Assembly: GCF_009733845.1 (NCBI RefSeq)
Contig: NZ_WNXZ01000006.1
Coordinates: 124,001-188,000, forward strand
Length of the DNA stretch: 64,000 nt
Source of the DNA: Pseudactinotalea terrae
GTDB lineage: Bacteria; Actinomycetota; Actinomycetes; Actinomycetales; Beutenbergiaceae
Direction: 5' to 3'
This document shows positions 1 through 64,000 of this stretch, in pieces. The notes under the pieces are model-generated. The model had not been told where the DNA came from. It ran no database searches and was given only the letters and a program-made list of their open reading frames with translations. Within the stretch, counting starts at the first letter, position 1. Each line of letters begins with the position of its first letter. The translations under genes were made by a program, and so were the position numbers.

Positions 1-495
1 GCGGCGCTGGTAGCCGCTGACCTCGTCCAGGAGCTCGTCGTCGCTGTAGGACAGCCAGCCTCCGCTCCCGTACACCGGGATCGGATCGCCATGACTGCCG
101 AACAGCTTCCACACCGGCTGGCCCAGGGTCCTCGCCCACGCGTCCCACATCGCGACATCTAGCGTGGCGAGTGCCCAGCGCTGCAGCCCCTCGACGCCGA
201 AGTACTCGCTGGCCGCCTCGTAGTCGCGGGAGACGGAGAGCGTGTCGTAGACGTGGTAGGAGCGCTGAGCGACAAAAGCTTGCAGGTCTCGCAGCGCACC
301 CTTGATCGCCTCCGGCGAGTAGTCGAAGGAGAGCATGTACCCCTGACCGACCGCGCCACCCCGGGTCTGCACCTCGAGCACGAGGAACGCGATGCGGGAG
401 ATCTCGTGTGTCGCGTCCGCAACAGGTCGTGACACTCGCGAGGTCACCTCGTAGGTCCGGAGGTCGGCGATGAGGCTGTCGTCGGACCCGGTCAT
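1..495 (-). CDS. Enolase-superfamily sugar-acid dehydratase (mandelate racemase type), 3' end outside the window
   Basis: Reading leftward from ATG at 495 there is an open frame of 165 codons that runs off the window. A Shine-Dalgarno AAGGAGA (505-511) lies 9 nt upstream. The protein shows the N-terminal capping domain of the mandelate racemase/muconate lactonizing group. A mid-part reading ALATLDVAMWDAWARTLGQP leads into WKLFGS and IPVYGSGGW, the usual passage into the barrel domain. Family members dehydrate acid sugars such as galactarate, talarate, fuconate or rhamnonate. The catalytic barrel residues are outside the window, so the substrate cannot be named. Its place behind a FadR-type regulator and an oligosaccharide importer suggests catabolism of a sugar released by the neighbouring hydrolases. 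Confidence 0.82.
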   Translation of the reverse strand, partial: MTGSDDSLIADLRTYEVTSRVSRPVADATHEISRIAFLVLEVQTRGGAVGQGYMLSFDYSPEAIKGALRDLQAFVAQRSYHVYDTLSVSRDYEAASEYFGVEGLQRWALATLDVAMWDAWARTLGQPVWKLFGSHGDPIPVYGSGGWLSYSDDELLDEVSGYQRR

Positions 496-961
496 CAGCC
501 GCTGTCTCCTTGCGGTCGTCTGTGGAGCGCCGTGCCGAGGTGGGGCTCCGACGGCACAGGGCAGTGCGTCGGGTGGCGTCGTCTCTCCGGGGCACCTGGC
601 TCATCGATGCAGGCTGCTGCCGGCGTCGTACGAGCGGTTTCGTCGATGAGTCCGATGAATCTGGTTGCCACCTCAGTTCCCACGTGACAAACATAGTGCC
701 CTGTGGCTGTCTGCGGAGGTCGCTTCCCTCAATTGGTCAAACCTATCGACCATAGGCAATCAGATGCCTGCACCGATCCAGGGCTCGATCGCGGTGATGG
801 ACAGATCCGCGCCAGGGCTCGCGACGGCCACGACGGCGCGGTCCCGGACGGTTCTGGAGCCGTCCGGAGGAAAGCCCACCCGGTCGATGAGCCCGCTCAC
901 ATCCGCCGATGCCTCGTGCGTCCCTACCGGCAGCGGCTGTGCGGCTGTGCCGCTGTGGTCA
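496..961. other. 466-bp intergenic region before the dehydratase gene
   Basis: No convincing gene was found. Short frames here are open on both strands only because of the high GC content. The region holds the dehydratase ribosome-binding site, a TATGTT hexamer on the minus strand near 690, and a FadR-type operator-like site at 733-745. It probably gives the dehydratase gene its own regulated promoter, separate from gntR. Confidence 0.5.
733..745 (-). promoter_or_regulatory. FadR/GntR-type operator-like site
   Basis: The plus strand reads TTGGTCAAACCTA. This contains GGT-N3-ACC, the core of operators bound by FadR-subfamily (FCD) GntR regulators (general form TGGTNNNACCA). On the minus strand the hexamer TAGGTT, a possible -10 box, overlaps it. 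A gene for such a regulator lies just upstream at 962-1738, so local control of the dehydratase gene is a reasonable inference. Confidence 0.4.
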
Positions 962-1738
962 TCATCCGTCCTGCCGCGGCGGCGGCACGACGGGACCATC
1001 CTGGGCGAGTGCCACCTGGTAGGGGTGCGCCGCGACGAAATCCTCGACGTCGAGGAGGTGCGTCGACATGCGGACGCGTGCCCGATCCGGATTTCGGGCC
1101 ACGAGCTCGGCGAGGATCGCGCGGTGCTGCTGATGTGCGCTACGGATCGACTCGCGCTGGTTGACCGAGCGCCAGAGCCGCGCGCGAACCGTCCTGCTCG
1201 ACAGATTCTCGATCAGGACGGCCAGCGCGGAGTTTCCGCAGGCACCCGCGATGATTCGGTGAAAGGTCGCGTCTGCCTCGATGGTGCGCTCAGGATGAAT
1301 GTGCTCGAGATCACAGACCATCTCGTCGACGTCCGCGAGCACCGCCTCGAGCTCGGCGAGCTGGACCTCCGTGAGGTGAAGTGCGGCCAGCGACGCGCTC
1401 TCGGCCTCCAGCACCCGGCGGACGGCAAGGAGCTCCGCCGCGCTCGAGAATTCGCTCATCTCGACGAAGAAGCTGAGAGGGCTCAGCAGCGTGGCCGGGT
1501 CGAGCGCGGTGACGTAGGTGCCGTCACCCTGTCTCGACTCAAGAACGCCGAGCGCCACGAGGGCGCGCACCGCTTCGCGCAGAGATCCTCGGGAGACGCC
1601 GAGACGCGGCGCGAGATCGCGTTCGATGGGCAACCGGTCGCCCGCTCTGAGATTGCCCTCTCTCAGCATTGTCTTGACCGCGTCGATGACGACGTCGGTT
1701 TGCGACCGTGCTGGCGGAGCGGCGCCGCCTGCGCTCAT
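962..1738 (-). CDS. GntR-family transcriptional regulator, FadR/FCD subfamily
   Basis: The 258-residue protein has an N-terminal winged helix (about residues 11-78) with the GntR signature GDRLPIERDLA followed by LGVSRGSLREAVRAL. An all-helical FCD ligand domain (about 100-237) follows. The run DATFHRIIAGACGN and the later histidine-rich helices supply the Asp/His residues that bind a metal and an acid ligand in this subfamily. FCD regulators usually sense small carboxylates, including sugar acids. That fits the neighbouring acid-sugar dehydratase and sugar importer. The start at 1738 is favoured because TAGACT (minus strand) sits exactly 6 nt upstream, making a leaderless transcript likely. 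Confidence 0.88.
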   Translation of the reverse strand: MSAGGAAPPARSQTDVVIDAVKTMLREGNLRAGDRLPIERDLAPRLGVSRGSLREAVRALVALGVLESRQGDGTYVTALDPATLLSPLSFFVEMSEFSSAAELLAVRRVLEAESASLAALHLTEVQLAELEAVLADVDEMVCDLEHIHPERTIEADATFHRIIAGACGNSALAVLIENLSSRTVRARLWRSVNQRESIRSAHQQHRAILAELVARNPDRARVRMSTHLLDVEDFVAAHPYQVALAQDGPVVPPPRQDG

Positions 1739-1744
1739 CCACCC

Positions 1745-1750
1745 AGTCTA
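1745..1750 (-). promoter_or_regulatory. -10 box of a probable leaderless promoter for gntR
   Basis: Minus-strand TAGACT lies 6 nt before the ATG at 1738, with no Shine-Dalgarno in between. The box and spacing match the other TANNNT-N6/7-start arrangements in this window. Confidence 0.45.
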
Positions 1751-2020
1751 GGGACCGTCCGCAAGGTTCTGGCGCGGGAGCCCACGCAGGTTCGGCCCGA
1801 GGAGAGCCTGGTCCGCGTCCCGGGCTGCCTTTGCCCACCGTCGTGCGCCAGCAGCCAGCAACCGGAGGAACGACGTGAGGGAGTGCGCGTCGGCAGGAAC
1901 AGGACGGTGTCGAGCTACTGGCGCCCTCCCGGTCGCGACTTTCGTGATGGCGTACTGCGCGAAGGGCCGGATACGGCCAGCGGCTCGGAGCGCGAGCCCC
2001 GAGCCGCCGACCGTGCCGCC

Positions 2021-3670
2021 TCAGCCCGCGCTGGTGTCGTAAGCGTTCTGCCAGATCTCGATGTACCGGTCAGCTCCGAGACCGGTCAGTCCCTCGACGT
2101 AGGAGCTCCAGGCGGCATCGTCGCCCGGGTCGCGGGCCCCGGTGATGAATTCCGCGGTCGACGTCGAGATGTAGTTCTCGACGTTGGTCTGCAGCGTGGA
2201 GAGCTCGGGTCCGTCCTCGATAGCGACCCACGAGTTCCAGTACGGGAAGATCGCGTCGGTGTCGTGGCCGTCATAGAGTTCGGTCGCCTCGAACAGTCTG
2301 CGCTCGAACCCCTCCTGGGTGTAGATGTCCAGAGGCTGCACCTGGCTGTTGCGGAACTCGGCGGTCATGGCGTACCGCGCGCCCGCTCCCCAACCGTTGT
2401 TCAAGGCCTCGGGGTCCGCCTTGTCGGTGACGATGGTCTTCCAGACCGCCTCCAGGTCCTCGTCGAGCGCGATGTCGCCGTCCTCGGCGTAGGCCCAGTT
2501 GATGCCCTCGCTCCCGTACCCGCCCAGCAACATTCCCTCTTCGGTGTACATGTAGTCGATGATCTGCATCAGTTTCTCCTGAGCGGCATCGCTCGCGTTG
2601 TTGGTGATGACGAAGGTCGCGCCCGGCGAGCTCGGCAGGACGTAGGCGGCGTTGTCACCGCCAGGTCCGGTCAGCGGTGGCAGCGCGTCGTACTGCGCGT
2701 GACGGGCGTCCTCGAGACCGAGCGTGGTGAAGATCCCAGGGTGCACCCCGGTGAAGGAGCCCACCAGGACGCCCTCGGCCGAGTCCCCCTTGGCCAGCAT
2801 GGCGGCGCGGTTCTGGGAGAAAGCGGACTCGTCGATGAGCCCGTTCTCCCAGAGGGAGTTGAGGAAGACCAGGCCCTCACGCCAGCCGTCCTGCGCCGCT
2901 TGGATCTGGACCCGATCACCGTCCAGGCCCAGAGATATCGGTTGTGCGCCGCCGAACTGCCAGGCGTTCGAGATGAAGGCGTTCATGATGAACGGAACCA
3001 CCGAGTCCTGCGCACTGGAGGTGATCGGGATCTCGTCCACGACCCCGTTGCCGTTGGGGTCGTCGTTCTTGAAGGCCATGAGGACGTCGAACAGCTCCTC
3101 GGGCGTCGTCGGTTGGTCGAGGCCAAGATTCTCCAGCCACTGGGTGTTGATCCAGAACTTGGAGGGGTAAGAACAGTGGTAGCAGTCGTTCCACTGGGGC
3201 AGGCCCCAGATGTTCCCGTCGGGTGCGGTCGCGAGCGCGGCGTAGTCGGGCACCTCGGTCATGAGCTCGGAGGTCGCCGGTGCGTACTGCTCGATGAGAT
3301 CGTTCAGCGGCAGTAGGACGCCCTGGCCGCCTAGGCGCAGTAGCTCGGCCTGACTGAAGTGGTCGACGTACGGGACCAGCATGTAGGCGTCGGGGTAGCT
3401 GCCGCTGGCGAGCGAGATCTGACGAGCCTCGGCGGCCGCGCCGGCGTCGAAGGTCGTGGTCTCGAACTGCAGATCGACGTCGAAGCGTTCCTCGAGATGG
3501 AGCGTGAACGCGTTCTGGTCGAGGTCGGTTTCGGGTCCCTGCGGTGCGAAGATCGTGATGACGCCGTCGTCGGCCACCTCCCCCGTGCCATCGCTTGAGC
3601 AGGCACCCACGACGCCGATGCCGAGGGCGACTGCCGTCAGGGCGGCGGCGCGTCGTACGTGTCGTGTCAT
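2021..3670 (-). CDS. Extracellular solute-binding lipoprotein of an oligosaccharide ABC importer (LipO/YtcQ type)
   Basis: The 549-residue protein starts at ATG 3670 behind a strong AGGAGG. Residues 1-24 form a lipoprotein signal ending in the lipobox VVGAC, so the mature protein should be lipid-anchored at Cys24. The large size and pattern (family 1 binding protein with an insert, GNGVVDEIP loop, tryptophan-rich C-terminal half) are those of the LipO/YtcQ group. These bind oligosaccharides from plant cell walls or host glycans together with LplB/LplC-type permeases. Both permease genes lie directly upstream (66-bp gap), so this is the third gene of one operon. No ATPase gene is present here, as is usual for this class, which shares an MsmK-like ATPase encoded elsewhere. 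Confidence 0.9.
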   Translation of the reverse strand: MTRHVRRAAALTAVALGIGVVGACSSDGTGEVADDGVITIFAPQGPETDLDQNAFTLHLEERFDVDLQFETTTFDAGAAAEARQISLASGSYPDAYMLVPYVDHFSQAELLRLGGQGVLLPLNDLIEQYAPATSELMTEVPDYAALATAPDGNIWGLPQWNDCYHCSYPSKFWINTQWLENLGLDQPTTPEELFDVLMAFKNDDPNGNGVVDEIPITSSAQDSVVPFIMNAFISNAWQFGGAQPISLGLDGDRVQIQAAQDGWREGLVFLNSLWENGLIDESAFSQNRAAMLAKGDSAEGVLVGSFTGVHPGIFTTLGLEDARHAQYDALPPLTGPGGDNAAYVLPSSPGATFVITNNASDAAQEKLMQIIDYMYTEEGMLLGGYGSEGINWAYAEDGDIALDEDLEAVWKTIVTDKADPEALNNGWGAGARYAMTAEFRNSQVQPLDIYTQEGFERRLFEATELYDGHDTDAIFPYWNSWVAIEDGPELSTLQTNVENYISTSTAEFITGARDPGDDAAWSSYVEGLTGLGADRYIEIWQNAYDTSAG

Positions 3671-3736
3671 GACAAGACCTCCTGGGTTGTTGAACGATGC
3701 ATCCCGAGCGAGTGCCCGGATGCACGGGTGTGTGGG

Positions 3737-4699
3737 TCAGCCCTTGACCGCGCCGATCATCACGCCCTTGGTGAAGTAGCGCGCCACGAACGGATAGATG
3801 AGCATCACCGGGACCGTGGCCACGACGATGAGCGAGTACCTCAGCAGATCGGCCAGCTCCTGGCGCCGCAGCATCTCGGCGGCGTCCATCCCGGTCACGG
3901 ACTGGTTGAGGATGAGGATGTTGCGCAGCACGATCTGCAGGGGCGCCAGGTCGGGGTCGCGGATGTAGAGGAGCGCGTCGAAGTAGCTGTTCCACTGGGT
4001 GATCGCGTACATGAGGGCGATCACCGCGAGCAAGGGCTTGGACAGCGGCAGTACCACCGACCACAGGAACCGCAGGTCGCTGGAGCCGTCGAGCTGGGCC
4101 GCCTCGTACAGCTCGTCCGGGATCGAGACCCGGAAGAATGCCATCGCCAGAATCACCTGCCAGACCCCGATCGCCTGCGGGAAGATCAACGACCACCGGG
4201 TGTCCAGCAGCCCCAGCTCCTGCACCACCAAGTAGGTAGGGATCAGGCCGCCGGCGAAAAGCATCGTGAAGACCACCGCGCCGGCGATGAAGGAGCGACC
4301 CCAGAAGTCCCGCCGCGAGATCGGATAGGCCAGCGCCACCGTCAGGATCAGGCTCACCGTCGTGCCGACCGCGGTGTAGAAGAACGAGTTTCCGAACCCG
4401 GTGAGGATCTGGGGATCGCTGAGCACCGCGATATAGCCGTCCAGCGTGAACCCCACCGGCCAGAGTGTGACCCGGCCGGCCGACACCGCACGCGGGTCAC
4501 TGAAGGAGCTGGCCACGATGTAGACGATCGGCAGCAGGACCGCCAGCAGGAACGTCGTGAGCAGGATGTATACGCCGACCATGAAGACGCGGTCGACACC
4601 GCGTTCCTTGATGCGGACAGGTCGGTTCGCGCGCTGCGTCTTGGTGCCGAAGCGCGAGGCGCCCTTGACAGGGCGGCGCTCGATGGTCGGTGCGCTCAA
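3737..4699 (-). CDS. Carbohydrate ABC transporter permease, LplC/YtcP type
   Basis: The 320-residue inner-membrane permease has six predicted transmembrane segments and an EAA loop (YEAAQLDGSSDLRFLW) that contacts the ATPase. The start chosen is TTG at 4699. It overlaps the TGA of the upstream permease (TTGA) and is preceded by GGAAGGGG, so translation is probably coupled. The open frame continues upstream without an in-frame stop, but only through the other permease gene. The C-terminal MIGAVKG is typical of this subfamily. It should pair with the product of 4696-5664 and with the lipoprotein of 2021-3670. Confidence 0.9.
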   Translation of the reverse strand: MSAPTIERRPVKGASRFGTKTQRANRPVRIKERGVDRVFMVGVYILLTTFLLAVLLPIVYIVASSFSDPRAVSAGRVTLWPVGFTLDGYIAVLSDPQILTGFGNSFFYTAVGTTVSLILTVALAYPISRRDFWGRSFIAGAVVFTMLFAGGLIPTYLVVQELGLLDTRWSLIFPQAIGVWQVILAMAFFRVSIPDELYEAAQLDGSSDLRFLWSVVLPLSKPLLAVIALMYAITQWNSYFDALLYIRDPDLAPLQIVLRNILILNQSVTGMDAAEMLRRQELADLLRYSLIVVATVPVMLIYPFVARYFTKGVMIGAVKG

Positions 4700-5664
4700 A
4701 ACAAGCCCCTTCCGGTGGCGCGCTTGGCGATCAGGTGCACGGATACCAGCAGCACGAGGTTGATCACTGAGTTGAAGAGACCTATCGCAGAGGCCTGGCT
4801 GAAGTCGGCGTTGAGCAGGCCGATCTTGTAGGTGTAGGTCGCGATGATCTCTGCCTGCGAGAGGTTCAGAGTGTTCTGCAGGAGGAAAGCCTTCTCGAAG
4901 CCGATCGCCATCACGCTCCCCACGCCGAGGATGAGCACCACGGTGGCGGTAGGGAGGATTCCCGGGAGATCGATGTGTCGGATCTTCTGCAACCGACTCG
5001 CGCCGTCGACCTTCGCGGCTTCGTACAGCGTCGGGTCGATACCCGCCAGGGCGGCCATGTAGATCACGGCGGCATACCCGGTCGTCTGCCAGATGTCGCT
5101 GAACACGTAGATGTGCCGGAAGAACTCCGCCTGACTGAGGAAGTCGATCGAATCGATCCCCACCCACCCGAGGGCGGCGTTGAGCAGCCCCAGCCGCGGT
5201 GACAGGAACAGAATCGTCATCGCGACCACCACGACGGTCGAGATGAAGTACGGAGCGTAGGTGACCATCTGCACCGTGCGCTTGAAGAACCGCTGCCGCA
5301 CCTCGTTCAGCGCCAGCGCCAAGATGATCGGGATCGGGAACCCCGCCACCAGCGCGTACCCCGACAGCAGGAACGTGTTCTGCAGCAGGTCCCAGAAGAT
5401 CGGGTTATCGAAGAAGCGCCGGAAATGGTCCAGCCCCGCCCAGGCGCTTCCCCACACGCCATCGACGACGTTGTAGTCCTTGAACGCGATCACCGCGTTG
5501 GTCATCGGCCAGTACTTGAAGATCGCGAAGTAGAGCAGGGGCACCAGGACCAGGAGGTGGAGTTGCCAGTGTCGTCGTAAGCTGCGGCGGGCGGCGCGCA
5601 AGCCCTTCGAGGTGTCCTTGACCCTCCCTGTGCCGCGAGGGGTGGCGGTGGGGGTGATCAGCAT
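4696..5664 (-). CDS. Carbohydrate ABC transporter permease, LplB type
   Basis: From ATG 5664 the protein has 322 residues and six transmembrane segments. It opens with the subfamily hallmark RHWQLHLLVLVPLLYFAIFKYWPM, here split by the membrane helix, and carries an EAA loop (YEAAKVDGASRLQKIRHI). A GTG at 5724 would add 20 residues but lacks a ribosome-binding site. ATG 5664 also lacks one, but it sits at ATGCTGA, where a 44-codon upstream frame with a very strong site ends, so coupling would explain its translation. First structural gene of the importer operon. Confidence 0.85.
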   Translation of the reverse strand: MLITPTATPRGTGRVKDTSKGLRAARRSLRRHWQLHLLVLVPLLYFAIFKYWPMTNAVIAFKDYNVVDGVWGSAWAGLDHFRRFFDNPIFWDLLQNTFLLSGYALVAGFPIPIILALALNEVRQRFFKRTVQMVTYAPYFISTVVVVAMTILFLSPRLGLLNAALGWVGIDSIDFLSQAEFFRHIYVFSDIWQTTGYAAVIYMAALAGIDPTLYEAAKVDGASRLQKIRHIDLPGILPTATVVLILGVGSVMAIGFEKAFLLQNTLNLSQAEIIATYTYKIGLLNADFSQASAIGLFNSVINLVLLVSVHLIAKRATGRGLF

Positions 5665-5792
5665 CGCGTCAGAGGTCGGTCGGCCCGATCGCCGGCCCGG
5701 TGGCTTAGTGCCGACCGACACCACGGCTGGACGGCGTCACGAACGGCAGCGCGTCCACCCGCGGTGCCGCGCATGCTGTCGATCAGGGACAT
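5658..5792 (-). CDS. 44-residue upstream ORF coupled to the importer operon
   Basis: ATG at 5792 is preceded by GGAGGAGA at ideal distance, the best ribosome-binding site in this operon. The frame (MSLIDSMRGTAGGRAAV...) ends with TGA at 5658-5660, just past the ATG of the LplB-type permease (ATGCTGA). No match to any family is recognised. It may be a leader peptide whose translation delivers ribosomes to the weak permease start. It could instead be the true permease N-terminus cut off by a frameshift, since the LplB frame is +1 relative to it. Confidence 0.45.
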   Translation of the reverse strand: MSLIDSMRGTAGGRAAVRDAVQPWCRSALSHRAGDRADRPLTRC

Positions 5793-5842
5793 CGTTGTCT
5801 CCTCCATGAGGCGCGTCGTCAACGCCTCGGCTCTGGCGGCCC

Positions 5843-5871
5843 ACATAATCATCGGACCAATCTCGCGTCAA
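5843..5871 (-). promoter_or_regulatory. Promoter of the importer operon with an operator in the spacer
   Basis: On the minus strand TTGACG (5866-5871), a 17-bp spacer and TTATGT (5843-5848) form a sigma-70-type promoter. It drives the 44-codon ORF and the permease genes. Within the spacer and -10 lies TGGTCCGATGATTA (5846-5859). This differs from a sequence in the divergent fucosidase promoter at only two pyrimidine positions. Confidence 0.6.
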
Positions 5872-6270
5872 GGGAGGTGGTCAAAGTTGGACAAGTCGCC
5901 GCGTGCGAAGTCCGCGTGCTCGGGGTTGGGCACCAACGATCGCAGTCTTGTTGTCGGGGAGGTGGCCCGGACGAAGCTGGTGCTGGGCCGCTGGCGGGCT
6001 CGTCTCCGCGCGCTGCTGCCTGCGGTCGGCAGGCGTGGGTGGCCGCCTGGTCCGACGCCGCTACCGACTCGGGCAACTCACCACGCCGCGCCGTTCAGAG
6101 GCAACGCGTCGGCGCAGATGAGAGGCGCACCTCAAACGGGCAGTTTCCACAACGAGCTCTAGCCAACGGGCTCGATCGGCCACAAGATCTGGATCCTCCT
6201 CACCCTTGACATCAACCTTCGCTCGGCACGTCGCCGTCTTGCTGGCTGGTCATCGATGCGGTAGATGATC
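5872..6270. other. 400-bp spacer between the divergent promoters
   Basis: No gene is convincing here. The short frames lack ribosome-binding sites and family features. The region separates the leftward importer promoter from the rightward fucosidase promoter and would hold both control regions. A second TTGACA-like stretch occurs near 6207 without a clear -10 partner. Confidence 0.45.
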
Positions 6271-6298
6271 TTGACAGCAATGGTCTGATGACTAACAT
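6271..6298 (+). promoter_or_regulatory. Fucosidase promoter with an operator in the spacer
   Basis: TTGACA (6271-6276), a 16-bp spacer and TAACAT (6293-6298) make a near-consensus promoter about 50 bp before the GH95 start. TGGTCTGATGACTA (6281-6294) fills the spacer and enters the -10. It matches the site in the importer promoter at 12 of 14 positions, both mismatches being C/T. This placement would let one repressor block both promoters. Confidence 0.62.
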
Positions 6299-6348
6299 GT
6301 CTCGGGACTCAGCCGCAGAGTTGACCTCTCGCAAACGATCGGGATTCC

Positions 6349-8739
6349 ATGACACACGAAGGCGAGTCGTTCGACGTTTCCCGACCCGATGGTCGTCGTC
6401 GGCTGTGGTTCCGCTCTCCGGCCGCGACGTGGGCCGAGGCCATCCCGGTCGGCAACGGGTCTCTAGGTGCCATGGTCTTCGGTCACCCTTACCGCGAGCG
6501 GCTGGCGCTGAACGCAGACACCTTGTGGGCAGGAGGGCCTGAGCGGCACGGGGTGGTAGGCGGTCCAGAGACCCTTGCGGAGATTCGCCGCCTCGTCTTC
6601 GCCGGGGAGCCCGCCGCCGCCGAAGATGCATCCCGGCGTCTGCAGGGCCCGTACAACCAGCCCTACCAGCCGCTGGGCGATCTCTTGCTAGACCACCTCG
6701 GCGATCCGGGGAGCAGCCCGGCTGACGACGACGCCTCCGTGCTTGCCTATGAGCGCGAGCTGGATCTGGGCACGGGCGTGGCCACCACCACGGTGCGGAC
6801 CGGTCGGGGTGGGTGGACAACTCGGGTGCTGTCATCGCGCCCAGCCGGTGCCGTCGTGGTGCGTGTCGAGGCCGACGGCCCGGACGGACTGCACCTGTGG
6901 GTGCGACTGGAGACCCCGCACCGGGTCGTCGAGACCCACCGGGATGGAGCCACGCTGACCTGCACCGGTCGGGCACCGACGCATGTGGCCCGGAAGGACG
7001 CCGGCGTCTCCGAGCCGATCGTGTATCACGACGACGAGGGCATAGTCTTCACCCTCGCCCTTCGGGTGCTTCCCGAGGGGGGCGAGACCCGCGCAAGGGC
7101 CGACGGGGTGGAGGTCCACGGGGCGCAGGCCGTGACCCTGTTGCTCACCGCGACCGACTCGTTCATCGACTGGGATGTGGCTCCCGGCCAGGATGTGGCC
7201 GCAGTCACCGCGCGAGCAGTGGCTCAGCTCAAGCCGATCACGGCGACCGGTTGGTCGCGCCTGCACGCCGCGGCCCGGGCCGACCACGCTGCACTCTTCG
7301 ACCGGGTGCGATTGGAGTTAGCGGACCGACATGCGGACGACCTCCCCACGGACGAGCGGCTGCGTGCCGTGCAGGCGGGAGGGCACGACCCGGCTCTGGT
7401 CGAGCTGCTGTTCGACTACGGCCGGTACCTGCTCATCGCCTCCTCCCGGCCCGGGACCCAGACCGCCAACCTGCAGGGCATCTGGAACGACCAGCCGCAG
7501 CCTCCGTGGACGTCGAACTGGACCACGAACATCAACGTCCAGATGAACTACTGGGCCGCCCTGACCACGGACCTCGCCGAGTGCCACCTCCCGTTGGCCG
7601 ACCTCATCGACTCCCTCCGCATCAGCGGTTCCCGGACCGCCACCGAGGTCTACGGCGCCCGCGGCTGGACGGCCCATCACAACGTTGACCTCTGGCGCAC
7701 CACCTGGTCGGTGGGCGGCGGTCGTGCTCAGCCCAAGCACGCGATGTGGCCGATGGGCGCGGCATGGTTGAGTGCCCATCTGGTCGAGCACGTCGCCTTC
7801 ACCGGCGATCAGGCGTTCCTCTCCGACCGGGCGTGGCCCGCGCTCCGTGGCGCCGCGGAGTTCGTGCTGGACCTCCTGGTGCCCGACGAGCGCCCGGGCG
7901 CTCCCGCGGGCCAGCTCGTCACCGTGCCGTCCACCTCGCCGGAGAACACCTTCCTCGACGCGTCCGGCCGCCCGTGTGCCGTGGACGTGATGACGACGAT
8001 GGACCTCTTCCTGGTGCGCGAGCTCTTCGCCAACGTGCGACGTGCCGCCGAGCAGCTAGGACTCCACGACGCGCTGGTCGACGAGGTCGGGGAAGCCGCC
8101 ACTCGACTCCCTGCGGTACCGATCGCCCCGGACGGCCGTCTTCAGGAATGGTCCACCCCCTTCGCCGAGGAAGAGCCTGGGCACCGCCACCTCTCGCACC
8201 TGTACGGCCTCTTCCCCGGTAGCGAGATCGACCCCGATCGAACCGGCCAGCTCGCCGCGGCGGCGAGAGCGTCGTTGCAGCACCGCCTCGACTCCGGGGG
8301 CGGGAGCACAGGCTGGAGCCGAGCCTGGGTGAGCTGCCTGTGGGCACGCCTCGGGGACGGCGCCGCCGCCGGCGAGAGCGTCGACCAGCTGCTCCGGGAC
8401 CACGCCAGCACCAACCTGTTCGACCTGCACCCACCGGACCTGTTCCAGATCGACGGCAACTTCGGCATCACCGCCGCCGTGGCGGAGATGCTGGTGCAGA
8501 GCCATTCGCCCGTGATCCGCCTGCTGCCCGCGTTGCCGCCCCAGTGGCCGAGCGGGCGAGTGCGCGGCCTGCGAGCCCGGGGCGGGATCCGGGTGGACCT
8601 CGAGTGGCGGGGCGGGAGCGTGCACCGGGCGATGCTCCGGGCCGACCGGGACATCCGGGTCGAGGTCAGTACCGGGCCCGGCGGACGAACTCGCGCAGTC
8701 CACCTCGTGGCAGGCCAGGACACGGAGATCGCCCCGTGA
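6349..8739 (+). CDS. Glycoside hydrolase family 95 (alpha-L-fucosidase / alpha-L-galactosidase type)
   Basis: The 796-residue protein has the GH95 plan: an N-terminal beta-sandwich ([18 protein letters not shown] near the start), an (alpha/alpha)6 barrel and a C-terminal beta domain. Family landmarks are present. NINVQMNYW starts at Asn394, SPEN carries Glu532, and IDGNFG carries Asp702. These align in order with the paired Asn, acid Glu and Asp of the characterised bifidobacterial alpha-1,2-fucosidase. No signal peptide is visible, so it should act in the cytoplasm on imported oligosaccharides, as expected beside an ABC importer. GH95 also includes enzymes for L-galactose in plant xyloglucan and rhamnogalacturonan II. 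No good ribosome-binding site precedes the ATG. Confidence 0.92.
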
Positions 8740-8819
8740 TCGACACCGAACCCACGCCGACACCCCACCCGTTCCGCACCGGAGGGCGCCGCCTTCCACC
8801 GTCTCGATGAGGAGCAATC

Positions 8820-10442
8820 ATGGAACTGACCCGTAGAGCACTGCTGTCCGCGGGAGTCGGCCTGACCACCGCAGGCGCGCTGGCTCGGCCGGATCTCTCG
8901 ACCGCGGCCCACGCCGCGGCAGGTACAGCCACGACCTGGCAGTCTGACATGCTCAAGGTTTCGCGTGGCGGACGACTCGTGTATCCACGCCGCGGCGGCC
9001 TACGGTTGCCGGACTGGGCTCAGGTGGGCTATCGCAATGGCCAGTCCCCGCCAGAGGTGCCGACGGTTCAGACCATCGGCCCGGTCGCCGGGGACAACAC
9101 CAGCCACCTGCAAACGGCTATCGACGCGGTCGGTGCACTCCCTCCTGGCGACAACGGATTTCGGGGTGCGATCCTGCTGCAGGCCGGGGAGTACCCGGTG
9201 GCCGGCACCGTCTACCTCCGCCACTCCGGTGTGGTGCTGCGTGGGGTGGGTGACGACGCCGACCCCGCCACGAACACCGTGATCCGGGCCGTGGGCAACA
9301 CGCCGAACCAGCGGGATGTGGTCGTGGTCGGCGGCGGCTCAGGGCTGTGGAATGGCGACGCACGCGACTGGTCGGAGGAGGTGGCGGGTACCAGGACGGA
9401 TATCACGTCCGACGTGGTCCCACTGGCTGGGAACACCTTCACCGTCGCCGACCCCGAGGCGCTGGCCGTGGGCGACAACGTGATCATCGTTCATCCTTGC
9501 ACCCAGGCATGGCTCGACGCCATCGACGGTGGGGGCACCGCTGACGCCCCGCCCTGGGCTGTCGGCAGTCAGCCCATCGCCTACAACCGCTACGTGACCG
9601 CGATCGAGGGTGACCGGGTCACGATCGACGCCCCGGTGTTCTACCAGCTCGACCGTGCGCTGTCGCAGAGCTTCGTCTACGTCTGGGACCGGGCCGGGCT
9701 GGTCACCGACGTCGGGGTCGAGAGCCTACGCGTCGACATCGAGTTCAACGGCGAGGACGACGACGAGGATCACGCCTGGAACGCGATCCGTCTGGTGGAG
9801 GCGGAGAACGCCTGGGTACGCGACTGCACGATGCTGCACTTCGGCCTGTCTGGGGTGGCCATGTTCAAAGCCACCCGCGTGACCGTATCGGGGTGCCGAG
9901 CCCTCGATCCGAAGTCCAGGATCACGGGCTCCCGTCGCTACAGCTTTAGCGCCGAGCGAAGCGTCAACCTGGCACTCGTCACCGACTGCTACGCCAACCA
10001 CGCCCGGCACGCCTACGTCTCCAACGGCACCACCACAGCCTCGGGGATCGTGTTCCATCGCTGCGTGGCCGAAGGCAGCCTCACCTCCAGCGAGGGCCAT
10101 CGGCGCTGGACCCACGGGCTGCTCTACGACAATCATCTCGAGATCGAACCCGTCACCGGTCGCGCCCTCGCGCTGTACAACCGCGGAAGCTGGGGTACCC
10201 AACACGGCTGGTCGGCGGCGCACTGCGTGGCCTGGAAGGCCGACGTGGCCGATTCCTCGCTCTCGGTGCAGCAACCTCCGACCGCTCAGAACTACGCGAT
10301 CGGCTGCTTCGGCACCGTCAACGGTGACGGTGTCAGTGCGAGTGACGATGATGCCGGGCCCGGTTACATCGAAGGCACCGACCGGCCCGGGCTGGAGCCA
10401 GACTCGCTATACGAGGCCCAGTTCGCCGCTCGACCTTCCTAG
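8820..10442 (+). CDS. Tat-exported right-handed beta-helix protein (pectate lyase-like fold)
   Basis: The 540-residue protein starts at ATG 8820 behind GAGGAG, 80 bp after the GH95 gene, so the two are probably co-transcribed. Residues 1-34 are a twin-arginine signal (TRRALLSAG, Arg5-Arg6, then a hydrophobic stretch and AHAAAG). The rest shows the parallel beta-helix repeat pattern with a pectate-lyase-superfamily start (NTSHLQTAIDAVGAL, ILLQAGEYPV, VVLRGVGDD). Fold relatives are polysaccharide lyases and glycoside hydrolases acting on pectin, rhamnogalacturonan or alginate. I see none of the catalytic motifs of a specific family, so the substrate is open. Confidence 0.8.
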   Translation: MELTRRALLSAGVGLTTAGALARPDLSTAAHAAAGTATTWQSDMLKVSRGGRLVYPRRGGLRLPDWAQVGYRNGQSPPEVPTVQTIGPVAGDNTSHLQTAIDAVGALPPGDNGFRGAILLQAGEYPVAGTVYLRHSGVVLRGVGDDADPATNTVIRAVGNTPNQRDVVVVGGGSGLWNGDARDWSEEVAGTRTDITSDVVPLAGNTFTVADPEALAVGDNVIIVHPCTQAWLDAIDGGGTADAPPWAVGSQPIAYNRYVTAIEGDRVTIDAPVFYQLDRALSQSFVYVWDRAGLVTDVGVESLRVDIEFNGEDDDEDHAWNAIRLVEAENAWVRDCTMLHFGLSGVAMFKATRVTVSGCRALDPKSRITGSRRYSFSAERSVNLALVTDCYANHARHAYVSNGTTTASGIVFHRCVAEGSLTSSEGHRRWTHGLLYDNHLEIEPVTGRALALYNRGSWGTQHGWSAAHCVAWKADVADSSLSVQQPPTAQNYAIGCFGTVNGDGVSASDDDAGPGYIEGTDRPGLEPDSLYEAQFAARPS

Positions 10443-10609
10443 CCCAGATCACGCCGCTGCCGTGTTCGCCGGCGGCGCCGGTCGTCCTCGGCGTTGCCGA
10501 TCGCGGGGCTTCTTGCTGACCTGCTGATTGCGACCATTGCCGAGGCCCTGCCGATGGTGGGCACTTCTGTCTGATCTTGCGGTCGAGCTCCGCGGCCGGC
10601 GAGAGAAGC

Positions 10610-10911
10610 CGCGGACGTCAGCAAGATATTATTGGCTCTGCGCAGCTCGCAGACCTCACGCTTGAGCTCGGGCAGCCCTTGAACATCATCAGTCGGGGTA
10701 CCTGCCCGTACGCCGCCGTCGATCTCGGCCTGACGAACCCAGTTCCGCAGTGCCTCGGGTGAACCACGAGCTGATCGGCTACCCCCTTGATCGCCCCGCG
10801 CACAGGCATAGGGTCGGTCCGGGTGTGCATCGCCATCCGCACCGTCCGCTTCTGGATTTCAACGCTGCACTTCCACGGTGCTGCCATGACTCTCATCATC
10901 CTTCCCAGCAT
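10610..10911 (-). pseudogene. IS3-family transposase OrfA relic, frameshifted and truncated
   Basis: On the minus strand the sequence opens with MAAPWK, EIQKRTVRMAM and DPMPVRGAIKGVADQL, the helix-turn-helix start of OrfA from the IS3 family. Near 10753 the frame breaks. The homology continues one frame over as PEALRNWVRQAEIDGGVRAG, then REVCELRRANNIL, which is the leucine-zipper region. After that it is lost. There is no orfB with the DDE catalytic domain and no terminal repeat I could pair. It is a dead remnant lying between the GH95/beta-helix genes and the GH2 gene, where it marks an old insertion or deletion. Confidence 0.8.
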
Positions 10912-10952
10912 CGAGCGCCTCCATCAGACCCGGCGCGATTCAGGGCGGGCGA

Positions 10953-12752
10953 TCAGCCCTCGCCGCGGATGATCGCGGCGAGCGTCTCGAGCGGCAGCTT
11001 CGGGCGTCGCTCGGCGTCGCAGAGGCCGTTGGTCTCCTGGTGGGTGTCGGTGATCTGGGTGTAGCAGAACCCGGACAGCTCCCTGGCGGCGTGCACCGGC
11101 TCGAGGATCGCGCGCAGCCGCGCCTCGTAGTCGTCGGCATCGGTCGCGCTCGTGTATCCCCAGCTGTCCTCGGGGACCTCGCCCGTGATGAACGAGACGC
11201 CGCCGAACTCGGTGAGCATGATCGGTGCGGTCACCTCGCCGACCTCGGTCAGCGAGATCCGCCGGCCCGCCGGCCCGATCCCGCGGACCATCGCCTCGAC
11301 CGCCTCGCGCGACCCGTAGCGCTCGGCCAGCACCTCGCGCCGAGCCTCGTAGTCGTGGATGGTCCAGATGTCGGAGTCGGTGTGCTCCCAGCCGTCGTTG
11401 GAGATGACCGGCCGGCTGGGGTCGAGCGCGCGCGTGAGGTTCGCGAGCGCGACCGCGTACGCACGCTGGCGGGAGTCGTGCGCGCCGTGCTGGATACCCC
11501 ACGACTCGTTGAAGGGCACCCAGGTCACGATGCTCGGGTGCGACCGGTACTGCCGCACGAGCGCGAGCCACTCGGTCGTGAGGCGCTGCACCGCGATGTC
11601 GTTGAACTCGTACGCGCCTGCCGTCTCGCTCCACACCAGCAGCCCGAGCTTGTCGCACCAGAAGAGGAAGCGCGGGTCCTCGACCTTCTGGTGGATCCGC
11701 AACGAGTTGAAGCCGAGGTCGCGGATCAGCTCCGCCTCCGCGCGCAGCGCGTCGAGCGACGGTGCCGTGAAGTGCGACGTGGGCCAGTACCCCTGCTGCA
11801 GCACGGACCGCAGGTAGCAGGGGCGGTCGTTGAGCAGGAAGCGACCGTCGTCCGTGCCGACCGAGCGAAGCCCGAGATAGCTCCCGACGGCGTCGGTCGC
11901 CTCTGCCCCAAGGGTCACCGTGGCATCGATCAGGCGGGGATGCGTGGGTGACCACAGCAGGTGCTCGTGGTGCTGGCCGTTGCGCTGCCCGGTGAGCGTG
12001 AGGTCGACGACGACGGTCTGCTCCGCCGCCTCGACCCGCACCTTCGCGAGCGGTGTCCCTTCGTAGCTGAGCGCGACGTCCAGCTCCGTGGGCGCGCTCG
12101 GGCGCCGGCTCAGCTCGACCTCGAGCCGTACGGTCGCACCCGGGACGTCGGGCGTCCAGGCGAGAGACCGGATGTGCATCGCCGGGACGGCCTCGAGCCA
12201 CACCGTGCGCCAGATGCCCGTGGTCCGGTGGTACCAGATCGCGTGCGGCTCGGGCTGCCAGTCCTGCTTGCCGCGAGGAAGGGTGGTGTCGAGCGGGTCG
12301 TCCTGGGCACGCACCACCACCACGTGCTCGCCGTCGTCGGCGAGGGCGTCGGTGATGTCCGCGCTGAAGGCCGCCTGGCCGCCCTCGTGATGGCTGACGT
12401 GAATGCCGTCGACCCAGACGTCCGCCGCGTGGTCGACCGCGCCGAGGTGAAGGATCAGCCGGTCGCCCTGCGAACCGAGGCCGGCGGCGTCGAGGTCGTC
12501 GGCGGAGAGCGGGATCCGGTACCAGACCACCGGGTGGTAGCCGGTGTCGTTGATCCCCGAGTCCGGCGACTCCGGTGCGAACGGGAGCTGGATCTCTCGG
12601 TCGAACACCTCAGCCTTGGTGTGCCAGCGCTCCGCCAGCCCGACATCGCCGTCGTCGTACGCGAAGCCCACCCTGCGGTCGAGCGGGACGTGCGCGGCCC
12701 TCATGAGCTGCGGTCGCGGGTAGGTGCCGTCCTGGCTGCTTGCCGGGCTCAT
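10953..12752 (-). CDS. Glycoside hydrolase family 2 (beta-galactosidase/beta-glucuronidase clan)
   Basis: The 599-residue enzyme starts at ATG 12752 with GGAGAGG upstream. It contains the N-terminal sugar-binding jelly roll (GAVDHAADVWVDG), the immunoglobulin-like domain and the TIM barrel. The acid/base glutamate is Glu416 in VPFNESWG. The nucleophile should be Glu515 in LTEFGG. Both residues and their order are as required for GH2. There is no signal peptide, so it acts inside the cell. GH2 includes beta-galactosidases, glucuronidases, mannosidases and arabinosidases; short actinobacterial members like this one are mostly uncharacterised. Confidence 0.9.
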   Translation of the reverse strand: MSPASSQDGTYPRPQLMRAAHVPLDRRVGFAYDDGDVGLAERWHTKAEVFDREIQLPFAPESPDSGINDTGYHPVVWYRIPLSADDLDAAGLGSQGDRLILHLGAVDHAADVWVDGIHVSHHEGGQAAFSADITDALADDGEHVVVVRAQDDPLDTTLPRGKQDWQPEPHAIWYHRTTGIWRTVWLEAVPAMHIRSLAWTPDVPGATVRLEVELSRRPSAPTELDVALSYEGTPLAKVRVEAAEQTVVVDLTLTGQRNGQHHEHLLWSPTHPRLIDATVTLGAEATDAVGSYLGLRSVGTDDGRFLLNDRPCYLRSVLQQGYWPTSHFTAPSLDALRAEAELIRDLGFNSLRIHQKVEDPRFLFWCDKLGLLVWSETAGAYEFNDIAVQRLTTEWLALVRQYRSHPSIVTWVPFNESWGIQHGAHDSRQRAYAVALANLTRALDPSRPVISNDGWEHTDSDIWTIHDYEARREVLAERYGSREAVEAMVRGIGPAGRRISLTEVGEVTAPIMLTEFGGVSFITGEVPEDSWGYTSATDADDYEARLRAILEPVHAARELSGFCYTQITDTHQETNGLCDAERRPKLPLETLAAIIRGEG

Positions 12753-12778
12753 GATCGCCTGACCTCTCCGTTGTCGTC

Positions 12779-12796
12779 GGGTTGGTCGCAACCCTA
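12779..12796 (-). promoter_or_regulatory. GH2 promoter -10 box overlapped by an inverted repeat
   Basis: The perfect inverted repeat GGGTTG-GTCG-CAACCC (12779-12794) overlaps TAGGGT on the minus strand (12791-12796), a likely -10 box about 40 bp before the GH2 start. A second copy with one change in the central four bases lies at 14538-14553. An operator is the simplest reading. Confidence 0.5.
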
Positions 12797-12805
12797 CGAC
12801 CGATG

Positions 12806-14509
12806 TCAGCGCTCCAGGCGGAGCTCCTCGGCGTCGAGCGCCTGCTCCGCCTTGGTGAGCGCGGCGGTGCTGTAGGCGCCGACCGCCCGCTCCTCGTGGA
12901 GAGCCTCGCGCATGGCGTCGATGTAGGCACGGCGGACCACGTACAGCTGTTGACCTGACGTGAGCTCGCTCGTCCCCGCCGGGGCCGGGCGAGCCTCCCG
13001 CAGCTTTCGGAACCCGGCCGTCACCTCGGCCAGCAGCTCGGGGTCGAGCTTGTGGCCGTCGACCACCAGCTCTTCGGGCGAGCCGACCGACCCGACCGCA
13101 GCCTCGCTCAGGTCCGCCATCAACGCCTCGACCTCGGAGCGCTCCGTGCCAGGGTCGGATCCCTGCACCCGCAACGTGCGGATCACCAGCGGCAGCGTGC
13201 CGCCGTACAGGAGCAGCGAGACCACGGCGGCCAGGAACGCGACACTCACCAGCAGGGTCCGCTGCTCCACCTCGGCGCTGATGCTCAGCGCGGCCGCGAG
13301 CGTGACCACCCCACGCATCCCGGCCCAGGCGATCACCACACCGCCGCGTGCGGTGATGGGCTCGCGCGCGTAGAAGTCGAGGTCGGCGCGGCTGCGGGCG
13401 ATGCGCCGCTGGAACGCCGAGATGCGCCGCTCGCTGTGCTCGTTCTTGACCGGGAAGCTCTCCAGATGCTCGGCGAAGGTAGCCATGTGGTCGCGCCTGC
13501 CGGCGAGCTGGGGCCGCCGGCGGCGCTCGAAGAAGACCTGCACGGCCACGAACGCGGTCCGCAGCACGAGCAGCACGAGCAGGCCCACTCCCGCGAGCAG
13601 CACCACCGTGCCCAGATCGGTCCCGGACTCCTCGAGATCCACGAGCAGCACGTGGAGCTCCAGCCCCATCAGCAGGAACACACCGTTCTCGATGAGGAAC
13701 TGCAGGGTGTTCCAGTTCGTGTGCTCGGTGGCACGCTCGCGGGCGGAGAACTTCCTGGCACCCATGTGCCCGGTGACGAGCCCGGCCACCACGACCGAGA
13801 CCACACCGGAGGCATGCAGCTCTTCGGCAGGGACGAAGGCGATGAACGGGACCAGGAAGCTCACCGCCGTCGTCAGCACCGGGTCGCGCAGGCGCGACCG
13901 GAGCCACACGCTCGCGTAGCCGACGACCAGTCCGATCACGACCGCGATCCCCACGGCCTTGGCGAACTCCCACACGGCATCGCCCAGGCTGAACGAGGCA
14001 GCGGTCACTGCGACGACGGCGGTGCGCAGCAGTACCAGCGCGGAGGCGTCGTTGAGCAGGGACTCACCCTCGAGCACGGTCATGAGCCGGTTCGGGAGCC
14101 CGAGGCGCTTGCCGATCGAGGTCGCGGCCACGGCGTCCGTCGGGCTGATCACGGCGCCCAGTGCGACCCCTGCCGCGAACGGGATGTCCGGCACCAGCCA
14201 GTGCACCAGGCCACCGATCGCCAGGGCCGAGACGATCACCAGCAGGATCGACAGCCACCCGATCATCGCGAAGTTGCGGCGTAGATCGATCACGGGCACC
14301 CGCACCGCCGAGGCGTAGAGCAACGGCGGCAGCACACCCATGAGGATCCAGTCGGGCTCCAGCTCGATGTCGGGTACCGTCGGGATGAGCCCGACGACGA
14401 TCCCGATGACCAGCAGCACCAGCGGCGTGGCGATCCCCGTGCGCCGCGACAGCACCGAGGCGACGATGATCGCCGCGAGCGCGGCGACGGCCAGGGTGAA
14501 CGGCTCCAC
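12806..14509 (-). CDS. Na+/H+ antiporter, CPA1/NhaP family
   Basis: From GTG 14509 the protein has 567 residues with about 12 transmembrane helices in the first 400. The family core is present: PTDAVAATSIGKRLGLP, then GESLLNDASALVLL with the ion-binding Asn-Asp pair, and GMRGVVTLAAALS later. A hydrophilic tail of about 100 residues follows, as in bacterial and plant CPA1 exchangers, where it tunes activity. Upstream in-frame starts (to 14599) would add a basic segment unlike an antiporter N-terminus. It works in pH and sodium homeostasis. It stops 53 bp before the GH2 start and may be read together with that gene. Confidence 0.88.
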   Translation of the reverse strand: MEPFTLAVAALAAIIVASVLSRRTGIATPLVLLVIGIVVGLIPTVPDIELEPDWILMGVLPPLLYASAVRVPVIDLRRNFAMIGWLSILLVIVSALAIGGLVHWLVPDIPFAAGVALGAVISPTDAVAATSIGKRLGLPNRLMTVLEGESLLNDASALVLLRTAVVAVTAASFSLGDAVWEFAKAVGIAVVIGLVVGYASVWLRSRLRDPVLTTAVSFLVPFIAFVPAEELHASGVVSVVVAGLVTGHMGARKFSARERATEHTNWNTLQFLIENGVFLLMGLELHVLLVDLEESGTDLGTVVLLAGVGLLVLLVLRTAFVAVQVFFERRRRPQLAGRRDHMATFAEHLESFPVKNEHSERRISAFQRRIARSRADLDFYAREPITARGGVVIAWAGMRGVVTLAAALSISAEVEQRTLLVSVAFLAAVVSLLLYGGTLPLVIRTLRVQGSDPGTERSEVEALMADLSEAAVGSVGSPEELVVDGHKLDPELLAEVTAGFRKLREARPAPAGTSELTSGQQLYVVRRAYIDAMREALHEERAVGAYSTAALTKAEQALDAEELRLER

Positions 14510-14537
14510 GACCCGCCACGTTACGCCCAGCGTGCAA

Positions 14538-14553
14538 GGGTTGGTCACAACCC
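14538..14553. promoter_or_regulatory. Second copy of the GGGTTG-N4-CAACCC inverted repeat
   Basis: GGGTTGGTCACAACCC matches the site at 12779-12794 at 15 of 16 positions, differing only inside the spacer. It lies between the divergent antiporter and amino-acid importer genes, 28 bp upstream of the antiporter start. It could control either. Confidence 0.5.
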
Positions 14554-14613
14554 GGTATCGGTGGCGGCGAGGCAAGCTCGGGGAAACACCAGGTGCCATA
14601 CGCTCGGCAGACC

Positions 14614-14635
14614 GCGGCGGGAGACCCCCGTCCGC
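14614..14635 (+). other. Hairpin in the leader of the amino-acid importer operon
   Basis: GCGGCGGG and CCCGTCCGC can form an 8-bp GC stem with one bulged T and a 5-nt loop. It ends 5 nt before the Shine-Dalgarno GGAGGA of the binding-protein gene, so it could affect ribosome access. I see no known riboswitch consensus. Confidence 0.3.
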
Positions 14636-14652
14636 AGCATGGAGGAGGAACG

Positions 14653-15477
14653 ATGTCCCGCACCGGTCGACTGACCACGATGGCGGCCCTCGCGGCCACG
14701 ACCTCGCTGGCGCTCGCCGCGTGCGGTGGTGGTTCCGGTGGGGACGACGAGGGTGGCGAGGGCGGCGGCACCGACCTCGAGCTGGTCACGCCGGGAACCC
14801 TCACCGTGTGCTCCGAGGTTCCCTATCCGCCGTTCGAGGTCGAGGACAGCTCGGCACCCAGCGGGTACAGCGGTTTCGACATCGACCTGGCGCAGGCCAT
14901 CGCCGACAGCCTCGAGCTGGAGCTGGTGGTCCAGGACGTCTCCTTCGATGGCATCCAGTCCGGGACGGCCTACGCCTCCGGCCAGTGCGACATGGGCGCC
15001 TCGGCTGTCACGATCACCGAGGAGCGGCAGGCGAACCTCGACTTCTCCGATCCGTACTACGACTCGCTGCAGTCGCTGCTCGTGGCCGCGGACTCCGGGA
15101 TCGCGAGCCTCGCGGACCTCGCCGGTCAGCCGGTCGCCGTGCAGGCCACGACCACCGGCGAGGCCTACGCGCAGGAGAACGCTCCAGCTGACGCCGAGCT
15201 CATCAGCTACCCGGGCGACGCCGAGATGTGGCCGGCGCTGCAGGCGGGCCAGGTGGTCGCGATCCTGCAGGACCTGCCGGTCAACCTCACCCACGCCCAG
15301 GAGGACCCCGCGTACGTCATCGTCGAGGAGTACGACACCGACGAGAGCTACGGGTTCGCGTTCGGCAAGGACAGCAACCCGAACTTGCTCGCCGCCGTGA
15401 ACGAGGCACTGCAGACGATGCGCGACGACGGCAGCTATCAGGAGCTGTACGACTCCTACTTCTCCGCCGAGGGCTGA
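14653..15477 (+). CDS. Polar amino-acid ABC transporter substrate-binding lipoprotein
   Basis: The start is ATG 14653 after GGAGGA; an in-frame ATG at 14593 lacks a site and would bury the signal sequence. The 274-residue protein has a lipoprotein signal ending in LALAAC and a Gly/Glu/Asp-rich linker. The family 3 binding domain follows: LTVCSEVPYPPFEV, GYSGFDIDLAQAIAD, DFSDPYYDS. That family binds polar or charged amino acids such as glutamate, cystine, arginine or histidine. It is first in a three-gene operon with permease and ATPase; exact ligand not evident. Confidence 0.9.
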   Translation: MSRTGRLTTMAALAATTSLALAACGGGSGGDDEGGEGGGTDLELVTPGTLTVCSEVPYPPFEVEDSSAPSGYSGFDIDLAQAIADSLELELVVQDVSFDGIQSGTAYASGQCDMGASAVTITEERQANLDFSDPYYDSLQSLLVAADSGIASLADLAGQPVAVQATTTGEAYAQENAPADAELISYPGDAEMWPALQAGQVVAILQDLPVNLTHAQEDPAYVIVEEYDTDESYGFAFGKDSNPNLLAAVNEALQTMRDDGSYQELYDSYFSAEG

Positions 15478-15493
15478 GCGGGAGGTCCCCCTC

Positions 15494-16281
15494 ATGGCGA
15501 TGCGGCGCAGCACCCGCCGTCGCGTGGTGCGACTCGCGATGTACGCGCTCTTCGTCGCGATCATCGCGGTCGCGCTGCTGACGACGGACTGGCCGCGCGT
15601 CGCGAACCAGTTCCTGCGTTCGGAGATCGCGGTCGATCAGTTCCCGGACATCATCACGATCGCGCTGCGCAACACGCTGCTGTTCACGCTCATCGCCTTC
15701 ACCGGTGGGTTGCTGCTCGGCATCCTGCTCGCGCTGATGAAGCTCTCGAGCATCGGCCCGTACCGCTGGTTCGCGACCGGGTACATCGAGCTGTTCCGCG
15801 GCGTGCCCGCGTTGCTGACCATCTTCGCGATCGGTTACATGCTCCCGATCGCGCTGGGCATCCAGGTGCCGTTCCGCCCGGTCGGCTCCGGGCTGCTCGG
15901 CCTCATCCTGGTGGCAGGCGCCTACATGGCCGAGGTGATCCGCGCCGGCATCCAGGCGGTGCCGAAGGGCCAGACCGAGGCGTCGCGCTCGCTGGGGATG
16001 TCACCGTTCCGCACCATGATGTTCGTGGTGCTGCCGCAAGGCTTCCGCATCACCATCCCGCCGATGACGAACGAGTTCGTGCTGCTGCTCAAGGACACCT
16101 CGCTGCTGTTCATCGTCGGGACGACCCCGGTCCTCAAGGAGCTGACCGTCTTCGCCCGGGACGAGGCATCGCGGACGGGGAACAGCACCGTGCTGCTGAT
16201 GGCGGCGATGCTGTACCTCGTGGTGACGATCCCGCTGACACGGTTCGCCGCCTACCTGGAACGACGACTGGCGAGGTCCCG

Positions 16282-16285
<4 letters not shown>
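15494..16285 (+). CDS. Polar amino-acid ABC transporter permease (HisM family)
   Basis: The 263-residue membrane protein starts 16 bp after the binding-protein gene behind GGGAGG. It shows the amino-acid permease core: [14 protein letters not shown], then [12 protein letters not shown]. The cytoplasmic loop [20 protein letters not shown] contacts the ATPase, and [16 protein letters not shown] follows. One permease gene is present, so it probably forms a homodimer with the ATPase encoded by the next gene, which overlaps it by 4 nt. Confidence 0.92.
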
Positions 16286-17064
<779 letters not shown>

Positions 17065-17087
17065 CGACGGGTGGCATCACCGGCAGC

Positions 17088-17125
17088 CGACCGGCCGCCG
17101 CCGTTGGCTCGACGGCGGCCGGTCG
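17088..17125. terminator. Strong hairpin between convergent genes, probable two-way terminator
   Basis: CGACCGGCCGCCG (17088-17100) and CGGCGGCCGGTCG (17113-17125) pair perfectly over 13 bp with a 12-nt loop. It lies between the end of the amino-acid importer operon and the end of the pectinase gene. No T-tract follows on either side, as is common in high-GC actinobacteria. Confidence 0.7.
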
Positions 17126-17131
17126 CCCGGG

Positions 17132-20100
17132 TCAGTGGTGGCGCCAGGCCTGCCAGTCGTCGTCACCCGAGAGGTAGGTCTCCATGGTGTGGACCCTCGC
17201 CTCGGTGCTCGTCAGCTGCGGACGACCATCGAGGTCGGCTGCGGCCGCACCCGGACCGCTGTTGTTGAACTCCCGCAGGAAGTCCTCCTCCCAGGGCCAG
17301 CCGCCCATGTCGCTCCAGGCTGGGGTGCCGACGTGCGACCCCAGCCACGAATCCCGTACCACGACCGACGGCGCGACGTCCGGGTCGCTGCTCGGATGCC
17401 ACGGGCGGCCGAGGAACACGGTGCCTGCTGCCGCGTCGGAGGTGAACCGGCTGTCGACGAAGAGGAACCCGAGCGTCCCGTTCTGGGTCGCCGGTGCGGT
17501 CACGTACCCGTTGACCTCCTGGCCGCGGTCCAGGGAGTGGATCTCGGAGCCGTCGACGACGAGGGTGGCACGACCGTAGATGAAGTCGACGTCGCCCTCG
17601 ATGTAGGAGTCGGTGACGTAGACGCGCGACACCTCACCCTTGGGCGACTCGGCCAGGAACGTGTCCTGGTTGCCGAGCAGCCGCACCGCCTCCAGCACCA
17701 GCCGGTCGCCGACCGTGCGCAGCGCCTGCGCCTGGCTGGGGCCGTTGGCCACCTCGTCGTACCCGTTCTCGATCGTGATCGCCTCGACGGTGACGTCATC
17801 GGCGAGGATCGCGAGCGTCGCTGCCCCCGTGCTTCCGAAGACACCGCCATAGAACTTGGCCTGGCCGGCGGCGAGGTCGTAGGTGAGCACCACGTCAGCC
17901 GGGTCTCCGGTCGCACCGCGGATGGTCAGGTCGTCAGCACCCGGCCACACCCGCACGATCTCGCGGTAGGTGCCCGGCTCGACGACGATCTCCTCGATCC
18001 GGTCCGAGCGCCAGGCGGCACCGACCGCGGCGCCGATCGACGCGTAGTCACCGGTGCCGTCCAGCGCCACGGTCACGCGGCGCGCGTCCTTGTCGGGACG
18101 TGCCAGGGTTCCGGCGCCGGCCCCGACGATCTCGACGACGTCCTCGACCGGGTCGGCCTGGTAGGCGTAGTGCTGCAGCGGGTCGAACGTGGGCCCGGTG
18201 TCGTCCTTGCGCCCACGGATGTCGTTGAAGATGTTGCCGATCGAGTGCACCCGGGACGCCTCGTCCTTGGCGACGATCGCGTCCTCGCCGTGCTCGTACA
18301 CGCTGGACTCCACCACCAGCTGCGATGCTCCGCGTGACATGGTCCCGTACTGGCCCTGGCCCTGCAGCCAGTTGTTGTACAGGTGCCCGGCGGCGACGTT
18401 GTCGATGCTGCCGTTGCGCTGGTAGGTGTTCGAGAACCAGTTGTGGTGCAGCGTGATCGTTGTGACGACGTTGTCGGTCCAGCCGACTCCGACCGTCTTG
18501 TTGTGGTCGTGGAGGAAGTTCCACGACAGCGTGATGGCGGTCGAGTCCTTGCGGACGTCGACCAGGCCGTCGCCGAGACGGGTGAACTCGTTGTGATCGA
18601 TCCACACGTGCGACGAGGTGTCCATGCGGATGCCGTCGTTGTCGTTGTCATCGCTCTTGCCGTCCCAGTCGCCCGGCACGTACGAGTCGCGGAACGTGAG
18701 GTTGCGGATGATCACGTTGTCCACGTGGTCGAGGAACAGCCCGACGCCCACGAGCTCGGCGTCGCCGAGGCCGACGATCGTCTTGTCGCCGGCGACCTCG
18801 ATCATCGAGCCGAGCTCCACGGCGTCGATACTGCCCCTCACGAAGATCGTCAACGGCTCCGCCAGGGCGGCGTAGCGGGCGAGGTCGGCCGCGGTCCGCA
18901 CGGTGACGGTGTCGCCGCCCGTACCCCCGGTCGTGCCCTGCGGCAGCTCGCCGCTCGGGGTGGAGGCGAAGCCGGTGGCGACCGGGGACCAGACCGGCCC
19001 GTCCGCCGTCGCCGTCTCGGGTGCACGGATCTTGTCGAGCACCGCCGCACCGGCGACCGCCGGGTCCGTCGGGTCCCGCCAGCGCGACAGGTCGCCCGCC
19101 CCGGCCCCGTTCGTCACGGCCCGCTCGGACACCCTGGCCGTCTGGACGACGCCGTGCGGGCCGGTCTCTCCCCACACCTGCGCCGTGAGCGTGGCGTCTG
19201 GGTTGGCCTCGTTGTACGCGGTCAGCACGTCGACCTCGGTGCCGTTGACGACCGTGCCGGAGATGTCGATGCCCTCACCGCCCCAGTTGTGGACGATCCG
19301 GTCGGCGGTGAGTGAGCTGTCCAGGTGGAAGGTGTTGTTCCGCGCCACGATGCTCGACTCCACGCCTGCACCCCAGGAGTAGCCGTAGGCCTCGGGGTTG
19401 CCCACGCGGTAGACGTTGTTGTAGACGTGCACCTGACCGAACCGGACCCGCGGCGCGCGCTGCACGAGGTCGATGAGGTCGTTGTGGTGCATCGTCACGC
19501 GCAGCGTGCCGCGGTCGGTGTAGCGAGAGTCTCCGTTGCCGAACAGCATCGACTTGTCGTGGCCCTCGAGCTTGCTCCAGGAGATCGTCACCAGGTCGGC
19601 GGCTCGTACGACGTCGAGCAGTCCGTCGTGACGCAGGAACCGCTCGCCGAAGTACTCGGGCTGCTCGGCGTCCACCGTGTCGCCGTCGTTCAGGGTCAGG
19701 TGGTCGAGCCAGACGTGCGTCGAACCGCTGACGACGAGGTTGTCCCACTCGGTCTTCCAGGTCTCACCGTTCCACGTCGGGAAGCAGTCGTAGGCGTCGG
19801 AGATCTCCAGGTTCCGCACGATGACGTTGTCGATTTCGGAGATGTTGACGACGAAGCCCGTCAGGGTGACGCCGTCGGCACCGATCAGGGTGGTGTTGGA
19901 ACCGACCTCGATCCTGATCTGCTCGCGCTGGACCGCCTGCGAGGCGTCGCGGGCGTCCTCGAGCGCTCCGCTCGCCGGCCCCTCCCACACGGCGGGGTCG
20001 TAGGCCTCGAGGTATGCCTGCAGCGTGTAGCCGTCGCGCGCGTAGTCCTCGCAGGTCAGCGGGCTGCCGTCGGCGGAGGTGTTGGCGTCGACGTCCTCGA

Positions 20101-20476
20101 CGACCCGCACGATCTTCGGGTCGTCGCCCTGGACCGCCGCCACCAGCTCGTCGCGGGTGCGGACCTCCACGATCTCCTCGGCTGCCGACCCACCCGTGGT
20201 ACCGCCCTCGAGCGAGGCCCAGCCGTCACCCGGGGCGAGTGTCTGGCGGGCCAGCTCATCGGCACTGATCCGTTGTGGCTGGTGCGGGGCAAGGGCCGGG
20301 ACATCCTGGAGCTGACGGCTGGCGTCGGGATCAGGTTGCGCCTGAGCACCGGTGGCGAGCAGCGGCAGGGTGAGCGCCGTGGCTGCGAGCGAGCCGAGCA
20401 GCGCGCGTGCGCGGCCGCGAACGCGGCTGGATCCTCGCGCATCGTGCGGTGGTGGGATGGGTCGCCGTGCTGGCAT
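17132..20476 (-). CDS. Secreted multidomain pectinase: two PL1 pectate-lyase domains fused to a CE8 pectin methylesterase
   Basis: From ATG 20476 (GAGGGG upstream) the protein has 1114 residues. An export signal covers about residues 1-47. The first PL1 domain (about 100-460) has VWLDH, GLLDVVRAADLVTISWS and the catalytic RAPRVR near residue 338. The second PL1 domain (about 522-790) has VWIDH and DGLVDVRKDSTAITLSWN, but reads TYQRNGS where RxPxxR is expected. The CE8 domain (about 800-1114) has GNQDTF, GDVDFIYGRA and GRPW, the Gln/Asp/Asp/Arg set of pectin methylesterases. De-esterification and cleavage of pectin would thus be joined in one chain. In-frame starts at 20542 and 20620 lie close to or before the predicted transcription start. 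Confidence 0.9.
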   Translation of the reverse strand: MPARRPIPPPHDARGSSRVRGRARALLGSLAATALTLPLLATGAQAQPDPDASRQLQDVPALAPHQPQRISADELARQTLAPGDGWASLEGGTTGGSAAEEIVEVRTRDELVAAVQGDDPKIVRVVEDVDANTSADGSPLTCEDYARDGYTLQAYLEAYDPAVWEGPASGALEDARDASQAVQREQIRIEVGSNTTLIGADGVTLTGFVVNISEIDNVIVRNLEISDAYDCFPTWNGETWKTEWDNLVVSGSTHVWLDHLTLNDGDTVDAEQPEYFGERFLRHDGLLDVVRAADLVTISWSKLEGHDKSMLFGNGDSRYTDRGTLRVTMHHNDLIDLVQRAPRVRFGQVHVYNNVYRVGNPEAYGYSWGAGVESSIVARNNTFHLDSSLTADRIVHNWGGEGIDISGTVVNGTEVDVLTAYNEANPDATLTAQVWGETGPHGVVQTARVSERAVTNGAGAGDLSRWRDPTDPAVAGAAVLDKIRAPETATADGPVWSPVATGFASTPSGELPQGTTGGTGGDTVTVRTAADLARYAALAEPLTIFVRGSIDAVELGSMIEVAGDKTIVGLGDAELVGVGLFLDHVDNVIIRNLTFRDSYVPGDWDGKSDDNDNDGIRMDTSSHVWIDHNEFTRLGDGLVDVRKDSTAITLSWNFLHDHNKTVGVGWTDNVVTTITLHHNWFSNTYQRNGSIDNVAAGHLYNNWLQGQGQYGTMSRGASQLVVESSVYEHGEDAIVAKDEASRVHSIGNIFNDIRGRKDDTGPTFDPLQHYAYQADPVEDVVEIVGAGAGTLARPDKDARRVTVALDGTGDYASIGAAVGAAWRSDRIEEIVVEPGTYREIVRVWPGADDLTIRGATGDPADVVLTYDLAAGQAKFYGGVFGSTGAATLAILADDVTVEAITIENGYDEVANGPSQAQALRTVGDRLVLEAVRLLGNQDTFLAESPKGEVSRVYVTDSYIEGDVDFIYGRATLVVDGSEIHSLDRGQEVNGYVTAPATQNGTLGFLFVDSRFTSDAAAGTVFLGRPWHPSSDPDVAPSVVVRDSWLGSHVGTPAWSDMGGWPWEEDFLREFNNSGPGAAAADLDGRPQLTSTEARVHTMETYLSGDDDWQAWRHH

Positions 20477-20591
20477 GGCAATGGGCCCCTCTGGAGGCTG
20501 GGCGGCTAGGCCCTCGGGGCTCGCTGAACACCGATCCGACATCGGGATCGGATCGGTCGAGCTCCGTCGCTCCTTGCGACCGGACGCCTCT

Positions 20592-20636
20592 GTAACCGGT
20601 TTCTCAAACCTATCCAGCAAATGAGCTTCGCGTCAA
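20592..20636 (-). promoter_or_regulatory. Pectinase promoter with an overlapping LacI-type operator
   Basis: On the minus strand TTGACG (20631-20636), an 18-bp spacer and TAGGTT (20607-20612) form a promoter. Next to the -10, at the expected transcription start, is a nearly perfect CG-centred palindrome, GTAACCGGTTTC on the plus strand (20592-20603). It matches the LacI-family operator form GAAACCGGTTTC at 11 of 12 bases. Confidence 0.6.
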
Positions 20637-20700
20637 CGATGATGACAAAATTATTGATAAGCCAACGCGTGGCGCTCCTGTGACTCCAACAAATCGGTGA

Positions 20701-20712
20701 GAAACCGGTACC
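20701..20712. promoter_or_regulatory. Second LacI-type operator-like site
   Basis: GAAACCGGTACC fits the same palindrome at 10 of 12 bases. It is centred 109 bp upstream of the first site relative to the pectinase gene. Two LacI operators about ten helical turns apart suit repression by DNA looping. The site also lies 94 bp before the sulfurtransferase gene. Confidence 0.45.
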
Positions 20713-20805
20713 TCGGCTGGCCGGGGTGCGCGGTCATCGACTCCGTCCGCTGAGACGACTGGAGGTCATGCCAGGAGCGCAGGCGCGTGGTGGGAGACTG
20801 AGGCC

Positions 20806-21705
20806 ATGGCTCTCCCCGCTGACACCACCGCGAAGTTCGCCGAATATGCACATTCCGAGCGCCTCGTCTCCACCGACTGGCTGGCCGAGCACCTCGGCGA
20901 GCCGGGGCTCGCCGTCGTCGAGTCGAACGAGGACGTGCTGCTCTACTCGACCGGCCATATCCCGGGTGCGGTGCACCTCGACTGGCACACCGATCTCAAC
21001 GACCCGGTGACGCGCGACTACGTCGATGCCGAGTCCTTCGCGACAGTGCTCGGCGAGCGCGGGATCTCCCGCGAGACGACCGTGGTCCTGTACGGCGACA
21101 AGAACAACTGGTGGGCCGCCTACGCGCTGTGGGTGCTCACCTTGTTCGGCCACGAGGACGTCCGCCTGCTCGACGGCGGCCGCGCGGCCTGGATCGCGGA
21201 GGGTCGCGAGCTCACCACGGACGTTCCCACGCCTGCGGCCGCGACGTACCCCGTGGTCGCGCGCGACGACGGCGAGATCCGCGCGTTCAAGGACCAGGTG
21301 CTCGAGTTCCTCGGCGGCCAGCTCGTGGACGTGCGCTCCGCACCGGAGTACTCGGGCGAGCGCACCACCATGCCGGACTACCCGGAGGAGGGCGCGCTGC
21401 GCGGCGGCCACATCCCGGGTGCGCAGTCGGTGCCGTGGGCGCGGGCCGCGAACGAGGACGGCACGTTCCGCTCGCGCGCCGACCTCGAGGCGATCTATCA
21501 GCAGGAGAAGGGTCTCGACCCCGCCGAGCCGGTGATCGCGTACTGCCGGATCGGCGAGCGCTCCTCGCACACCTGGTTCGTGCTGCAGCACCTGCTGGGC
21601 TTCGGCGACGTCAAGAACTACGACGGCTCCTGGACCGAGTGGGGCAACGCCGTGCGCGTCCCGATCGCGACCGGCGCGGAGCCCGGCGAGGTGCCGCAGC
21701 GCTGA
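20806..21705 (+). CDS. sseA: Sulfurtransferase of the SseA/thiosulfate sulfurtransferase family
   Basis: The 299-residue protein has two rhodanese domains. The first (about 20-140) is inactive, with GDKNN in place of an active-site cysteine loop. The second (about 165-290) carries the catalytic loop [12 protein letters not shown], the form found in actinobacterial SseA/CysA-type enzymes. CH2-type motifs such as GHIPGA flank both domains. It forms a persulfide from a sulfur donor and passes it on. The next gene encodes a SufE-like acceptor 18 bp downstream, the same pairing as in mycobacteria. No strong ribosome-binding site is seen; ATG 20806 is the first good start. Confidence 0.88.
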
Positions 21706-21711
21706 TCGCCG

Positions 21712-21717
21712 TAGGCT
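21712..21717 (+). promoter_or_regulatory. -10 box of a probable leaderless promoter for sufE
   Basis: TAGGCT is followed by 6 nt and the ATG of the SufE-like gene. No ribosome-binding site is present, so the gene may have its own leaderless transcript besides read-through from sseA. Confidence 0.45.
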
Positions 21718-21723
21718 CGGGAC

Positions 21724-22203
21724 ATGACTTCCGGGCCCGACCTGCCGACCGCGTTCGCCGCGATCGTCGACGACTTCCAGGCTCTTACCGAGCCGGACCG
21801 CCTGCAGCTGCTGCTCGAGTTCGCGGAGGGGCTGCCGGACCTGCCGGAGAAGTACGCCGAGCACCCGGACCTTCTCGAGCCCGTGCCCGAGTGCCAGTCC
21901 CCGGTGTTCCTCACCGTCGAGGTCGGTGAGGAGGGATCCGCCGACGGCGGAGCCCCGCTCGGTCCTGACGCTCCCGTCCGGGTGGTGCTCACCGCGCCAC
22001 GCGAGTCTCCGACGACCCGTGGGTTCGCGGGGATCCTGGCCGAGGGCCTGGCCGGGCTGTCGGCCGCCGAGGTACTCGCGATCCCCGACGACGTCTCTCA
22101 CCGTCTCGGCCTCGACCGCGCCGTGAGCCCGCTGCGGCTCCGCGGCATGGCGGGCATGCTGGGGCGGATCAAGCGCCAGGTGCGCGAGCGCGTCGCAGCC
22201 TGA
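21724..22203 (+). CDS. SufE-like sulfur acceptor protein
   Basis: The 159-residue protein has the SufE/CsdE fold pattern: an opening helix, LPDLPEKY, then the acceptor cysteine in VPECQSP (Cys near residue 59), and PTTRGFAGIL. The C-terminal part ends in GMAGMLGRIKRQV. SufE-type proteins take persulfide sulfur from a donor enzyme and hand it to Fe-S cluster assembly. No cysteine desulfurase is adjacent. The partner here should be the sulfurtransferase encoded just upstream. Length is normal for the family. Confidence 0.88.
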   Translation: MTSGPDLPTAFAAIVDDFQALTEPDRLQLLLEFAEGLPDLPEKYAEHPDLLEPVPECQSPVFLTVEVGEEGSADGGAPLGPDAPVRVVLTAPRESPTTRGFAGILAEGLAGLSAAEVLAIPDDVSHRLGLDRAVSPLRLRGMAGMLGRIKRQVRERVAA

Positions 22204-22230
22204 TCGGCACCTGACCGAGGCTCGACCTCC

Positions 22231-22236
22231 TACCGT
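22231..22236 (+). promoter_or_regulatory. -10 box of a probable leaderless promoter for the GGDEF-EAL gene
   Basis: TACCGT lies 6 nt before the ATG at 22243 and no Shine-Dalgarno is present. The arrangement matches other starts in this window. Confidence 0.42.
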
Positions 22237-22242
22237 GCTGGG

Positions 22243-24501
22243 ATGACCGACACGCAGGAGCAACCTGAGCAGCCGCTGGTGACATGGGTCGAGGCAAGCC
22301 CTTTCGTGGGTGTCGCACTCGTCGGCCTGGTGGCGGCACTGGTGCCGTTCAACAGCGTGAACGTGCTGCTGGGGCTTCTCGCAGCGCTCTCGGTGCTCGC
22401 CATCGTCGCGGCGGCGATCACCATCCGCACCGCTGCCCGCCATAGCTGGACCGCCCTCCTCGCTCCTGCGCTGCTGCTGGTGGTGATCGCGGTGGCGCGC
22501 CAGTACGCCCAGGTCGAAGGCGTTGGCGCGGGGCTCAGTCCCTTGATCGCGCTGCCCATTGTCTGGGTCGCGATGACAGGGACGCGGAAACAGCTGATCA
22601 CTTTCGCTGCGGGGAGTGCGGCGGTGTTCTGGGTTCCGGCGGCGACGTCGAGCACGGGGTCCTCCGCCGTCTCGGAATGGCGGCTAGGTGCCCTATGGCT
22701 CGTCATCGGTGTGGTCGTCGCACCGGTCGTGCAGGACCTGATGACGAAGCTGCACGCCGAGAGCGCGTCGCTCCGCGAGGCGCACGCCATGCTCGCGAGC
22801 GTGGGTCGGAACGCGCGACTGTCAAGCATCATCGTGGCGGATCCCGAGGGTCGGGTCGAGTCGTTCTCGAGCGGCGCCGAGGAGATGCTGGGGTACCGGG
22901 AGGTAGCCGTGCTCGGTCAACCGGCCGAGATGTTCCATGACGCCGCCGAGCTCGCGGCCATCGGTCGGGAGCTGGGCCTCCCGAGCGGCGCGTCGGTCCT
23001 GCACGCCCTGGCCAGGCAGGAGTCGAGCAACCGGCGCTGGACCTATGTGCGTGCCGACGGCGGTCGCCGCCAGGTCCTGCTGGCGCTGACCGAGCGGCGT
23101 GACGAGAGCGGGAACCCGATGGGTTTCATCGGGGTCGCGATCGACGTGACTGAGGCCGCGCGTGCTGAGCACGAGCTCGGGCGGGAGAAGGACCGGCTCT
23201 CCAAGCTGGCAGACCATGACCCGCTCACTGGGCTCCCCAACCGGCGCAAGTTCGAGCTCGAGCTGCGACGGCATCTGCAGCGGATCGATCACGACAAGCC
23301 GCGCGGTGGCTTGCTCCTGCTCGACCTGGACCGTTTCAAGGATGTCAACGACACCCTTGGCCACGAGGCCGGTGATGCCTTGCTCGTCGAGGTCGCTCAG
23401 GCGCTTCGCGCCGCCGTGAGGGCAGACGACGTCGTCGGGCGCCTCGGCGGTGACGAGTTCGCGGTTCTCGTGGTCGACGGCGGCCCCGAGATCCTCGAAC
23501 GCATTGCGGCCGACCTCGTCGCAGGTGTAGCGGATTGTGCGGTGGGGCACCCCGACATTCGTCGGAACGTCCGGGCGAGCGTGGGTGCCGTCACGATCGA
23601 GGCCGCCCTGGAGCATGAGCTCGACATCCTCGTGCTCGCGGATCTTGCCATGTATGACGCGAAGGACGCCGGTCGCAACCAGTACGTCCTCATGCGGGAC
23701 CCGGGATCAGCACCGCAGCGGTACGAGGCCCGGCTCGCGTGGCGCTCACGCATCGAGACCGCGCTCGCCGAGGATCGGCTCGAGCTGCTCGTGCAGCCGA
23801 TCCTCGACCTCCACGACGACGTGGTCCGCAGCGGGGAGGCGCTCGTCCGGCTGCGCCAGGACGGCGAGCTGATCTCGCCGGCGGCGTTCATCCCGGTCGC
23901 CGAGCGCATGGGCCTGATGCCCCAGATCGACACCTGGGTGATCGAGCACGCGATCGCTCTCGCCGCCCAGCTGCGGCAGCACCGCCCCGACATGCAGCTG
24001 CACGTCAACGTCTCGGCACGCTCGCTGGACGCGCCCGGCCTGGAGACACTGATCGACGAGGCGCTCACAGCGCACGAGCTGCCGCCCTCGGCGATCGTGC
24101 TGGAGCTGACCGAGACAGCCGCCGTGGCGGACCTACCTGCTGCGCGTGCGTTCACGACTCGTATCCGCGAGCTCGGGTGCGGTGTCGCACTCGACGACTT
24201 CGGCGTCGGCTACGGGTCGTACACCTACCTCAAGGAGCTGTCGCTGGATGCCATCAAGATCGATGGCTCGTTCGTGCGGGAAGCGGTGAGCTCGCCCACG
24301 GACCGCGCGATCATCGGGTCGATCGCCGCTCTCGGCCACGAGCTCGACAAGCGTGTCACCGCCGAGTACGTGCACGACGAGCAGACGTTGGCGCTGATGC
24401 GCGAGCACCAGATCGACCAGGCGCAGGGCTACGTCGTCGGTGAGCCGGTGGCACCGGCGGTGTTCACCCGGAGGTTCCTCTCGGTCGTCGACGGGACCTG
24501 A
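22243..24501 (+). CDS. Membrane PAS-GGDEF-EAL protein (cyclic di-GMP synthesis and/or breakdown)
   Basis: The 752-residue protein has about five or six membrane helices (residues 20-175), a PAS domain (about 190-305), a GGDEF domain (about 320-480) and an EAL domain (about 500-745). GGDEF is intact near residue 402 and is preceded by RADD, which fits the RxxD inhibitory site. EAL keeps its metal and catalytic set: EALVR near 531, NVS, ELTE, DDFG, IKID, AE and QGYVVG. Both activities therefore look possible, with PAS and membrane parts as sensors. The next gene, 60 bp on, is a polysaccharide-synthase-like GT2, a common target of cyclic di-GMP control. Confidence 0.93.
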   Translation: MTDTQEQPEQPLVTWVEASPFVGVALVGLVAALVPFNSVNVLLGLLAALSVLAIVAAAITIRTAARHSWTALLAPALLLVVIAVARQYAQVEGVGAGLSPLIALPIVWVAMTGTRKQLITFAAGSAAVFWVPAATSSTGSSAVSEWRLGALWLVIGVVVAPVVQDLMTKLHAESASLREAHAMLASVGRNARLSSIIVADPEGRVESFSSGAEEMLGYREVAVLGQPAEMFHDAAELAAIGRELGLPSGASVLHALARQESSNRRWTYVRADGGRRQVLLALTERRDESGNPMGFIGVAIDVTEAARAEHELGREKDRLSKLADHDPLTGLPNRRKFELELRRHLQRIDHDKPRGGLLLLDLDRFKDVNDTLGHEAGDALLVEVAQALRAAVRADDVVGRLGGDEFAVLVVDGGPEILERIAADLVAGVADCAVGHPDIRRNVRASVGAVTIEAALEHELDILVLADLAMYDAKDAGRNQYVLMRDPGSAPQRYEARLAWRSRIETALAEDRLELLVQPILDLHDDVVRSGEALVRLRQDGELISPAAFIPVAERMGLMPQIDTWVIEHAIALAAQLRQHRPDMQLHVNVSARSLDAPGLETLIDEALTAHELPPSAIVLELTETAAVADLPAARAFTTRIRELGCGVALDDFGVGYGSYTYLKELSLDAIKIDGSFVREAVSSPTDRAIIGSIAALGHELDKRVTAEYVHDEQTLALMREHQIDQAQGYVVGEPVAPAVFTRRFLSVVDGT

Positions 24502-24561
24502 CAGTCAGCGGTCGCTGTACTACGGTCGGAGGCAGGCCCGCGGGGAGCCAGGGGATGGGGG

Positions 24562-26001
24562 GTGCCGATGCGACTCGGTCGTCTCGTCGGTGTGCTGATC
24601 CTCGGCACCTCGTTGCTGGGTGCGGGGCTGGTGGCGTGGGCGATCGCCATGGGCTCCGCCGACCCCCTCGTCGGCGACCGGCGCGAGGGCTGGTTCTTCG
24701 GGCTCTGGCGTGTCCTCTACACCACGGAGGCGCCGGCACCCCGGGTCCTGGTGGCTGCCGTCGGCCTCGGGCTGCTCATGGCGGCAGGCGTGGCGTTCCT
24801 CGAGCACCGCGTCAGCACCCGGGCGCGCCGGAGCCTCGACGCCGAGCGGAACCCGCTGGCCCCGCGCATCGTCCTGGCCGAGACGCGGGGCGTCTTCCAC
24901 GGCGCGGTCTCCGTGACTGTGCTGATCCCCGCGCACAACGAGGAAGCCTGCATCGCCGAGACGATCGCCTCGCTGAAACGCCAGTCCGTGGCTCCGAAGC
25001 GGATCGTCGTGGTCGCGGACAACTGCACCGACCGGACGACCGCGATCGCCGCCGAGGCCGGCGTCGAGGTGATCGAGAGCATCGAGAACGCCCACAAGAA
25101 GGCTGGTGCGCTGAACCAGGCGTTGGCAGCGGTGCTTCCGGGCCAGGGCGAGAACGACGTCGTCATGGTGATGGACGCCGACACCACTCTCGATCAGGGG
25201 TTCGTCGCGGAAGCGGTCCGACGCTTCACCGACGACCGTGCGCTCATGGCCGTCGGCGGCTTGTTCTACGGTGAGGACGGACAGGGTCTGCTCGGCCAGT
25301 TCCAGCGCAACGAGTACACGCGCTACGCGCGACAGATCAAGCGCCGCCGCGGCCGGGTCTACGTGCTCACGGGAACCGCCTCGATGTTCCGTCCGCGAGC
25401 GTTGCGCAGCGTCGCCTCCGAGCGCGGCCGCGCGCTGCCCGGTGTGGCTGGCGACGTCTACGACACCGTCGTGCTGACCGAGGACAACGAGCTGACCCTG
25501 GCGATCAAGTCGCTGGGCGGCCTGATGATCTCGCCGCCGGCCTGCACGGTCGTCACCGAGGTGATGCCGTCGTGGCGCGCGCTATGGGCGCAGCGCATTC
25601 GTTGGCAACGCGGCGCGGTGGAGAACCTCGGCGAGTACGGACTTCGCCCGCAGGTGGTGCGGTACTGGGCCCAGCAGCTCGGGATCGGGTACGGGGTCAT
25701 CGCGTTCGCCGCGTATGTGGCGATGCTGGTGGTGATGGCGCTGGCACTGGACGCCTTCATCGTGTTCCCGTTCTGGGTGGGCGTCGGCGCGGTGTTCGCC
25801 GTCGAGCGCGTCGTGACGGTCTGGAAGGGCGGTTGGCCCGCACGCCTCGTCGCCGCGCTGGTGCTGCCCGAGCTGGTCTATGCCTTGTTCCTCAACGCCG
25901 CGTTCGTCAAGGGCGTCATGGACATCACGCTCGGTCGGCGCGCGGGCTGGGCACACGTGACCAGCGGCGGTCCAGGTACCAAGGTGAGGTTGGCCGAATG
26001 A
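24562..26001 (+). CDS. Membrane glycosyltransferase family 2 (processive polysaccharide synthase type)
   Basis: The 479-residue protein has two N-terminal membrane helices, a cytoplasmic GT-A domain and four C-terminal helices. The D,D,D,QxxRW set is complete: VVADNC, VMDADT, LTEDNEL and QRIRWQRG. That set marks processive synthases such as cellulose, hyaluronan and poly-N-acetylglucosamine synthases. No PilZ domain is visible, so any cyclic di-GMP control would need another protein. Start GTG 24562 has AGGGG 7 nt upstream; ATG 24568 is equally possible. It probably makes an exopolysaccharide, chemistry unknown. Confidence 0.88.
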   Translation: MPMRLGRLVGVLILGTSLLGAGLVAWAIAMGSADPLVGDRREGWFFGLWRVLYTTEAPAPRVLVAAVGLGLLMAAGVAFLEHRVSTRARRSLDAERNPLAPRIVLAETRGVFHGAVSVTVLIPAHNEEACIAETIASLKRQSVAPKRIVVVADNCTDRTTAIAAEAGVEVIESIENAHKKAGALNQALAAVLPGQGENDVVMVMDADTTLDQGFVAEAVRRFTDDRALMAVGGLFYGEDGQGLLGQFQRNEYTRYARQIKRRRGRVYVLTGTASMFRPRALRSVASERGRALPGVAGDVYDTVVLTEDNELTLAIKSLGGLMISPPACTVVTEVMPSWRALWAQRIRWQRGAVENLGEYGLRPQVVRYWAQQLGIGYGVIAFAAYVAMLVVMALALDAFIVFPFWVGVGAVFAVERVVTVWKGGWPARLVAALVLPELVYALFLNAAFVKGVMDITLGRRAGWAHVTSGGPGTKVRLAE

Positions 26002-26234
26002 GTTCGACACAGATGCCCATGGCCGCGGACGGGCGCGGGCTGCTGCTCTCCGAGAGCGTCATCGCGAGCCCGTGGTTCGGGGTGCTCGCGGCGTTCGTGG
26101 CGTTGAACACGATCATGTACGTTGCGCTCGCGGTGGCTCAGATTTTTCCGAAGGTGTATCCCTCGGACTGGTTCGGGAGCCGCAGCCGGCGGCAAGAGAC
26201 CCGCAGCATCTACCCGGACGGCCCGGTCGGGTGA
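25998..26234 (+). CDS. 78-residue single-pass membrane protein coupled to the GT2 gene
   Basis: ATG 25998 overlaps the GT2 stop (ATGA), so translation is coupled. The protein has a polar start, one membrane helix (about residues 27-50, WFGVLAAFVALNTIMYVALAV) split by the rules of length here, and a basic tail. I recognise no family. The tight coupling suggests a small subunit or assembly factor of the synthase. Confidence 0.7.
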   Translation: MSSTQMPMAADGRGLLLSESVIASPWFGVLAAFVALNTIMYVALAVAQIFPKVYPSDWFGSRSRRQETRSIYPDGPVG

Positions 26235-26321
26235 CGGCGGCCGAGCGCGCTGATACTCGCGACTGCGGAACCTGTCGGTGAGCTCGCCCGTTGGTACAGA
26301 CACAGACGATGGAGGCAATGA

Positions 26322-26702
26322 GTGATGCAGTGCCCGACCGATGGCGCGACACTGGTGATGAGCGAGCGCAGCGGAATCGAGATCGACTACTGCCCGCAGT
26401 GCCGGGGCGTGTGGCTGGACCGTGGTGAGCTCGACAAGATCATCGAGCGCTCGTTGCAGCAGCCCGCGTACGGCACCCCCACGCCGGTGCAGGACCAGCC
26501 CGTGCAGGGTCACCGGACCCTGCCACCCCAACCCGAGCACGGTCGCGATCCTCGCGCCGGCTACGCCCCCGATCGGCGGTACCAGGCGTACTCCGCGCCC
26601 TCGGCGCCCTCGCCCGAGGACGCGTGGCGCCGCGGCGGCCACGGTGACGACCGGCGTCCACGACGCCGTCGCGAGAGCTGGCTGAGCGACCTGTTCGACT
26701 GA
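26322..26702 (+). CDS. TFIIB-type zinc-ribbon protein with a disordered tail
   Basis: The 126-residue protein opens with a zf-TFIIB module: MQCPTDG and YCPQCRGVWLDRGEL give the CPxx...CPxC pattern of a zinc ribbon within residues 3-40. The rest is rich in Pro, Gln and Arg and looks unstructured, ending in WLSDLFD. Start GTG 26322 or ATG 26325; GGAGG lies 6 or 9 nt upstream. Such proteins are widespread in actinobacteria and have no settled function; nucleic-acid or protein binding is likely. Confidence 0.82.
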   Translation: MMQCPTDGATLVMSERSGIEIDYCPQCRGVWLDRGELDKIIERSLQQPAYGTPTPVQDQPVQGHRTLPPQPEHGRDPRAGYAPDRRYQAYSAPSAPSPEDAWRRGGHGDDRRPRRRRESWLSDLFD

Positions 26703-26782
26703 GCAGAGCCGCTGACGCGACCGAGCTCCCGCCGTCGAACCCGTGTGGCCGAACCCACGGTGTGAGCGAGCACGCGCGGCAT

Positions 26783-26788
26783 TAGGCT
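26783..26788 (+). promoter_or_regulatory. -10 box of a probable leaderless promoter for lpdA
   Basis: TAGGCT lies 7 nt before the GTG at 26796, with no ribosome-binding site between. Confidence 0.45.
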
Positions 26789-26795
26789 CACAGAC

Positions 26796-28190
26796 GTGAC
26801 TGCACACTATGACGTCGTCGTCCTCGGCGCGGGCCCTGGTGGCTACGTCGCCGCCATCCGCGCGGCCCAGCTCGGCAAGTCCGTGGCGGTGGTCGAGAAG
26901 AAGTACTGGGGCGGTGTCTGCCTCAACGTCGGGTGCATCCCGTCCAAGGCGCTGCTCAAGAACGCCGAGCTCGCTCACACGCTGACCCACGACAAGAAGA
27001 AGTACGGCATCGAGGGCGACGCCACGATGGCGTACGGCCCCACGCACGCACGCTCCCGTCAGGTGAGCGCCGGCATCGTCAAGGGCGTCCACTTCTTGAT
27101 GAAGAAGAACAAGATCACCGAGATCGACGGCTGGGGCACGCTGACCGGCGCGACCTCGATGGACGTCGCAGCCGATGACGGCTCGACCTCCCAGGTCACC
27201 TTCGACAGCCTGATCCTCGCCACCGGCTCCGTGACCCGGATGCTGCCGGGCGTCGAGGTGAGCAAGAACGTCGTCACCTACGAGGAGCAGATCCTCGACC
27301 CCGATCTTCCCGGCTCGATCATCATCGCTGGCTCGGGCGCCATCGGCGTGGAGTTCGCGTACGTGATGGCGAACTTCGGCGTGGACGTCACGATCGTCGA
27401 GTTCCTCGACCGGATGGTGCCGACCGAGGACGTCGACGTCTCCAAGGAGCTCGCCAAGCACTACAAGAAGCTCGGCGTGAAGGTCCTCACGGGCACCAAG
27501 GTCGAGACGGTCGAGGACACCGGCTCGGGCGTCAAGGTGACCGTCTCCGCGGGCGACCAGCAGCAGGTGCTGGAGGCCGACAGGCTGCTGTCCGCGATCG
27601 GGTTCGCGCCGCGCGTGGAGGGCTTCGGCCTCGAGGCCGCGGGCGTCGAGCTGACCGAGCGTGGCGCGATCGCGATCGACGACTACATGCGGACCAACGT
27701 CGAGAACATCTACGCGATCGGCGACGTCACCGCCAAGATGATGCTCGCGCACGTCGCCGAGGCGCAGGGAATCGTGGCCGCCGAGACGATCGCCGGCGCC
27801 GAGACGATGGCGATCGACTATCGCTTCATCCCGCGCGCCACCTACTGCCACCCGCAGATCGCGTCGATGGGGCTGACCGAGCAGCAGGCCAAGGACGCCG
27901 GCCACGAGATCAAGGTCGCCAGCTTCCCGTTCAGCGCGAACGGCAAGGCGCAGGGACTGGGCGACGCGGTCGGTTTCGTCAAGATCGTCGCGGACGCCAA
28001 GTACAAGGAGATCCTCGGCGCCCACCTGATCGGCCCGGACGTCACCGAGCTGCTGCCCGCGATCAACGTGGCTCAGACCTGGGACCTCACCGCCGATGAG
28101 GTGTCCCGCGTGGTGTTCGCCCACCCGACGCTGGGCGAAGCGATCAAGGAAGCCTTCCACGGCATCTCGGGGCACATGATCAACTTCTGA
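26796..28190 (+). CDS. lpdA: Dihydrolipoamide dehydrogenase (E3)
   Basis: The 464-residue flavoprotein oxidises dihydrolipoamide on 2-oxoacid dehydrogenase complexes, reducing NAD+. FAD binding is shown by [14 protein letters not shown] at the start, the redox-active disulfide by CLNVGC (Cys42 and Cys47), and NAD binding by [15 protein letters not shown] second FAD motif is [12 protein letters not shown], and the C-terminal interface carries the catalytic His-Glu in HPTLGE. Length is standard. It stands alone here, as the shared E3 often does in actinobacteria. Start GTG with TAGGCT 7 nt upstream. Confidence 0.95.
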
Positions 28191-28519
28191 TCGTCGCGAC
28201 CAGCGCTCGACGGCGGCCGGATCGAACCAGGTCAGAGGCCCGGGTGTGCCGCATTCGGGCTCACCTGCGGTCGCGCCAGCCCCCACGCCGACTGCGAGCC
28301 GCCCTCCCGCAGCCTTCGCGCCGAGCAGGGGGTTCTGACCGCATCAGGGCGTGTAACCGGGCAGAACGACCTGCTGGGCGGCGGCAACCGGGCAGAACCA
28401 CCTGCTGGCGCGCGCCCCGCACAGGTGACGCGCCGCTGCTCGACGGCTCCGGCGCCGCCGCATCACCGATCACGTGTCGTCCGCACCGGACGGGCGCCTC
28501 GGGCGGGCAGTCGTGCCGG
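28191..28519. other. 329-bp intergenic region between convergent lpdA and thiZ, with repeats
   Basis: No gene is supported. The region holds two copies of a short repeat (28355-28408) that also occurs once near 60.95 kb. It separates the ends of two convergent units. No strong T-rich terminator is visible. Confidence 0.5.
28355..28408 (+). repeat. Two direct copies of a dispersed short repeat
   Basis: Copies at 28355-28377 and 28386-28408 share AACCGGGCAGAACNACCTG and the following CTGG, with one mismatch over 23 bp and a period of 31 bp. A third copy of the 19-bp core is at 60950-60968, so this is a dispersed element, not a local duplication. Confidence 0.65.
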
Positions 28520-29260
28520 TCAGTGGCGCGTGCGGGAGGTCTCGTCCTCGGTGACGCCGAGCTCGCCCAGCAGATCACGCCGGAGCTCATGGAGTGGGTG
28601 ACGCACCAGGTGGGCGGCGGCGATGCGTCCCTCGGCGAGGACGAGGACCTGGTCGGCCAGGCGGATCGCCTCGTCGATGTCGTGGGTGACCAGGAACATG
28701 GTGCGGCGATGGCGGGCGTGGAGCCGGCGCACGAGCTGGTGCATCGAGATCCGGGTCAGGGCGTCCAGGCCGGAGAAGGGCTCGTCCAGCAGCAGCACAT
28801 CCGGCTCTCGCACCAGCGCACGGGCGAGCGCCACCCGTTGGGCCTGGCCCCCGGACAGCGCCAGCGGCCAGTCGTCGGCCCGGTCGGCCAGGCCGACCTC
28901 ATCGAGCATCGCCACCGCGGCGGTGCGCGGACCGTGGTCGGTGCGCGGGGCGCCCGCACCCTCCAGGGCGAGGGCGACGTTGCGCCATACCGGCATCCAG
29001 GGCAGCAGCCGCGGTTCCTGGAAGGCCACGGCGACCGAACCGACCGCGAGGTGATGGCTGGCGTCTGGGCGGTCAAGTCCAGCGAGGATCCGGACCAGCG
29101 TGGACTTGCCCGAGCCGCTACGCCCGAGGAGTGCGACGATCTGCCCGAGCTCCACGTCGAGGTCCAGCCCGTCCAGCACCAGGCGCTGCCCGTACCTCTT
29201 GCTCAACCCGCGCACCTGCACCCCACCTTCGCACTGGCGAGTGGTCCTCGAGAGGCTCAT
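28520..29260 (-). CDS. thiZ: ABC transporter ATPase of a thiamine-precursor importer
   Basis: The 246-residue ATPase belongs to the nitrate/sulfonate/taurine group. It has Walker A LLGRSGSGKST, Q-loop FQEPRLLPWM, signature LSGGQAQR, Walker B VLLLDEPFSGLD and VTHDIDEA. It is last in the thiamine salvage operon and overlaps the binding-protein gene (ATGA at 29257-29260). The assignment to a pyrimidine precursor of thiamine rests on operon context (TPP riboswitch, thiM, thiE, thiD, tenA), not on residues in the ATPase. Confidence 0.85.
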   Translation of the reverse strand: MSLSRTTRQCEGGVQVRGLSKRYGQRLVLDGLDLDVELGQIVALLGRSGSGKSTLVRILAGLDRPDASHHLAVGSVAVAFQEPRLLPWMPVWRNVALALEGAGAPRTDHGPRTAAVAMLDEVGLADRADDWPLALSGGQAQRVALARALVREPDVLLLDEPFSGLDALTRISMHQLVRRLHARHRRTMFLVTHDIDEAIRLADQVLVLAEGRIAAAHLVRHPLHELRRDLLGELGVTEDETSRTRH

Positions 29261-30222
29261 GGCAACTCCCGGACGTCCACGACCGCCTCGCTGACGTCCG
29301 TGGTCGACGTGATCAGGCCCTGCTCGGCGTAGAACTCGGCGACGTCCTGCAGCTGCTCGGTGAAGTCCTCATCGGCCGGGACGATCCGCGGTGGGGTCTT
29401 GGCCGCGATCGCCTGGGCCACCTCCGGCGCGGCGCCGTCCTCGCGGTAGGCCTCGGCCAGCAGCTCCGGGTGGGCGATGACGGACTCGGCCTGCTCGGTC
29501 AGGGCGTCGTAGGCGGCCCGGACCAGCTCCGGGTGGTTGGTGAGGAAGTCCCGCGTGACCACATGCACGGTGGGGTTGGTGGCCCCGACGTCGGCGGCCA
29601 TGGCCACGAGCGTGGCCCCGTCGATGTCCTGGGCGGCCACCAGGTACTGGTCCCACGTCGCCCAGGCGTCCACCTGGCCACCGGCGAACGCGGTGGCGGC
29701 CTCCGGCGGGGCCAGGTGGACAGGCTCGACGTCCTCGATGTCCATGCCGGCCCGGGCCAGCGCCGTGCGCAGGAGATAATCACCGGTGCCGCCCTCGTTG
29801 ATCGCGACCGTGCGTCCGGAGAGGTCGCCCACCGAGGTGATGCCGGTCGCGGGGGCGGCGACGATTCCCTGCGTGTCGTTGTCGTTGACCTCCACGGCGA
29901 AGACGACCAGGTCCGGGTTGCCCTGCAATGCGGAGATGAGGGAGGTCGAACTTCCCGTCGTCATGTCGATCTGGTCAGCGGCCATGGCCTCGGCGGCCGG
30001 GGCGAAGGCGGGAAAAGAGGCGGCGATGTGCAGGGTGCCGCCGCCCTCGGTCACTGCCTCCTCCAGGTGACCGCTGGCAGTGGCCAGGGTGAGGGTGTTC
30101 TGGGTGTTGAGCGGGCCGGCCCGCAGCTCGGCGACGCCGGTGGCATCGTCGGGGGTTGCGCAGGCGACGAGAGTCAGCACCGCGGTGGCGAGCAGGGCCG
30201 CAGGCCGAAGCAGGGCGGGCAT
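29257..30222 (-). CDS. thiY: Substrate-binding lipoprotein of a thiamine-precursor importer (NMT1/ThiY-like)
   Basis: From ATG 30222 (AAGGA upstream) the protein has 321 residues and a lipoprotein signal ending in LTLVAC. The domain is of the SsuA/NrtA/ThiY type: DQIDMTTGSSTSLISAL, GRTVAINEGGTGDYLLRTAL and GGQVDAWATWDQY. Relatives bind sulfonates, nitrate or hydroxymethylpyrimidine-type precursors. In this operon, uptake of a thiamine pyrimidine breakdown product for TenA is the best inference. The sequence alone would also allow a sulfonate binder. Confidence 0.82.
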   Translation of the reverse strand: MPALLRPAALLATAVLTLVACATPDDATGVAELRAGPLNTQNTLTLATASGHLEEAVTEGGGTLHIAASFPAFAPAAEAMAADQIDMTTGSSTSLISALQGNPDLVVFAVEVNDNDTQGIVAAPATGITSVGDLSGRTVAINEGGTGDYLLRTALARAGMDIEDVEPVHLAPPEAATAFAGGQVDAWATWDQYLVAAQDIDGATLVAMAADVGATNPTVHVVTRDFLTNHPELVRAAYDALTEQAESVIAHPELLAEAYREDGAAPEVAQAIAAKTPPRIVPADEDFTEQLQDVAEFYAEQGLITSTTDVSEAVVDVRELP

Positions 30223-30224
30223 GG

Positions 30225-30986
30225 TCACATCCTTCGGGTGGCAGCGGGGAGGGCCGGGGCTCTCCAGCGCAGCAGGCGGGTCTCGACCAGCCGCACCAGG
30301 GTGTCGGTGAGGAGGCCGAGGGCGGCGTAGACGGCGACGCAGATGAGCATGATGTCGGTGCGGACGTAGGTGCGGGCGGTGGTCAGCAGATGGCCGACCC
30401 CGGCTGAGGGGTTGACGGTCTCGGCCACGATCACCGCGATCCAGGCCAGGCCGAGGGCGTAGCGCAGGCCCACGAGCACCGGTGCCAGGGCCCCGGGCAG
30501 CAGCACCAGGACCGCGCGCTGCCGGGCGCTGAGCCGGTAGACGGTGGCGACCTCCACGAGCTTGGGATCCACCGCGCGCACCCCGCTGAAGGTGTTGAGG
30601 TACACCGGCACCACGGTCGCGATGACGATCAGCGCGATCTTGGGTGCCTCTCCCAGCCCGAACCACAAGATCAGCAGCGGGGTCAGGGCCGTGAAGGGGA
30701 TGGTGCGCAGCATCTGCACCGGGCGGTCGACCAGGTCCTCCCCCACACGCCACAGCCCGGCCACCAGCCCCAGCAGCAACCCCAGAACGATGCCGACCGC
30801 GGAGCCGGCCAGCACCCGCGCCAGGCTGATCGCCAGCGCGCCGGGCAGGCTGCCGTCGACGACCATCGCCGCAGCGCTGCGCAGCAGCGTGATAGGTCCG
30901 GGCAGCACCGCCGGCGGGAGGAGCTCCAGGGCGGCGACGAGCTGCCACAGAACGATGACGGCGAGGGTGCTCGCCCAGCGTCGCAC
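30225..30986 (-). CDS. thiX: ABC transporter permease of a thiamine-precursor importer
   Basis: From GTG 30986 the protein has 253 residues and about six membrane helices. It has the SsuC/TauC-type core: VLPGPITLLRS, FGLGEAPKIALIVIATVVPVYLNTFSGV, and LGLAWIAVIVAE. The start lies 7 nt after the tenA stop and has no good ribosome-binding site, so coupling to tenA is likely; an ATG at 31028 inside tenA is the alternative. It joins the ThiY and ThiZ gene products. Confidence 0.82.
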   Translation of the reverse strand: MRRWASTLAVIVLWQLVAALELLPPAVLPGPITLLRSAAAMVVDGSLPGALAISLARVLAGSAVGIVLGLLLGLVAGLWRVGEDLVDRPVQMLRTIPFTALTPLLILWFGLGEAPKIALIVIATVVPVYLNTFSGVRAVDPKLVEVATVYRLSARQRAVLVLLPGALAPVLVGLRYALGLAWIAVIVAETVNPSAGVGHLLTTARTYVRTDIMLICVAVYAALGLLTDTLVRLVETRLLRWRAPALPAATRRM

Positions 30987-30993
30987 GGCGGAC

Positions 30994-31695
30994 TCAGACG
31001 GGCCAGGTCTCCTTCCGATAGGCGGCATCCCAGAACATCCACTCGTACCGGACGGCGCGGGCGAACGCCGCGTGCATCCGCTCCACGGTCCGTTGGTCGG
31101 CGTGCCGGGCCAGGCGATCGACGATGTCACGGGCCGCGCGGGCGGTGGCCGCGAAGCCGGGGGCGCCGTAGGTGGCGATCCAGTCACCGTAGGGATGGCC
31201 GGCCAGGTCGCCCACACGGTCCTTCAGGCGGGTGCCGACGTCGTCATAGACCCAGAAGCACGGCAGGACTCCGGCCGCCAGCTCGGGGTAGGACCCCGAG
31301 GTGCTCAGCCCCAGCAGGTAGGAGGTGTAGGCGGTGCAGGTCGGGGACTTCTCGATGGCGGCCAGATCCCCGACGTGGGCGGCGTGCAGCTCGCGCTCCA
31401 CCCGCACGGTGCGCTGCGCGCTGCCCAGCCAGAACGTCAGCTCCTCGGCGTCGATGGCGTGGTGGGCGCAGGCGGCCAGCGCCCGCCCGTAGTCGGCGAG
31501 GTAGTGGGCGTCCTGGGCCATGTAGTAGGCGAACGTCTCCCGTGGCAGGGAGCCGTCGGCCAGGGCCGTCAGGAAGGACAGGTCCTCGATGCGCCACCGG
31601 ACCGGGGCGGCGCGCTGCCAGGCCACGGCGGTGAACATGCCGGTGTCGTCGGGGTCGCGGATCGTCTCGGGGATGGTGGTGTGCGGACTGGTCAT
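30994..31695 (-). CDS. tenA: TenA family aminopyrimidine aminohydrolase / thiaminase II
   Basis: The 233-residue helical protein hydrolyses amino-pyrimidine breakdown products of thiamine to hydroxymethylpyrimidine. Family features are FAYYMAQDAHYLADYGRAL (active-site Asp and Tyr), TAYTSYLL, and the catalytic cysteine in VLPCFWVY. The C-terminal WMFWDAAY carries the usual aromatic and acidic residues. The presence of the cysteine places it in the classical TenA_C group. ATG 31695 overlaps the thiD stop (ATGA). Confidence 0.92.
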   Translation of the reverse strand: MTSPHTTIPETIRDPDDTGMFTAVAWQRAAPVRWRIEDLSFLTALADGSLPRETFAYYMAQDAHYLADYGRALAACAHHAIDAEELTFWLGSAQRTVRVERELHAAHVGDLAAIEKSPTCTAYTSYLLGLSTSGSYPELAAGVLPCFWVYDDVGTRLKDRVGDLAGHPYGDWIATYGAPGFAATARAARDIVDRLARHADQRTVERMHAAFARAVRYEWMFWDAAYRKETWPV

Positions 31696-32537
31696 CGGTC
31701 TCTGTTCTTCCCGTCGGTCTCGTCTTTCCAGATGTCGTGGCAGTGGTGCACGGGGCCGAATCCGCAGCCGATGTGGAGCGCGTCGGCGGCCCGCAAGGTG
31801 CCGGTGAGCCAGGTCTTGGCCTGACGGGTGGCCTCCAGGAGGGAGCCGGTGCGCGGGGCCAGTGCGGTGATCGCGGAGGACAGGGCGCAGCCGGTGCCGT
31901 GGGTGTTCACCGTGGGCACCCGCGGGGCGGTCAGGAGCTGCTCTCCCGCGTCGTCCAGCCACAGGTCGGTGGCGAGTGCGTCGCCACCGAGGTGGCCACC
32001 CTTGACCAGCACCCGCGCCGCGCCCATCTCCCGCAGCGCGGCGGCCTGGGCTCGCATGGTGTCGAGGTCGTCGGCGGGGTCCGTGTCGAGCAGGACGGCG
32101 GCCTCGGGGATGTTCGGGGTGATCAGTGAGACGCGCGGCAGGAGCTGGCGCATCGCCCCGACGGCGTCCTCGGCCAGCAGCCGGGAACCGGAGGTGGACA
32201 CCATGACCGGGTCGAGGACCACGACCGGCGTCGCGTCGGGGCGCTCGTCGAGGAAGGCGAGGACGGCCTCGATGGTGGCCGCGGAGGCGAGCATCCCGAT
32301 CTTGGCGGCGTCGACCGCCACGTCGTCGACGAGGGTGTCGAGCTGGGCGCGGACGAAGTGCGCGGGGACGACGTGCACGCCGGTGACACCCCGGGTGGAC
32401 TGGGCGGTCAGCGAGGTGAGCACCGCGGTGCCGTAGGCAGCCAGGGCGGAGAACGTCTTCAGGTCGCCCTGGATGCCGGCCCCACCCGAGGGGTCCGAGC
32501 CGGCGATCGTCAGCACGACCGGCGGGCGGGAACTCAC
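31692..32537 (-). CDS. thiD: Hydroxymethylpyrimidine / phosphomethylpyrimidine kinase
   Basis: The 281-residue ribokinase-family enzyme phosphorylates HMP and then HMP-P with ATP. It has LTIAGSDPSGGAGIQGDLK at the N-terminus, DPVMVSTSGS, TPNIPEA and the anion-hole/catalytic NTHGTGCALSSAI. The start is GTG 32537, overlapping the thiE stop (GTGA). The frame stays open upstream, but only through thiE. It supplies HMP-PP for thiamine phosphate synthase. Confidence 0.94.
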   Translation of the reverse strand: MSSRPPVVLTIAGSDPSGGAGIQGDLKTFSALAAYGTAVLTSLTAQSTRGVTGVHVVPAHFVRAQLDTLVDDVAVDAAKIGMLASAATIEAVLAFLDERPDATPVVVLDPVMVSTSGSRLLAEDAVGAMRQLLPRVSLITPNIPEAAVLLDTDPADDLDTMRAQAAALREMGAARVLVKGGHLGGDALATDLWLDDAGEQLLTAPRVPTVNTHGTGCALSSAITALAPRTGSLLEATRQAKTWLTGTLRAADALHIGCGFGPVHHCHDIWKDETDGKNRDR

Positions 32538-33181
32538 TGCTGACCGTCCCAGGCGGCACGCAGGCTCGCGGCCGCCACGGCTGAATCCTCTGCGGCGCAC
32601 ACCGCGGACACGACCGCCACCCCGGCGACCCCAGTCTGGCGCAGCGCACCGGCACGCTCCGTGGTGACACCACCGATGGCGACGACCGGCCACGCGCTCG
32701 CGGCGGCCACCGCGGCGGCGCCGTCCGGACCGATCGGAGCGCCGTGGTCAGGCTTGGTGCCCGTCGGCCACACCGGACCGGCGCCGAGGTAGTCCAGAAC
32801 GCCGTCGCCGAGCCCTCGGGCGGCGCTGACCTGCTCGATCGTGCTGACCGACAGACCCACGATGGCGTCCTGCCCGAGCAGCTGCCGGGCCTGGCTGGGG
32901 GGCATGTCGCGCTGACCGACGTGGACGCCGTCCGCGCCGATGGCCTCGACGAGGTGGATCCGGTCATCGACGATCAGCGGCACCCCGGTCCCCACCAGCA
33001 TCTCGCGCACCGCCAGACCGAGGGCGACGAAGTCGGCGTCAGTGGCCCCGGGATCCCGCAGCTGCACCATGGTGGCCCCGCCCGCGACCGCGGCCGCCAC
33101 CGTCGCGGGCACCCCCCGCTGCCCGCACAATCCGGTATCGGTGACGACGTACAAGCTGAGGTCCACCGCCCGGCGGGTCAC
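32534..33181 (-). CDS. thiE: Thiamine-phosphate synthase
   Basis: The 215-residue TIM-barrel enzyme joins HMP-PP and thiazole phosphate. It shows [23 protein letters not shown] (Arg for pyrophosphate), [45 protein letters not shown] and VAIGGVT. The usual KD/KE of the QLR(e/d)K element is DPG here, a mild departure. Start GTG 33181 overlaps the thiM stop (GTGA). Confidence 0.93.
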
Positions 33182-34005
33182 CAGAGCACCACCTTCTCGG
33201 TCAGCTCCTGCGAGTCGAGGGTGGCGAGGGAGTCCAGCAGCGCGACGGCGAAGCTCCCCGGGCCGGCGGCACGCTCGGCCGCAACCTCGGCGGCCACGGT
33301 GTACGTCGCAGTCGCTGTGGTCGCGGCCAGCAGCGGGTCGTCGGCGGTAGCGGCGAAGGCGGCCATGAGGGCACCCAACGCGCATCCGCCCCCTGTGACC
33401 TTCGTCAGCCATCGATGGCCGTTGGCCACGCGCACCAGTCGGGTGCCGTCGGTGATGTGGTCGACCTCCCCGGAGACCGCGACGACGGTGCCGTGCTCCC
33501 GCGCCAGCGTCCGGGCAGCGTCCAGCGCGTCCTCGGCGGCATCGACGCTTTCCGGACCACGTCCGCCGCTGCCCCCACCGGCCAGAGCGAGAATCTCCGA
33601 GGGGTTGCCGCGGATGAGCCTCGGGGCGGCGTGCTCGAGCAGGCCCTGGGCGACCCGGGTGCGCCAGGCGAGCCCGCCCACTCCGACCGGGTCGAGCACC
33701 CACGGGGTGCCGGCCGCCGCAGCGGCGCCGACCGCGCCTTCCATCGCAGCCACCGTCGCCTCCTGAGGCGTGCCGAGGTTGACCAGGACCGCGTCGGCGA
33801 CAGCAGCGAACGGCCCGGCTTCCTCCAGGTTGTCCACCATCGACGGGCTCGAGCCCGCGGCGAGCAGGACGTTGGCCGTCCACTGAGCCACGACGACGTT
33901 GGTCAGGCACTGCACCAGCGGGCCTCGACCCCGTATCGCGGTCAAAGCCTCGCCCACAGCGGCGGCGTCGAGTGGAACAGCAGGGACAGAAGAAGGTGCC
34001 GGCAT
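33178..34005 (-). CDS. thiM: Hydroxyethylthiazole kinase
   Basis: The 275-residue kinase salvages the thiazole moiety of thiamine. Motifs are [45 protein letters not shown] and the catalytic [10 protein letters not shown] (usually VTGTGC; the cysteine is kept). First gene of the salvage operon, with its ATG 5 nt after the TPP riboswitch. The riboswitch 3' end doubles as the ribosome-binding site. Confidence 0.94.
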
Positions 34006-34009
34006 GGGC

Positions 34010-34087
34010 GACGTTCCCTTCGCTAGTACGAACTAGATCAGGTTCAACGGGTGTGATCTCAGCCGTACAGCACGGCACCCCGCGTCA
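34010..34087 (-). promoter_or_regulatory. TPP riboswitch (THI element) before thiM
   Basis: Reading on the minus strand, the conserved parts occur in order: CGGGGTGCC, GGCTGAGATCACACCC, GTTGAACCTGATC, then TACTAGCGAAGGGA. GACG and CGTC at the ends can close stem P1. The terminal GAAGGGA is the only Shine-Dalgarno candidate for thiM, 4-10 nt before P1 ends. Thiamine pyrophosphate binding should therefore hide the ribosome-binding site and shut down the whole salvage operon. Confidence 0.95.
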
Positions 34088-34463
34088 GTTCCGAGCCTAA
34101 CAGTCGGGCCGTTCCCAGCACCGTGCCCTCGGCTCAGACAACCGGCCGAGGCCCCGATTCGGGATCCTGGCGCGCTGTCACCGGTGGCCGGCCCCGTTGC
34201 GGCGTTCTTCCTCGTCGCGGCCCTCGCAGCACCTCCTCCGTCTGCTGGGTCAGCACCATCTTCATGAACGCGTGGGCGATGCACTCGTCGGCGCCGCGCT
34301 CGGGCTGCGCGTGGCTCGACCTTGCTTCGTGAAGCTCAGCGGTTCGGATGAGCGGACGGCGACACATGACCGCGTCGTGCCGCTGAGACCCAGCTCGTGG
34401 ATGCCGATGAGACAGACTCAGTTCCGTTCTGTGGCCCGGGCGCGTGATGTCCGACCCGCCGCC
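34088..34463. other. 376-bp region between the TPP riboswitch and the jet remnant
   Basis: Short frames exist on both strands, including a 77-codon minus frame at 34134-34367 with the segment AHAFMKMVLTQQTEEVL, but none matches a family I know or has a clear ribosome-binding site. It may contain the thi promoter and debris from the decayed locus to the right. Confidence 0.4.
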
Positions 34464-34469
34464 TACCCT
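34464..34469 (+). promoter_or_regulatory. -10 box of a leaderless promoter for the jetA remnant
   Basis: TACCCT lies 7 nt before the GTG at 34477. The preserved promoter suggests that the remnant may still be transcribed, which could also supply mRNA for jetD. Confidence 0.4.
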
Positions 34470-34476
34470 GTGGGGC

Positions 34477-34860
34477 GTGGCAACGTTGAGTGCGGCCCTG
34501 GCTGCGACGGCTCGCTGAGCAGGACGTCGCGTGGGGCGATGCTGCGCGCCACCAACGGGCCGGTGGCGGTCGCGATCCTCGGCTCACACCTGGCCGGGGG
34601 AGACCCGGCGAGTGGCGGCCCCGGTACTGTTCGACGCCGTCGAGGCGGACCTGGAGGAGCTGCGCGGACACGGGTTCGCGCTGCCCCAGACCGCCGTGCA
34701 GTACTGCCGGGACTGGCTGGATGCCGGCTACCTGGTGCGTCGACCGGGACAGGCACGCGAGGAGAGCTACGAGCTCAGCGAGGGCGCGCTGGTGGCGGTC
34801 CGGTTCGTCGAGCAGCTCGACGCCCCTCGGCCTGCGGTCACCGAGTCGCCCCGGCTCGTT
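34477..34860 (+). pseudogene. jetA: Wadjet jetA (DUF3375) remnant: N-terminal part only, several frameshifts
   Basis: GTG 34477 opens a frame that stops at 34518. Homology continues in other frames: AMLRATNGPVAVAILGSHL near 34540-34597, then RRVAAPVLFDAVEADLEELR from about 34610. RDWLDAGYLVRRPG, YELSEGALVAVRFVEQL and VTESPRL follow up to about 34860. This is the order seen at the start of DUF3375/JetA, the kleisin-like subunit of the Wadjet SMC complex. A full JetA has about 450-500 residues; here only about 125 can be traced. At least two frame breaks make it non-functional. Confidence 0.75.
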
Positions 34861-35464
34861 GAGCGCGGACGAGGATCGTGAGGATGCCGAGGCGCGGTTC
34901 GCGGTGCTGGCGCGGGTGGTGCGGCGGCTGGGATCCTCCGAGGCCGCCGACCGCAGCTGGCAGGTGCAGTGCCTCGACACCCGCCGGCACGTGAGGTTCA
35001 TCGGGCGGGAGGTCGATCTCGCGGGCACCGTGATGGATGTCTACGACTCCGGCGAGGGCCGGTCCGGCGGGCAGAAGCAGAAGCTCGTGGTGTTCTGCCT
35101 GGCGGCGGCGCTGAGGTACCAGCTGACCAAGGACTCCGAGGCGGTGCCGAGCTACGGTTCGGTCGTCATGGACGAGGCCTTCGACAAGGCCGATGCAGCC
35201 TTCACCCGGATGGCGCTGGACATCTTCCGCGAGTTCGGGTTTCACATGATCCTCGCGACGCCACTGAAGCTGCTGCAGACCCTGGAGGACTACGTCGGAG
35301 GCATCGGGCTCGTGACGTGCCACGACTCCCAGGCCTCACGCGTGGCGCCGGTGGCGTTCGACGACCTGCCCGGTTCGGCCATGGGCAGCGCCGACCATCG
35401 GTCCGAGGACCAGCCGCACAGCGGTGACCAGCAGACGCTGGCGCTCGAGCTCGATCTGTCGTGA
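34861..35464 (+). pseudogene. jetC: Wadjet jetC (SMC-like ATPase) remnant: C-terminal part only
   Basis: From about 34861 the frame reads SADEDREDAEARFAVLARVV and then the C-terminal ATPase lobe of JetC. It holds the signature SGGQKQKLVVFCLAAALRYQL, Walker B YGSVVMDEAFDKAD, and the D/H-loop region FGFHMILATPLKLLQTLEDYV. JetC is normally about 1100 residues. The N-terminal Walker A lobe and the coiled coils are missing, and all of jetB with them, as if one deletion joined early jetA to late jetC. The stop overlaps the jetD start (GTGA). About 200 residues remain and cannot form an ATPase alone. Confidence 0.82.
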
Positions 35465-36603
35465 CCACGATGGTGACGGTCGAGGAGGCCCGGGCCGCCG
35501 CCGTCCGGGTGTACGAACGACGGCACGCGACGTGGGCTACCGAGGGCCCTGGTGCCGGGCCGTTGCTCGACCTGCCGCTGCACCCGCCCACCGAGACCAC
35601 CGCGCTCGCCGCTTCGCAGGCGGTAGCGGCGTGGATCGCGCGCTGGCGCGAGACGGAGGCTGCGTTCGGCCCTGGGCGGCTCGAGTGGGCCCCGCGGCGC
35701 TGGGCGAGCATGGGGACGCAGGTCGTACCGGCCCGGCTGTGGCTGCACGAACCGGCCGAGGTGGCGCGGTTCGGGCGTCGGTTGGAGGCCTGGCGCCTGG
35801 CGAGCCGGCGGGCCGCCGCCCTGCTGGCGGCACTGCCCGAGTCGCCCGAGGTCGTGGTGACCGTGCAGCGGAAGCTGAGCAACGCCGTCGGGCTCGACGA
35901 GGACGATGCCGAGCGGCTGCTCGGCGTGCTGACCTGGCTCCAGCAGTTTCCCGACTCGGGGCTTTTCGTGCGGCAGCTGCCGGTCCGGGGCGTGCACACG
36001 AAGTGGATCGAGCGGCACCGGTCGCTGGTCAGCTCGCTGATCGGCGCTGCGACGGGCCATCCCGACCTGGGGCTGGCGACCCGGCCCGAGCTGCTGCGGC
36101 TGCGACTGCTCGATGGCACGAGGCTCGCTGGAGTCGCGGATCTTGCAGCCCCCTTGGCCGATGTGAGCAGGCTGGAGATTCGGCCGGCGAGGGTCGTGGT
36201 CGTGGAGAACCTCGAGAGCATGCTGGCGCTGCCGCCGCTCCCGGCCACGGTGGCGCTGCACGGTCAGGGCTATCTCGCGCGGGTGCTCGGCCGGCTGCCG
36301 TGGGTCCGTGCCGCCGACGTCGTCTACTGGGGTGACCTGGACACCGATGGGTTCAACATCCTCAGCATCGCTCGAGACAAGGTGCCGCAGACCCGGTCGG
36401 TGCTGATGGACAGAGCCACGCTGACGGCGCATCTCGACCTCTGCGTCCCCGACCCGCAGCCGCGCCGCTCGTTCGTGGGCGCACTCACGGAGTCCGAGCT
36501 CGATGCTGTCGCTGCGCTGCGAGAGGCAGGCGACGTGCGGCTCGAGCAGGAGCGGATCCCGTGGGAGTCGGCGGTCGCCAGCGTGCGGGCCGCCCTGGGC
36601 TGA
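35461..36603 (+). CDS. jetD: Wadjet nuclease subunit JetD (DUF3322-DUF2220, Toprim), orphaned
   Basis: The 380-residue protein looks complete. The N-terminal DUF3322 part covers about residues 1-190, with ERHRSLV at its end. The C-terminal DUF2220 Toprim domain has VVVENLESMLALP (catalytic Glu) and YWGDLDTDGFNIL (Asp-x-Asp). In Wadjet, JetABC extrudes plasmid loops and JetD cuts the DNA. Here its partners are wrecked, yet no frameshift or missing motif is visible in JetD. The start GTG 35461 overlaps the jetC stop, so it still depends on upstream translation. It may be a recent orphan or may act with another SMC complex. Confidence 0.88.
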   Translation: MTTMVTVEEARAAAVRVYERRHATWATEGPGAGPLLDLPLHPPTETTALAASQAVAAWIARWRETEAAFGPGRLEWAPRRWASMGTQVVPARLWLHEPAEVARFGRRLEAWRLASRRAAALLAALPESPEVVVTVQRKLSNAVGLDEDDAERLLGVLTWLQQFPDSGLFVRQLPVRGVHTKWIERHRSLVSSLIGAATGHPDLGLATRPELLRLRLLDGTRLAGVADLAAPLADVSRLEIRPARVVVVENLESMLALPPLPATVALHGQGYLARVLGRLPWVRAADVVYWGDLDTDGFNILSIARDKVPQTRSVLMDRATLTAHLDLCVPDPQPRRSFVGALTESELDAVAALREAGDVRLEQERIPWESAVASVRAALG

Positions 36604-36658
36604 GAGGCGCGTTCGCGACGGGCCGCCTCCGTGCTCTCGGCCGAACCGCTGCCGCGAG

Positions 36659-36664
36659 TAGCCT
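36659..36664 (+). promoter_or_regulatory. -10 box of a probable leaderless promoter for the DUF2200 gene
   Basis: TAGCCT lies 7 nt before the ATG at 36672, and there is no ribosome-binding site. This supports the chosen start. Confidence 0.45.
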
Positions 36665-36671
36665 CTGGACC

Positions 36672-37043
36672 ATGGTGCACGCGAAACCAGTAGCCACGGA
36701 GCGGATACGGCGAATGCCGCTCGCGAGCTTCTACCCGCACTACGTGACCAAGGTGGAGCGCAAGGGGCGCACCCAGGCTGAGGTCGACCAGGTGATCTCC
36801 TGGCTGACCGGCTACGACGACGACGGTCTGCGTACCGTGCTCGAGACCGAGGTCGATCTCGAGACCTTCTTCGGGCAGGCGCCCGCCTTCAACCCGGCGG
36901 CGTCACTGATCACCGGAACGATCTGCGGGTACAAGGTCCAGGAGATCGAGGATCCGCTCATGCAGAAGATCCGCTACATGGACAAGCTCGTGGACGAGGT
37001 CGCCCAGGGCAAGGCCATGGAGAAGATCCTGCGGAATGCGTAG
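36672..37043 (+). CDS. DUF2200 family protein
   Basis: The 123-residue protein shows the DUF2200 pattern: RIRRMPLASFYPHYVTKVER, AEVDQVISWLTGYD, FFGQAPAFNPAASLITGTICGYKVQEIEDPLMQ (in parts), and RYMDKLVDEVAQGKAMEKIL. Its function is unknown; it is small, soluble and conserved across many bacteria. The upstream in-frame extension to 36561 runs through the jetD end and is not needed. Confidence 0.85.
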   Translation: MVHAKPVATERIRRMPLASFYPHYVTKVERKGRTQAEVDQVISWLTGYDDDGLRTVLETEVDLETFFGQAPAFNPAASLITGTICGYKVQEIEDPLMQKIRYMDKLVDEVAQGKAMEKILRNA

Positions 37044-37065
37044 CAGCCGCCACTCCGCCGGCCGA

Positions 37066-37168
37066 CGCCAGCATGGTTGAGGCGGACCGAGCCCGGGTCG
37101 ATCGTCAGACCGTGGGTCGCCGCGAGGGCGACGACGGACTCAGGACCGAGGGCAGCGCTGGTCGACAT
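37066..37168 (-). pseudogene. Truncated start of a macrolide 2'-phosphotransferase (Mph-type) gene
   Basis: ATG 37168 on the minus strand opens MSTSAALGPESVVALAATHG followed by LTIDPGSVRLNHAG. This matches the N-terminal pattern of Mph-type kinases (VALAxxHGLxxDPxxxxxNxxGLDFRV). The similarity stops after about 34 codons, before the ATP-binding part, and the frame then runs into unrelated sequence. It is a leftover of a deletion. The remaining length is short, so the family call is tentative. Confidence 0.5.
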
Positions 37169-37253
37169 CGCCCCAGACTTCCAGGGGAATCTGCCTGACG
37201 TGGTCCGTGGAACCGGCAAGACTGTTGCCCATCCGTCTGACGAAGGCACGATC

Positions 37254-37739
37254 ATGACCACGTTCACCGCCTGGAAGTTCGGTACCCCGGAAGGCGCCGA
37301 GACCGCAGCGACCACGCTCAAGCAGGCCTGGAGCGAGAAGCTCGTCAAGGTCGAGGACTACGCGGTCGTCGAGTGGGCGCTGGGGGCCGACCAGCCCAAG
37401 GTGAAGTACGAGACGCGTGACGACTGGCGGGCCGCCGGGTGGGGTGCGTTGATCGGCACCATCCTGGGCTCGCTGTTCTTCCTGCCGATGGTCGGCGCCG
37501 CTGCGGGCGCGGCGATCAACGTGCTGCGCAAGAAGGTCGAGGGGATCGGCATCACCTCCGATCAGCTCGACGAGATCGGCAAGGAGGTGGTCCCCGGGAC
37601 CTCCGCCCTGTTCGTCGTCTCCTCCGACAGCGACCTCGACCGTCTCGCCGAGCGGTTCCGTGGCCAGAGCGGCCGCCTCATCTCGACCAATCTGGTCGAG
37701 GGTGAGCTCGAGGACATCAAGCAGGCGTTCGAGAGGTGA
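37254..37739 (+). CDS. DUF1269-type membrane-associated protein
   Basis: The 161-residue protein starts at ATG 37254 after GAAGG. Its middle holds one long glycine/alanine-rich hydrophobic stretch (about residues 63-85, WGALIGTILGSLFFLPMVGA) flanked by charged parts. The start (TAWKFGTPEGAETAATTLKQ) and the end (LFVVSSDSDLDRLAERF) fit DUF1269, a family linked to stress responses but with no known reaction. It converges with the DUF2076-like gene 14 bp away. Confidence 0.8.
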   Translation: MTTFTAWKFGTPEGAETAATTLKQAWSEKLVKVEDYAVVEWALGADQPKVKYETRDDWRAAGWGALIGTILGSLFFLPMVGAAAGAAINVLRKKVEGIGITSDQLDEIGKEVVPGTSALFVVSSDSDLDRLAERFRGQSGRLISTNLVEGELEDIKQAFER

Positions 37740-37753
37740 TCGTGCGGCGGCAC

Positions 37754-38407
37754 TCAGATACCGCCGTCGAACCCACCGCCGTCGAAACCACCGCCGTCGA
37801 AACCGCCGCCGTCGAATCCGCCCGGGTCGAACCCACCGGCTGCTTCGGCCCCGCCGTCGCCGCCTGACTCGCCGCCACCTGACTCGCCTCCGCCACCTGA
37901 CTCGCCTCCGCCGGCGCCGCCCGACTCCCCATCGGTGGGGGCCTCGGCGGTGGGGTCGGCGAACGCCGCACCGAACATGGACTGCGCGACCGCGGATGCG
38001 ATGACCACGCCTGCGACGGTCCCGAGCAGGCTGCCGCCGAACGCCGCACCGACCCCGCCCATCCCCGCGCCACCGCGGCCGCCGAAGGTGCGCTCCAGCG
38101 TGCCCGGCTCACGCACCTCCGCGCGCGTGGCGCTGCGGGCGAGATCGGTCGGCGAGTCCGTCGCCGGTCGGTCGGCCTCCGGCACGGCGGCGCCGAGCTC
38201 GGACCGCACCTGCTGGCGCTGCTCCGGGGACAGCTTGGCGAAGGCCTCGGCGTGCGCCTGCTCGACCTGGTCCGGCGGCGCCGTGCGGAGCAGATAGCGG
38301 TACCGGTCCACGGCTCGCTCGTCAGGTGTCATCGGTGTCACCTGTCGTGGCGTCCCCCCGGGCGCGTAGGACTCGTCGCGTCCAAACAACTTGGCCAGGA
38401 ATCCCAT
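37754..38407 (-). CDS. DUF2076-like protein with a glycine-rich repeat tail
   Basis: The 217-residue protein starts at ATG 38407 behind AGGAG. The first part (MGFLAKLFGRDE, PEQRQQVRSELGAAV) is helical and charged. A hydrophobic glycine/alanine segment near residues 110-145 (GSLLGTVAGVVIASAVAQSM) may insert into membrane. The tail is almost only Gly, Ser, Glu and Asp and ends in repeats of GGFDG. The arrangement is like DUF2076 periplasmic proteins, but the similarity is loose and the function is unknown. Confidence 0.7.
   Translation of the reverse strand: MGFLAKLFGRDESYAPGGTPRQVTPMTPDERAVDRYRYLLRTAPPDQVEQAHAEAFAKLSPEQRQQVRSELGAAVPEADRPATDSPTDLARSATRAEVREPGTLERTFGGRGGAGMGGVGAAFGGSLLGTVAGVVIASAVAQSMFGAAFADPTAEAPTDGESGGAGGGESGGGGESGGGESGGDGGAEAAGGFDPGGFDGGGFDGGGFDGGGFDGGI
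37760..37834 (-). repeat. Five 15-bp tandem repeats encoding the GGFDG tail
   Basis: Five near-identical 15-bp units (plus strand ACCGCCGTCGAAACC) lie in frame at the 3' end of the gene. They encode Gly-Gly-Phe-Asp-Gly. Such units can change copy number by slippage without breaking the frame. Confidence 0.75.
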
Positions 38408-38517
38408 GATCGTGCTCCTGTTCTGTCGATGGCGTCGCTGCACCTGCACCTGGTCCAACGACGCGGACCAGCGTGTGGTTCCGGCTCGGTCTCGACCCAG
38501 ACGACCTCGTGGTGGCC

Positions 38518-39852
38518 TCAGATCTCCCACTCGATCGAGGTGGTGCGGCCCGGGTCGCGGGCCATGCCCGCGGCCAAGGTGCCGCCGGACACCGGATCGA
38601 TGAGCACGAAGGCGCCGCCGCTGCGGGAGAGGCGATAGTCCTCCAGCGGGAGCGGCCGGGCCAGACGCAGCGACACGCGGCCGATGTCGTTGAGGTCGAA
38701 CGCGCTGGCGGCATGCAGCTTCAGCTCGTCGAGGTCGAGGCGCCCGTGCAGCTCGGTGACGATCGCCTGCACCGTGGCCGAGCCATGCTTGAGCAGCACC
38801 CGCTGACCGCCGCGCAACGGAACACCGGCCAGCCAGCACAACATCGCCTCGGCCTCGTGCACCGGGGTCGGGGCGTCGACGGCGGCGGCGATGACATCGC
38901 CGCGCGTCACGTCGATGTCGTCGGTCAGGCGCACCGTCACCGAGCGGCCCGTCGTGGCCTCGGCGAGCTCGCCTCCCGGGGTGTCGACCGCGGCGATCCG
39001 GGTCCGCACGCCCGAGGGCAGCACGACGACCTCGTCGCCGGGCCGGACCACGCCGGCGTCCACGCGACCCGCGTAGCCGCGGTACTCGCGGTACTGCGGC
39101 TCGACGGCAGCCGACTGCGGTCGGATCACGCTCTGCACGCCGAAGCGCAGCGCCTCGTCGAGCACGGCCTCGGCGGGCGGCAGCTGCTCGAGCAGCTCCA
39201 GCAGCGCGGGGCCGTCGTACCAGGGGGTGCGCGCGGAGCGCTCGACGACGTTGTCCCCGGCCAGCGCCGACGTCGGGACCGTGATCGCTCGCTCGATCCC
39301 CAGCGCCGCTGCCAGCTCGGCCACCTGGTCGACCACGCGGAGGTACGTCGCCTCGTCGAAGTCCACCAGATCGATCTTGTTGACCGCGACCACCACGTGC
39401 GGCACCCGCAGCAGCGAGGCGACCGCGAGGTGCCGCCGGGTCTGGTCCAGCACACCCTTGCGGACGTCGACCAGCACGAGGATCGCATCAGCCGTGCTGG
39501 CGCCGGTGACGGTGTTGCGCGTGTACTGCACGTGGCCGGGGCAGTCCGCCAGGATGAACGCTCGCGAGCCGGTGCTGAAGTACCGGTAGGCGACGTCGAT
39601 CGTGATGCCCTGCTCACGCTCGGACCGCAGCCCGTCGGTGAGGAGGGCGAGATCAGCGCCGTCGAGACCGCGCTCGGCCGAGAGCCGCTCGAGTGCGTCG
39701 AGCTGGTCGGCGAGGACGTTCTTGCTGTCGTGCAGCAGTCGCCCCACGAGGGTGGACTTGCCGTCGTCGACCGAGCCCGCTGTCGCGAGGCGGAGCAGCG
39801 AGGTGATGCGCGTGGTGGGCTCGGCCACCGCTGTGGACAGGATCGCGGTCAT
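38518..39852 (-). CDS. cysN: Sulfate adenylyltransferase subunit 1 (GTPase)
   Basis: The 444-residue GTPase drives ATP-dependent activation of sulfate to APS by CysD. GTP motifs are GSVDDGKSTL (P-loop), DCPGHVQYTRN (switch II) and VAVNKIDLVD (base recognition). Translation-factor-like beta-barrel domains follow. There is no fused APS kinase domain, which agrees with an APS-reductase pathway. ATG 39852 overlaps the cysD stop by one base. Last gene of the sulfate-assimilation operon. Confidence 0.95.
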   Translation of the reverse strand: MTAILSTAVAEPTTRITSLLRLATAGSVDDGKSTLVGRLLHDSKNVLADQLDALERLSAERGLDGADLALLTDGLRSEREQGITIDVAYRYFSTGSRAFILADCPGHVQYTRNTVTGASTADAILVLVDVRKGVLDQTRRHLAVASLLRVPHVVVAVNKIDLVDFDEATYLRVVDQVAELAAALGIERAITVPTSALAGDNVVERSARTPWYDGPALLELLEQLPPAEAVLDEALRFGVQSVIRPQSAAVEPQYREYRGYAGRVDAGVVRPGDEVVVLPSGVRTRIAAVDTPGGELAEATTGRSVTVRLTDDIDVTRGDVIAAAVDAPTPVHEAEAMLCWLAGVPLRGGQRVLLKHGSATVQAIVTELHGRLDLDELKLHAASAFDLNDIGRVSLRLARPLPLEDYRLSRSGGAFVLIDPVSGGTLAAGMARDPGRTTSIEWEI

Positions 39853-40796
39853 CAGAAGTACCCCTCCTTCTTCCGGTCTTCCATGGCGGCCTCGCTGATG
39901 CGGTCATCGGCGCGGGTGGCGCCACGCTCGGTCACGGTGGTCGAGGCGACCTCGACGATCACGTCGGCGGTGGTCGTCGCGTCCGAGAGCACCGCCCCGG
40001 TGCACGAGGCATCGCCCACGGTGCGGTAGCGCACCTGGCGGGTGACCACCTCCTCGCCCGCGCGGGGCTGCGAGTGCGGCGTGACCGCGAGCCACATGCC
40101 GTCGCGTGCGAACACCTCGCGCTCGTGCGCGTAGTAGAGCGGCGGGAGCTCGATGCCTTCGCGCTCGACGTAGCGCCACACGTCCAGCTCGGTCCAGTTG
40201 CTGAGCGGGAACACACGCACATGCTCGCCGGGGCGATGACGCGGGTTGTAGATGCTCCACAGCTCGGGCCGCTGGTTGCGCGGGTCCCAGGCGCCGAACG
40301 CATCCCGCAGGCTGACGACCCGTTCCTTGGCGCGAGCCTTCTCCTCGTCGCGGCGGGCTCCCCCGAACACGGCGTCGAACCTGTTCGCGCTGATCGCGTC
40401 CAGCAGCGGCTGGGTCTGCAGCGGGTTGCGGGTGCCGTCGGCACGCTCAGCCAGCCGGCCGTCGTCGATGTAGTCCTGCACCGAGGCGATCACGAGGCGT
40501 ACGCCGAGACGTTCGACCGTGCGGTCGCGGAACGCCAGCACCTCCTCGAAGTTGTGTCCGGTGTCCACGTGCATCACCGGGAACGGCACCGTGCCCGGCC
40601 AGAACGCCTTGGCAGCGAGGTGCAGCATCACCACCGAGTCCTTGCCGCCCGAGAACAGGATCACGGGTCGTTCGAGCTCACCGACGACCTCACGGATGAT
40701 GTGGATCGCCTCGCTCTCGAGATGGTCCAGCTGGTCGAAGGTGCTCCTGCCCTCGTGGGCAGCGGTCTCGAGCCCGGTGGTCGCGATGGTGCTCAC
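39852..40796 (-). CDS. cysD: Sulfate adenylyltransferase subunit 2
   Basis: The 314-residue enzyme of the PP-loop ATPase superfamily makes APS from sulfate and ATP. It has VILFSGGKDSVVMLHLA (PP-loop), MHVDTGHNFEEVLAFRD, FGGARRDEEKARAKER and FPLSNWTELDVWRYV. Start is GTG 40796; the frame is open upstream but without family sequence. It works as a complex with CysN, whose gene overlaps. Confidence 0.95.
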   Translation of the reverse strand: MSTIATTGLETAAHEGRSTFDQLDHLESEAIHIIREVVGELERPVILFSGGKDSVVMLHLAAKAFWPGTVPFPVMHVDTGHNFEEVLAFRDRTVERLGVRLVIASVQDYIDDGRLAERADGTRNPLQTQPLLDAISANRFDAVFGGARRDEEKARAKERVVSLRDAFGAWDPRNQRPELWSIYNPRHRPGEHVRVFPLSNWTELDVWRYVEREGIELPPLYYAHEREVFARDGMWLAVTPHSQPRAGEEVVTRQVRYRTVGDASCTGAVLSDATTTADVIVEVASTTVTERGATRADDRISEAAMEDRKKEGYF

Positions 40797-40867
40797 CGTG
40801 CTTTCTGGTCGCGCACCGACGCTCGCTTCGGTCCTCGCTCCGCTCCGGTCCTCACTCACTGGTGCCC

Positions 40868-41608
40868 TCACAGGTGGATCCCGCACTCGGTCTTGCCCAG
40901 CCCGGCCCAACGGCCCGCCCGGGGGTCCTCGCCCTCGGCCACCGGCCGCGTGCACGGCTTGCACCCGATCGACGGGTAGCCGTCGGCGAGCAGCGGGTTG
41001 ACCGGGACCTGGTGGCTCTCGGCGTGGTCGAGGAGCTCGTCGAAGCTCCACGGCGCGACCGGGTTGATCTTCACCATGCGGTGGCGCTCGTCCCACTCGA
41101 CGAGCGCGGCATCGGCACGCAGCACGTTGTCCTCGCGGCGCAGCCCCGTCACCCAGGCCTCGTAGCCCTCGAGCGAGCCATCGAGCGGCTCGACCTTGCG
41201 CATCTGGCAGCAGCTGCCGGGGTCACGCGCGAACAGGTCCTTCCCGTACAAGGAGTCCTGCTCGGCGACCGTGCGCTCCGGCACCACGTCGACGATGTTC
41301 ACGTTGCGCACGGCCTGCAGCGCGGCCCTGGTGCCGAGGGTCTCGGCGAAGTGGTAGCCGGTGTCGAGGAACAGCACGTCGACGCCGGGCAGCGCCGTGG
41401 CGGCCAGGTCCACCACCACGGTGTCGCCGGCCATCGAGCAGGCGACGGCGAGCTTGTCGCCGAAGTGCTCCGCCGCCCAGGCGAGCACCTCGGCAGCGGC
41501 CTCGGAGCCGCCGCCGGCGAACCGGGCGGCTCCCTCGGCGGCGATCGCGCGCAGCTCGTCCTCGCTGCGCCTGGTCCGTGCGCTGGTCACGCTCGTGGGG
41601 TGGGTCAT
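40868..41608 (-). CDS. cysH: Adenylylsulfate (APS) reductase
   Basis: The 246-residue enzyme reduces APS to sulfite with thioredoxin. The pairs CCQMRK and CKPC are the four cysteines that bind a [4Fe-4S] cluster, which marks APS rather than PAPS reductases. SMAGDTVVVDL is the nucleotide-binding loop, and the C-terminal ECGIHL carries the catalytic cysteine. Its ATG overlaps the sulfite reductase stop (ATGA). This explains the absence of an APS kinase gene. Confidence 0.95.
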   Translation of the reverse strand: MTHPTSVTSARTRRSEDELRAIAAEGAARFAGGGSEAAAEVLAWAAEHFGDKLAVACSMAGDTVVVDLAATALPGVDVLFLDTGYHFAETLGTRAALQAVRNVNIVDVVPERTVAEQDSLYGKDLFARDPGSCCQMRKVEPLDGSLEGYEAWVTGLRREDNVLRADAALVEWDERHRMVKINPVAPWSFDELLDHAESHQVPVNPLLADGYPSIGCKPCTRPVAEGEDPRAGRWAGLGKTECGIHL

Positions 41609-43332
41609 CGCAGCGCCTCGTCCTCGGCTCGGTGTGCCCAGACGGCGAAGGTCTCGTCGTCCTCCCGGTCGGCCAGGAACCGCCGGGTCACGCGTTCCAC
41701 GTAGTCGGGGAGCTCGTCGGCGGCCACCTTGAGCCCACGAACGGTGCGTCCGAGGCCGGCGTCGTCGCGGTCCTGTGTGGCGAGCCCGCCGCCGAGGTGC
41801 ACCTGGTAGCCGAACTCGCTGCCGCCGAGGAGCTGGCCCTTGAGGCCGATGTCCGCGGTCTGGATCCGGGCGCACGAGTTCTGGCAGCCGTTGATGTTGA
41901 GGGCGATCGGGTGCGGCAGGTCGATGCCCGCGAGCCGCTTCTCGAGCTCGGCGATAGCCCGTGCCGCGGTCTCCTTGGTCTCGACGAACGCCAGCTTGCA
42001 GTACTCGATGCCGGTGCACGCGATCGTGGAGCGGCGGAACGGGCTGGGCCGGGCGGAGAGCCCGATCGCGTCGAGCTGCTCGATCACGTCCTCGACGTCG
42101 TCCGGTGCGACGTCGAGGACGAGCAGCTTCTGGTGCGGTGTCAGCCGGACACGCCTCGAACCCGCCGCCTCGACGATCTCGGCGACCTGGGAGAGGATGC
42201 CGCCGTCGACCCGGCCCACGACCGGTGCGACGCCGATGTAGCGCAGCCCGTCCTTCTGCTCGTGGACGCCGACGTGGTCACCCGGTGCCGACGGCGTCGC
42301 GGGAGCCGGCCCGTCGGGCAGGGGCGCGCTGAGGTACTCGGACTCGAGGACCTGGCGGAACTTCTCGGCACCCCACTCAGCGAGCAGGAACTTCAGCCGG
42401 GCCTTCGTGCGCTGGCGCCGATAGCCGTAGTCGCGGAAGATCTTCACCACACCGAGCCACACCTCAGCCGCCCGCTCGGCGGGCACGAAGGTGCCGAGCC
42501 GCTCAGCCAGTCGCGGCGCCGTCGACAGCCCGCCGCCGACCCACAGGTCGTACCCGGGGCCGAGCTCGGGGTGCACCACACCCACGAGGGAGACGTCGTT
42601 GATCTCGTGGACGACGTCGAGGCTCGGGTGCCCGGTGATCGCCGACTTGAACTTGCGGGGCAGGTTGGAGAGCTCGGGGTCGCCGATGTAACGGTTGGTG
42701 ATCTCCTCGATCACCGGCGTCGGGTCGATGATCTCGTCGATCGCGATCCCGGCGACCGGGGATCCCAGGATCACGCGGGTGCAGTCGCCGCAGGCCTCGG
42801 TGGTGTGCAGCCCGACCGCGTCGAGGCGCCGCCAGATCTCCGGCACGTCCTCGATCCGGATCCAGTGCAGCTGCACGTTCTGGCGGTCGGAGATGTCGGC
42901 GCTGCCGCGCGCGAACTCGGTCGAGATGCGGCCGATCACCCGCAGCTGCTCGGTGGTGAGCGCCCCGCCGTCGATGCGAACCCGCATCATGAAGTAGCGG
43001 TCGGAGAGGGCGTCGGCCTCGAGCTTGGAGGTGCGCGAGCCGTCGATGCCCTGCTTGCGCTGCGTGTACAGGCCCATCCAGCGGAACCGGCCGTGGAGGT
43101 CGTCGGCGGGGATCGAGTCGAAGCCCTCGTGGGCGTAGACGTCGATGATCCGCTGCCGCACGTTGAGCGGGTTGTCGGCGGCCTTGAACTCCTCGTTGTG
43201 GTTGAGGGGCTCGGTGCCGTCGACCAGCCACTGCCCGTTCGAGCGGTTCGTGGCGGGCCCCGACACCCGGGCGCGGGGTGTCGATGACGCGCTGGTCTCG
43301 TCGGTCTGCGCGTGGGACGTGGTGGCGGGCAT
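41605..43332 (-). CDS. sir: Assimilatory sulfite reductase (ferredoxin type, siroheme)
   Basis: The 575-residue enzyme reduces sulfite to sulfide. Two ferredoxin-like repeats are visible, as are the siroheme/[4Fe-4S] cysteines in CTGIEYC and CQNSC of the C-terminal half, with RKFKSAITG between them. NEEFKAADNPLNVRQRI at the start is typical of actinobacterial SirA. Start ATG 43332. It is the first gene of sir-cysH-cysD-cysN and is transcribed away from a small LuxR-type regulator. Confidence 0.94.
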   Translation of the reverse strand: MPATTSHAQTDETSASSTPRARVSGPATNRSNGQWLVDGTEPLNHNEEFKAADNPLNVRQRIIDVYAHEGFDSIPADDLHGRFRWMGLYTQRKQGIDGSRTSKLEADALSDRYFMMRVRIDGGALTTEQLRVIGRISTEFARGSADISDRQNVQLHWIRIEDVPEIWRRLDAVGLHTTEACGDCTRVILGSPVAGIAIDEIIDPTPVIEEITNRYIGDPELSNLPRKFKSAITGHPSLDVVHEINDVSLVGVVHPELGPGYDLWVGGGLSTAPRLAERLGTFVPAERAAEVWLGVVKIFRDYGYRRQRTKARLKFLLAEWGAEKFRQVLESEYLSAPLPDGPAPATPSAPGDHVGVHEQKDGLRYIGVAPVVGRVDGGILSQVAEIVEAAGSRRVRLTPHQKLLVLDVAPDDVEDVIEQLDAIGLSARPSPFRRSTIACTGIEYCKLAFVETKETAARAIAELEKRLAGIDLPHPIALNINGCQNSCARIQTADIGLKGQLLGGSEFGYQVHLGGGLATQDRDDAGLGRTVRGLKVAADELPDYVERVTRRFLADREDDETFAVWAHRAEDEALR

Positions 43333-43494
43333 GGCTCCACGATGACCGAGCGGAGCTGGCCGTGGGCGAGTCGGTTCGAAGGGTCCACCATGTGGGCGGG
43401 GCGGGCTGCGACATGACGCGATGGCCTGCGCAAGCCGTGGGCGCGGTGCCAAGATCGTCTCAGCGTCGTCGTCGAGCAAGCCCGTGGAGGTGAG

Positions 43495-43740
43495 ATGCTC
43501 ACCGAAGGTGACGAGTTCGTGGCCGTGCGCATCACGCCTCGCGAGCGGCAGGTGCTCGGCCTGTACGCCGCCGGCGACACCGCTGATCACGTGGCGCGGC
43601 AGCTGGGCATCTCCCGTGAGACGGTGCTCGACCACATCCGCCGGATCCGGGTTAAGTACGCCCGGATCCAACGGCCCGCTCACACCAAGATCGACCTCTA
43701 CCGCCGTGCGGTCGAGGACGGCGTGCTGCCCGCGCCCTGA
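43495..43740 (+). CDS. 81-residue LuxR-type DNA-binding protein
   Basis: The whole protein is little more than a LuxR/GerE helix-turn-helix: ITPRERQVLGLYAAGDTADH, VARQLGISRETVLDHIRRIR, KYA. It has no sensor or receiver domain. ATG 43495 follows GGAGG. It is divergent from the sulfate-assimilation operon with 162 bp between, which makes it a candidate regulator of that operon. The signal it senses is not evident. Confidence 0.85.
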   Translation: MLTEGDEFVAVRITPRERQVLGLYAAGDTADHVARQLGISRETVLDHIRRIRVKYARIQRPAHTKIDLYRRAVEDGVLPAP

Positions 43741-43753
43741 CCGCCGCCGGCGC

Positions 43754-45262
43754 TCACCTCCCGAACGAGGTCGCGAGCTCGCACAGCAGCCGGGCCCCGA
43801 AACCGGTGGGGCCGGCGTTGGTCCAGGCGTCCACCGCGCCGGCCTGTGCAGTGCCCGCGATGTCGATGTGCGCCCACGGCTTCCCGGCCACGAAGTGCTC
43901 GAGGAACAGCGCGGCCGTGATCGCGCCGGCATTCGGGCCACCGATGTTCTTGATGTCGGCGACGTCGGAGTCCAGCTGACGGCGGTAGGAGCGGATGAGC
44001 GGCAGCTCCCAGACCGGCTCGTCGGCAGCGTCACCGGCGGCCCGCACCGCATCGACGACCCCGGGGTCGTTGCCCATCACGCCGGCCACCTCGGTGCCGA
44101 ACGTCCGCAGGCACGCACCGGTCAGCGTGGCGATGTCGACGATCGCGTCGCACCCCGCCTCGACCGCGAGCACGAGCCCGTCGGACATCACGAGGCGGCC
44201 CTCCGCGTCAGTGTTGAGCACCTCGACCGTGGTGCCGCCGCGGGTGGTCAGCACGTCACCGAGCTGCATCGCGCTGCCCGAGGGCATGTTGTCGGTGCAC
44301 ATCAGCCACGCACTCACCTGCGCGCGCACGCCCAGCGCCGGCAGCGCGAGCATCGCCGCGAGGATCGCGCCAGCGCCCGTCATGTCGTTCTTCATCTGGG
44401 AGTGCGACTCGTCGCCCGGCTTGAGGCTGATGCCGCCCGAGTCGTACGTGATGCCCTTGCCCACGAGCCCCAGGCGTCCCGCCACCTCACCCTCGGGGGT
44501 GTAGCGCATCGTGATCATGCGGGGCGGCTGCTCCGAGCCGCGGTTGACCCCCAGCAGTCCGCCGCAGCCGAGCTCGACGAGCCCGTCGAGATCGGTCACC
44601 TCGACCGACAGCCCGACGGCGGAGCCGAGCTCGGCCGCGACCCTCGCCATGGCATCGGCGCTGAGCAGGGAGCCTGGGCAGGTCGCGAGGTCACGGCTCA
44701 CGAGTGCAGCCCGGGCGAGCGTGTGGCCGCGCGCCGCGCCGTCCGCCACGGCGTCCGCTGCGCCCTCGGGGGCGATGAGCGTGAGGGCGGTCAGCGCGAC
44801 CGGGTCCTTCGGCTGGGCCTGCGAGCGCAGGTCGAACCGGTGCCTGGACAGCAGCACCCCCTCGACGATGGCCGCCGCAGCGGACTGCGCCGTCACGCCG
44901 TCGGCTGTCGGCACGTGCATCGCGAGCGCCGCGTCACGTGGCACCGAGCGGGCGAACGCGGCGGCGGCGTCGCGCACCGAGGTGGCGGTGAGCTCGCCGA
45001 GCTCGCCGACGCCGACCGCGACGAGGGCGGGGCCGTCGCGGCGTGGCTCGGGCAGCGCCGATCCGACCGTCGGTGTGAAGCCGGCGCGTGCGAGCGCGTC
45101 GAGGTCGGTGTCCAGGTCGGCCGGCACGGGCTCGCCCTGCGCGACGGGCAGGCCGATCGCGTCGGCGGAGGTGCCGTCGCCGACGCCCACCTCGATCGAG
45201 GCGAACCACGACGGGACGAGGCGGTCCACGGGGGCAGCGGCGGGTAGCGGTGGGGTGGTCAT
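43754..45262 (-). CDS. pepA: Leucyl aminopeptidase (M17)
   Basis: The 502-residue enzyme removes N-terminal residues from peptides with two metal ions. The C-terminal catalytic domain has GLVGKGITYDSGGISLKPG (metal Lys and Asp), MKNDMTGAGAILAA, and the signature NTDAEGRLVMSDGL. Further on are TLTGAC and HIDIAGTA. The N-terminal M17 domain is divergent, as usual. ATG 45262 has AAGGAG upstream. It follows an AbgT-type transporter gene by 23 bp, suggesting uptake and cleavage of dipeptides or aminobenzoyl-glutamate. Confidence 0.94.
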   Translation of the reverse strand: MTTPPLPAAAPVDRLVPSWFASIEVGVGDGTSADAIGLPVAQGEPVPADLDTDLDALARAGFTPTVGSALPEPRRDGPALVAVGVGELGELTATSVRDAAAAFARSVPRDAALAMHVPTADGVTAQSAAAAIVEGVLLSRHRFDLRSQAQPKDPVALTALTLIAPEGAADAVADGAARGHTLARAALVSRDLATCPGSLLSADAMARVAAELGSAVGLSVEVTDLDGLVELGCGGLLGVNRGSEQPPRMITMRYTPEGEVAGRLGLVGKGITYDSGGISLKPGDESHSQMKNDMTGAGAILAAMLALPALGVRAQVSAWLMCTDNMPSGSAMQLGDVLTTRGGTTVEVLNTDAEGRLVMSDGLVLAVEAGCDAIVDIATLTGACLRTFGTEVAGVMGNDPGVVDAVRAAGDAADEPVWELPLIRSYRRQLDSDVADIKNIGGPNAGAITAALFLEHFVAGKPWAHIDIAGTAQAGAVDAWTNAGPTGFGARLLCELATSFGR

Positions 45263-45285
45263 GACGGACTCCTTCGTCGGTGGGA

Positions 45286-46944
45286 TCAGGTGAGCTGGAC
45301 AGGGGCGTCAGGACCCCAGGGGATGCCGAGCAGGAACCAGGCCACGTAGAGCACGATCCAGGTGACCAGGACCACCACCGTGTACGGCAGCATCAGCGAG
45401 ATCACGGTGCCTAGGCCCGACTTCTTCACGTACCGCTGCGCGATCGTGACGATGAACGGCAGGTAGACCATCAGCGGGGTCACCACGTTGATCGGTGAGT
45501 CGCCGACCCGGTAGGCGGCGAGCAGCGTCTGCGGCGCGACGCCGAGCGTCGCGAAGATCGGGATGAACACGGGCGCGAAGATCGCCCACTTGGGGATGAG
45601 GCCGGGGAGGATGATGTCGAGGACGACGATCACCAGGATGAACGCGATGAGCAGCACCAGGGCGGGAACCTCGGCCTGCTCGAGCAGCTGAGCGGCCTCG
45701 ACGGCGGCCACCGTGGGCAGGTTGGTCCAGTTGAAGAGGGCGATGAACTGGGCGATCATCAGGAACATCACGAGCAGGCCGCCGAGAGAGCCGATCGTCT
45801 TGGAGATGGCCGCCACGATCTCGTCGCCGGTCTTCAGCGTGTTGGCGCCGCGGCCGTAGGCGATGCCGCAGATGAGGAACGCCAGCGAGATGGCGAAGAT
45901 CAGGCTCGCCATGAACGGTGTGGTGCCGATGAGATCGCCGGTCGCGGGGTCGCGTAGCGGGGCGCCCGGCGGCAGCGAGAGCGCCAGCATCACGGCGACG
46001 ACCCCGAGTGCGGCGAAGCCGGCGAACCTCAGCCCGCGGGCCTCGGCGGCGGCGTCGACCTCCTCGGCGGGGACGAGCGCGTTGCCCGCTTCGGCGGGGT
46101 CGTACTTGCCGAGCCGGGGCTCCACGAACTTGGTGGTCAGGAACGTCACCACGACCGCGAGGACGAGGGAGGAGACGATCGAGAAGTAGAAGTTCTGGGT
46201 GACGTTGATGGATTCCATACCGAGGGTGCCGAGCACGTCGTTGGTGATCTCGGTGATCATCGAGTCGCTCGGGGTGATCAGCAGGTTGACCCCGAACACC
46301 GCGCCGACGGCGGCGAACACCCCGGCCATCCCGGCCAGCGGGTGCCGGCCCACCGAGGCGTACGCAGCTGCAGCGAGCGGGATGAGGATGAGGTAGCCGG
46401 CGTCGGTGGCGACCGAGGACAGCACGCCGACGAAGATGAGGATGAAGGGCAGCAGCTTCGGCGGTGCGACCTTGACGACCCGGCGGATCAGCGCCGCCAT
46501 CAGGCCCGCCGCCTCGGCGGCGCCGACGCCCGCCATCGACACGATCACCACGGCCACCACGCCGAAGCCCGCGAAGTTGTCGACGAACGAGGAGAAGAAG
46601 AACCGGGCGCCCTCGATCGAGATCAGGCTGCGGATGGGGAACTCCTCCTCGACCACCACGAACTCCGGCAGCGTGGCCGGGAGACCGGTGGTGGAGTCGT
46701 AGAGCGAGTAGGTGCCACCGAGGTGCTCGTTGATGGCGAGGAAGTCGTCGGTGGGGACCGGCACGACGACGTCGTCCGTCACCGACACACCCGCCCAGGC
46801 CAGCAGCATCGACAGCACGGCGATGAAGCCGATGAGGTAGACGAACAGCAGCGTGGGGTTCGGGACCTTGTTGCCGAGTCGCTCGATGCCGTCGAGCAAC
46901 CGGGCCATGGCGCCCGGCGAGGTGGTGTCGGCCGCAGAGCTCAT
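45286..46944 (-). CDS. AbgT-family transporter
   Basis: From ATG 46944 the protein has 552 residues and about 11-13 membrane segments. It shows the AbgT pattern: LERLGNKVPNPTLLFVYL-like start (IERLGNKVPNPTLLF), FSSFVDNFAGFGVV, GVGAAEAAGLM, and FNWTNLPTVAAVE later. Characterised relatives import p-aminobenzoyl-glutamate or export sulfonamides with the ion gradient. An aminopeptidase gene directly downstream favours an uptake role for a glutamate-capped substrate. The start overlaps the preceding stop (ATGA). Confidence 0.9.
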   Translation of the reverse strand: MSSAADTTSPGAMARLLDGIERLGNKVPNPTLLFVYLIGFIAVLSMLLAWAGVSVTDDVVVPVPTDDFLAINEHLGGTYSLYDSTTGLPATLPEFVVVEEEFPIRSLISIEGARFFFSSFVDNFAGFGVVAVVIVSMAGVGAAEAAGLMAALIRRVVKVAPPKLLPFILIFVGVLSSVATDAGYLILIPLAAAAYASVGRHPLAGMAGVFAAVGAVFGVNLLITPSDSMITEITNDVLGTLGMESINVTQNFYFSIVSSLVLAVVVTFLTTKFVEPRLGKYDPAEAGNALVPAEEVDAAAEARGLRFAGFAALGVVAVMLALSLPPGAPLRDPATGDLIGTTPFMASLIFAISLAFLICGIAYGRGANTLKTGDEIVAAISKTIGSLGGLLVMFLMIAQFIALFNWTNLPTVAAVEAAQLLEQAEVPALVLLIAFILVIVVLDIILPGLIPKWAIFAPVFIPIFATLGVAPQTLLAAYRVGDSPINVVTPLMVYLPFIVTIAQRYVKKSGLGTVISLMLPYTVVVLVTWIVLYVAWFLLGIPWGPDAPVQLT

Positions 46945-48002
46945 GGGGTTCTTCTCTCTTCTCCGGATGGGGTGACGGCGGGATCGCCCTCGTCGTCGAC
47001 GTTGCGTGTGGTGAGTCGCCACCAGCCGAGGGTGACCAGGCCGAGCGCGAGGGTGCCGAGGATCGTCGTGAAGCGCCAGATCACGACGGCGGCCACGACG
47101 TCGGCCTCGTAGGCGAGCCCGGCCATGGTTGTGAGTGAGCCGACGAGCACGGCGTCCAGGACACCGAGCCCGAACAGCGGCAGCAGCGTCAGCGGGTACA
47201 GGATGAGCAGCGCGGGGATGATCTCCAGCGCGGTCAGCGTGCCGGCGGGGATCCCCACGCCCCGGGCGGAGAGCACCAGGATCGTGGCGTCGGCCAGCAC
47301 CATGCCCACGAGGGCGAGCATCGAGGGCAGCAGCCCGCGGCGCAGCGAGTCGGCCGAGCGTGCCCGCAGGTCCACGAGGGAGTCAGCCCAGGCGCGCGGG
47401 TCGACGTCCTTGCGGAACCGCCGCACCACCGATCCGGCAGTGCGGCCCAGCCAGCCGGCGATCTCGTCGGAGCGCAGCAGCAGCACGAGCCCTCCGAGCA
47501 GCACGGCAGCGACCACCACGCACGCGAGAGCGAGCAGCCACTGGCGGCGCTCGGCCTCGTGGACGCCGAGCAGCAGGAGCCCGAGCGGCGGGGCGAGGAA
47601 CCGGATGGCGTAGAACTTGGCCGTGTTGAGCGCACCGCCGGTGACTCCGGCGGCCGGGTCCAGGCGCCACGAGCGGAACATCGAGATCCGCACCACGAGG
47701 TCGCTGGGCGGTGGTGCGAAGGTGCCCACGAGGTTCGCGGTGGTGTCGCTGAGCATCGACTTGCCGAGGGTCAGGCCGGGCACGTAGTAGGTCAGTGGCA
47801 CCGAGTTGAGCAGCTGCCGCAGCACGAGCGCCAGCAGCAGCGGCAGCACCACCCAGCCGGCCAGGCCCGACAGCGCGCCCCAGACGGCGCTCCAGTCGAC
47901 CCGGCCGATCAGGCGCTGCAGCGCGAACCAGGCGAAGATCGCGACGGCGAGCGCGATCGCCCAGCGCAGCAGCCGCCGTCCGAGGCTCGTGGGCCGGACC
48001 AT
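46941..48002 (-). CDS. LPG-synthase-like (YbhN/AglD type) membrane protein
   Basis: The 353-residue protein has about eight membrane helices and no soluble enzyme domain. It resembles the membrane part of lysylphosphatidylglycerol synthase/flippase (RQLLNSVPLTYYVPGL, GTFAPPPSDLVVRISMFR, LPLFGLGVLDAVLVG). Proteins of this kind may move lipid-linked compounds; few are characterised. It overlaps both neighbours (1 nt with SLC13, 4 nt with AbgT), which ties it to a transporter operon. Confidence 0.78.
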   Translation of the reverse strand: MVRPTSLGRRLLRWAIALAVAIFAWFALQRLIGRVDWSAVWGALSGLAGWVVLPLLLALVLRQLLNSVPLTYYVPGLTLGKSMLSDTTANLVGTFAPPPSDLVVRISMFRSWRLDPAAGVTGGALNTAKFYAIRFLAPPLGLLLLGVHEAERRQWLLALACVVVAAVLLGGLVLLLRSDEIAGWLGRTAGSVVRRFRKDVDPRAWADSLVDLRARSADSLRRGLLPSMLALVGMVLADATILVLSARGVGIPAGTLTALEIIPALLILYPLTLLPLFGLGVLDAVLVGSLTTMAGLAYEADVVAAVVIWRFTTILGTLALGLVTLGWWRLTTRNVDDEGDPAVTPSGEERRTP

Positions 48003-49798
48003 CAGGACCCCCAGATCAGTGGGATGAGGGCTACGGCGACGACGAACCACACGAGCGTCAGCACCAGCCCGAGTCGCCAGTAGTCGCCGAACCGGTAGCC
48101 GCCGGCGCCCATCACGATCATGTTCGCCGGGGTGGCGATCGGCGTGAGGAACGAGGCGGCCCCCGCCACGGCGACCAGCATGAGCACGGGTGCCGGACCG
48201 ACCCCGGCGGCCTCGCCGGCGGCGAGCGCGATCGGCGCGACGATCAGGACCGTGGCGGTGTTGCTCACCGCCTGGCCCAGCACGACCGTGACGGCGAACA
48301 GCAGGGCGAGCAGCACCCGAGGGCCGGTGCCGGCCACGAGGTCGACGATGAGGTCGGCGATGAGGTCGGCCGCGCCCGAGCTGGCGATCGCGACCGAGAG
48401 CGGGATCAGCCCACCGATGAGCACGACGGTCTGCCACGAGACGGCGCGGTACGCCTGGTAGGGCGTGATCACGCGGGTGAGCACCATCAGACCGGCCCCC
48501 ACGAGAGCGCTGATCGCCGGGGAGGTGATGCCGGTGGCCAGCAGCGCCACGGTGACTGCGAGGACCCCGAGTGCGAGCCAGGCGCGCCGACCCAGCGGTG
48601 CGTTCTGGCGGCGGATCAGGTCGGGGTCGCTGATCAGCAGCACGTCGGACTCGCGGGCGAGGTCGTTGACGGCCGCCCACGGTCCGTGCAGCAGCAGCAT
48701 GTCGCCCTCGTGGAGCACGGTGCCCTGGGGGCCGCGGCTGCGGCCGAAGCGGCCCACCGTCAGCAGCGTGAGCTCACCGCGTGTGGTGCCCGGGTAGACG
48801 CGCTCGCCGACCAGTCTGGACCGGGGTGGCACGACCACCTCGGCGATGCCGGCTGCGTCCGAGAGCAGGTTGCCGGGAGATCCGCGCGTGAGCGGGCGGC
48901 TCAGCACCGAAAGCCCGTGCTCCGCCCTGATCGACTCGACCTGCTCGGAGCTGCCGGACAGGATCAGCACGTCGTCGTCGGCGAGGTGGGCGTCCGGGGG
49001 TGCGCTCGCGCCGTCGGGGCGTTGCAGCGCGATGGGGGTCACCGCCGCGGTCGCGACGCTGGTGCCGATCTTGCCCACCAGGCTGGAGCCCGCCGGCACC
49101 AGCAACCGGTAGAAGCCCTGCTCGAGCGTGTAGCCCTCGATCAGGGTGTCGACGTGCCCGCTGAGATCCGCGGTCTGCTCGATCGGGTCGCGGTGCGGCA
49201 CCAGCCGGCCGGCCCCCGCGAGGCAGACCACCATCGTCACCAGCACCAGCGGTCCGCCGATCAGCGCGAACTCGAAGAACCCGAACCCTTCACCGGTGAG
49301 CTCGTGGAGGGCGTCTGAGACGATCACGTTGACCGTGCTGCCCGAGAGCACCAGCAGGGCACCGGCGCTCGCCGCGAACGCCACCGGCATCAGCAGCGTG
49401 GCCGGCAGGACCCCGGCCCGCCTCGCCGCCACCACGGTCACGGGCAGCAGCGCCGCGGCGGAACCGTTCGGGGTGACGAAAGCACCCATGAGGGCGGCGA
49501 GCGCGGTCAGCCCGAGCAGCAGCGCCGCCCGCCGGGTGCCGACCCGCCGCACGAGGGTCTGGCCTGCCCAGCCGGTGACGCCCGAGGCGTCCAGACCCTC
49601 GGAGACCATGAACAGGCCGACGATGAACACGACGATCGGTTCGCCGAAGCCCGCGACCGCCGTCGTCGAGTCGACCAGGCCGGTGACGTAGAGCGCGAGA
49701 GCTGAGATGACCGCGACGATGCCGACCGGGAGCCGGTTCCAGATGAACAGGGCGACCGTGGCTGCGAGGACGACCAGGCTGGTCGTGGCGTCGGACAT
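48002..49798 (-). CDS. SLC13/DASS-type anion transporter with two internal TrkA-C domains
   Basis: The 598-residue protein has two membrane halves. Each holds an SNT/SxT-type motif: GSTVNVIVSD and PNGSAAA in the first, QAVSNTATVLIVAP and TPIATPANMIV in the second. Between them (about 210-390) lie two TrkA-C/RCK-C domains (FYRLLVPAGSSLVGKI, VVPPRSRLVGERVYPG). Such proteins carry sulfate, dicarboxylates or similar anions, with the cytoplasmic domains as regulators. GGGGGAG precedes ATG 49798. The sulfate-assimilation operon 5 kb away makes sulfate a plausible substrate. Confidence 0.87.
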   Translation of the reverse strand: MSDATTSLVVLAATVALFIWNRLPVGIVAVISALALYVTGLVDSTTAVAGFGEPIVVFIVGLFMVSEGLDASGVTGWAGQTLVRRVGTRRAALLLGLTALAALMGAFVTPNGSAAALLPVTVVAARRAGVLPATLLMPVAFAASAGALLVLSGSTVNVIVSDALHELTGEGFGFFEFALIGGPLVLVTMVVCLAGAGRLVPHRDPIEQTADLSGHVDTLIEGYTLEQGFYRLLVPAGSSLVGKIGTSVATAAVTPIALQRPDGASAPPDAHLADDDVLILSGSSEQVESIRAEHGLSVLSRPLTRGSPGNLLSDAAGIAEVVVPPRSRLVGERVYPGTTRGELTLLTVGRFGRSRGPQGTVLHEGDMLLLHGPWAAVNDLARESDVLLISDPDLIRRQNAPLGRRAWLALGVLAVTVALLATGITSPAISALVGAGLMVLTRVITPYQAYRAVSWQTVVLIGGLIPLSVAIASSGAADLIADLIVDLVAGTGPRVLLALLFAVTVVLGQAVSNTATVLIVAPIALAAGEAAGVGPAPVLMLVAVAGAASFLTPIATPANMIVMGAGGYRFGDYWRLGLVLTLVWFVVAVALIPLIWGS

Positions 49799-49857
49799 CG
49801 TCTCCCCCTGATCCCGCGCCGGCCCTCAGGTCGGGGGGCTGGGCCGGGCGGAGACGC

Positions 49858-50238
49858 TCATGGTGTCGCCAGTGCCTTGGCCTTGAGGCCGGCGAACTCG
49901 TCCTGCGTGATGGTCCCCGCGTCGAGGAGCTGCTTGGCTTGCGCGATCTCCTGCGCGGGGGAGGCTGCGACCTCACGGATGTAGGCGTCGGCGGCCGCCT
50001 TCGTGCGCTCCGCGACGGCGGCACTTCGCTCCGCCATGCCTTTGCCTCGGACCAGCAGGTAGATCAGCGCGCCGAGCAGCGGCGCCACGAAGAGCAGGAG
50101 CAACCACAGTGCCTTCGTGAGGCCGCCGGTGCTGCGGTCCCGGAAGAGGTCGCCGAAGATCTGGAACAAGACCGTGAGGTAGGTGAGAAGCAGGAAGATC
50201 TCGATGACGAGCCAGAACCAATGCCAGAACGTGGACAC
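49858..50238 (-). CDS. Small membrane protein with PLDc_N and SHOCT domains
   Basis: The 126-residue protein starts at GTG 50238. Two membrane helices (FWLVIEIFLLLTYLTVLFQI and ALWLLLLFVAPLLGALIYLL, each 20 residues) form the PLDc_N-type anchor. The C-terminal SHOCT motif is AQAKQLLDAGTITQDEFAGLKAKAL. SHOCT modules bind or oligomerise proteins. Function unknown. It lies 59 bp before the SLC13 gene on the same strand and may be its first operon partner. Confidence 0.82.
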   Translation of the reverse strand: MSTFWHWFWLVIEIFLLLTYLTVLFQIFGDLFRDRSTGGLTKALWLLLLFVAPLLGALIYLLVRGKGMAERSAAVAERTKAAADAYIREVAASPAQEIAQAKQLLDAGTITQDEFAGLKAKALATP

Positions 50239-50405
50239 CTAGGCCGCCCGGATGTCGCCCGTCGGTGGGTGGCATCTTCGTCGGAGCGTAGTGGCGGCGT
50301 CGTCGCCGCCGATATCCCCAGAACTAGGGGGTCCGGGCAGGGGGCCCGGTCTCGGTGGTCGACCGGCCTCCACGGCCTCGGTGTCGATCCTGACACACTG
50401 CACCG

Positions 50406-51173
50406 GTGCCGGATCTGTCGCTGCTCGCCTGGGCCGCTCTCGCCCTGGGCGCCGTGACGGTGGGAATCAGCAAGACCGCCATCCCGGGCGCCAACATCGC
50501 GGTCGCCCTGTTCGCCATGTTCCTGCCGGCGAAGCCCTCCACGGCGGCTCTGCTGGTGCTGCTGATCGTGGCCGACGTGTTCGCCGTGGTCTTCTACCGC
50601 CGGCACGCGGACTGGCGGATCCTGCGGAGGCTGATACCTCCGGTGCTGGTGGGCCTGGTGCTCGGGACGGTGTTCCTCTCGCAGGCCTCGGACGCGCTGG
50701 TGGGGCGGGTCATCGCGGTGATCCTCATCGGCGTGATCGCGCTGGGGCTGGTGCAGCGCCGGCGTGCGGAGCGGCGCGAGCGGGCGGGCGTGGAGGTCGC
50801 CGAGACCGGTCGCGGAACGGCGCTAACGCAGAGCGCTGTCTACGGAAGCCTCGGCGGGTTCACCACGATGGTGGCCAACGCCGCCGGGCCGGTGATGAGC
50901 ATGTACTTCCTCGCGGTGCGGCTCCCGGTCACCGTGTTCCTCGGGACATCGGCCTGGTTCTACTTCGTGGTCAATCTCAGCAAGGTGCCGTTCTCGGCCG
51001 GCCTCGGTCTGTTCAGCGCCGAGCTGCTGCTGCTCGACCTCGCGCTGGTGCCCTTCGTGGTGCTCGGCGCGCTGGTGGGCAGGCTGATCGTCCACAGGAT
51101 CAGCCGGCGGATGTTCGAGTGGACGGTCATCACACTCAGCGTCCTGGGAGCCGTGTACCTGCTGGTCCGCTGA
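50406..51173 (+). CDS. TauE/SafE family anion exporter
   Basis: The 255-residue protein has seven or eight membrane helices. Family features are GISKTAIPGANI near the start, GSLGGFTTMVANAAGPVMSMYF in the middle (kept here in part), and VNLSKVPF. Members export sulfite, sulfonates or related C2 compounds. With a sulfite-forming operon nearby, protection from excess sulfite is a plausible role. GTG 50406 is the first start that keeps the first helix. Confidence 0.85.
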   Translation: MPDLSLLAWAALALGAVTVGISKTAIPGANIAVALFAMFLPAKPSTAALLVLLIVADVFAVVFYRRHADWRILRRLIPPVLVGLVLGTVFLSQASDALVGRVIAVILIGVIALGLVQRRRAERRERAGVEVAETGRGTALTQSAVYGSLGGFTTMVANAAGPVMSMYFLAVRLPVTVFLGTSAWFYFVVNLSKVPFSAGLGLFSAELLLLDLALVPFVVLGALVGRLIVHRISRRMFEWTVITLSVLGAVYLLVR

Positions 51174-51193
51174 CCGCGGCGCGGTGTCGAGAC

Positions 51194-52756
51194 TCAGGCC
51201 ACGTTGCGGGGCCGGAACGTCAAGGTGACCTCGCGCCGGCGCTCTCTGTCCGTGCCCGACCTGGGGGATCGGGGGCCGGGCGGTTCGGGTGGACCGGTCG
51301 TGTACTGCTGGCCGGTGGGCGTGGTGGTGACGACCCGATGTCGACCGCCGCCCTCATCGACGGACTCGGTGCTCCACCCCGGTGCCTCCTTGGCGAGGTT
51401 GCATGCCTGGCACTTGCCCTGACCGTTGCTGAGCGACGTGCCTCCGCCCCGGGCGTGCGAGCGCGCATGGTCAGCCTGTCGGATCGGTGCTCCGCACCAG
51501 GGTGTGCGGCAGTACTGGTCTCTGAGTCGGATCAGCTGCTGGACTCCGGTCGGGAAGCGACGCCGGCGGGAGTCGAGCGCCACGAGCTCGCCACTGGTCG
51601 GGTGGGCGTAGATCCGGCGCAGCCAGACTCGGTCGGCGGGCGTGAGTGCTGCCATCTGCCGCGCAAGATCGGCATCGACGAGCCCGTAGCCCTCCATGAA
51701 CACCTCGCCCTCGCTGACCTCGCCGGTTCCGAAAAGCTGCCGCTCGGTCATCAGCAGGTTGATCACCACGCCGGTGCCCGCGGGCGCGCCGCGAATCTCG
51801 GTCACACTCACGCCTGCAGGTTCATCGACATCCGAGGTGTGCGCGGCAGCCGGTCCAGTGCCGGTAGCCGGTGCAGGTCGCATCGCCCCACAGTCGGCCC
51901 GTTCACCTCCGGCCGCGGCGGCTCCCGGACCGGCGGTCGCGCCGGCCAGTACCGACTCGCAGAGCATGTCGGCCATCAGCTGGCCGCGGGTGCGGGTGGT
52001 GCCAGCGGCGGTGGCGCTGTCGGCTGCGCGAGTCAGCGCGGCATAGACCGCCACACCATCGGCGACCGGCAGCAGCGCCGTCAGGTAGGTCATCGTGTCC
52101 GGTGCGGGCCGCAGCGTCACGCACCGCTCCGACTCGGCGCGGCGGCGCTGCCCGACCACCGCCGCAGGGTCCAGCCGGGACGCCCACCGCGCGACAGCAC
52201 CCTGCACCCCGCGCTCACCCAGCCGCTCGACCGCCTCGGGATCGCCGGCGACCTGCTGGTCGACCAGCAGCCGATCCTCACGACTGAGGCAGGTGGTTCC
52301 CCGCGCCATCAACGTGGCCGATCGTTCGGTGATCAGCCCGGACCGCATGGCACGCGCCGTGCTCGGAAGCTCGGACTGCAGGATCCGCGCGAGTGATAGA
52401 TGCTGCTGACCGCGGTGCGGTGAGACCCGCCGGGCCAGCGCGATCTGCGCCGCGATCCCGCGGCCGCGCCGGTGCTTCGGGAGGCCGGCATCGCGCTGCT
52501 GCGCCAGCTGGGACGCATCGAAGGCTGCCGTGAGCGCAGCCTGGCAGCCCGCGGCCGCGTTCTTGAGGTCCTCCAGTGCGCGGATGAGCTCGAGCCGCTC
52601 GGCATCGGCCGCGGCACCTGATCCTTCCGGCCCGCTGGCAGCCGCCAGCGCCGCGACCGCAGCCCTGAGCGCTGGCGCGGTGACAACACCAGCAGTGGCA
52701 TGCTGCGTCGTCTGTGACGCGGAACCGCCGCCACTCGTCGCCAATGAGTCGAACAT
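51194..52756 (-). CDS. DUF222-HNH endonuclease-like protein (13E12 type)
   Basis: The 520-residue protein has the N-terminal DUF222 helical region and a C-terminal HNH domain: HARSHARGGGTSLSNGQGKC and QACNL, with CRTPWCGAPIRQADH giving the zinc and catalytic histidines. Such genes occur in many copies in actinobacterial genomes. Some are nuclease-like, but the biological role is not settled. ATG 52756 has TATTGT exactly 7 nt upstream, so it should be leaderless. A low-complexity Ala/Gly/Thr linker sits near residues 270-310. Confidence 0.87.
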   Translation of the reverse strand: MFDSLATSGGGSASQTTQHATAGVVTAPALRAAVAALAAASGPEGSGAAADAERLELIRALEDLKNAAAGCQAALTAAFDASQLAQQRDAGLPKHRRGRGIAAQIALARRVSPHRGQQHLSLARILQSELPSTARAMRSGLITERSATLMARGTTCLSREDRLLVDQQVAGDPEAVERLGERGVQGAVARWASRLDPAAVVGQRRRAESERCVTLRPAPDTMTYLTALLPVADGVAVYAALTRAADSATAAGTTRTRGQLMADMLCESVLAGATAGPGAAAAGGERADCGAMRPAPATGTGPAAAHTSDVDEPAGVSVTEIRGAPAGTGVVINLLMTERQLFGTGEVSEGEVFMEGYGLVDADLARQMAALTPADRVWLRRIYAHPTSGELVALDSRRRRFPTGVQQLIRLRDQYCRTPWCGAPIRQADHARSHARGGGTSLSNGQGKCQACNLAKEAPGWSTESVDEGGGRHRVVTTTPTGQQYTTGPPEPPGPRSPRSGTDRERRREVTLTFRPRNVA

Positions 52757-52763
52757 GTGTTCT

Positions 52764-52792
52764 ACAATAGCGTGTCCGCAGACACCGCACAA
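52764..52792 (-). promoter_or_regulatory. Complete leaderless promoter of the DUF222-HNH gene with a palindrome
   Basis: On the minus strand TTGTGC (52787-52792), a 17-bp spacer and TATTGT (52764-52769) stand 7 nt before the ATG. Within the spacer is the inverted repeat GTGTC-N4-GACAC (52772-52785), a candidate binding site. Confidence 0.55.
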
Positions 52793-52987
52793 CCCCTCGG
52801 TGGACCTTCTTCTGCCGCGTCGGAGTGCACGACATCCGTGCTGGTTGTTGACAGTGCTGAGGCACCCGTTCGCCCATGGCCCGTGGCACGCCGTGCGCGC
52901 CGGCCCGCTCGGCACGATGCCCGTGCCCTGCTGGGGCGAGGGCATATCAGCTCGACCACGCCGCGCGAGCCCGCCAGGATCGACCCG

Positions 52988-53884
52988 ATGCGCACCCCGA
53001 TGCACGACGACGAGACCCTCACCGATGCCCCGCTCGCCCGCCGGCTGCTGGCCGAGCAGGCGCCGCAATGGGCCGACCTCCCGCTGGCGTTCGTGGAGCA
53101 CTTCGGCACGGACCACGATGTCTACCGGCTCGGCGCAGACATGTCGCTGCGGCTTCCCCGCTCCGCCTGGGCGGGCACCCAGGCTGCGAAGGAGAGCACG
53201 GTGCTGGCGGCGATGGCGCACCGTCTCTCGTTGCCCGTCCCTGAGGTCCTGCTCCTCGGAGAACCGACCGAGGAGTTTCCGCACCCCTGGTCGGTGCAGC
53301 GATGGCTGCCCGGCGCAGCCGCCACCGAGGCCCAGGCCGATCCGGAGCTGCTCGCCGCCGATCTGGCCACCTTCGTGCTCTCGCTGCGGACCGTCCCGAT
53401 CGAGGGTGCGCCGCCGCTCCCGGCGTCGGCGCGAGGTGGCGAGCTGGCCCTGCACGACGAGGTCGTCGGCCTGCGGATCGCCGAGCTCGGGCAGCGCGTG
53501 GAGGCACAGACCATGGTGAGGGCGTGGGAGGAGTCGCGCTCCGCCGTCGGCCCCTCGGGCGCGGCATGGACTCATGGCGACCTCCTCCCCGGGAACCTCC
53601 TTCTCGCGGAGGGGCGGCTCAGCGGCGTCATCGACTTCGGAGCCCTCAACGTGACCGACCCCGCGCTCGACCTCACGCCCTGCTGGTATCTGTTCGACGG
53701 CGTGGCCTCGCCTGCCGGGCAGCACTACCTCACTGCTCTGGAGGCGACCGAGGCCGATGTGCGCAGGGCGCGTGGCTGGGCGCAGCTGCAGGCGCTCAAC
53801 GCGCGCGGCTACTACGAGGGCACCAACCCGGGCATGGCCGGGCTCGCTGAGCGTGCGCTGGCCCTGATCGCGGCCGAGGCCTGA
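52988..53884 (+). CDS. Aminoglycoside phosphotransferase-fold kinase
   Basis: The 298-residue protein has the APH fold. VYRLGADMSLRLPR is the nucleotide lobe strand with a basic residue, TWTHGDLLPGNLLL-like AWTHGDLLPGNLL is the catalytic loop (Asp), and GVIDFGAL is the metal-binding loop (Asp). Relatives phosphorylate aminoglycosides, macrolides or metabolites. The sequence does not show which. ATG 52988 or ATG 53000 could be the start; upstream frame is intergenic. It stops 1 bp before the convergent reductase gene ends. Confidence 0.85.
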   Translation: MRTPMHDDETLTDAPLARRLLAEQAPQWADLPLAFVEHFGTDHDVYRLGADMSLRLPRSAWAGTQAAKESTVLAAMAHRLSLPVPEVLLLGEPTEEFPHPWSVQRWLPGAAATEAQADPELLAADLATFVLSLRTVPIEGAPPLPASARGGELALHDEVVGLRIAELGQRVEAQTMVRAWEESRSAVGPSGAAWTHGDLLPGNLLLAEGRLSGVIDFGALNVTDPALDLTPCWYLFDGVASPAGQHYLTALEATEADVRRARGWAQLQALNARGYYEGTNPGMAGLAERALALIAAEA

Positions 53885-53885
53885 G

Positions 53886-54881
53886 CTACGGCGTCGGCGC
53901 GTCCTCGGCGAGCAGGCCAGCGCTTCGGAGGTCGTCCCACAGCCCGGCCGGGACCTCGGCCCGCTCCCGGGCGACGGCGTCGGTGACATCCTGCGCCGAT
54001 CTCATCCCGACGACGGTCGAGACCACGGCGGGGTGACCGCTCACGAAGGCGACCGCAGCCTCGGGCAGCGTGACGCCGTGCTGCTCGCAGAGATCGGCGA
54101 TCGCGTGCACCCGGCGCAGCAGTTCCTCGGGCGCGGGCGCGTAGTTGTAGGTGGCGCCCTCGCGCGGTCGCGGCCGCGCGAGCAGCCCGGAGTTGTAGAC
54201 GCCGGCGATGACGATCCCCACCTGGTTCTCGGTCGCGGCGGGCAGCAGGTCGGTCAGTGCCGGCTGCTCGAGCAGCGTGTAGCGGCCCGCGCACATGAGC
54301 ACGTCGACATCGGTCTCGCGCGCGAACCGCGCCAGGTGCTCGGAGAAGTTCATCCCCGCCCCGACGGCGCTCAGCACGCCCTCCTCGCGCAGCTCGACCA
54401 GAGCCGGGATCGCCTCCGCGACCGCCTGGTCCATGCGCTCCTCGGGGTCGTGCAGGTAGGCGATGTCGATCCGGTCCAGACCCAGGCGCTCGAGCGAGTC
54501 CTCGATCGAACGTCGGATCCCGTCCCGCGTGAGGTCCCACTCGCGCCGTCGATCGGTCGGGACGGCGAAACCGCCGTCCTCCAGATCGGAGCCACCGGCG
54601 GTCTCGGGGGAGTCGACGATGAGCCGCCCCACCTTGGTCGAGAGCACCAGCTCCTCGCGCGGCAGCTCGGCGAGCAGCGGACCGAGCCGCCGCTCCGACA
54701 GCCCGAGCCCGTAGTGGGGAGCGGTGTCGACGTAACGGATGCCGCTGTCCCAGGCGGTCCCGACGGCGGCCGCGATGTCCTCGTCGGTGCGCGGGCGACC
54801 GAGGTTGCCGGCCTGGGCGCCGCCGAAGCCGATCGCCGTCAGGTGTACATCAGGTCGCTTGGGAAGGGGGCGTGTCTGCAT
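53886..54881 (-). CDS. Aldo/keto reductase, L-fucose dehydrogenase-like group
   Basis: The 331-residue TIM-barrel oxidoreductase has GFGGAQAGNLGR, YVDTAPHYGLGLSERRLG (catalytic Asp and Tyr) and STKVGR (catalytic Lys). LGLDRIDIAYLHDPE carries the catalytic His. This pattern is that of D-threo-aldose/L-fucose 1-dehydrogenases and pyridoxal dehydrogenases. A role in fucose oxidation would suit the fucosidase locus, but it is 45 kb away and unlinked in the window. Confidence 0.85.
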   Translation of the reverse strand: MQTRPLPKRPDVHLTAIGFGGAQAGNLGRPRTDEDIAAAVGTAWDSGIRYVDTAPHYGLGLSERRLGPLLAELPREELVLSTKVGRLIVDSPETAGGSDLEDGGFAVPTDRRREWDLTRDGIRRSIEDSLERLGLDRIDIAYLHDPEERMDQAVAEAIPALVELREEGVLSAVGAGMNFSEHLARFARETDVDVLMCAGRYTLLEQPALTDLLPAATENQVGIVIAGVYNSGLLARPRPREGATYNYAPAPEELLRRVHAIADLCEQHGVTLPEAAVAFVSGHPAVVSTVVGMRSAQDVTDAVARERAEVPAGLWDDLRSAGLLAEDAPTP

Positions 54882-55003
54882 CGTTGCCTCGGCTGCCTGT
54901 CCAGGGGATCGGCGAGCTCGGACCCGGGCGGCGAGCTCGTACGCCGCACCGTACTGTCCCGCCCGGGGTGTCCGAGAACGGCGCCACAGAACGAGACCCG
55001 CCC

Positions 55004-55762
55004 TCAGGAGTAGTAGAGCGCGACCGGCCTGCCGTCGATCTCGTGGACGTCGACCGGGGTGTCGTACACGCGCTCGAGAACGGCGGCGTCCATCACCTCG
55101 GCGGCGGGGGCGTCGGCCACCACCCGACCCTCCCGCATCGCCACGATCCGGTCGGCGTAGGTGGCGGCGAAGTTGATGTCGTGCAGCACGACGACGATCC
55201 GCTTGTCGAGCTCGTCGGCCATCCGCCGCAGCAACTTCATGATCTCGGTCATGTGCCGCAGGTCGAGGTTGTTGAGCGGCTCGTCGAGTAGCACGTACCG
55301 GGTGTCCTGCGCGAGCACCATCGCGATGAAGGCCCGCTGGCGCTGACCGCCCGAGAGCTCGTCGAGGAACCGGCCCCGGTAGGCGTCCAGCTCGAGGTAG
55401 TCGATCGCGCGCTCGATGTGGTCACGATCCACCTCGGTGAGCCGGCCGCGCGAGTGCGGGAACCGCCCGAACTCGACCAGGTCGTGCACGGTCAGCCGCG
55501 CCCCCACGTGGTTGTCCTGCCGCAGCACCGCGAGTGCGGTGGCGAGCTCGGGCGAGGAGGCGGTCGCGACGTCGAGGCCGTCGACGCTCACGGTCCCGGC
55601 ATCTGGCTTGAGCAGCCGGCCGACCAGCGAGAACAGCGTCGACTTGCCGGCGCCGTTGGGTCCGATGAGCGCGACGATGCCCTCGCCCCCGAAGGTGAGG
55701 GAGACGTCGTCGACGACGGTCGTGGAGCCGTAGCGCTTGGTGACGTTCTCGAGCGCGATCAT
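55004..55762 (-). CDS. Iron-siderophore ABC transporter ATPase
   Basis: The 252-residue ATPase is of the FepC/YclP/CeuD type. It has Walker A IGPNGAGKST, Q-loop LRQDNHVGARLTV, signature LSGGQRQRAFIA, Walker B YVLLDEPLNNLDLRH and VLHDINFA. ATG 55762 overlaps the permease stop (ATGA). It is the last gene of a four-gene importer. Confidence 0.93.
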   Translation of the reverse strand: MIALENVTKRYGSTTVVDDVSLTFGGEGIVALIGPNGAGKSTLFSLVGRLLKPDAGTVSVDGLDVATASSPELATALAVLRQDNHVGARLTVHDLVEFGRFPHSRGRLTEVDRDHIERAIDYLELDAYRGRFLDELSGGQRQRAFIAMVLAQDTRYVLLDEPLNNLDLRHMTEIMKLLRRMADELDKRIVVVLHDINFAATYADRIVAMREGRVVADAPAAEVMDAAVLERVYDTPVDVHEIDGRPVALYYS

Positions 55763-56787
55763 CGCGCCCCCTTTCGTAGCACCAGGTAGAGGAAGAAGAG
55801 GCCACCGGCGAACTCGATGATCGTCGAGAGCGTGCCGCCGTAGCCGAACACCTGCTCGAGGACCAGCTGGCCCCCGATCAGGCAGAGCATGCCGATGCCG
55901 ACCGCGCAGGGCAGCGTCCACGCATGCCGGAACGAGCCGGCGTAGGAGTACGCGAGGTTCGCGACGATCAGGCCGAAGAACAGAATCGGGCCCACGAGCG
56001 CCGTCGACGCCGCGACCATGAGCGAGACGATCGTGAACAGGGCGAGCACCACGCGCCGGTGCTCCACGCCCAAGCCGATCGCCGCCGGCGCGCCGAGGGT
56101 GAGCACGTCGAGCGTGCGCAGCAGCGGCACGGTGGCGATGGCGCCGGCCACGACGAGGGCGCCCGTGAGCGTCAGCAGCAGCTCGTCGGGTCGCGTCAGC
56201 GACGCGAACATCGCGTCGGAGAGCACCTGGAAGTCGAGGGGGTCGAGCATCCGCTGCATCCACTCGGCGAAGCTGCGGAAGAAGACCCCGAGCACGATGC
56301 CGACCAGCAGCATCAGGTGGACCGAGCGGCGACGGCCCCCGAAGAGCCAGGTGAACAGCGCGGAGCTGAACGTCATCATCACGCCGACCTGGACCAGCCA
56401 CAGCGTCAGCGGGTCGAACGTGAGGAACGACTGCGACCCGAGGAAGAACACGATGATCGTGGAGATCAGCACGTAGAAGGCGTCGAACCCCATGATCGAC
56501 GGCGTGAGGATGCGGTTCGCGGTGATCGTGTGGAACACGACCGTCGAGACCCCGACGGCGGTCGCGACCACGAGCATCGCCGCCACCGTGAGCCCTCGGA
56601 TCCGCAACGCGAACGCCAGCGATCCCGGCACGTCGGTGAACAGGTAGATCCCGACGGCCACGGCGATGACCGCGGCGAGCACGGTGAGCCGGACCCACGG
56701 CTGCGACCACAGCTCGCGCAGCCCGCGGCCGCGGCGCAATGGTGCGGGGATCTCGGGTGCCCCGACCTCGAAGGTGTCAGTGGGCAC
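55759..56787 (-). CDS. Iron-siderophore ABC transporter permease 2 (FecCD family)
   Basis: The 342-residue permease has about nine or ten membrane helices. The FecCD pattern is visible in LTVAAMLVVATAVGVSTVVF, NRILTPSIMGFDAFYVL, and the coupling loop with ALGVEHRR-like IGLGVEHRRVV. GPILFFGLIVANLAYSYAG follows. It resembles the YclO/CeuC-type partner that pairs with a different first permease. It overlaps permease 1 by 11 nt. Confidence 0.92.
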   Translation of the reverse strand: MPTDTFEVGAPEIPAPLRRGRGLRELWSQPWVRLTVLAAVIAVAVGIYLFTDVPGSLAFALRIRGLTVAAMLVVATAVGVSTVVFHTITANRILTPSIMGFDAFYVLISTIIVFFLGSQSFLTFDPLTLWLVQVGVMMTFSSALFTWLFGGRRRSVHLMLLVGIVLGVFFRSFAEWMQRMLDPLDFQVLSDAMFASLTRPDELLLTLTGALVVAGAIATVPLLRTLDVLTLGAPAAIGLGVEHRRVVLALFTIVSLMVAASTALVGPILFFGLIVANLAYSYAGSFRHAWTLPCAVGIGMLCLIGGQLVLEQVFGYGGTLSTIIEFAGGLFFLYLVLRKGAR

Positions 56788-57796
56788 GGGTTCTCCTGCG
56801 CAGCAGCAGCCAGAGGAACAACGCGGCCCCGATCACCCCGACGATCACCGACAGCGGGATCTCGTAGGGGAACCGGATGAGCCGGGCGAGGATGTCGCAC
56901 GCGACCACGAACAGCGCGCCGAGACCGGCGACCCACGGGATGGCTCGCCGCACGTTGTCACCGATGATCAGGCTGACGACGTTCGGCACCACGAGCCCGA
57001 GGAACGGGATCATGCCCGCGGTCACCAGCACCGCCGCGGTGATCACGGCGATGATCACCATGCCGACGGCGACCACCCGTTGGTAGTGCAGGCCGAGGTT
57101 GGTCGCGAACTCCTCACCGAGGCCGACCACGCTGAAGCGGTCCGCCGCGAACCACGCGACGACGACCATCGCGGCTGCGACCCAGACCAGCTCGTAGCGG
57201 CCCTGCATCACGGTCGAGAAGCTGCCCTGCGCCCACTGCCCGAGCGACTGGAGCAGGTCGAGCCGGTAGGCGAAGAACGTGGTGACCGAGCCGATGATGC
57301 CGCCGAGCATGATGCCGACGAGCGGCACGAGCACCAGCTGTCGGACCGGGATCGCGCGGATGACGCGCAGGAACACCCAGGTGCCGAGCAGCCCGAAGAC
57401 GGCGGCGACGGCCATCTTCCCCATCACGGCCAACCCTGGCCAGAGCACGATCGTGAGCAACATCCCGAAGGTCGCGAACTCGGTGACGCCCGTGGTGCCG
57501 GGCTCCACGAACTTGTTGCGCACGAGCATCTGCATGATCAGGCCGGCGATGCCGAGCGATGCGCCCACCAGGACCACCGCGACGGTGCGGGGCGCCCTGC
57601 TGACGACCAGCAAGAACGCCGCCGTTCCCTCGCTGCCGCCGCTGATCAGGGAGGCGGGTGAGACGTCCGAGACGCCGATGAACAGGCTCAGGATCGTCAA
57701 CGTGTCCAGCAGCACGCCGATCAGCGCCCCCACCCAGGCCCGTCGGGGACGGGGCGGGGCGGGGGCGCTGACGGTCTCGGCGACAGCGGTGGTCAC
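56777..57796 (-). CDS. Iron-siderophore ABC transporter permease 1 (FecCD family)
   Basis: The 339-residue permease has RAPRTVAVVLVGASLGIAGL (typical FecCD opening), MQMLVRNKFVEPGTTGVTEF, and GMIPFLGLVVPNVVSLIIGD. It forms a heterodimer with permease 2. The start GTG 57796 lies 15 bp after the binding-protein stop. Together with the binding protein upstream it fits the YclNOPQ/CeuBCDE group. Confidence 0.92.
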   Translation of the reverse strand: MTTAVAETVSAPAPPRPRRAWVGALIGVLLDTLTILSLFIGVSDVSPASLISGGSEGTAAFLLVVSRAPRTVAVVLVGASLGIAGLIMQMLVRNKFVEPGTTGVTEFATFGMLLTIVLWPGLAVMGKMAVAAVFGLLGTWVFLRVIRAIPVRQLVLVPLVGIMLGGIIGSVTTFFAYRLDLLQSLGQWAQGSFSTVMQGRYELVWVAAAMVVVAWFAADRFSVVGLGEEFATNLGLHYQRVVAVGMVIIAVITAAVLVTAGMIPFLGLVVPNVVSLIIGDNVRRAIPWVAGLGALFVVACDILARLIRFPYEIPLSVIVGVIGAALFLWLLLRRRTRAH

Positions 57797-57811
57797 GTGC
57801 GGAGCGGGGCT

Positions 57812-58834
57812 CTACTTCGCGATCTGCATGACGTCGTCGATCAGCAGCTGCGTGGTCGCGATGCCGCCGTAGACGATGTACCAGGCGACCGGGTCGAGGT
57901 AGACGATCGAGTCCGTGGTGGAGGCGGTGGTCTGATGCACGATCTCGTTGTCGAGCACCTGCGCCGCTGCGCCCTGCTCGGCCTCGCCGGTGGCGACGTC
58001 GCGGTCGATCACCCACAGCACGTCCGGGTCGTGCTCGAGCAGGAACTCGAACGAGACCGGCTCGCCGTGGGTGGCGGAACGGACGTCCTCGACGACCGGC
58101 GTCACACCGAAGACGTCGTAGAGCAGGCCGCCGCGCACGTTGGCGCTGCCACCCTCGGCGCCCGACGGCGCGAGCGCGTTGAGCTGGCCGCCGGAGACCA
58201 TCAGGCCGAGGCCCGTGCCGGCCGCAGCGGCCGCCGTCCTGGCCTCCTCGATGCCGGCGTTCAGCTCGTCAAGGGCCGCGGCGGCCTCGTCCTCGGCGCC
58301 GAGCACCTCACCCAGGAAGGTGACGTTGTTCTCGAGGGTCTCGAGGTACGTGCCACGGATGCCGAGGTCGATCGTCGGGGCGATCTCGCTCAGGTCCTCG
58401 TACAGGCCCGAGGAGCGACCGCCGATGATGATGAGGTCCGGCTGCTGTGCCTCGATCTCGATGAGGTCGGCCTCGAACAAGGTCCCCGCGTTGAAGGCGT
58501 CGTCCGCCAGGAAGCCCTGCAGGTACTCGGGCACGGACTCCAGCGGTGCACCGGTGATCTCGCCGCCGAGCGAACCGACCGTGTCGACCGTGGCCATCTC
58601 GAAGGCGACGATCCGCTCGGGATCGAGCGGCACCTCGACGGTGGTCGCCTCGTAGACCGGGTCCTCGTCCTCGCCCGCCACGTTGCGGTCCCAGGTGTAG
58701 GTGATGGTCTCGGCCGCGTCGTCTCCTGCGCCGTCGGCGTCGGAGCTCGCGCCCGCCGAGGCGCCGCACCCGGCGACGACGAGGGCGGACACCGCGATCA
58801 GCGAGATCGCAGCGAGTGGTCGGTGCACGGTCAT
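57812..58834 (-). CDS. Iron-siderophore binding lipoprotein
   Basis: From ATG 58834 (GGGAG upstream) the protein has 340 residues, with a lipoprotein signal ending in LVVAGC. The mature part is a periplasmic-binding-protein type 2 (Fhu/CeuE-like) domain: PERIVAFEMATVDTVGSLGG, IEAQQPDLIIIGGRSS, LEHDPDVLWVIDRD and LDPVAWYIVYGG. Relatives bind catecholate siderophores or their iron complexes. It is the first gene of the operon, behind a DtxR/IdeR-type box. Confidence 0.93.
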   Translation of the reverse strand: MTVHRPLAAISLIAVSALVVAGCGASAGASSDADGAGDDAAETITYTWDRNVAGEDEDPVYEATTVEVPLDPERIVAFEMATVDTVGSLGGEITGAPLESVPEYLQGFLADDAFNAGTLFEADLIEIEAQQPDLIIIGGRSSGLYEDLSEIAPTIDLGIRGTYLETLENNVTFLGEVLGAEDEAAAALDELNAGIEEARTAAAAAGTGLGLMVSGGQLNALAPSGAEGGSANVRGGLLYDVFGVTPVVEDVRSATHGEPVSFEFLLEHDPDVLWVIDRDVATGEAEQGAAAQVLDNEIVHQTTASTTDSIVYLDPVAWYIVYGGIATTQLLIDDVMQIAK

Positions 58835-58944
58835 GGCAAGGCTCTCCCGAGTGGTTGGTCGACCCACGGTGGGTGCGCGACGAAGGCGCACGCCACCGTC
58901 GGCTGGCTGCCCGCCGCTGACGCGGCGACGAGCGAGCGCTCGCC

Positions 58945-58963
58945 TAAGGCAAGCCTTACCTAA
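58945..58963 (-). promoter_or_regulatory. DtxR/IdeR iron box before the siderophore importer operon
   Basis: The minus strand reads TTAGGTAAGGCTTGCCTTA. This matches the known consensus TTAGGTTAGGCTAACCTAA at 14-15 of 19 positions and keeps the two-fold symmetry. It lies 110 bp upstream of the binding-protein start, so iron-dependent repression is expected. Confidence 0.85.
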
Positions 58964-59097
58964 CCAACAACGGCGGGATTCCGCAAGTCGAGCGTGACGA
59001 AATGAGACGCCGCTACCCCCGGGCGGCCGGCACAGGTCCGAACTGGTCGTCCTCAGGCCCGGCGGTGAGCCAGCGTCCACGCTGCCCGGGGAAAGCG

Positions 59098-59277
59098 GTG
59101 GCTGAGCGTCCACTGGCGCCCTGTCCATGGACGCTGGTGCACCACTTCCCGGGGGCTGGTGGTTGAGCGTCTACCGGCACCGGCCCTATGGGCGCTGGAG
59201 CACCATCCCAGGGTGGCTGGTGGTTGAGCGTCCACTGGCGCCCTGTCTATGGACGCTGGTGCACCGCTTCCCGGGTG
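59098..59277. repeat. Array of three imperfect repeats of about 61 bp, each with a hairpin
   Basis: Units at about 59098-59155, 59156-59216 and 59217-59277 share GAGCGTCCACTGGCGCCCTG and further blocks; the middle one is the most diverged. In units 1 and 3 AGCGTCCA pairs with TGGACGCT over 8 bp with a 15-nt loop; unit 2 keeps much of the stem with wobble pairs. The array fills the gap just after the second aldo/keto reductase gene. No gene is supported in the rest of 58964-59285. Confidence 0.75.
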
Positions 59278-59285
59278 GCTGGTGG

Positions 59286-60266
59286 TTACCAGGCGTAGGC
59301 CTCCGGGGCCGGGTTGCTGCCCTTGGGGAAGGGTGCCGGGAACAGCTCCTCCAGGCGGTCGAGCGTGGCGTCGTCGAGCTCGATGTCTGGCACGCGCAGG
59401 CTCTCGTTGAGCTGCTGGATGGTGCGCGGCCCGATGATCGGGGCGGTCACGGCGGGGCGGGTGAGCAGCCACGCGAGCGCGACGTCGGCGGGCTTCTCGC
59501 CGATCTCCTCGCACAGTGCCTCGTACGTGGTCAGCACCTCGCGGTTCTTCTCGATGCCCTCGGCGTTGGCGGTGCCGCGACCCTCGACGCCCTCGCGCTC
59601 CTTGGCGAGCACGCCACCCAGCAGCCCGCCGGCCAGGGGCGACCACGGGATCACGCCGAGCCCGTAGTGCTCGGCAGCGGGCAGCACCTCGAGCTCGACC
59701 CAGCGCGACATCAGGTTGTAGAGCGACTGCTCGCTGACCAGCCCGACCATCCCCAGCGCCGCAGCTGCGCCCTGCGCGGTGGCGATGTGCCAGCCTGCGA
59801 AGTTCGAGGACCCGGCGTACAGGATCTTTCCTTGCTGGCGCAGCACGCTCATCGCTTCCCAGATCTCGTCCCAGGGAGTCTCCCGGTCGATGTGGTGCAT
59901 CTGGTAGAGGTCGATGTAGTCGGTTTGCAGCCGCTTGAGCGAGGCGTCGGCGGCGCGGCGGATGTTGAGCGCCGAGAGCTTGCCCTCGTTGGGCCAGTCG
60001 CCCATGGCGCCGTAGAGCTTGGTCGCGAGCACGGTGCGCTCGCGCCGCCCGCCGCCCGAGGCGAACCAGCGGCCGAGGATCTCCTCGGTCTCGCCCGGCT
60101 GGGTGCCGTAGCGGTTGGCGGTGTCGAAGAAGTTCAGGCCCGCGTCGTGCGCGGCGTCCATGATCGCGTGGCTGTCGGCCTCGCTCGTGCGAGGGCCGAA
60201 GTTCATCGTGCCGAGAACGAGCGGGGAGACCTGCAGGCCGGTGCGGCCGAGATGGCGGTAGTCCAT
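59286..60266 (-). CDS. Aldo/keto reductase, YghZ/Tim-type
   Basis: The 326-residue enzyme has LGRTGLQVSPLVLGTMNFG, FFDTANRYG (catalytic Asp and Tyr), VLATKLYG (Lys) and YIDLYQMHHID (His). C-terminal PIIGPRTIQQLNESL is the NADPH-binding end. Substrate unknown. TAGGTT (60273-60278) lies 6 nt before the ATG, supporting this start. The gene ends at the repeat array. Confidence 0.9.
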   Translation of the reverse strand: MDYRHLGRTGLQVSPLVLGTMNFGPRTSEADSHAIMDAAHDAGLNFFDTANRYGTQPGETEEILGRWFASGGGRRERTVLATKLYGAMGDWPNEGKLSALNIRRAADASLKRLQTDYIDLYQMHHIDRETPWDEIWEAMSVLRQQGKILYAGSSNFAGWHIATAQGAAAALGMVGLVSEQSLYNLMSRWVELEVLPAAEHYGLGVIPWSPLAGGLLGGVLAKEREGVEGRGTANAEGIEKNREVLTTYEALCEEIGEKPADVALAWLLTRPAVTAPIIGPRTIQQLNESLRVPDIELDDATLDRLEELFPAPFPKGSNPAPEAYAW

Positions 60267-60272
60267 CTCTCG

Positions 60273-60278
60273 AACCTA
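60273..60278 (-). promoter_or_regulatory. -10 box of a leaderless promoter for the aldo/keto reductase
   Basis: Minus-strand TAGGTT ends 6 nt before the ATG at 60266, with no ribosome-binding site. Confidence 0.5.
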
Positions 60279-60305
60279 GCCCTCCGACCGCTGGTCAGTC
60301 ACGCC

Positions 60306-62318
60306 TCAGTCGGAGTGCATCCGGAAGTCGAGCCGGGCGGGCAGCGGCTGACCCGGATGGACCGACGCCCAGATCGCGTCGAGCTCGCGCCCACCCTCGG
60401 CCAGGTCGGGCACCTCGAGACCCTCGAGGATGCCGGCCGCGCCCTCCCGATCACCCGCCGCCAGGAGTGCCTGCGCACGCTGGAGCCGGCTGCGGCCGTG
60501 GTCGCTGAGCGCAGCCGGTGCCTGGTCGAGCACCGTCAGCGCCGCCGCGGCATCGCCCACCGTGAGCAGGTAGGCCACGGCCTCGGTCAGCAGGGTCCGC
60601 TCCTGCGGGGCGGCGGCCACCGCAGTCGCGTACAGCGCGCGCGCCTGGTGGACGTCGCCGCGTTGCGCCGCGAGCAGCGCCCGCCCGCGCACGGCCTGGA
60701 ACGGCACCGGCTCACCCCGTGAGGCCGCCAGATCCTCGGCCATCGCGTACTCGGCGTCCGCTCCGTCGGCGTCCCCGCGCACGTGCGCGTTGACCCCGCG
60801 GGCGTACCGCACCCACGGCTCGGCGGCGAGGCTGGGGTCGGCGTACGCGGCCTGCCACCGGTCGGACACCCCCGGCACGGCACCAACGGCAGCTCTCGGC
60901 ATCGCCGCAGGGGCGTCGAGCAGGGGATTCTGCGCGGTATCGGTGCCCGAACCGGGCAGAACCTCCTGTTCGGCGGAAGGAGTGGGTTGGGGGGTGGGGG
61001 CGTGTTGGGGGGTGGGGTGAGCGGGGAAGGGGACGGCCTCGGCCGGCAGGCGCGGCTCCTCGCCGGCCGCACGACGCAGCTCGACCTCGGCGTGGCCGCA
61101 GCCGGAGCCCACGTGAAGGATCTCCAGCGGGGCGGCGTCGGCCACCTCGGCCGACCACTGCGCGTGGCGAGCCGACAGATCGGCGGGAGCTGCGCCGTCG
61201 AGCACGGCGTCCCGGGCAGCCTCGGCAGCCTCGCGGAACGGCAGCGAGACCGCCTCCGGATCGAGGTCGATCCCGCCGAACGACTCGGTCCACGAGAGCT
61301 CGGCGTGCCCCTCGATGACGTCATGCTCCATCTGGGTGGTGCACCAGCCCGCCTGGATCTCGGCATACCGAGCGCCCGGGCCGGACAGCCATTCCTGCCA
61401 ACGGTTCCCGCCCGGACCGGTGCCCCAGAGGAACAGCTTGCGCCCGCGCAGCGCGTCGGTCGCGGTCTGGGCGAAGCCGGTGCCGTCGGGCTCGACAGCA
61501 GCCACGAACCGGCCCGGCGCAGGGGAGTCGAAGAAGTAGTCCGCCGCGTGCGAGGCGGTCGCCGGGTAGCTGATGTCGACGTCGGGGGAGTCCGGGTGGG
61601 GCACCGGCACCTTCGCCAGCCGGCCGGTGTAGTCCGTGCGCCACGCCGAGTCCGCCGCGCTGAGCACGCGGGTGCGGGGCGTCTCCGGCACCGCGATGTT
61701 CGTCCAGTAGTAGAGCGGCTTCGGCTCCGGGTCCGGGTTGATCACGCGCGTGTGCGCCAGCAACCGGTCGCCCTCGAGCTCCAGGTCCACCTGCAGGATC
61801 AGGTCGCGTGTGCGCTCCCAGTCCCACAGCCGCAGGCCGTCACCGCTCGGGGTCTGGATGCGCACGGCGTGCAGCGGTCGGCTCGAGAGCGTCCAGTGCC
61901 CGGTCGAGCCGAGGTTCCACTCGATACCGCCCGCGAACCAGCCGTCCGTGAGCCCGAAGTTCGCGGGCCGCAGCTGCGGGTTCACGAACAGCAGCTCGCG
62001 GTCGCGCACCCGGTCCCGCAGCGACCAGACCCGCCCGCCCAGAGTCGGCAGCACGGTCGCCGTCAGCGTCCCGTTGTCCAGCACCAGAGCGGGGATCTCG
62101 ACGGCGTCGCTCGCCCTGGTGTAGTCGCTGTGCCGTGCGTAGGGGAGCGGGGTGGCGAGCCGGCCCTGCGTGATCCGGGACGCCATCTCTGGGCTGACGC
62201 CGTCGCCGGGCTCGATGGCCGGCAGCGCCCGCATCGGCGTGAACGCCGGCAGCGGGCTCTCGGGGCCGGGGAGGGCGCCGGTGAGGTGGAGGGTGGTGGC
62301 CCTCAGGGTCGTGGTCAA
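60306..62318 (-). CDS. DUF5107 protein with C-terminal TPR-like repeats
   Basis: From TTG 62318 the protein has 670 residues. The N-terminal half (about 70-400) matches the DUF5107 beta-sandwich style: VLPTLGGRVWSLRDR, FVNPQLRPANFGL, WFAGGIEWNLG, PLYYWTNIAVPET, with GIEWN as its landmark. The C-terminal part (about 480-640) is helical and TPR-like. Relatives are found with glycan-degradation genes and are related to sugar-processing folds; the reaction is unknown. TTG overlaps the stop of the upstream gene (TTGA) and has AAGGA upstream. A linker near residue 450 is encoded by a dispersed repeat. Confidence 0.75.
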   Translation of the reverse strand: MTTTLRATTLHLTGALPGPESPLPAFTPMRALPAIEPGDGVSPEMASRITQGRLATPLPYARHSDYTRASDAVEIPALVLDNGTLTATVLPTLGGRVWSLRDRVRDRELLFVNPQLRPANFGLTDGWFAGGIEWNLGSTGHWTLSSRPLHAVRIQTPSGDGLRLWDWERTRDLILQVDLELEGDRLLAHTRVINPDPEPKPLYYWTNIAVPETPRTRVLSAADSAWRTDYTGRLAKVPVPHPDSPDVDISYPATASHAADYFFDSPAPGRFVAAVEPDGTGFAQTATDALRGRKLFLWGTGPGGNRWQEWLSGPGARYAEIQAGWCTTQMEHDVIEGHAELSWTESFGGIDLDPEAVSLPFREAAEAARDAVLDGAAPADLSARHAQWSAEVADAAPLEILHVGSGCGHAEVELRRAAGEEPRLPAEAVPFPAHPTPQHAPTPQPTPSAEQEVLPGSGTDTAQNPLLDAPAAMPRAAVGAVPGVSDRWQAAYADPSLAAEPWVRYARGVNAHVRGDADGADAEYAMAEDLAASRGEPVPFQAVRGRALLAAQRGDVHQARALYATAVAAAPQERTLLTEAVAYLLTVGDAAAALTVLDQAPAALSDHGRSRLQRAQALLAAGDREGAAGILEGLEVPDLAEGGRELDAIWASVHPGQPLPARLDFRMHSD
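60950..60968. repeat. Third copy of the dispersed repeat, inside a coding region
   Basis: AACCGGGCAGAACCTCCTG matches the core of the two copies at 28355-28408. Here it lies in frame in the DUF5107 gene, in a Pro/Ser-rich linker between the beta-sandwich and the helical part. Confidence 0.6.
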
Positions 62319-62620
62319 GCGTCCTTCCCCAGGGCTTCGTCGATGCGCTCGACCTTGGCGGTGAGCTGCCCGGAGTAGCCGGGGCGGATGTCGGCCTTGA
62401 GCACGAGGCTGACACGTGGCGAGACCTCGGCCACCGCGTCGACGGCATCCTTGACGACCGCCATCACCTCGTCCCACTCGCCCTCGACCGTGGTGAACAT
62501 CGACGTGGTCTCGTTCGGCAGCCCGGAGTCGCGCACCACCTTGACGGCGCGGGCGACGGCGTCGGTGACGCTGCCGGCGGGGTCGGACGTGAGCGGAGCG
62601 ATGCTGAAGGCGGCGAGCAT
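62315..62620 (-). CDS. MTH1187/YkoF-type thiamine-binding-like protein
   Basis: The 101-residue protein is of the MTH1187 family: AAFSIAPLTSDPAGSVTDAVARAVKVVRDSG, and MFTTVEGEWDEVMAVVKDAV. These small ferredoxin-fold proteins bind thiamine-like ligands in some members. The stop overlaps the TTG start of the DUF5107 gene. Its divergent neighbour is an acyltransferase gene 48 bp away. The functional link to the thiamine locus 28 kb away is only a possibility. Confidence 0.87.
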   Translation of the reverse strand: MLAAFSIAPLTSDPAGSVTDAVARAVKVVRDSGLPNETTSMFTTVEGEWDEVMAVVKDAVDAVAEVSPRVSLVLKADIRPGYSGQLTAKVERIDEALGKDA

Positions 62621-62655
62621 GGCGGCAGCGTGCCACACCAAGGGCTGGGGCGCCG

Positions 62656-62661
62656 TACGGT
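62656..62661 (+). promoter_or_regulatory. -10 box of a leaderless promoter for the acyltransferase gene
   Basis: TACGGT lies 7 nt before GTG 62669 with no ribosome-binding site. It favours GTG 62669 over an in-frame start at 62630. Confidence 0.5.
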
Positions 62662-62668
62662 AGCCCTC

Positions 62669-63244
62669 GTGCGCATTCGTCGGTGGCTCGCGAGGATCTA
62701 CTGGCGGTTCAGCCGGTGGACGCCCGAGGCTGAGCCGCTGCCTCCGCGCGGCGTCCTGCTCGGCGCGCCGCACACCTCGAACTGGGACTTCGTGCTCATG
62801 GTCATGGTGAGCTGGCACGTGGGCGTGAACTTCCGTTTCCTCGCCAAGAAGTCGGTGTTCTGGGAGCCGCTCGGGTCCCTGATGCGGGCGTTGGGCGGGA
62901 TCCCGGTGGACCGTGGTGCCGACTCCGGGTTGGTCCGGCGGCTCGTGGAGATGGCAGATCGCGGCGAGCACTTCATGCTGGTGATCACCCCCGAGGCGAC
63001 CCGCGGCAAGGTCGAGTACTGGAAGTCCGGCTTCTACCGGCTCGCCAAGGATGCGGACCTGCCGGTCATCCTCGGGTTCCTCGACCGCCGCCGGATGGCG
63101 TGCGGGATCGGGCCGCGCGTCGACCTCACGGGCGACGTGTCGGCGGACATGGACCGGATCCGCGCTTTCTACGACGGGTTCGTGGGTGTGCGCCCCGGCT
63201 TCGAGTCCGAGCCGCGGCTCCGCGACGAGTCCGGCACCGCCTGA
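62669..63244 (+). CDS. PlsC-like acyltransferase
   Basis: The 191-residue protein carries the acyltransferase block I HTSNWD (His-x4-Asp), FLAKKSVFWEPLG (block II), GGIPVDRG (block III) and ITPEATRGKVEYWKSGF (block IV). Members transfer acyl groups to lysophospholipids or similar acceptors at the membrane. Short members like this one are common in actinobacteria; the acceptor is unknown. Confidence 0.87.
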   Translation: MRIRRWLARIYWRFSRWTPEAEPLPPRGVLLGAPHTSNWDFVLMVMVSWHVGVNFRFLAKKSVFWEPLGSLMRALGGIPVDRGADSGLVRRLVEMADRGEHFMLVITPEATRGKVEYWKSGFYRLAKDADLPVILGFLDRRRMACGIGPRVDLTGDVSADMDRIRAFYDGFVGVRPGFESEPRLRDESGTA

Positions 63245-63305
63245 CACGCCGCCCCCTCATGCCCCGATCTCACATCTGTGCGCCGCTGAGCGTCTGCTAG
63301 GTGTG

Positions 63306-63782
63306 ATGAAGACACCGTTCGAGGCCCTCGTCCGCACCCACGGCGCCACCGTGCTCCGCGTGTGCCGGGCGGTCGCCGGCCCCGACGACGCCGAGGACGC
63401 CTGGTCCGAGGCGTTCCTCGCCGCCCTGCGGGCCTACCCGGAGCTGCCCGACGACGCCAACGTCGAGGCCTGGCTGGTCACCATCGCCCACCGCAAGGCG
63501 ATCGACCAGATCAGGGCCCGGCGCCAGGCGCCACTGCCGACGCAGGAGCTCCCCGAGGACAGCCGGGCGGCCCCGGCCGTAGGCGGGTGGCAGCGCGACC
63601 TCTGGGAGGACCTGGCGACCCTGCCGCCCAAGCAACGATCCGCCGTCGTCTATCACCACGTGGCGGGCCTGCCGCACCGCGAGGTGGCGGCGATCCTCGG
63701 CGGCACTCCGGCAGCGGCCCGACGCGCGAGCGCCGACGGCATCGCCGCGCTCCGACGCACCTACTCAGGAGAACTTCGATGA
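63306..63782 (+). CDS. RNA polymerase sigma-70-like factor (ECF-type)
   Basis: The 158-residue protein has region 2 (VLRVCRAVAGPDDAEDAWSEAFLAALRAY) and region 4 (LPPKQRSAVVYHHVAGLPHREVAAILGG). Its length fits an ECF sigma factor. It overlaps the following methyltransferase gene (ATGA), a pairing seen in other actinobacteria, where the pair may answer DNA alkylation. No anti-sigma factor is seen in the window. In-frame starts upstream lie in the acyltransferase gene. Confidence 0.85.
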   Translation: MKTPFEALVRTHGATVLRVCRAVAGPDDAEDAWSEAFLAALRAYPELPDDANVEAWLVTIAHRKAIDQIRARRQAPLPTQELPEDSRAAPAVGGWQRDLWEDLATLPPKQRSAVVYHHVAGLPHREVAAILGGTPAAARRASADGIAALRRTYSGELR

Positions 63783-64000
63783 GCCTCACCGATCTCGGCC
63801 TTCCCGACGACGACGCCACGCTGCGGCGCCTGAGCGCCCGGCTCGGGCAGGCGGCCGCGGAGGCCGACCTTCTCGACGTCGCCTACCGCACCATCGACTC
63901 GCCGCTCGGCACGCTGCTGCTCGCCGCGACCCCGCGCGGGCTCGTGCGGGTCGCGTTCTCCATCGAGGCCACCGACGAGGTCCTCGGCGAGCTCGCCTCG
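63779..64000 (+). CDS. Methylated-DNA-protein cysteine methyltransferase, 3' end outside the window
   Basis: ATG 63779 overlaps the sigma-factor stop. The 74 visible codons read MSLTDLGLPDDDATLRRLSA and continue to YRTIDSPLGTLLLAATPRGL and RVAFSIEA. That is the N-terminal domain of Ogt/MGMT-type proteins (SPLGxLxLAxTxxGLxxVxF). The catalytic PCHR motif would lie beyond the window. Role: direct reversal of O6-alkylguanine, with likely co-expression with the sigma factor. Confidence 0.82.
   Translation, partial: MSLTDLGLPDDDATLRRLSARLGQAAAEADLLDVAYRTIDSPLGTLLLAATPRGLVRVAFSIEATDEVLGELAS

Follow-up and report, generated by a model that had tools for sequence, protein, structure and literature searches.

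Genes and features at the locus

On the plus strand of the window, as we term the whole 64,000-nt stretch of DNA that was analysed, profile searches and alignment locate the start of jetA, the end of jetC and a complete jetD at positions 34477-36603, ordered as in jetABCD (Table 1). The jetA remnant is matched by PF11855 (DUF3375; 4.5e-22) and by the PADLOC model PDLC00460 (2.8e-29, model positions 38-125 of 487), and its homology shifts from frame 1 through frames 2 and 3 back to frame 1, with a frame-1 TGA near 34516. The jetC tail is matched by PF13558 (SbcC_Walker_B; 2.7e-23) and by PDLC00518 (9.4e-86), of which only model positions 936-1101 of 1112 are covered; it represents the last ~203 codons of JetC, 176 of them aligned, and sits within a mechanically called ORF of 324 aa (34490-35464). 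No match to jetB was obtained at the locus. Profiles and frame mapping thus agree with the first-pass annotation, which had described a jetABCD-ordered remnant with a frameshifted JetA start and a JetC tail carrying Walker B. A promoter scan of the locus was uninformative: it returned no sigma-70-like site and a single terminator-like site, located inside jetD, where shuffled sequences gave a mean of 0.6.

Table 1 Features of the Wadjet remnant and of the adjoining thiamine cluster in the window
Feature	Position	Strand	Basis and remarks
Thiamine cluster	28520-34092	-	
TPP riboswitch over the thiamine cluster	33997-34092		70.6 bits
jetA remnant, N-terminal ~123 codons	34477-34848	+	Profile matches; three frame changes at ~34505-34600
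Deletion joint	34849-34853		Alignment to L008; ~4.6 kb absent by L008 lengths
jetC 3' end, Walker B half of the head, open frame	34853-35464	+	Profiles and alignment
jetD, complete, 380 aa, GTG start overlapping the jetC stop	35461-36603	+	ORF and profiles

The nearest intact relative found is a full locus of an uncultured Isoptericola (L008), in which all four genes are complete, whereas in the window only jetD is. Identity to this locus amounts to 78% in the JetC tail (34853-35380 against JetC 946-1121 of L008), 68-73% in the JetA N-terminus and ~50% in JetD. In the alignment, JetA breaks off at about codon 123 and JetC sets in immediately afterwards, at about codon 946, and the sequence that is missing by comparison comprises the rest of jetA, all of jetB and most of jetC. 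The comparison with full jetABCD loci, which had been proposed together with the annotation, thereby mapped the ends of the deletion: the joint reported earlier is real, although it lies at 34849-34853 rather than near 34860, and the analysis bears out the postulated collapse, in which a type I Wadjet locus lost several kilobases. Since the joint is internal to a contig of 344.5 kb, a contig edge is not the cause of the gap.

Working type I Wadjet systems (jetABCD/MksBEFG) have jetA, jetB, jetC and jetD in this order and a complete JetC ATPase head with both halves. The window shares the gene order, but it has no JetB, retains jetA and jetC as fragments only and lacks a complete head, so that the SMC complex cannot form. 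Together with the broken frames and the large deletion relative to intact relatives, this identifies the locus as the decayed form of a type I Wadjet operon, which does not belong to the working systems. MksBEF loci without MksG represent the opposite half of a broken jetABCD operon; the window keeps the nuclease and has lost the motor.

The source genome (4.76 Mb in 15 contigs, completeness listed as 100) yielded in a genome profile search a single JetD_C match, a single JetA (DUF3375) match, which is the window fragment, and no JetB match; the only JetC match among the best 50 of 64 candidates scored is the window tail. A second Wadjet copy in this genome was ruled out, as all jet matches fall at the window locus (for JetC, among the same best 50 of 64 candidates). 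An intact jetABC elsewhere, which the first-pass annotation had named as the finding that would speak against a collapse, was accordingly not found in the genome.

The orphan JetD

The JetD/MksG family combines an N-terminal DUF3322 domain with a JetD_C Toprim domain and is characterized by a metal-binding glutamate together with an aspartate, a tyrosine, a glutamate pair and DNA-binding arginine and lysine residues. Both domains were detected above the curated cut-offs in the window protein (JetD_C 2.5e-43, DUF3322 4.4e-41), which in addition matches PDLC00530 almost end to end (3.2e-115, 383.5 bits, model positions 3-386 of 391; jetD GTG at 35461, jetC stop ending at 35464). All eight catalytic and DNA-binding residues checked are kept (R171, K181, E249, Y271, D292, D294, E362 and E364), their counterparts in MksG having been taken from a comparison with that protein and from the text of PMC10123090. 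The AlphaFold2 model has a mean pLDDT of 94.6. Among solved proteins, MksG of C. glutamicum (8b7f) is the nearest in sequence (1e-51 over the full length) and also the top Foldseek match (E 1.4e-30, TM 0.55), with JetD 7til also among the best. By its sequence features the protein belongs to its nuclease family and is a predicted Toprim nuclease; the complete JetD described earlier is confirmed in length, in both domains and in the key residues. Closer relatives were also sought on mobile elements: phages gave no match at E 1e-3, 19 stretches of viral contigs fitted a pattern and contained no relative, and 11 of 72,556 plasmid records matched at E 1e-5, all with less than 60% identity.

What a JetD protein does without its partners has been studied in other organisms. 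According to the available text of PMC10123090, MksG of C. glutamicum alone cuts DNA slowly and in a metal-dependent manner, best with Mn2+ and at high concentration, and the exchanges E236A or D279A impair this activity. The same text reports that plasmid pBHK18, in contrast to pJC1, becomes more abundant when mksB, mksF or mksG is deleted, that MksG was tracked in mksB-null cells, and that JetD of P. aeruginosa and of E. coli strictly needs JetABC and ATP in vitro. At least in C. glutamicum, cells without MksB therefore tolerate MksG/JetD and have lost the restriction of pBHK18, as far as this text goes. In the available part of a review, cleavage by JetD alone is confined to artificially high concentrations, and the protein is described as likely autoinhibited as long as JetABC has not acted (PMC10586767). 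The expectation that a nuclease subunit without its loop extruder should be useless or risky holds in its first half, for plasmid defence, and the premise of a risk is weakened by the tolerance of MksG in C. glutamicum without mksB.

Broken jet operons in other genomes

The jet genes were surveyed in 396 genomes of the order, with a few first-look candidates scored per genome and the resulting lists compared by eye. JetD (PDLC00530) was matched in 90 genomes, JetA (two models) in 169 and JetB in 170, 168 of them over the cut-off; PDLC00530 is one of several JetD models, and genomes with JetA and no match to it are not all losses. Four of the 90 JetD-positive genomes had no JetA match (G021, G041, G155, G221). 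The same four and G000 had no JetB match, and JetD is complete in G000, G041 and G155.

Four loci resemble the window. In a genome close to Actinomyces denticolens (G041; locus L075), the first jetA codons are fused in frame to the end of jetC and followed by a complete jetD, the locus sharing 90-92% DNA identity with the full locus L020 of Actinomyces denticolens. In the orphan JetD of L075 (8934-10139), the metal-binding glutamate is replaced by aspartate and the DNA-binding lysine by alanine; L020 keeps both residues. Nesterenkonia muleiensis (L009) has an in-frame jetA'-'jetC fusion of 345 aa ahead of a complete jetD, and its flanks match the full locus L010 of N. alkaliphila; the order is that of the window, whereas the fusion is in frame and the joint differs. 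In L076 (G155) the end of jetC, broken further upstream, precedes jetD, and in a Nostoc MAG (L037) pieces of a DDE transposase (7488-8329) separate a fragment of jetA from one of jetC, with a complete jetD after them. In JetD of L009, L076 and L037, both the metal-binding and the DNA-binding residues are conserved. Short C-terminal JetD pieces are present in G021, G221, G357 and G260.

The reverse loss occurs as well. In L077, L078 and L079, JetABC is complete and JetD has been deleted, although L078 and L079 may share one event. A further candidate (L080) is cut off by the end of its contig. The idea that JetD is always the subunit kept was rejected on the basis of these three loci. L077 retains what appear to be the first codons of jetD. 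We claim that such breakage of the operon recurs and claim no preference for keeping JetD, because JetD served as the search query. According to the available text of PMC12287153, incomplete jet loci are known in other groups, and in that of PMC9148166 jetA and jetC are regarded as pseudogenes in some Xylella strains; among the literature titles and abstract openings listed, none gave an account of JetD kept alone after loss of JetABC.

Age of the collapse and selection on JetD

The JetC tail is half of an ATPase head and cannot function alone. In the window, none of its 26 conserved columns is altered (none of 27 in the larger set), and the same holds for all 35 columns of JetD that are at least 90% conserved among 56 reference proteins, as they were among 61. 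The smaller sets were obtained by leaving out duplicate loci (L005/L090, L006/L091, L048/L089), loci cut by contig ends and L062, which occupies the same place as L076, and this reduction left the conclusions unaltered. L097 and L098 were left out of the analysis, L076 and L037 entered only the residue check and not the JetD column test, and L009 and L075 contain too little JetC for the tail test. An unaltered set of columns is not rare, given that 31 of the 56 reference JetD proteins and 45 of 59 reference JetC tails are likewise free of deviations.

The terminal branch of the JetC tail is not lengthened (0.159, against 0.174 for L008), and that of JetD is longer than in L008 (0.758 against 0.567). 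The ratio of JetD to JetC-tail distance is the third highest of 50 (third of 54 in the larger set, ranked on a FastTree tree), so the window JetD is not evolving slowly; by root-to-tip distance it ranks 36th of 50, below the median. As the JetC tail, though without function, has stayed as free of blemishes as JetD and the tail branch has not lengthened, the best reading of these sequences is that the collapse is recent and that no selection on JetD is required: if a useless JetC tail is still unblemished, an intact JetD calls for no special protection. A rough calculation by hand from the 26 unaltered tail columns would place the loss of JetABC at less than ~0.05 neutral substitutions per site (95%). 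Against a recent collapse we count the longer JetD branch, its high ratio to the tail, the many reference proteins that are likewise free of deviations and the jetA remnant, which carries three frame changes within ~95 bp while the 1.7 kb of JetC tail and JetD carry none. This last contrast could reflect an earlier lesion in JetA, constraint acting on the 3' portion or sequencing errors in G runs, and JetA may have been hit first.

Of the three explanations that the first-pass annotation had offered for the intact jetD frame, very recent loss fits best because of the unblemished JetC tail. Among jet genes and the immediate downstream neighbours, no new partner was seen: no other jet gene was found in the genome, and the next two genes downstream of jetD are a DUF2200 gene and a DUF1269 gene. 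An inhibited state would need no special adaptation, since JetD is held to be likely autoinhibited until JetABC acts.

Estimates of omega are available for two related pairs; the nearest relative of the window is only ~50% identical in JetD, and the figures are those of the other loci. For JetD of L075 and L020, omega is 0.195 (39 nonsynonymous and 67 synonymous differences), a value that mixes the time before and after the deletion and falls inside the range of nine other frames of the same pair (0.122-0.521), some of which are mechanical frames; two of 12 rows were set aside, a pair with 38% identity (omega 0.755) and a frame inside jetD (omega 2.86). For L009 and L010, omega is 0.275 in JetD, 0.203 in the JetA part and 0.224 in a flanking gene, with the misaligned 11401 frame (omega 1.95) left out.

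Proposed course and alternative explanations

We regard the locus, with a probability of roughly 0.8, as a type I Wadjet (MksBEFG-like) operon that decayed recently, having lost ~4.6 kb, and whose orphan JetD is tolerated and will decay. We infer that the ancestral jetABCD operon lost this segment most simply in one illegitimate recombination, which would have removed JetB entirely and the greater part of both the kleisin JetA and the SMC motor JetC. A short direct repeat common to jetA and jetC perhaps prompted the deletion. In L008 the two genes have one 13-bp word in common and none longer (jetA nt 373-385, jetC nt 2818-2830), and the joint of the window corresponds to about jetA 369-372 and jetC 2834, so that the deletion ends within ~6 nt of the word. 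Both copies of the repeat are absent from the window, hence a simple exchange at the repeat cannot give the joint without further trimming; our best guess is slippage close to the repeat and subsequent trimming. JetD may still be translated, the overlap of its start codon with the jetC stop being preserved. With JetABC gone, it would have no loader or activator on small circles, and the cell should therefore have lost plasmid restriction. The lone JetD would be tolerated as a weak or autoinhibited nuclease and would in time decay.

The alternative that fares best, although we consider it unlikely, is that free JetD is mildly harmful and is inactivated by selection once JetABC is gone. The window with all checked residues kept, L075 with its E-to-D and K-to-A exchanges and the short JetD pieces would then form an early, a later and a last stage. 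The graded set is, however, drawn from unrelated lineages and is not a time course, and the metal- and DNA-binding residues are unchanged in L009, L076 and L037. As this explanation differs from recent decay solely in selected instead of neutral loss, the present data fit both.

It is improbable that JetD has been kept by selection as a stand-alone nuclease acting on plasmids, on phages or in repair, which would make the locus a functional derivative. A complete JetD after a broken jetABC occurs in several lineages (the window, L009, L075, L076 and L037), but a JetD query over-represents such cases, the reverse loss is found in L077-L079 and several other JetD matches are short pieces. The fusions of L009 and L075 are in frame and omega for JetD of L075 is low, yet this value is no lower than those of some neighbouring frames, and the L075 protein has lost the glutamate and the lysine that L020 keeps. 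MksG alone cuts DNA in vitro, but without MksB it does not restrict pBHK18 in C. glutamicum, and the P. aeruginosa and E. coli proteins depended strictly on JetABC and ATP (available text of PMC10123090). A more specific version, to which we attach very little weight, treats the jetA'-'jetC-jetD remnants as a recurrent and kept Wadjet derivative in which JetD, with the truncated leader gene serving its expression, would act without the SMC motor and could be, for instance, a slow anti-plasmid or anti-phage nuclease. That the true operon is intact and the break an assembly or sequencing artefact is hardly credible: two of the three frame changes in jetA were read as lying at G runs, but the joint lies inside its contig, no jetB match was obtained with genome completeness listed as 100%, the neighbouring genes are single open frames and comparable architecture is found in other assemblies.

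With recent decay as the preferred reading, the window represents the ordinary decay of a type I Wadjet locus, and it is not singular, similar remnants being found elsewhere. The finding is modest, as incomplete jet loci are already known, and its value lies in the comparative series: the window, L009, L075, L076 and L037 together with the reverse cases L077-L079 form a small series of Wadjet operon breakage, in which nucleases that outlive their activator provide a natural test of whether JetD alone is harmful, useful or inert. With the system lost, the organism is predicted to have become open to small plasmids. Two further observations concern related loci. L081 (5630-8823) has nearly full-length jetA and jetB genes, with a deletion that begins in jetC and extends into jetD, and in L009 a second, frameshifted JetD C-terminal piece (18386-18581) lies ~7.5 kb downstream of the complete jetD.

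Genomic setting within the genus

JetD has no match in two congener genomes (G001 and G002). The lpd-like oxidoreductase gene and the DUF2200 gene, which in the window bracket the thiamine cluster and the Wadjet remnant, sit closer together in both congeners, and the interval holds other genes there, RtcB in G002 and an EamA transporter among others in G001. The Wadjet operon therefore occupies an interval that is variable within the genus, and it was probably gained there and later broken. The thiamine cluster has no match in the corresponding interval of the two congeners. In the window it adjoins the Wadjet remnant and comprises ThiM-, ThiE-, ThiD- and TenA-like genes together with genes of an NMT1-type ABC transporter.
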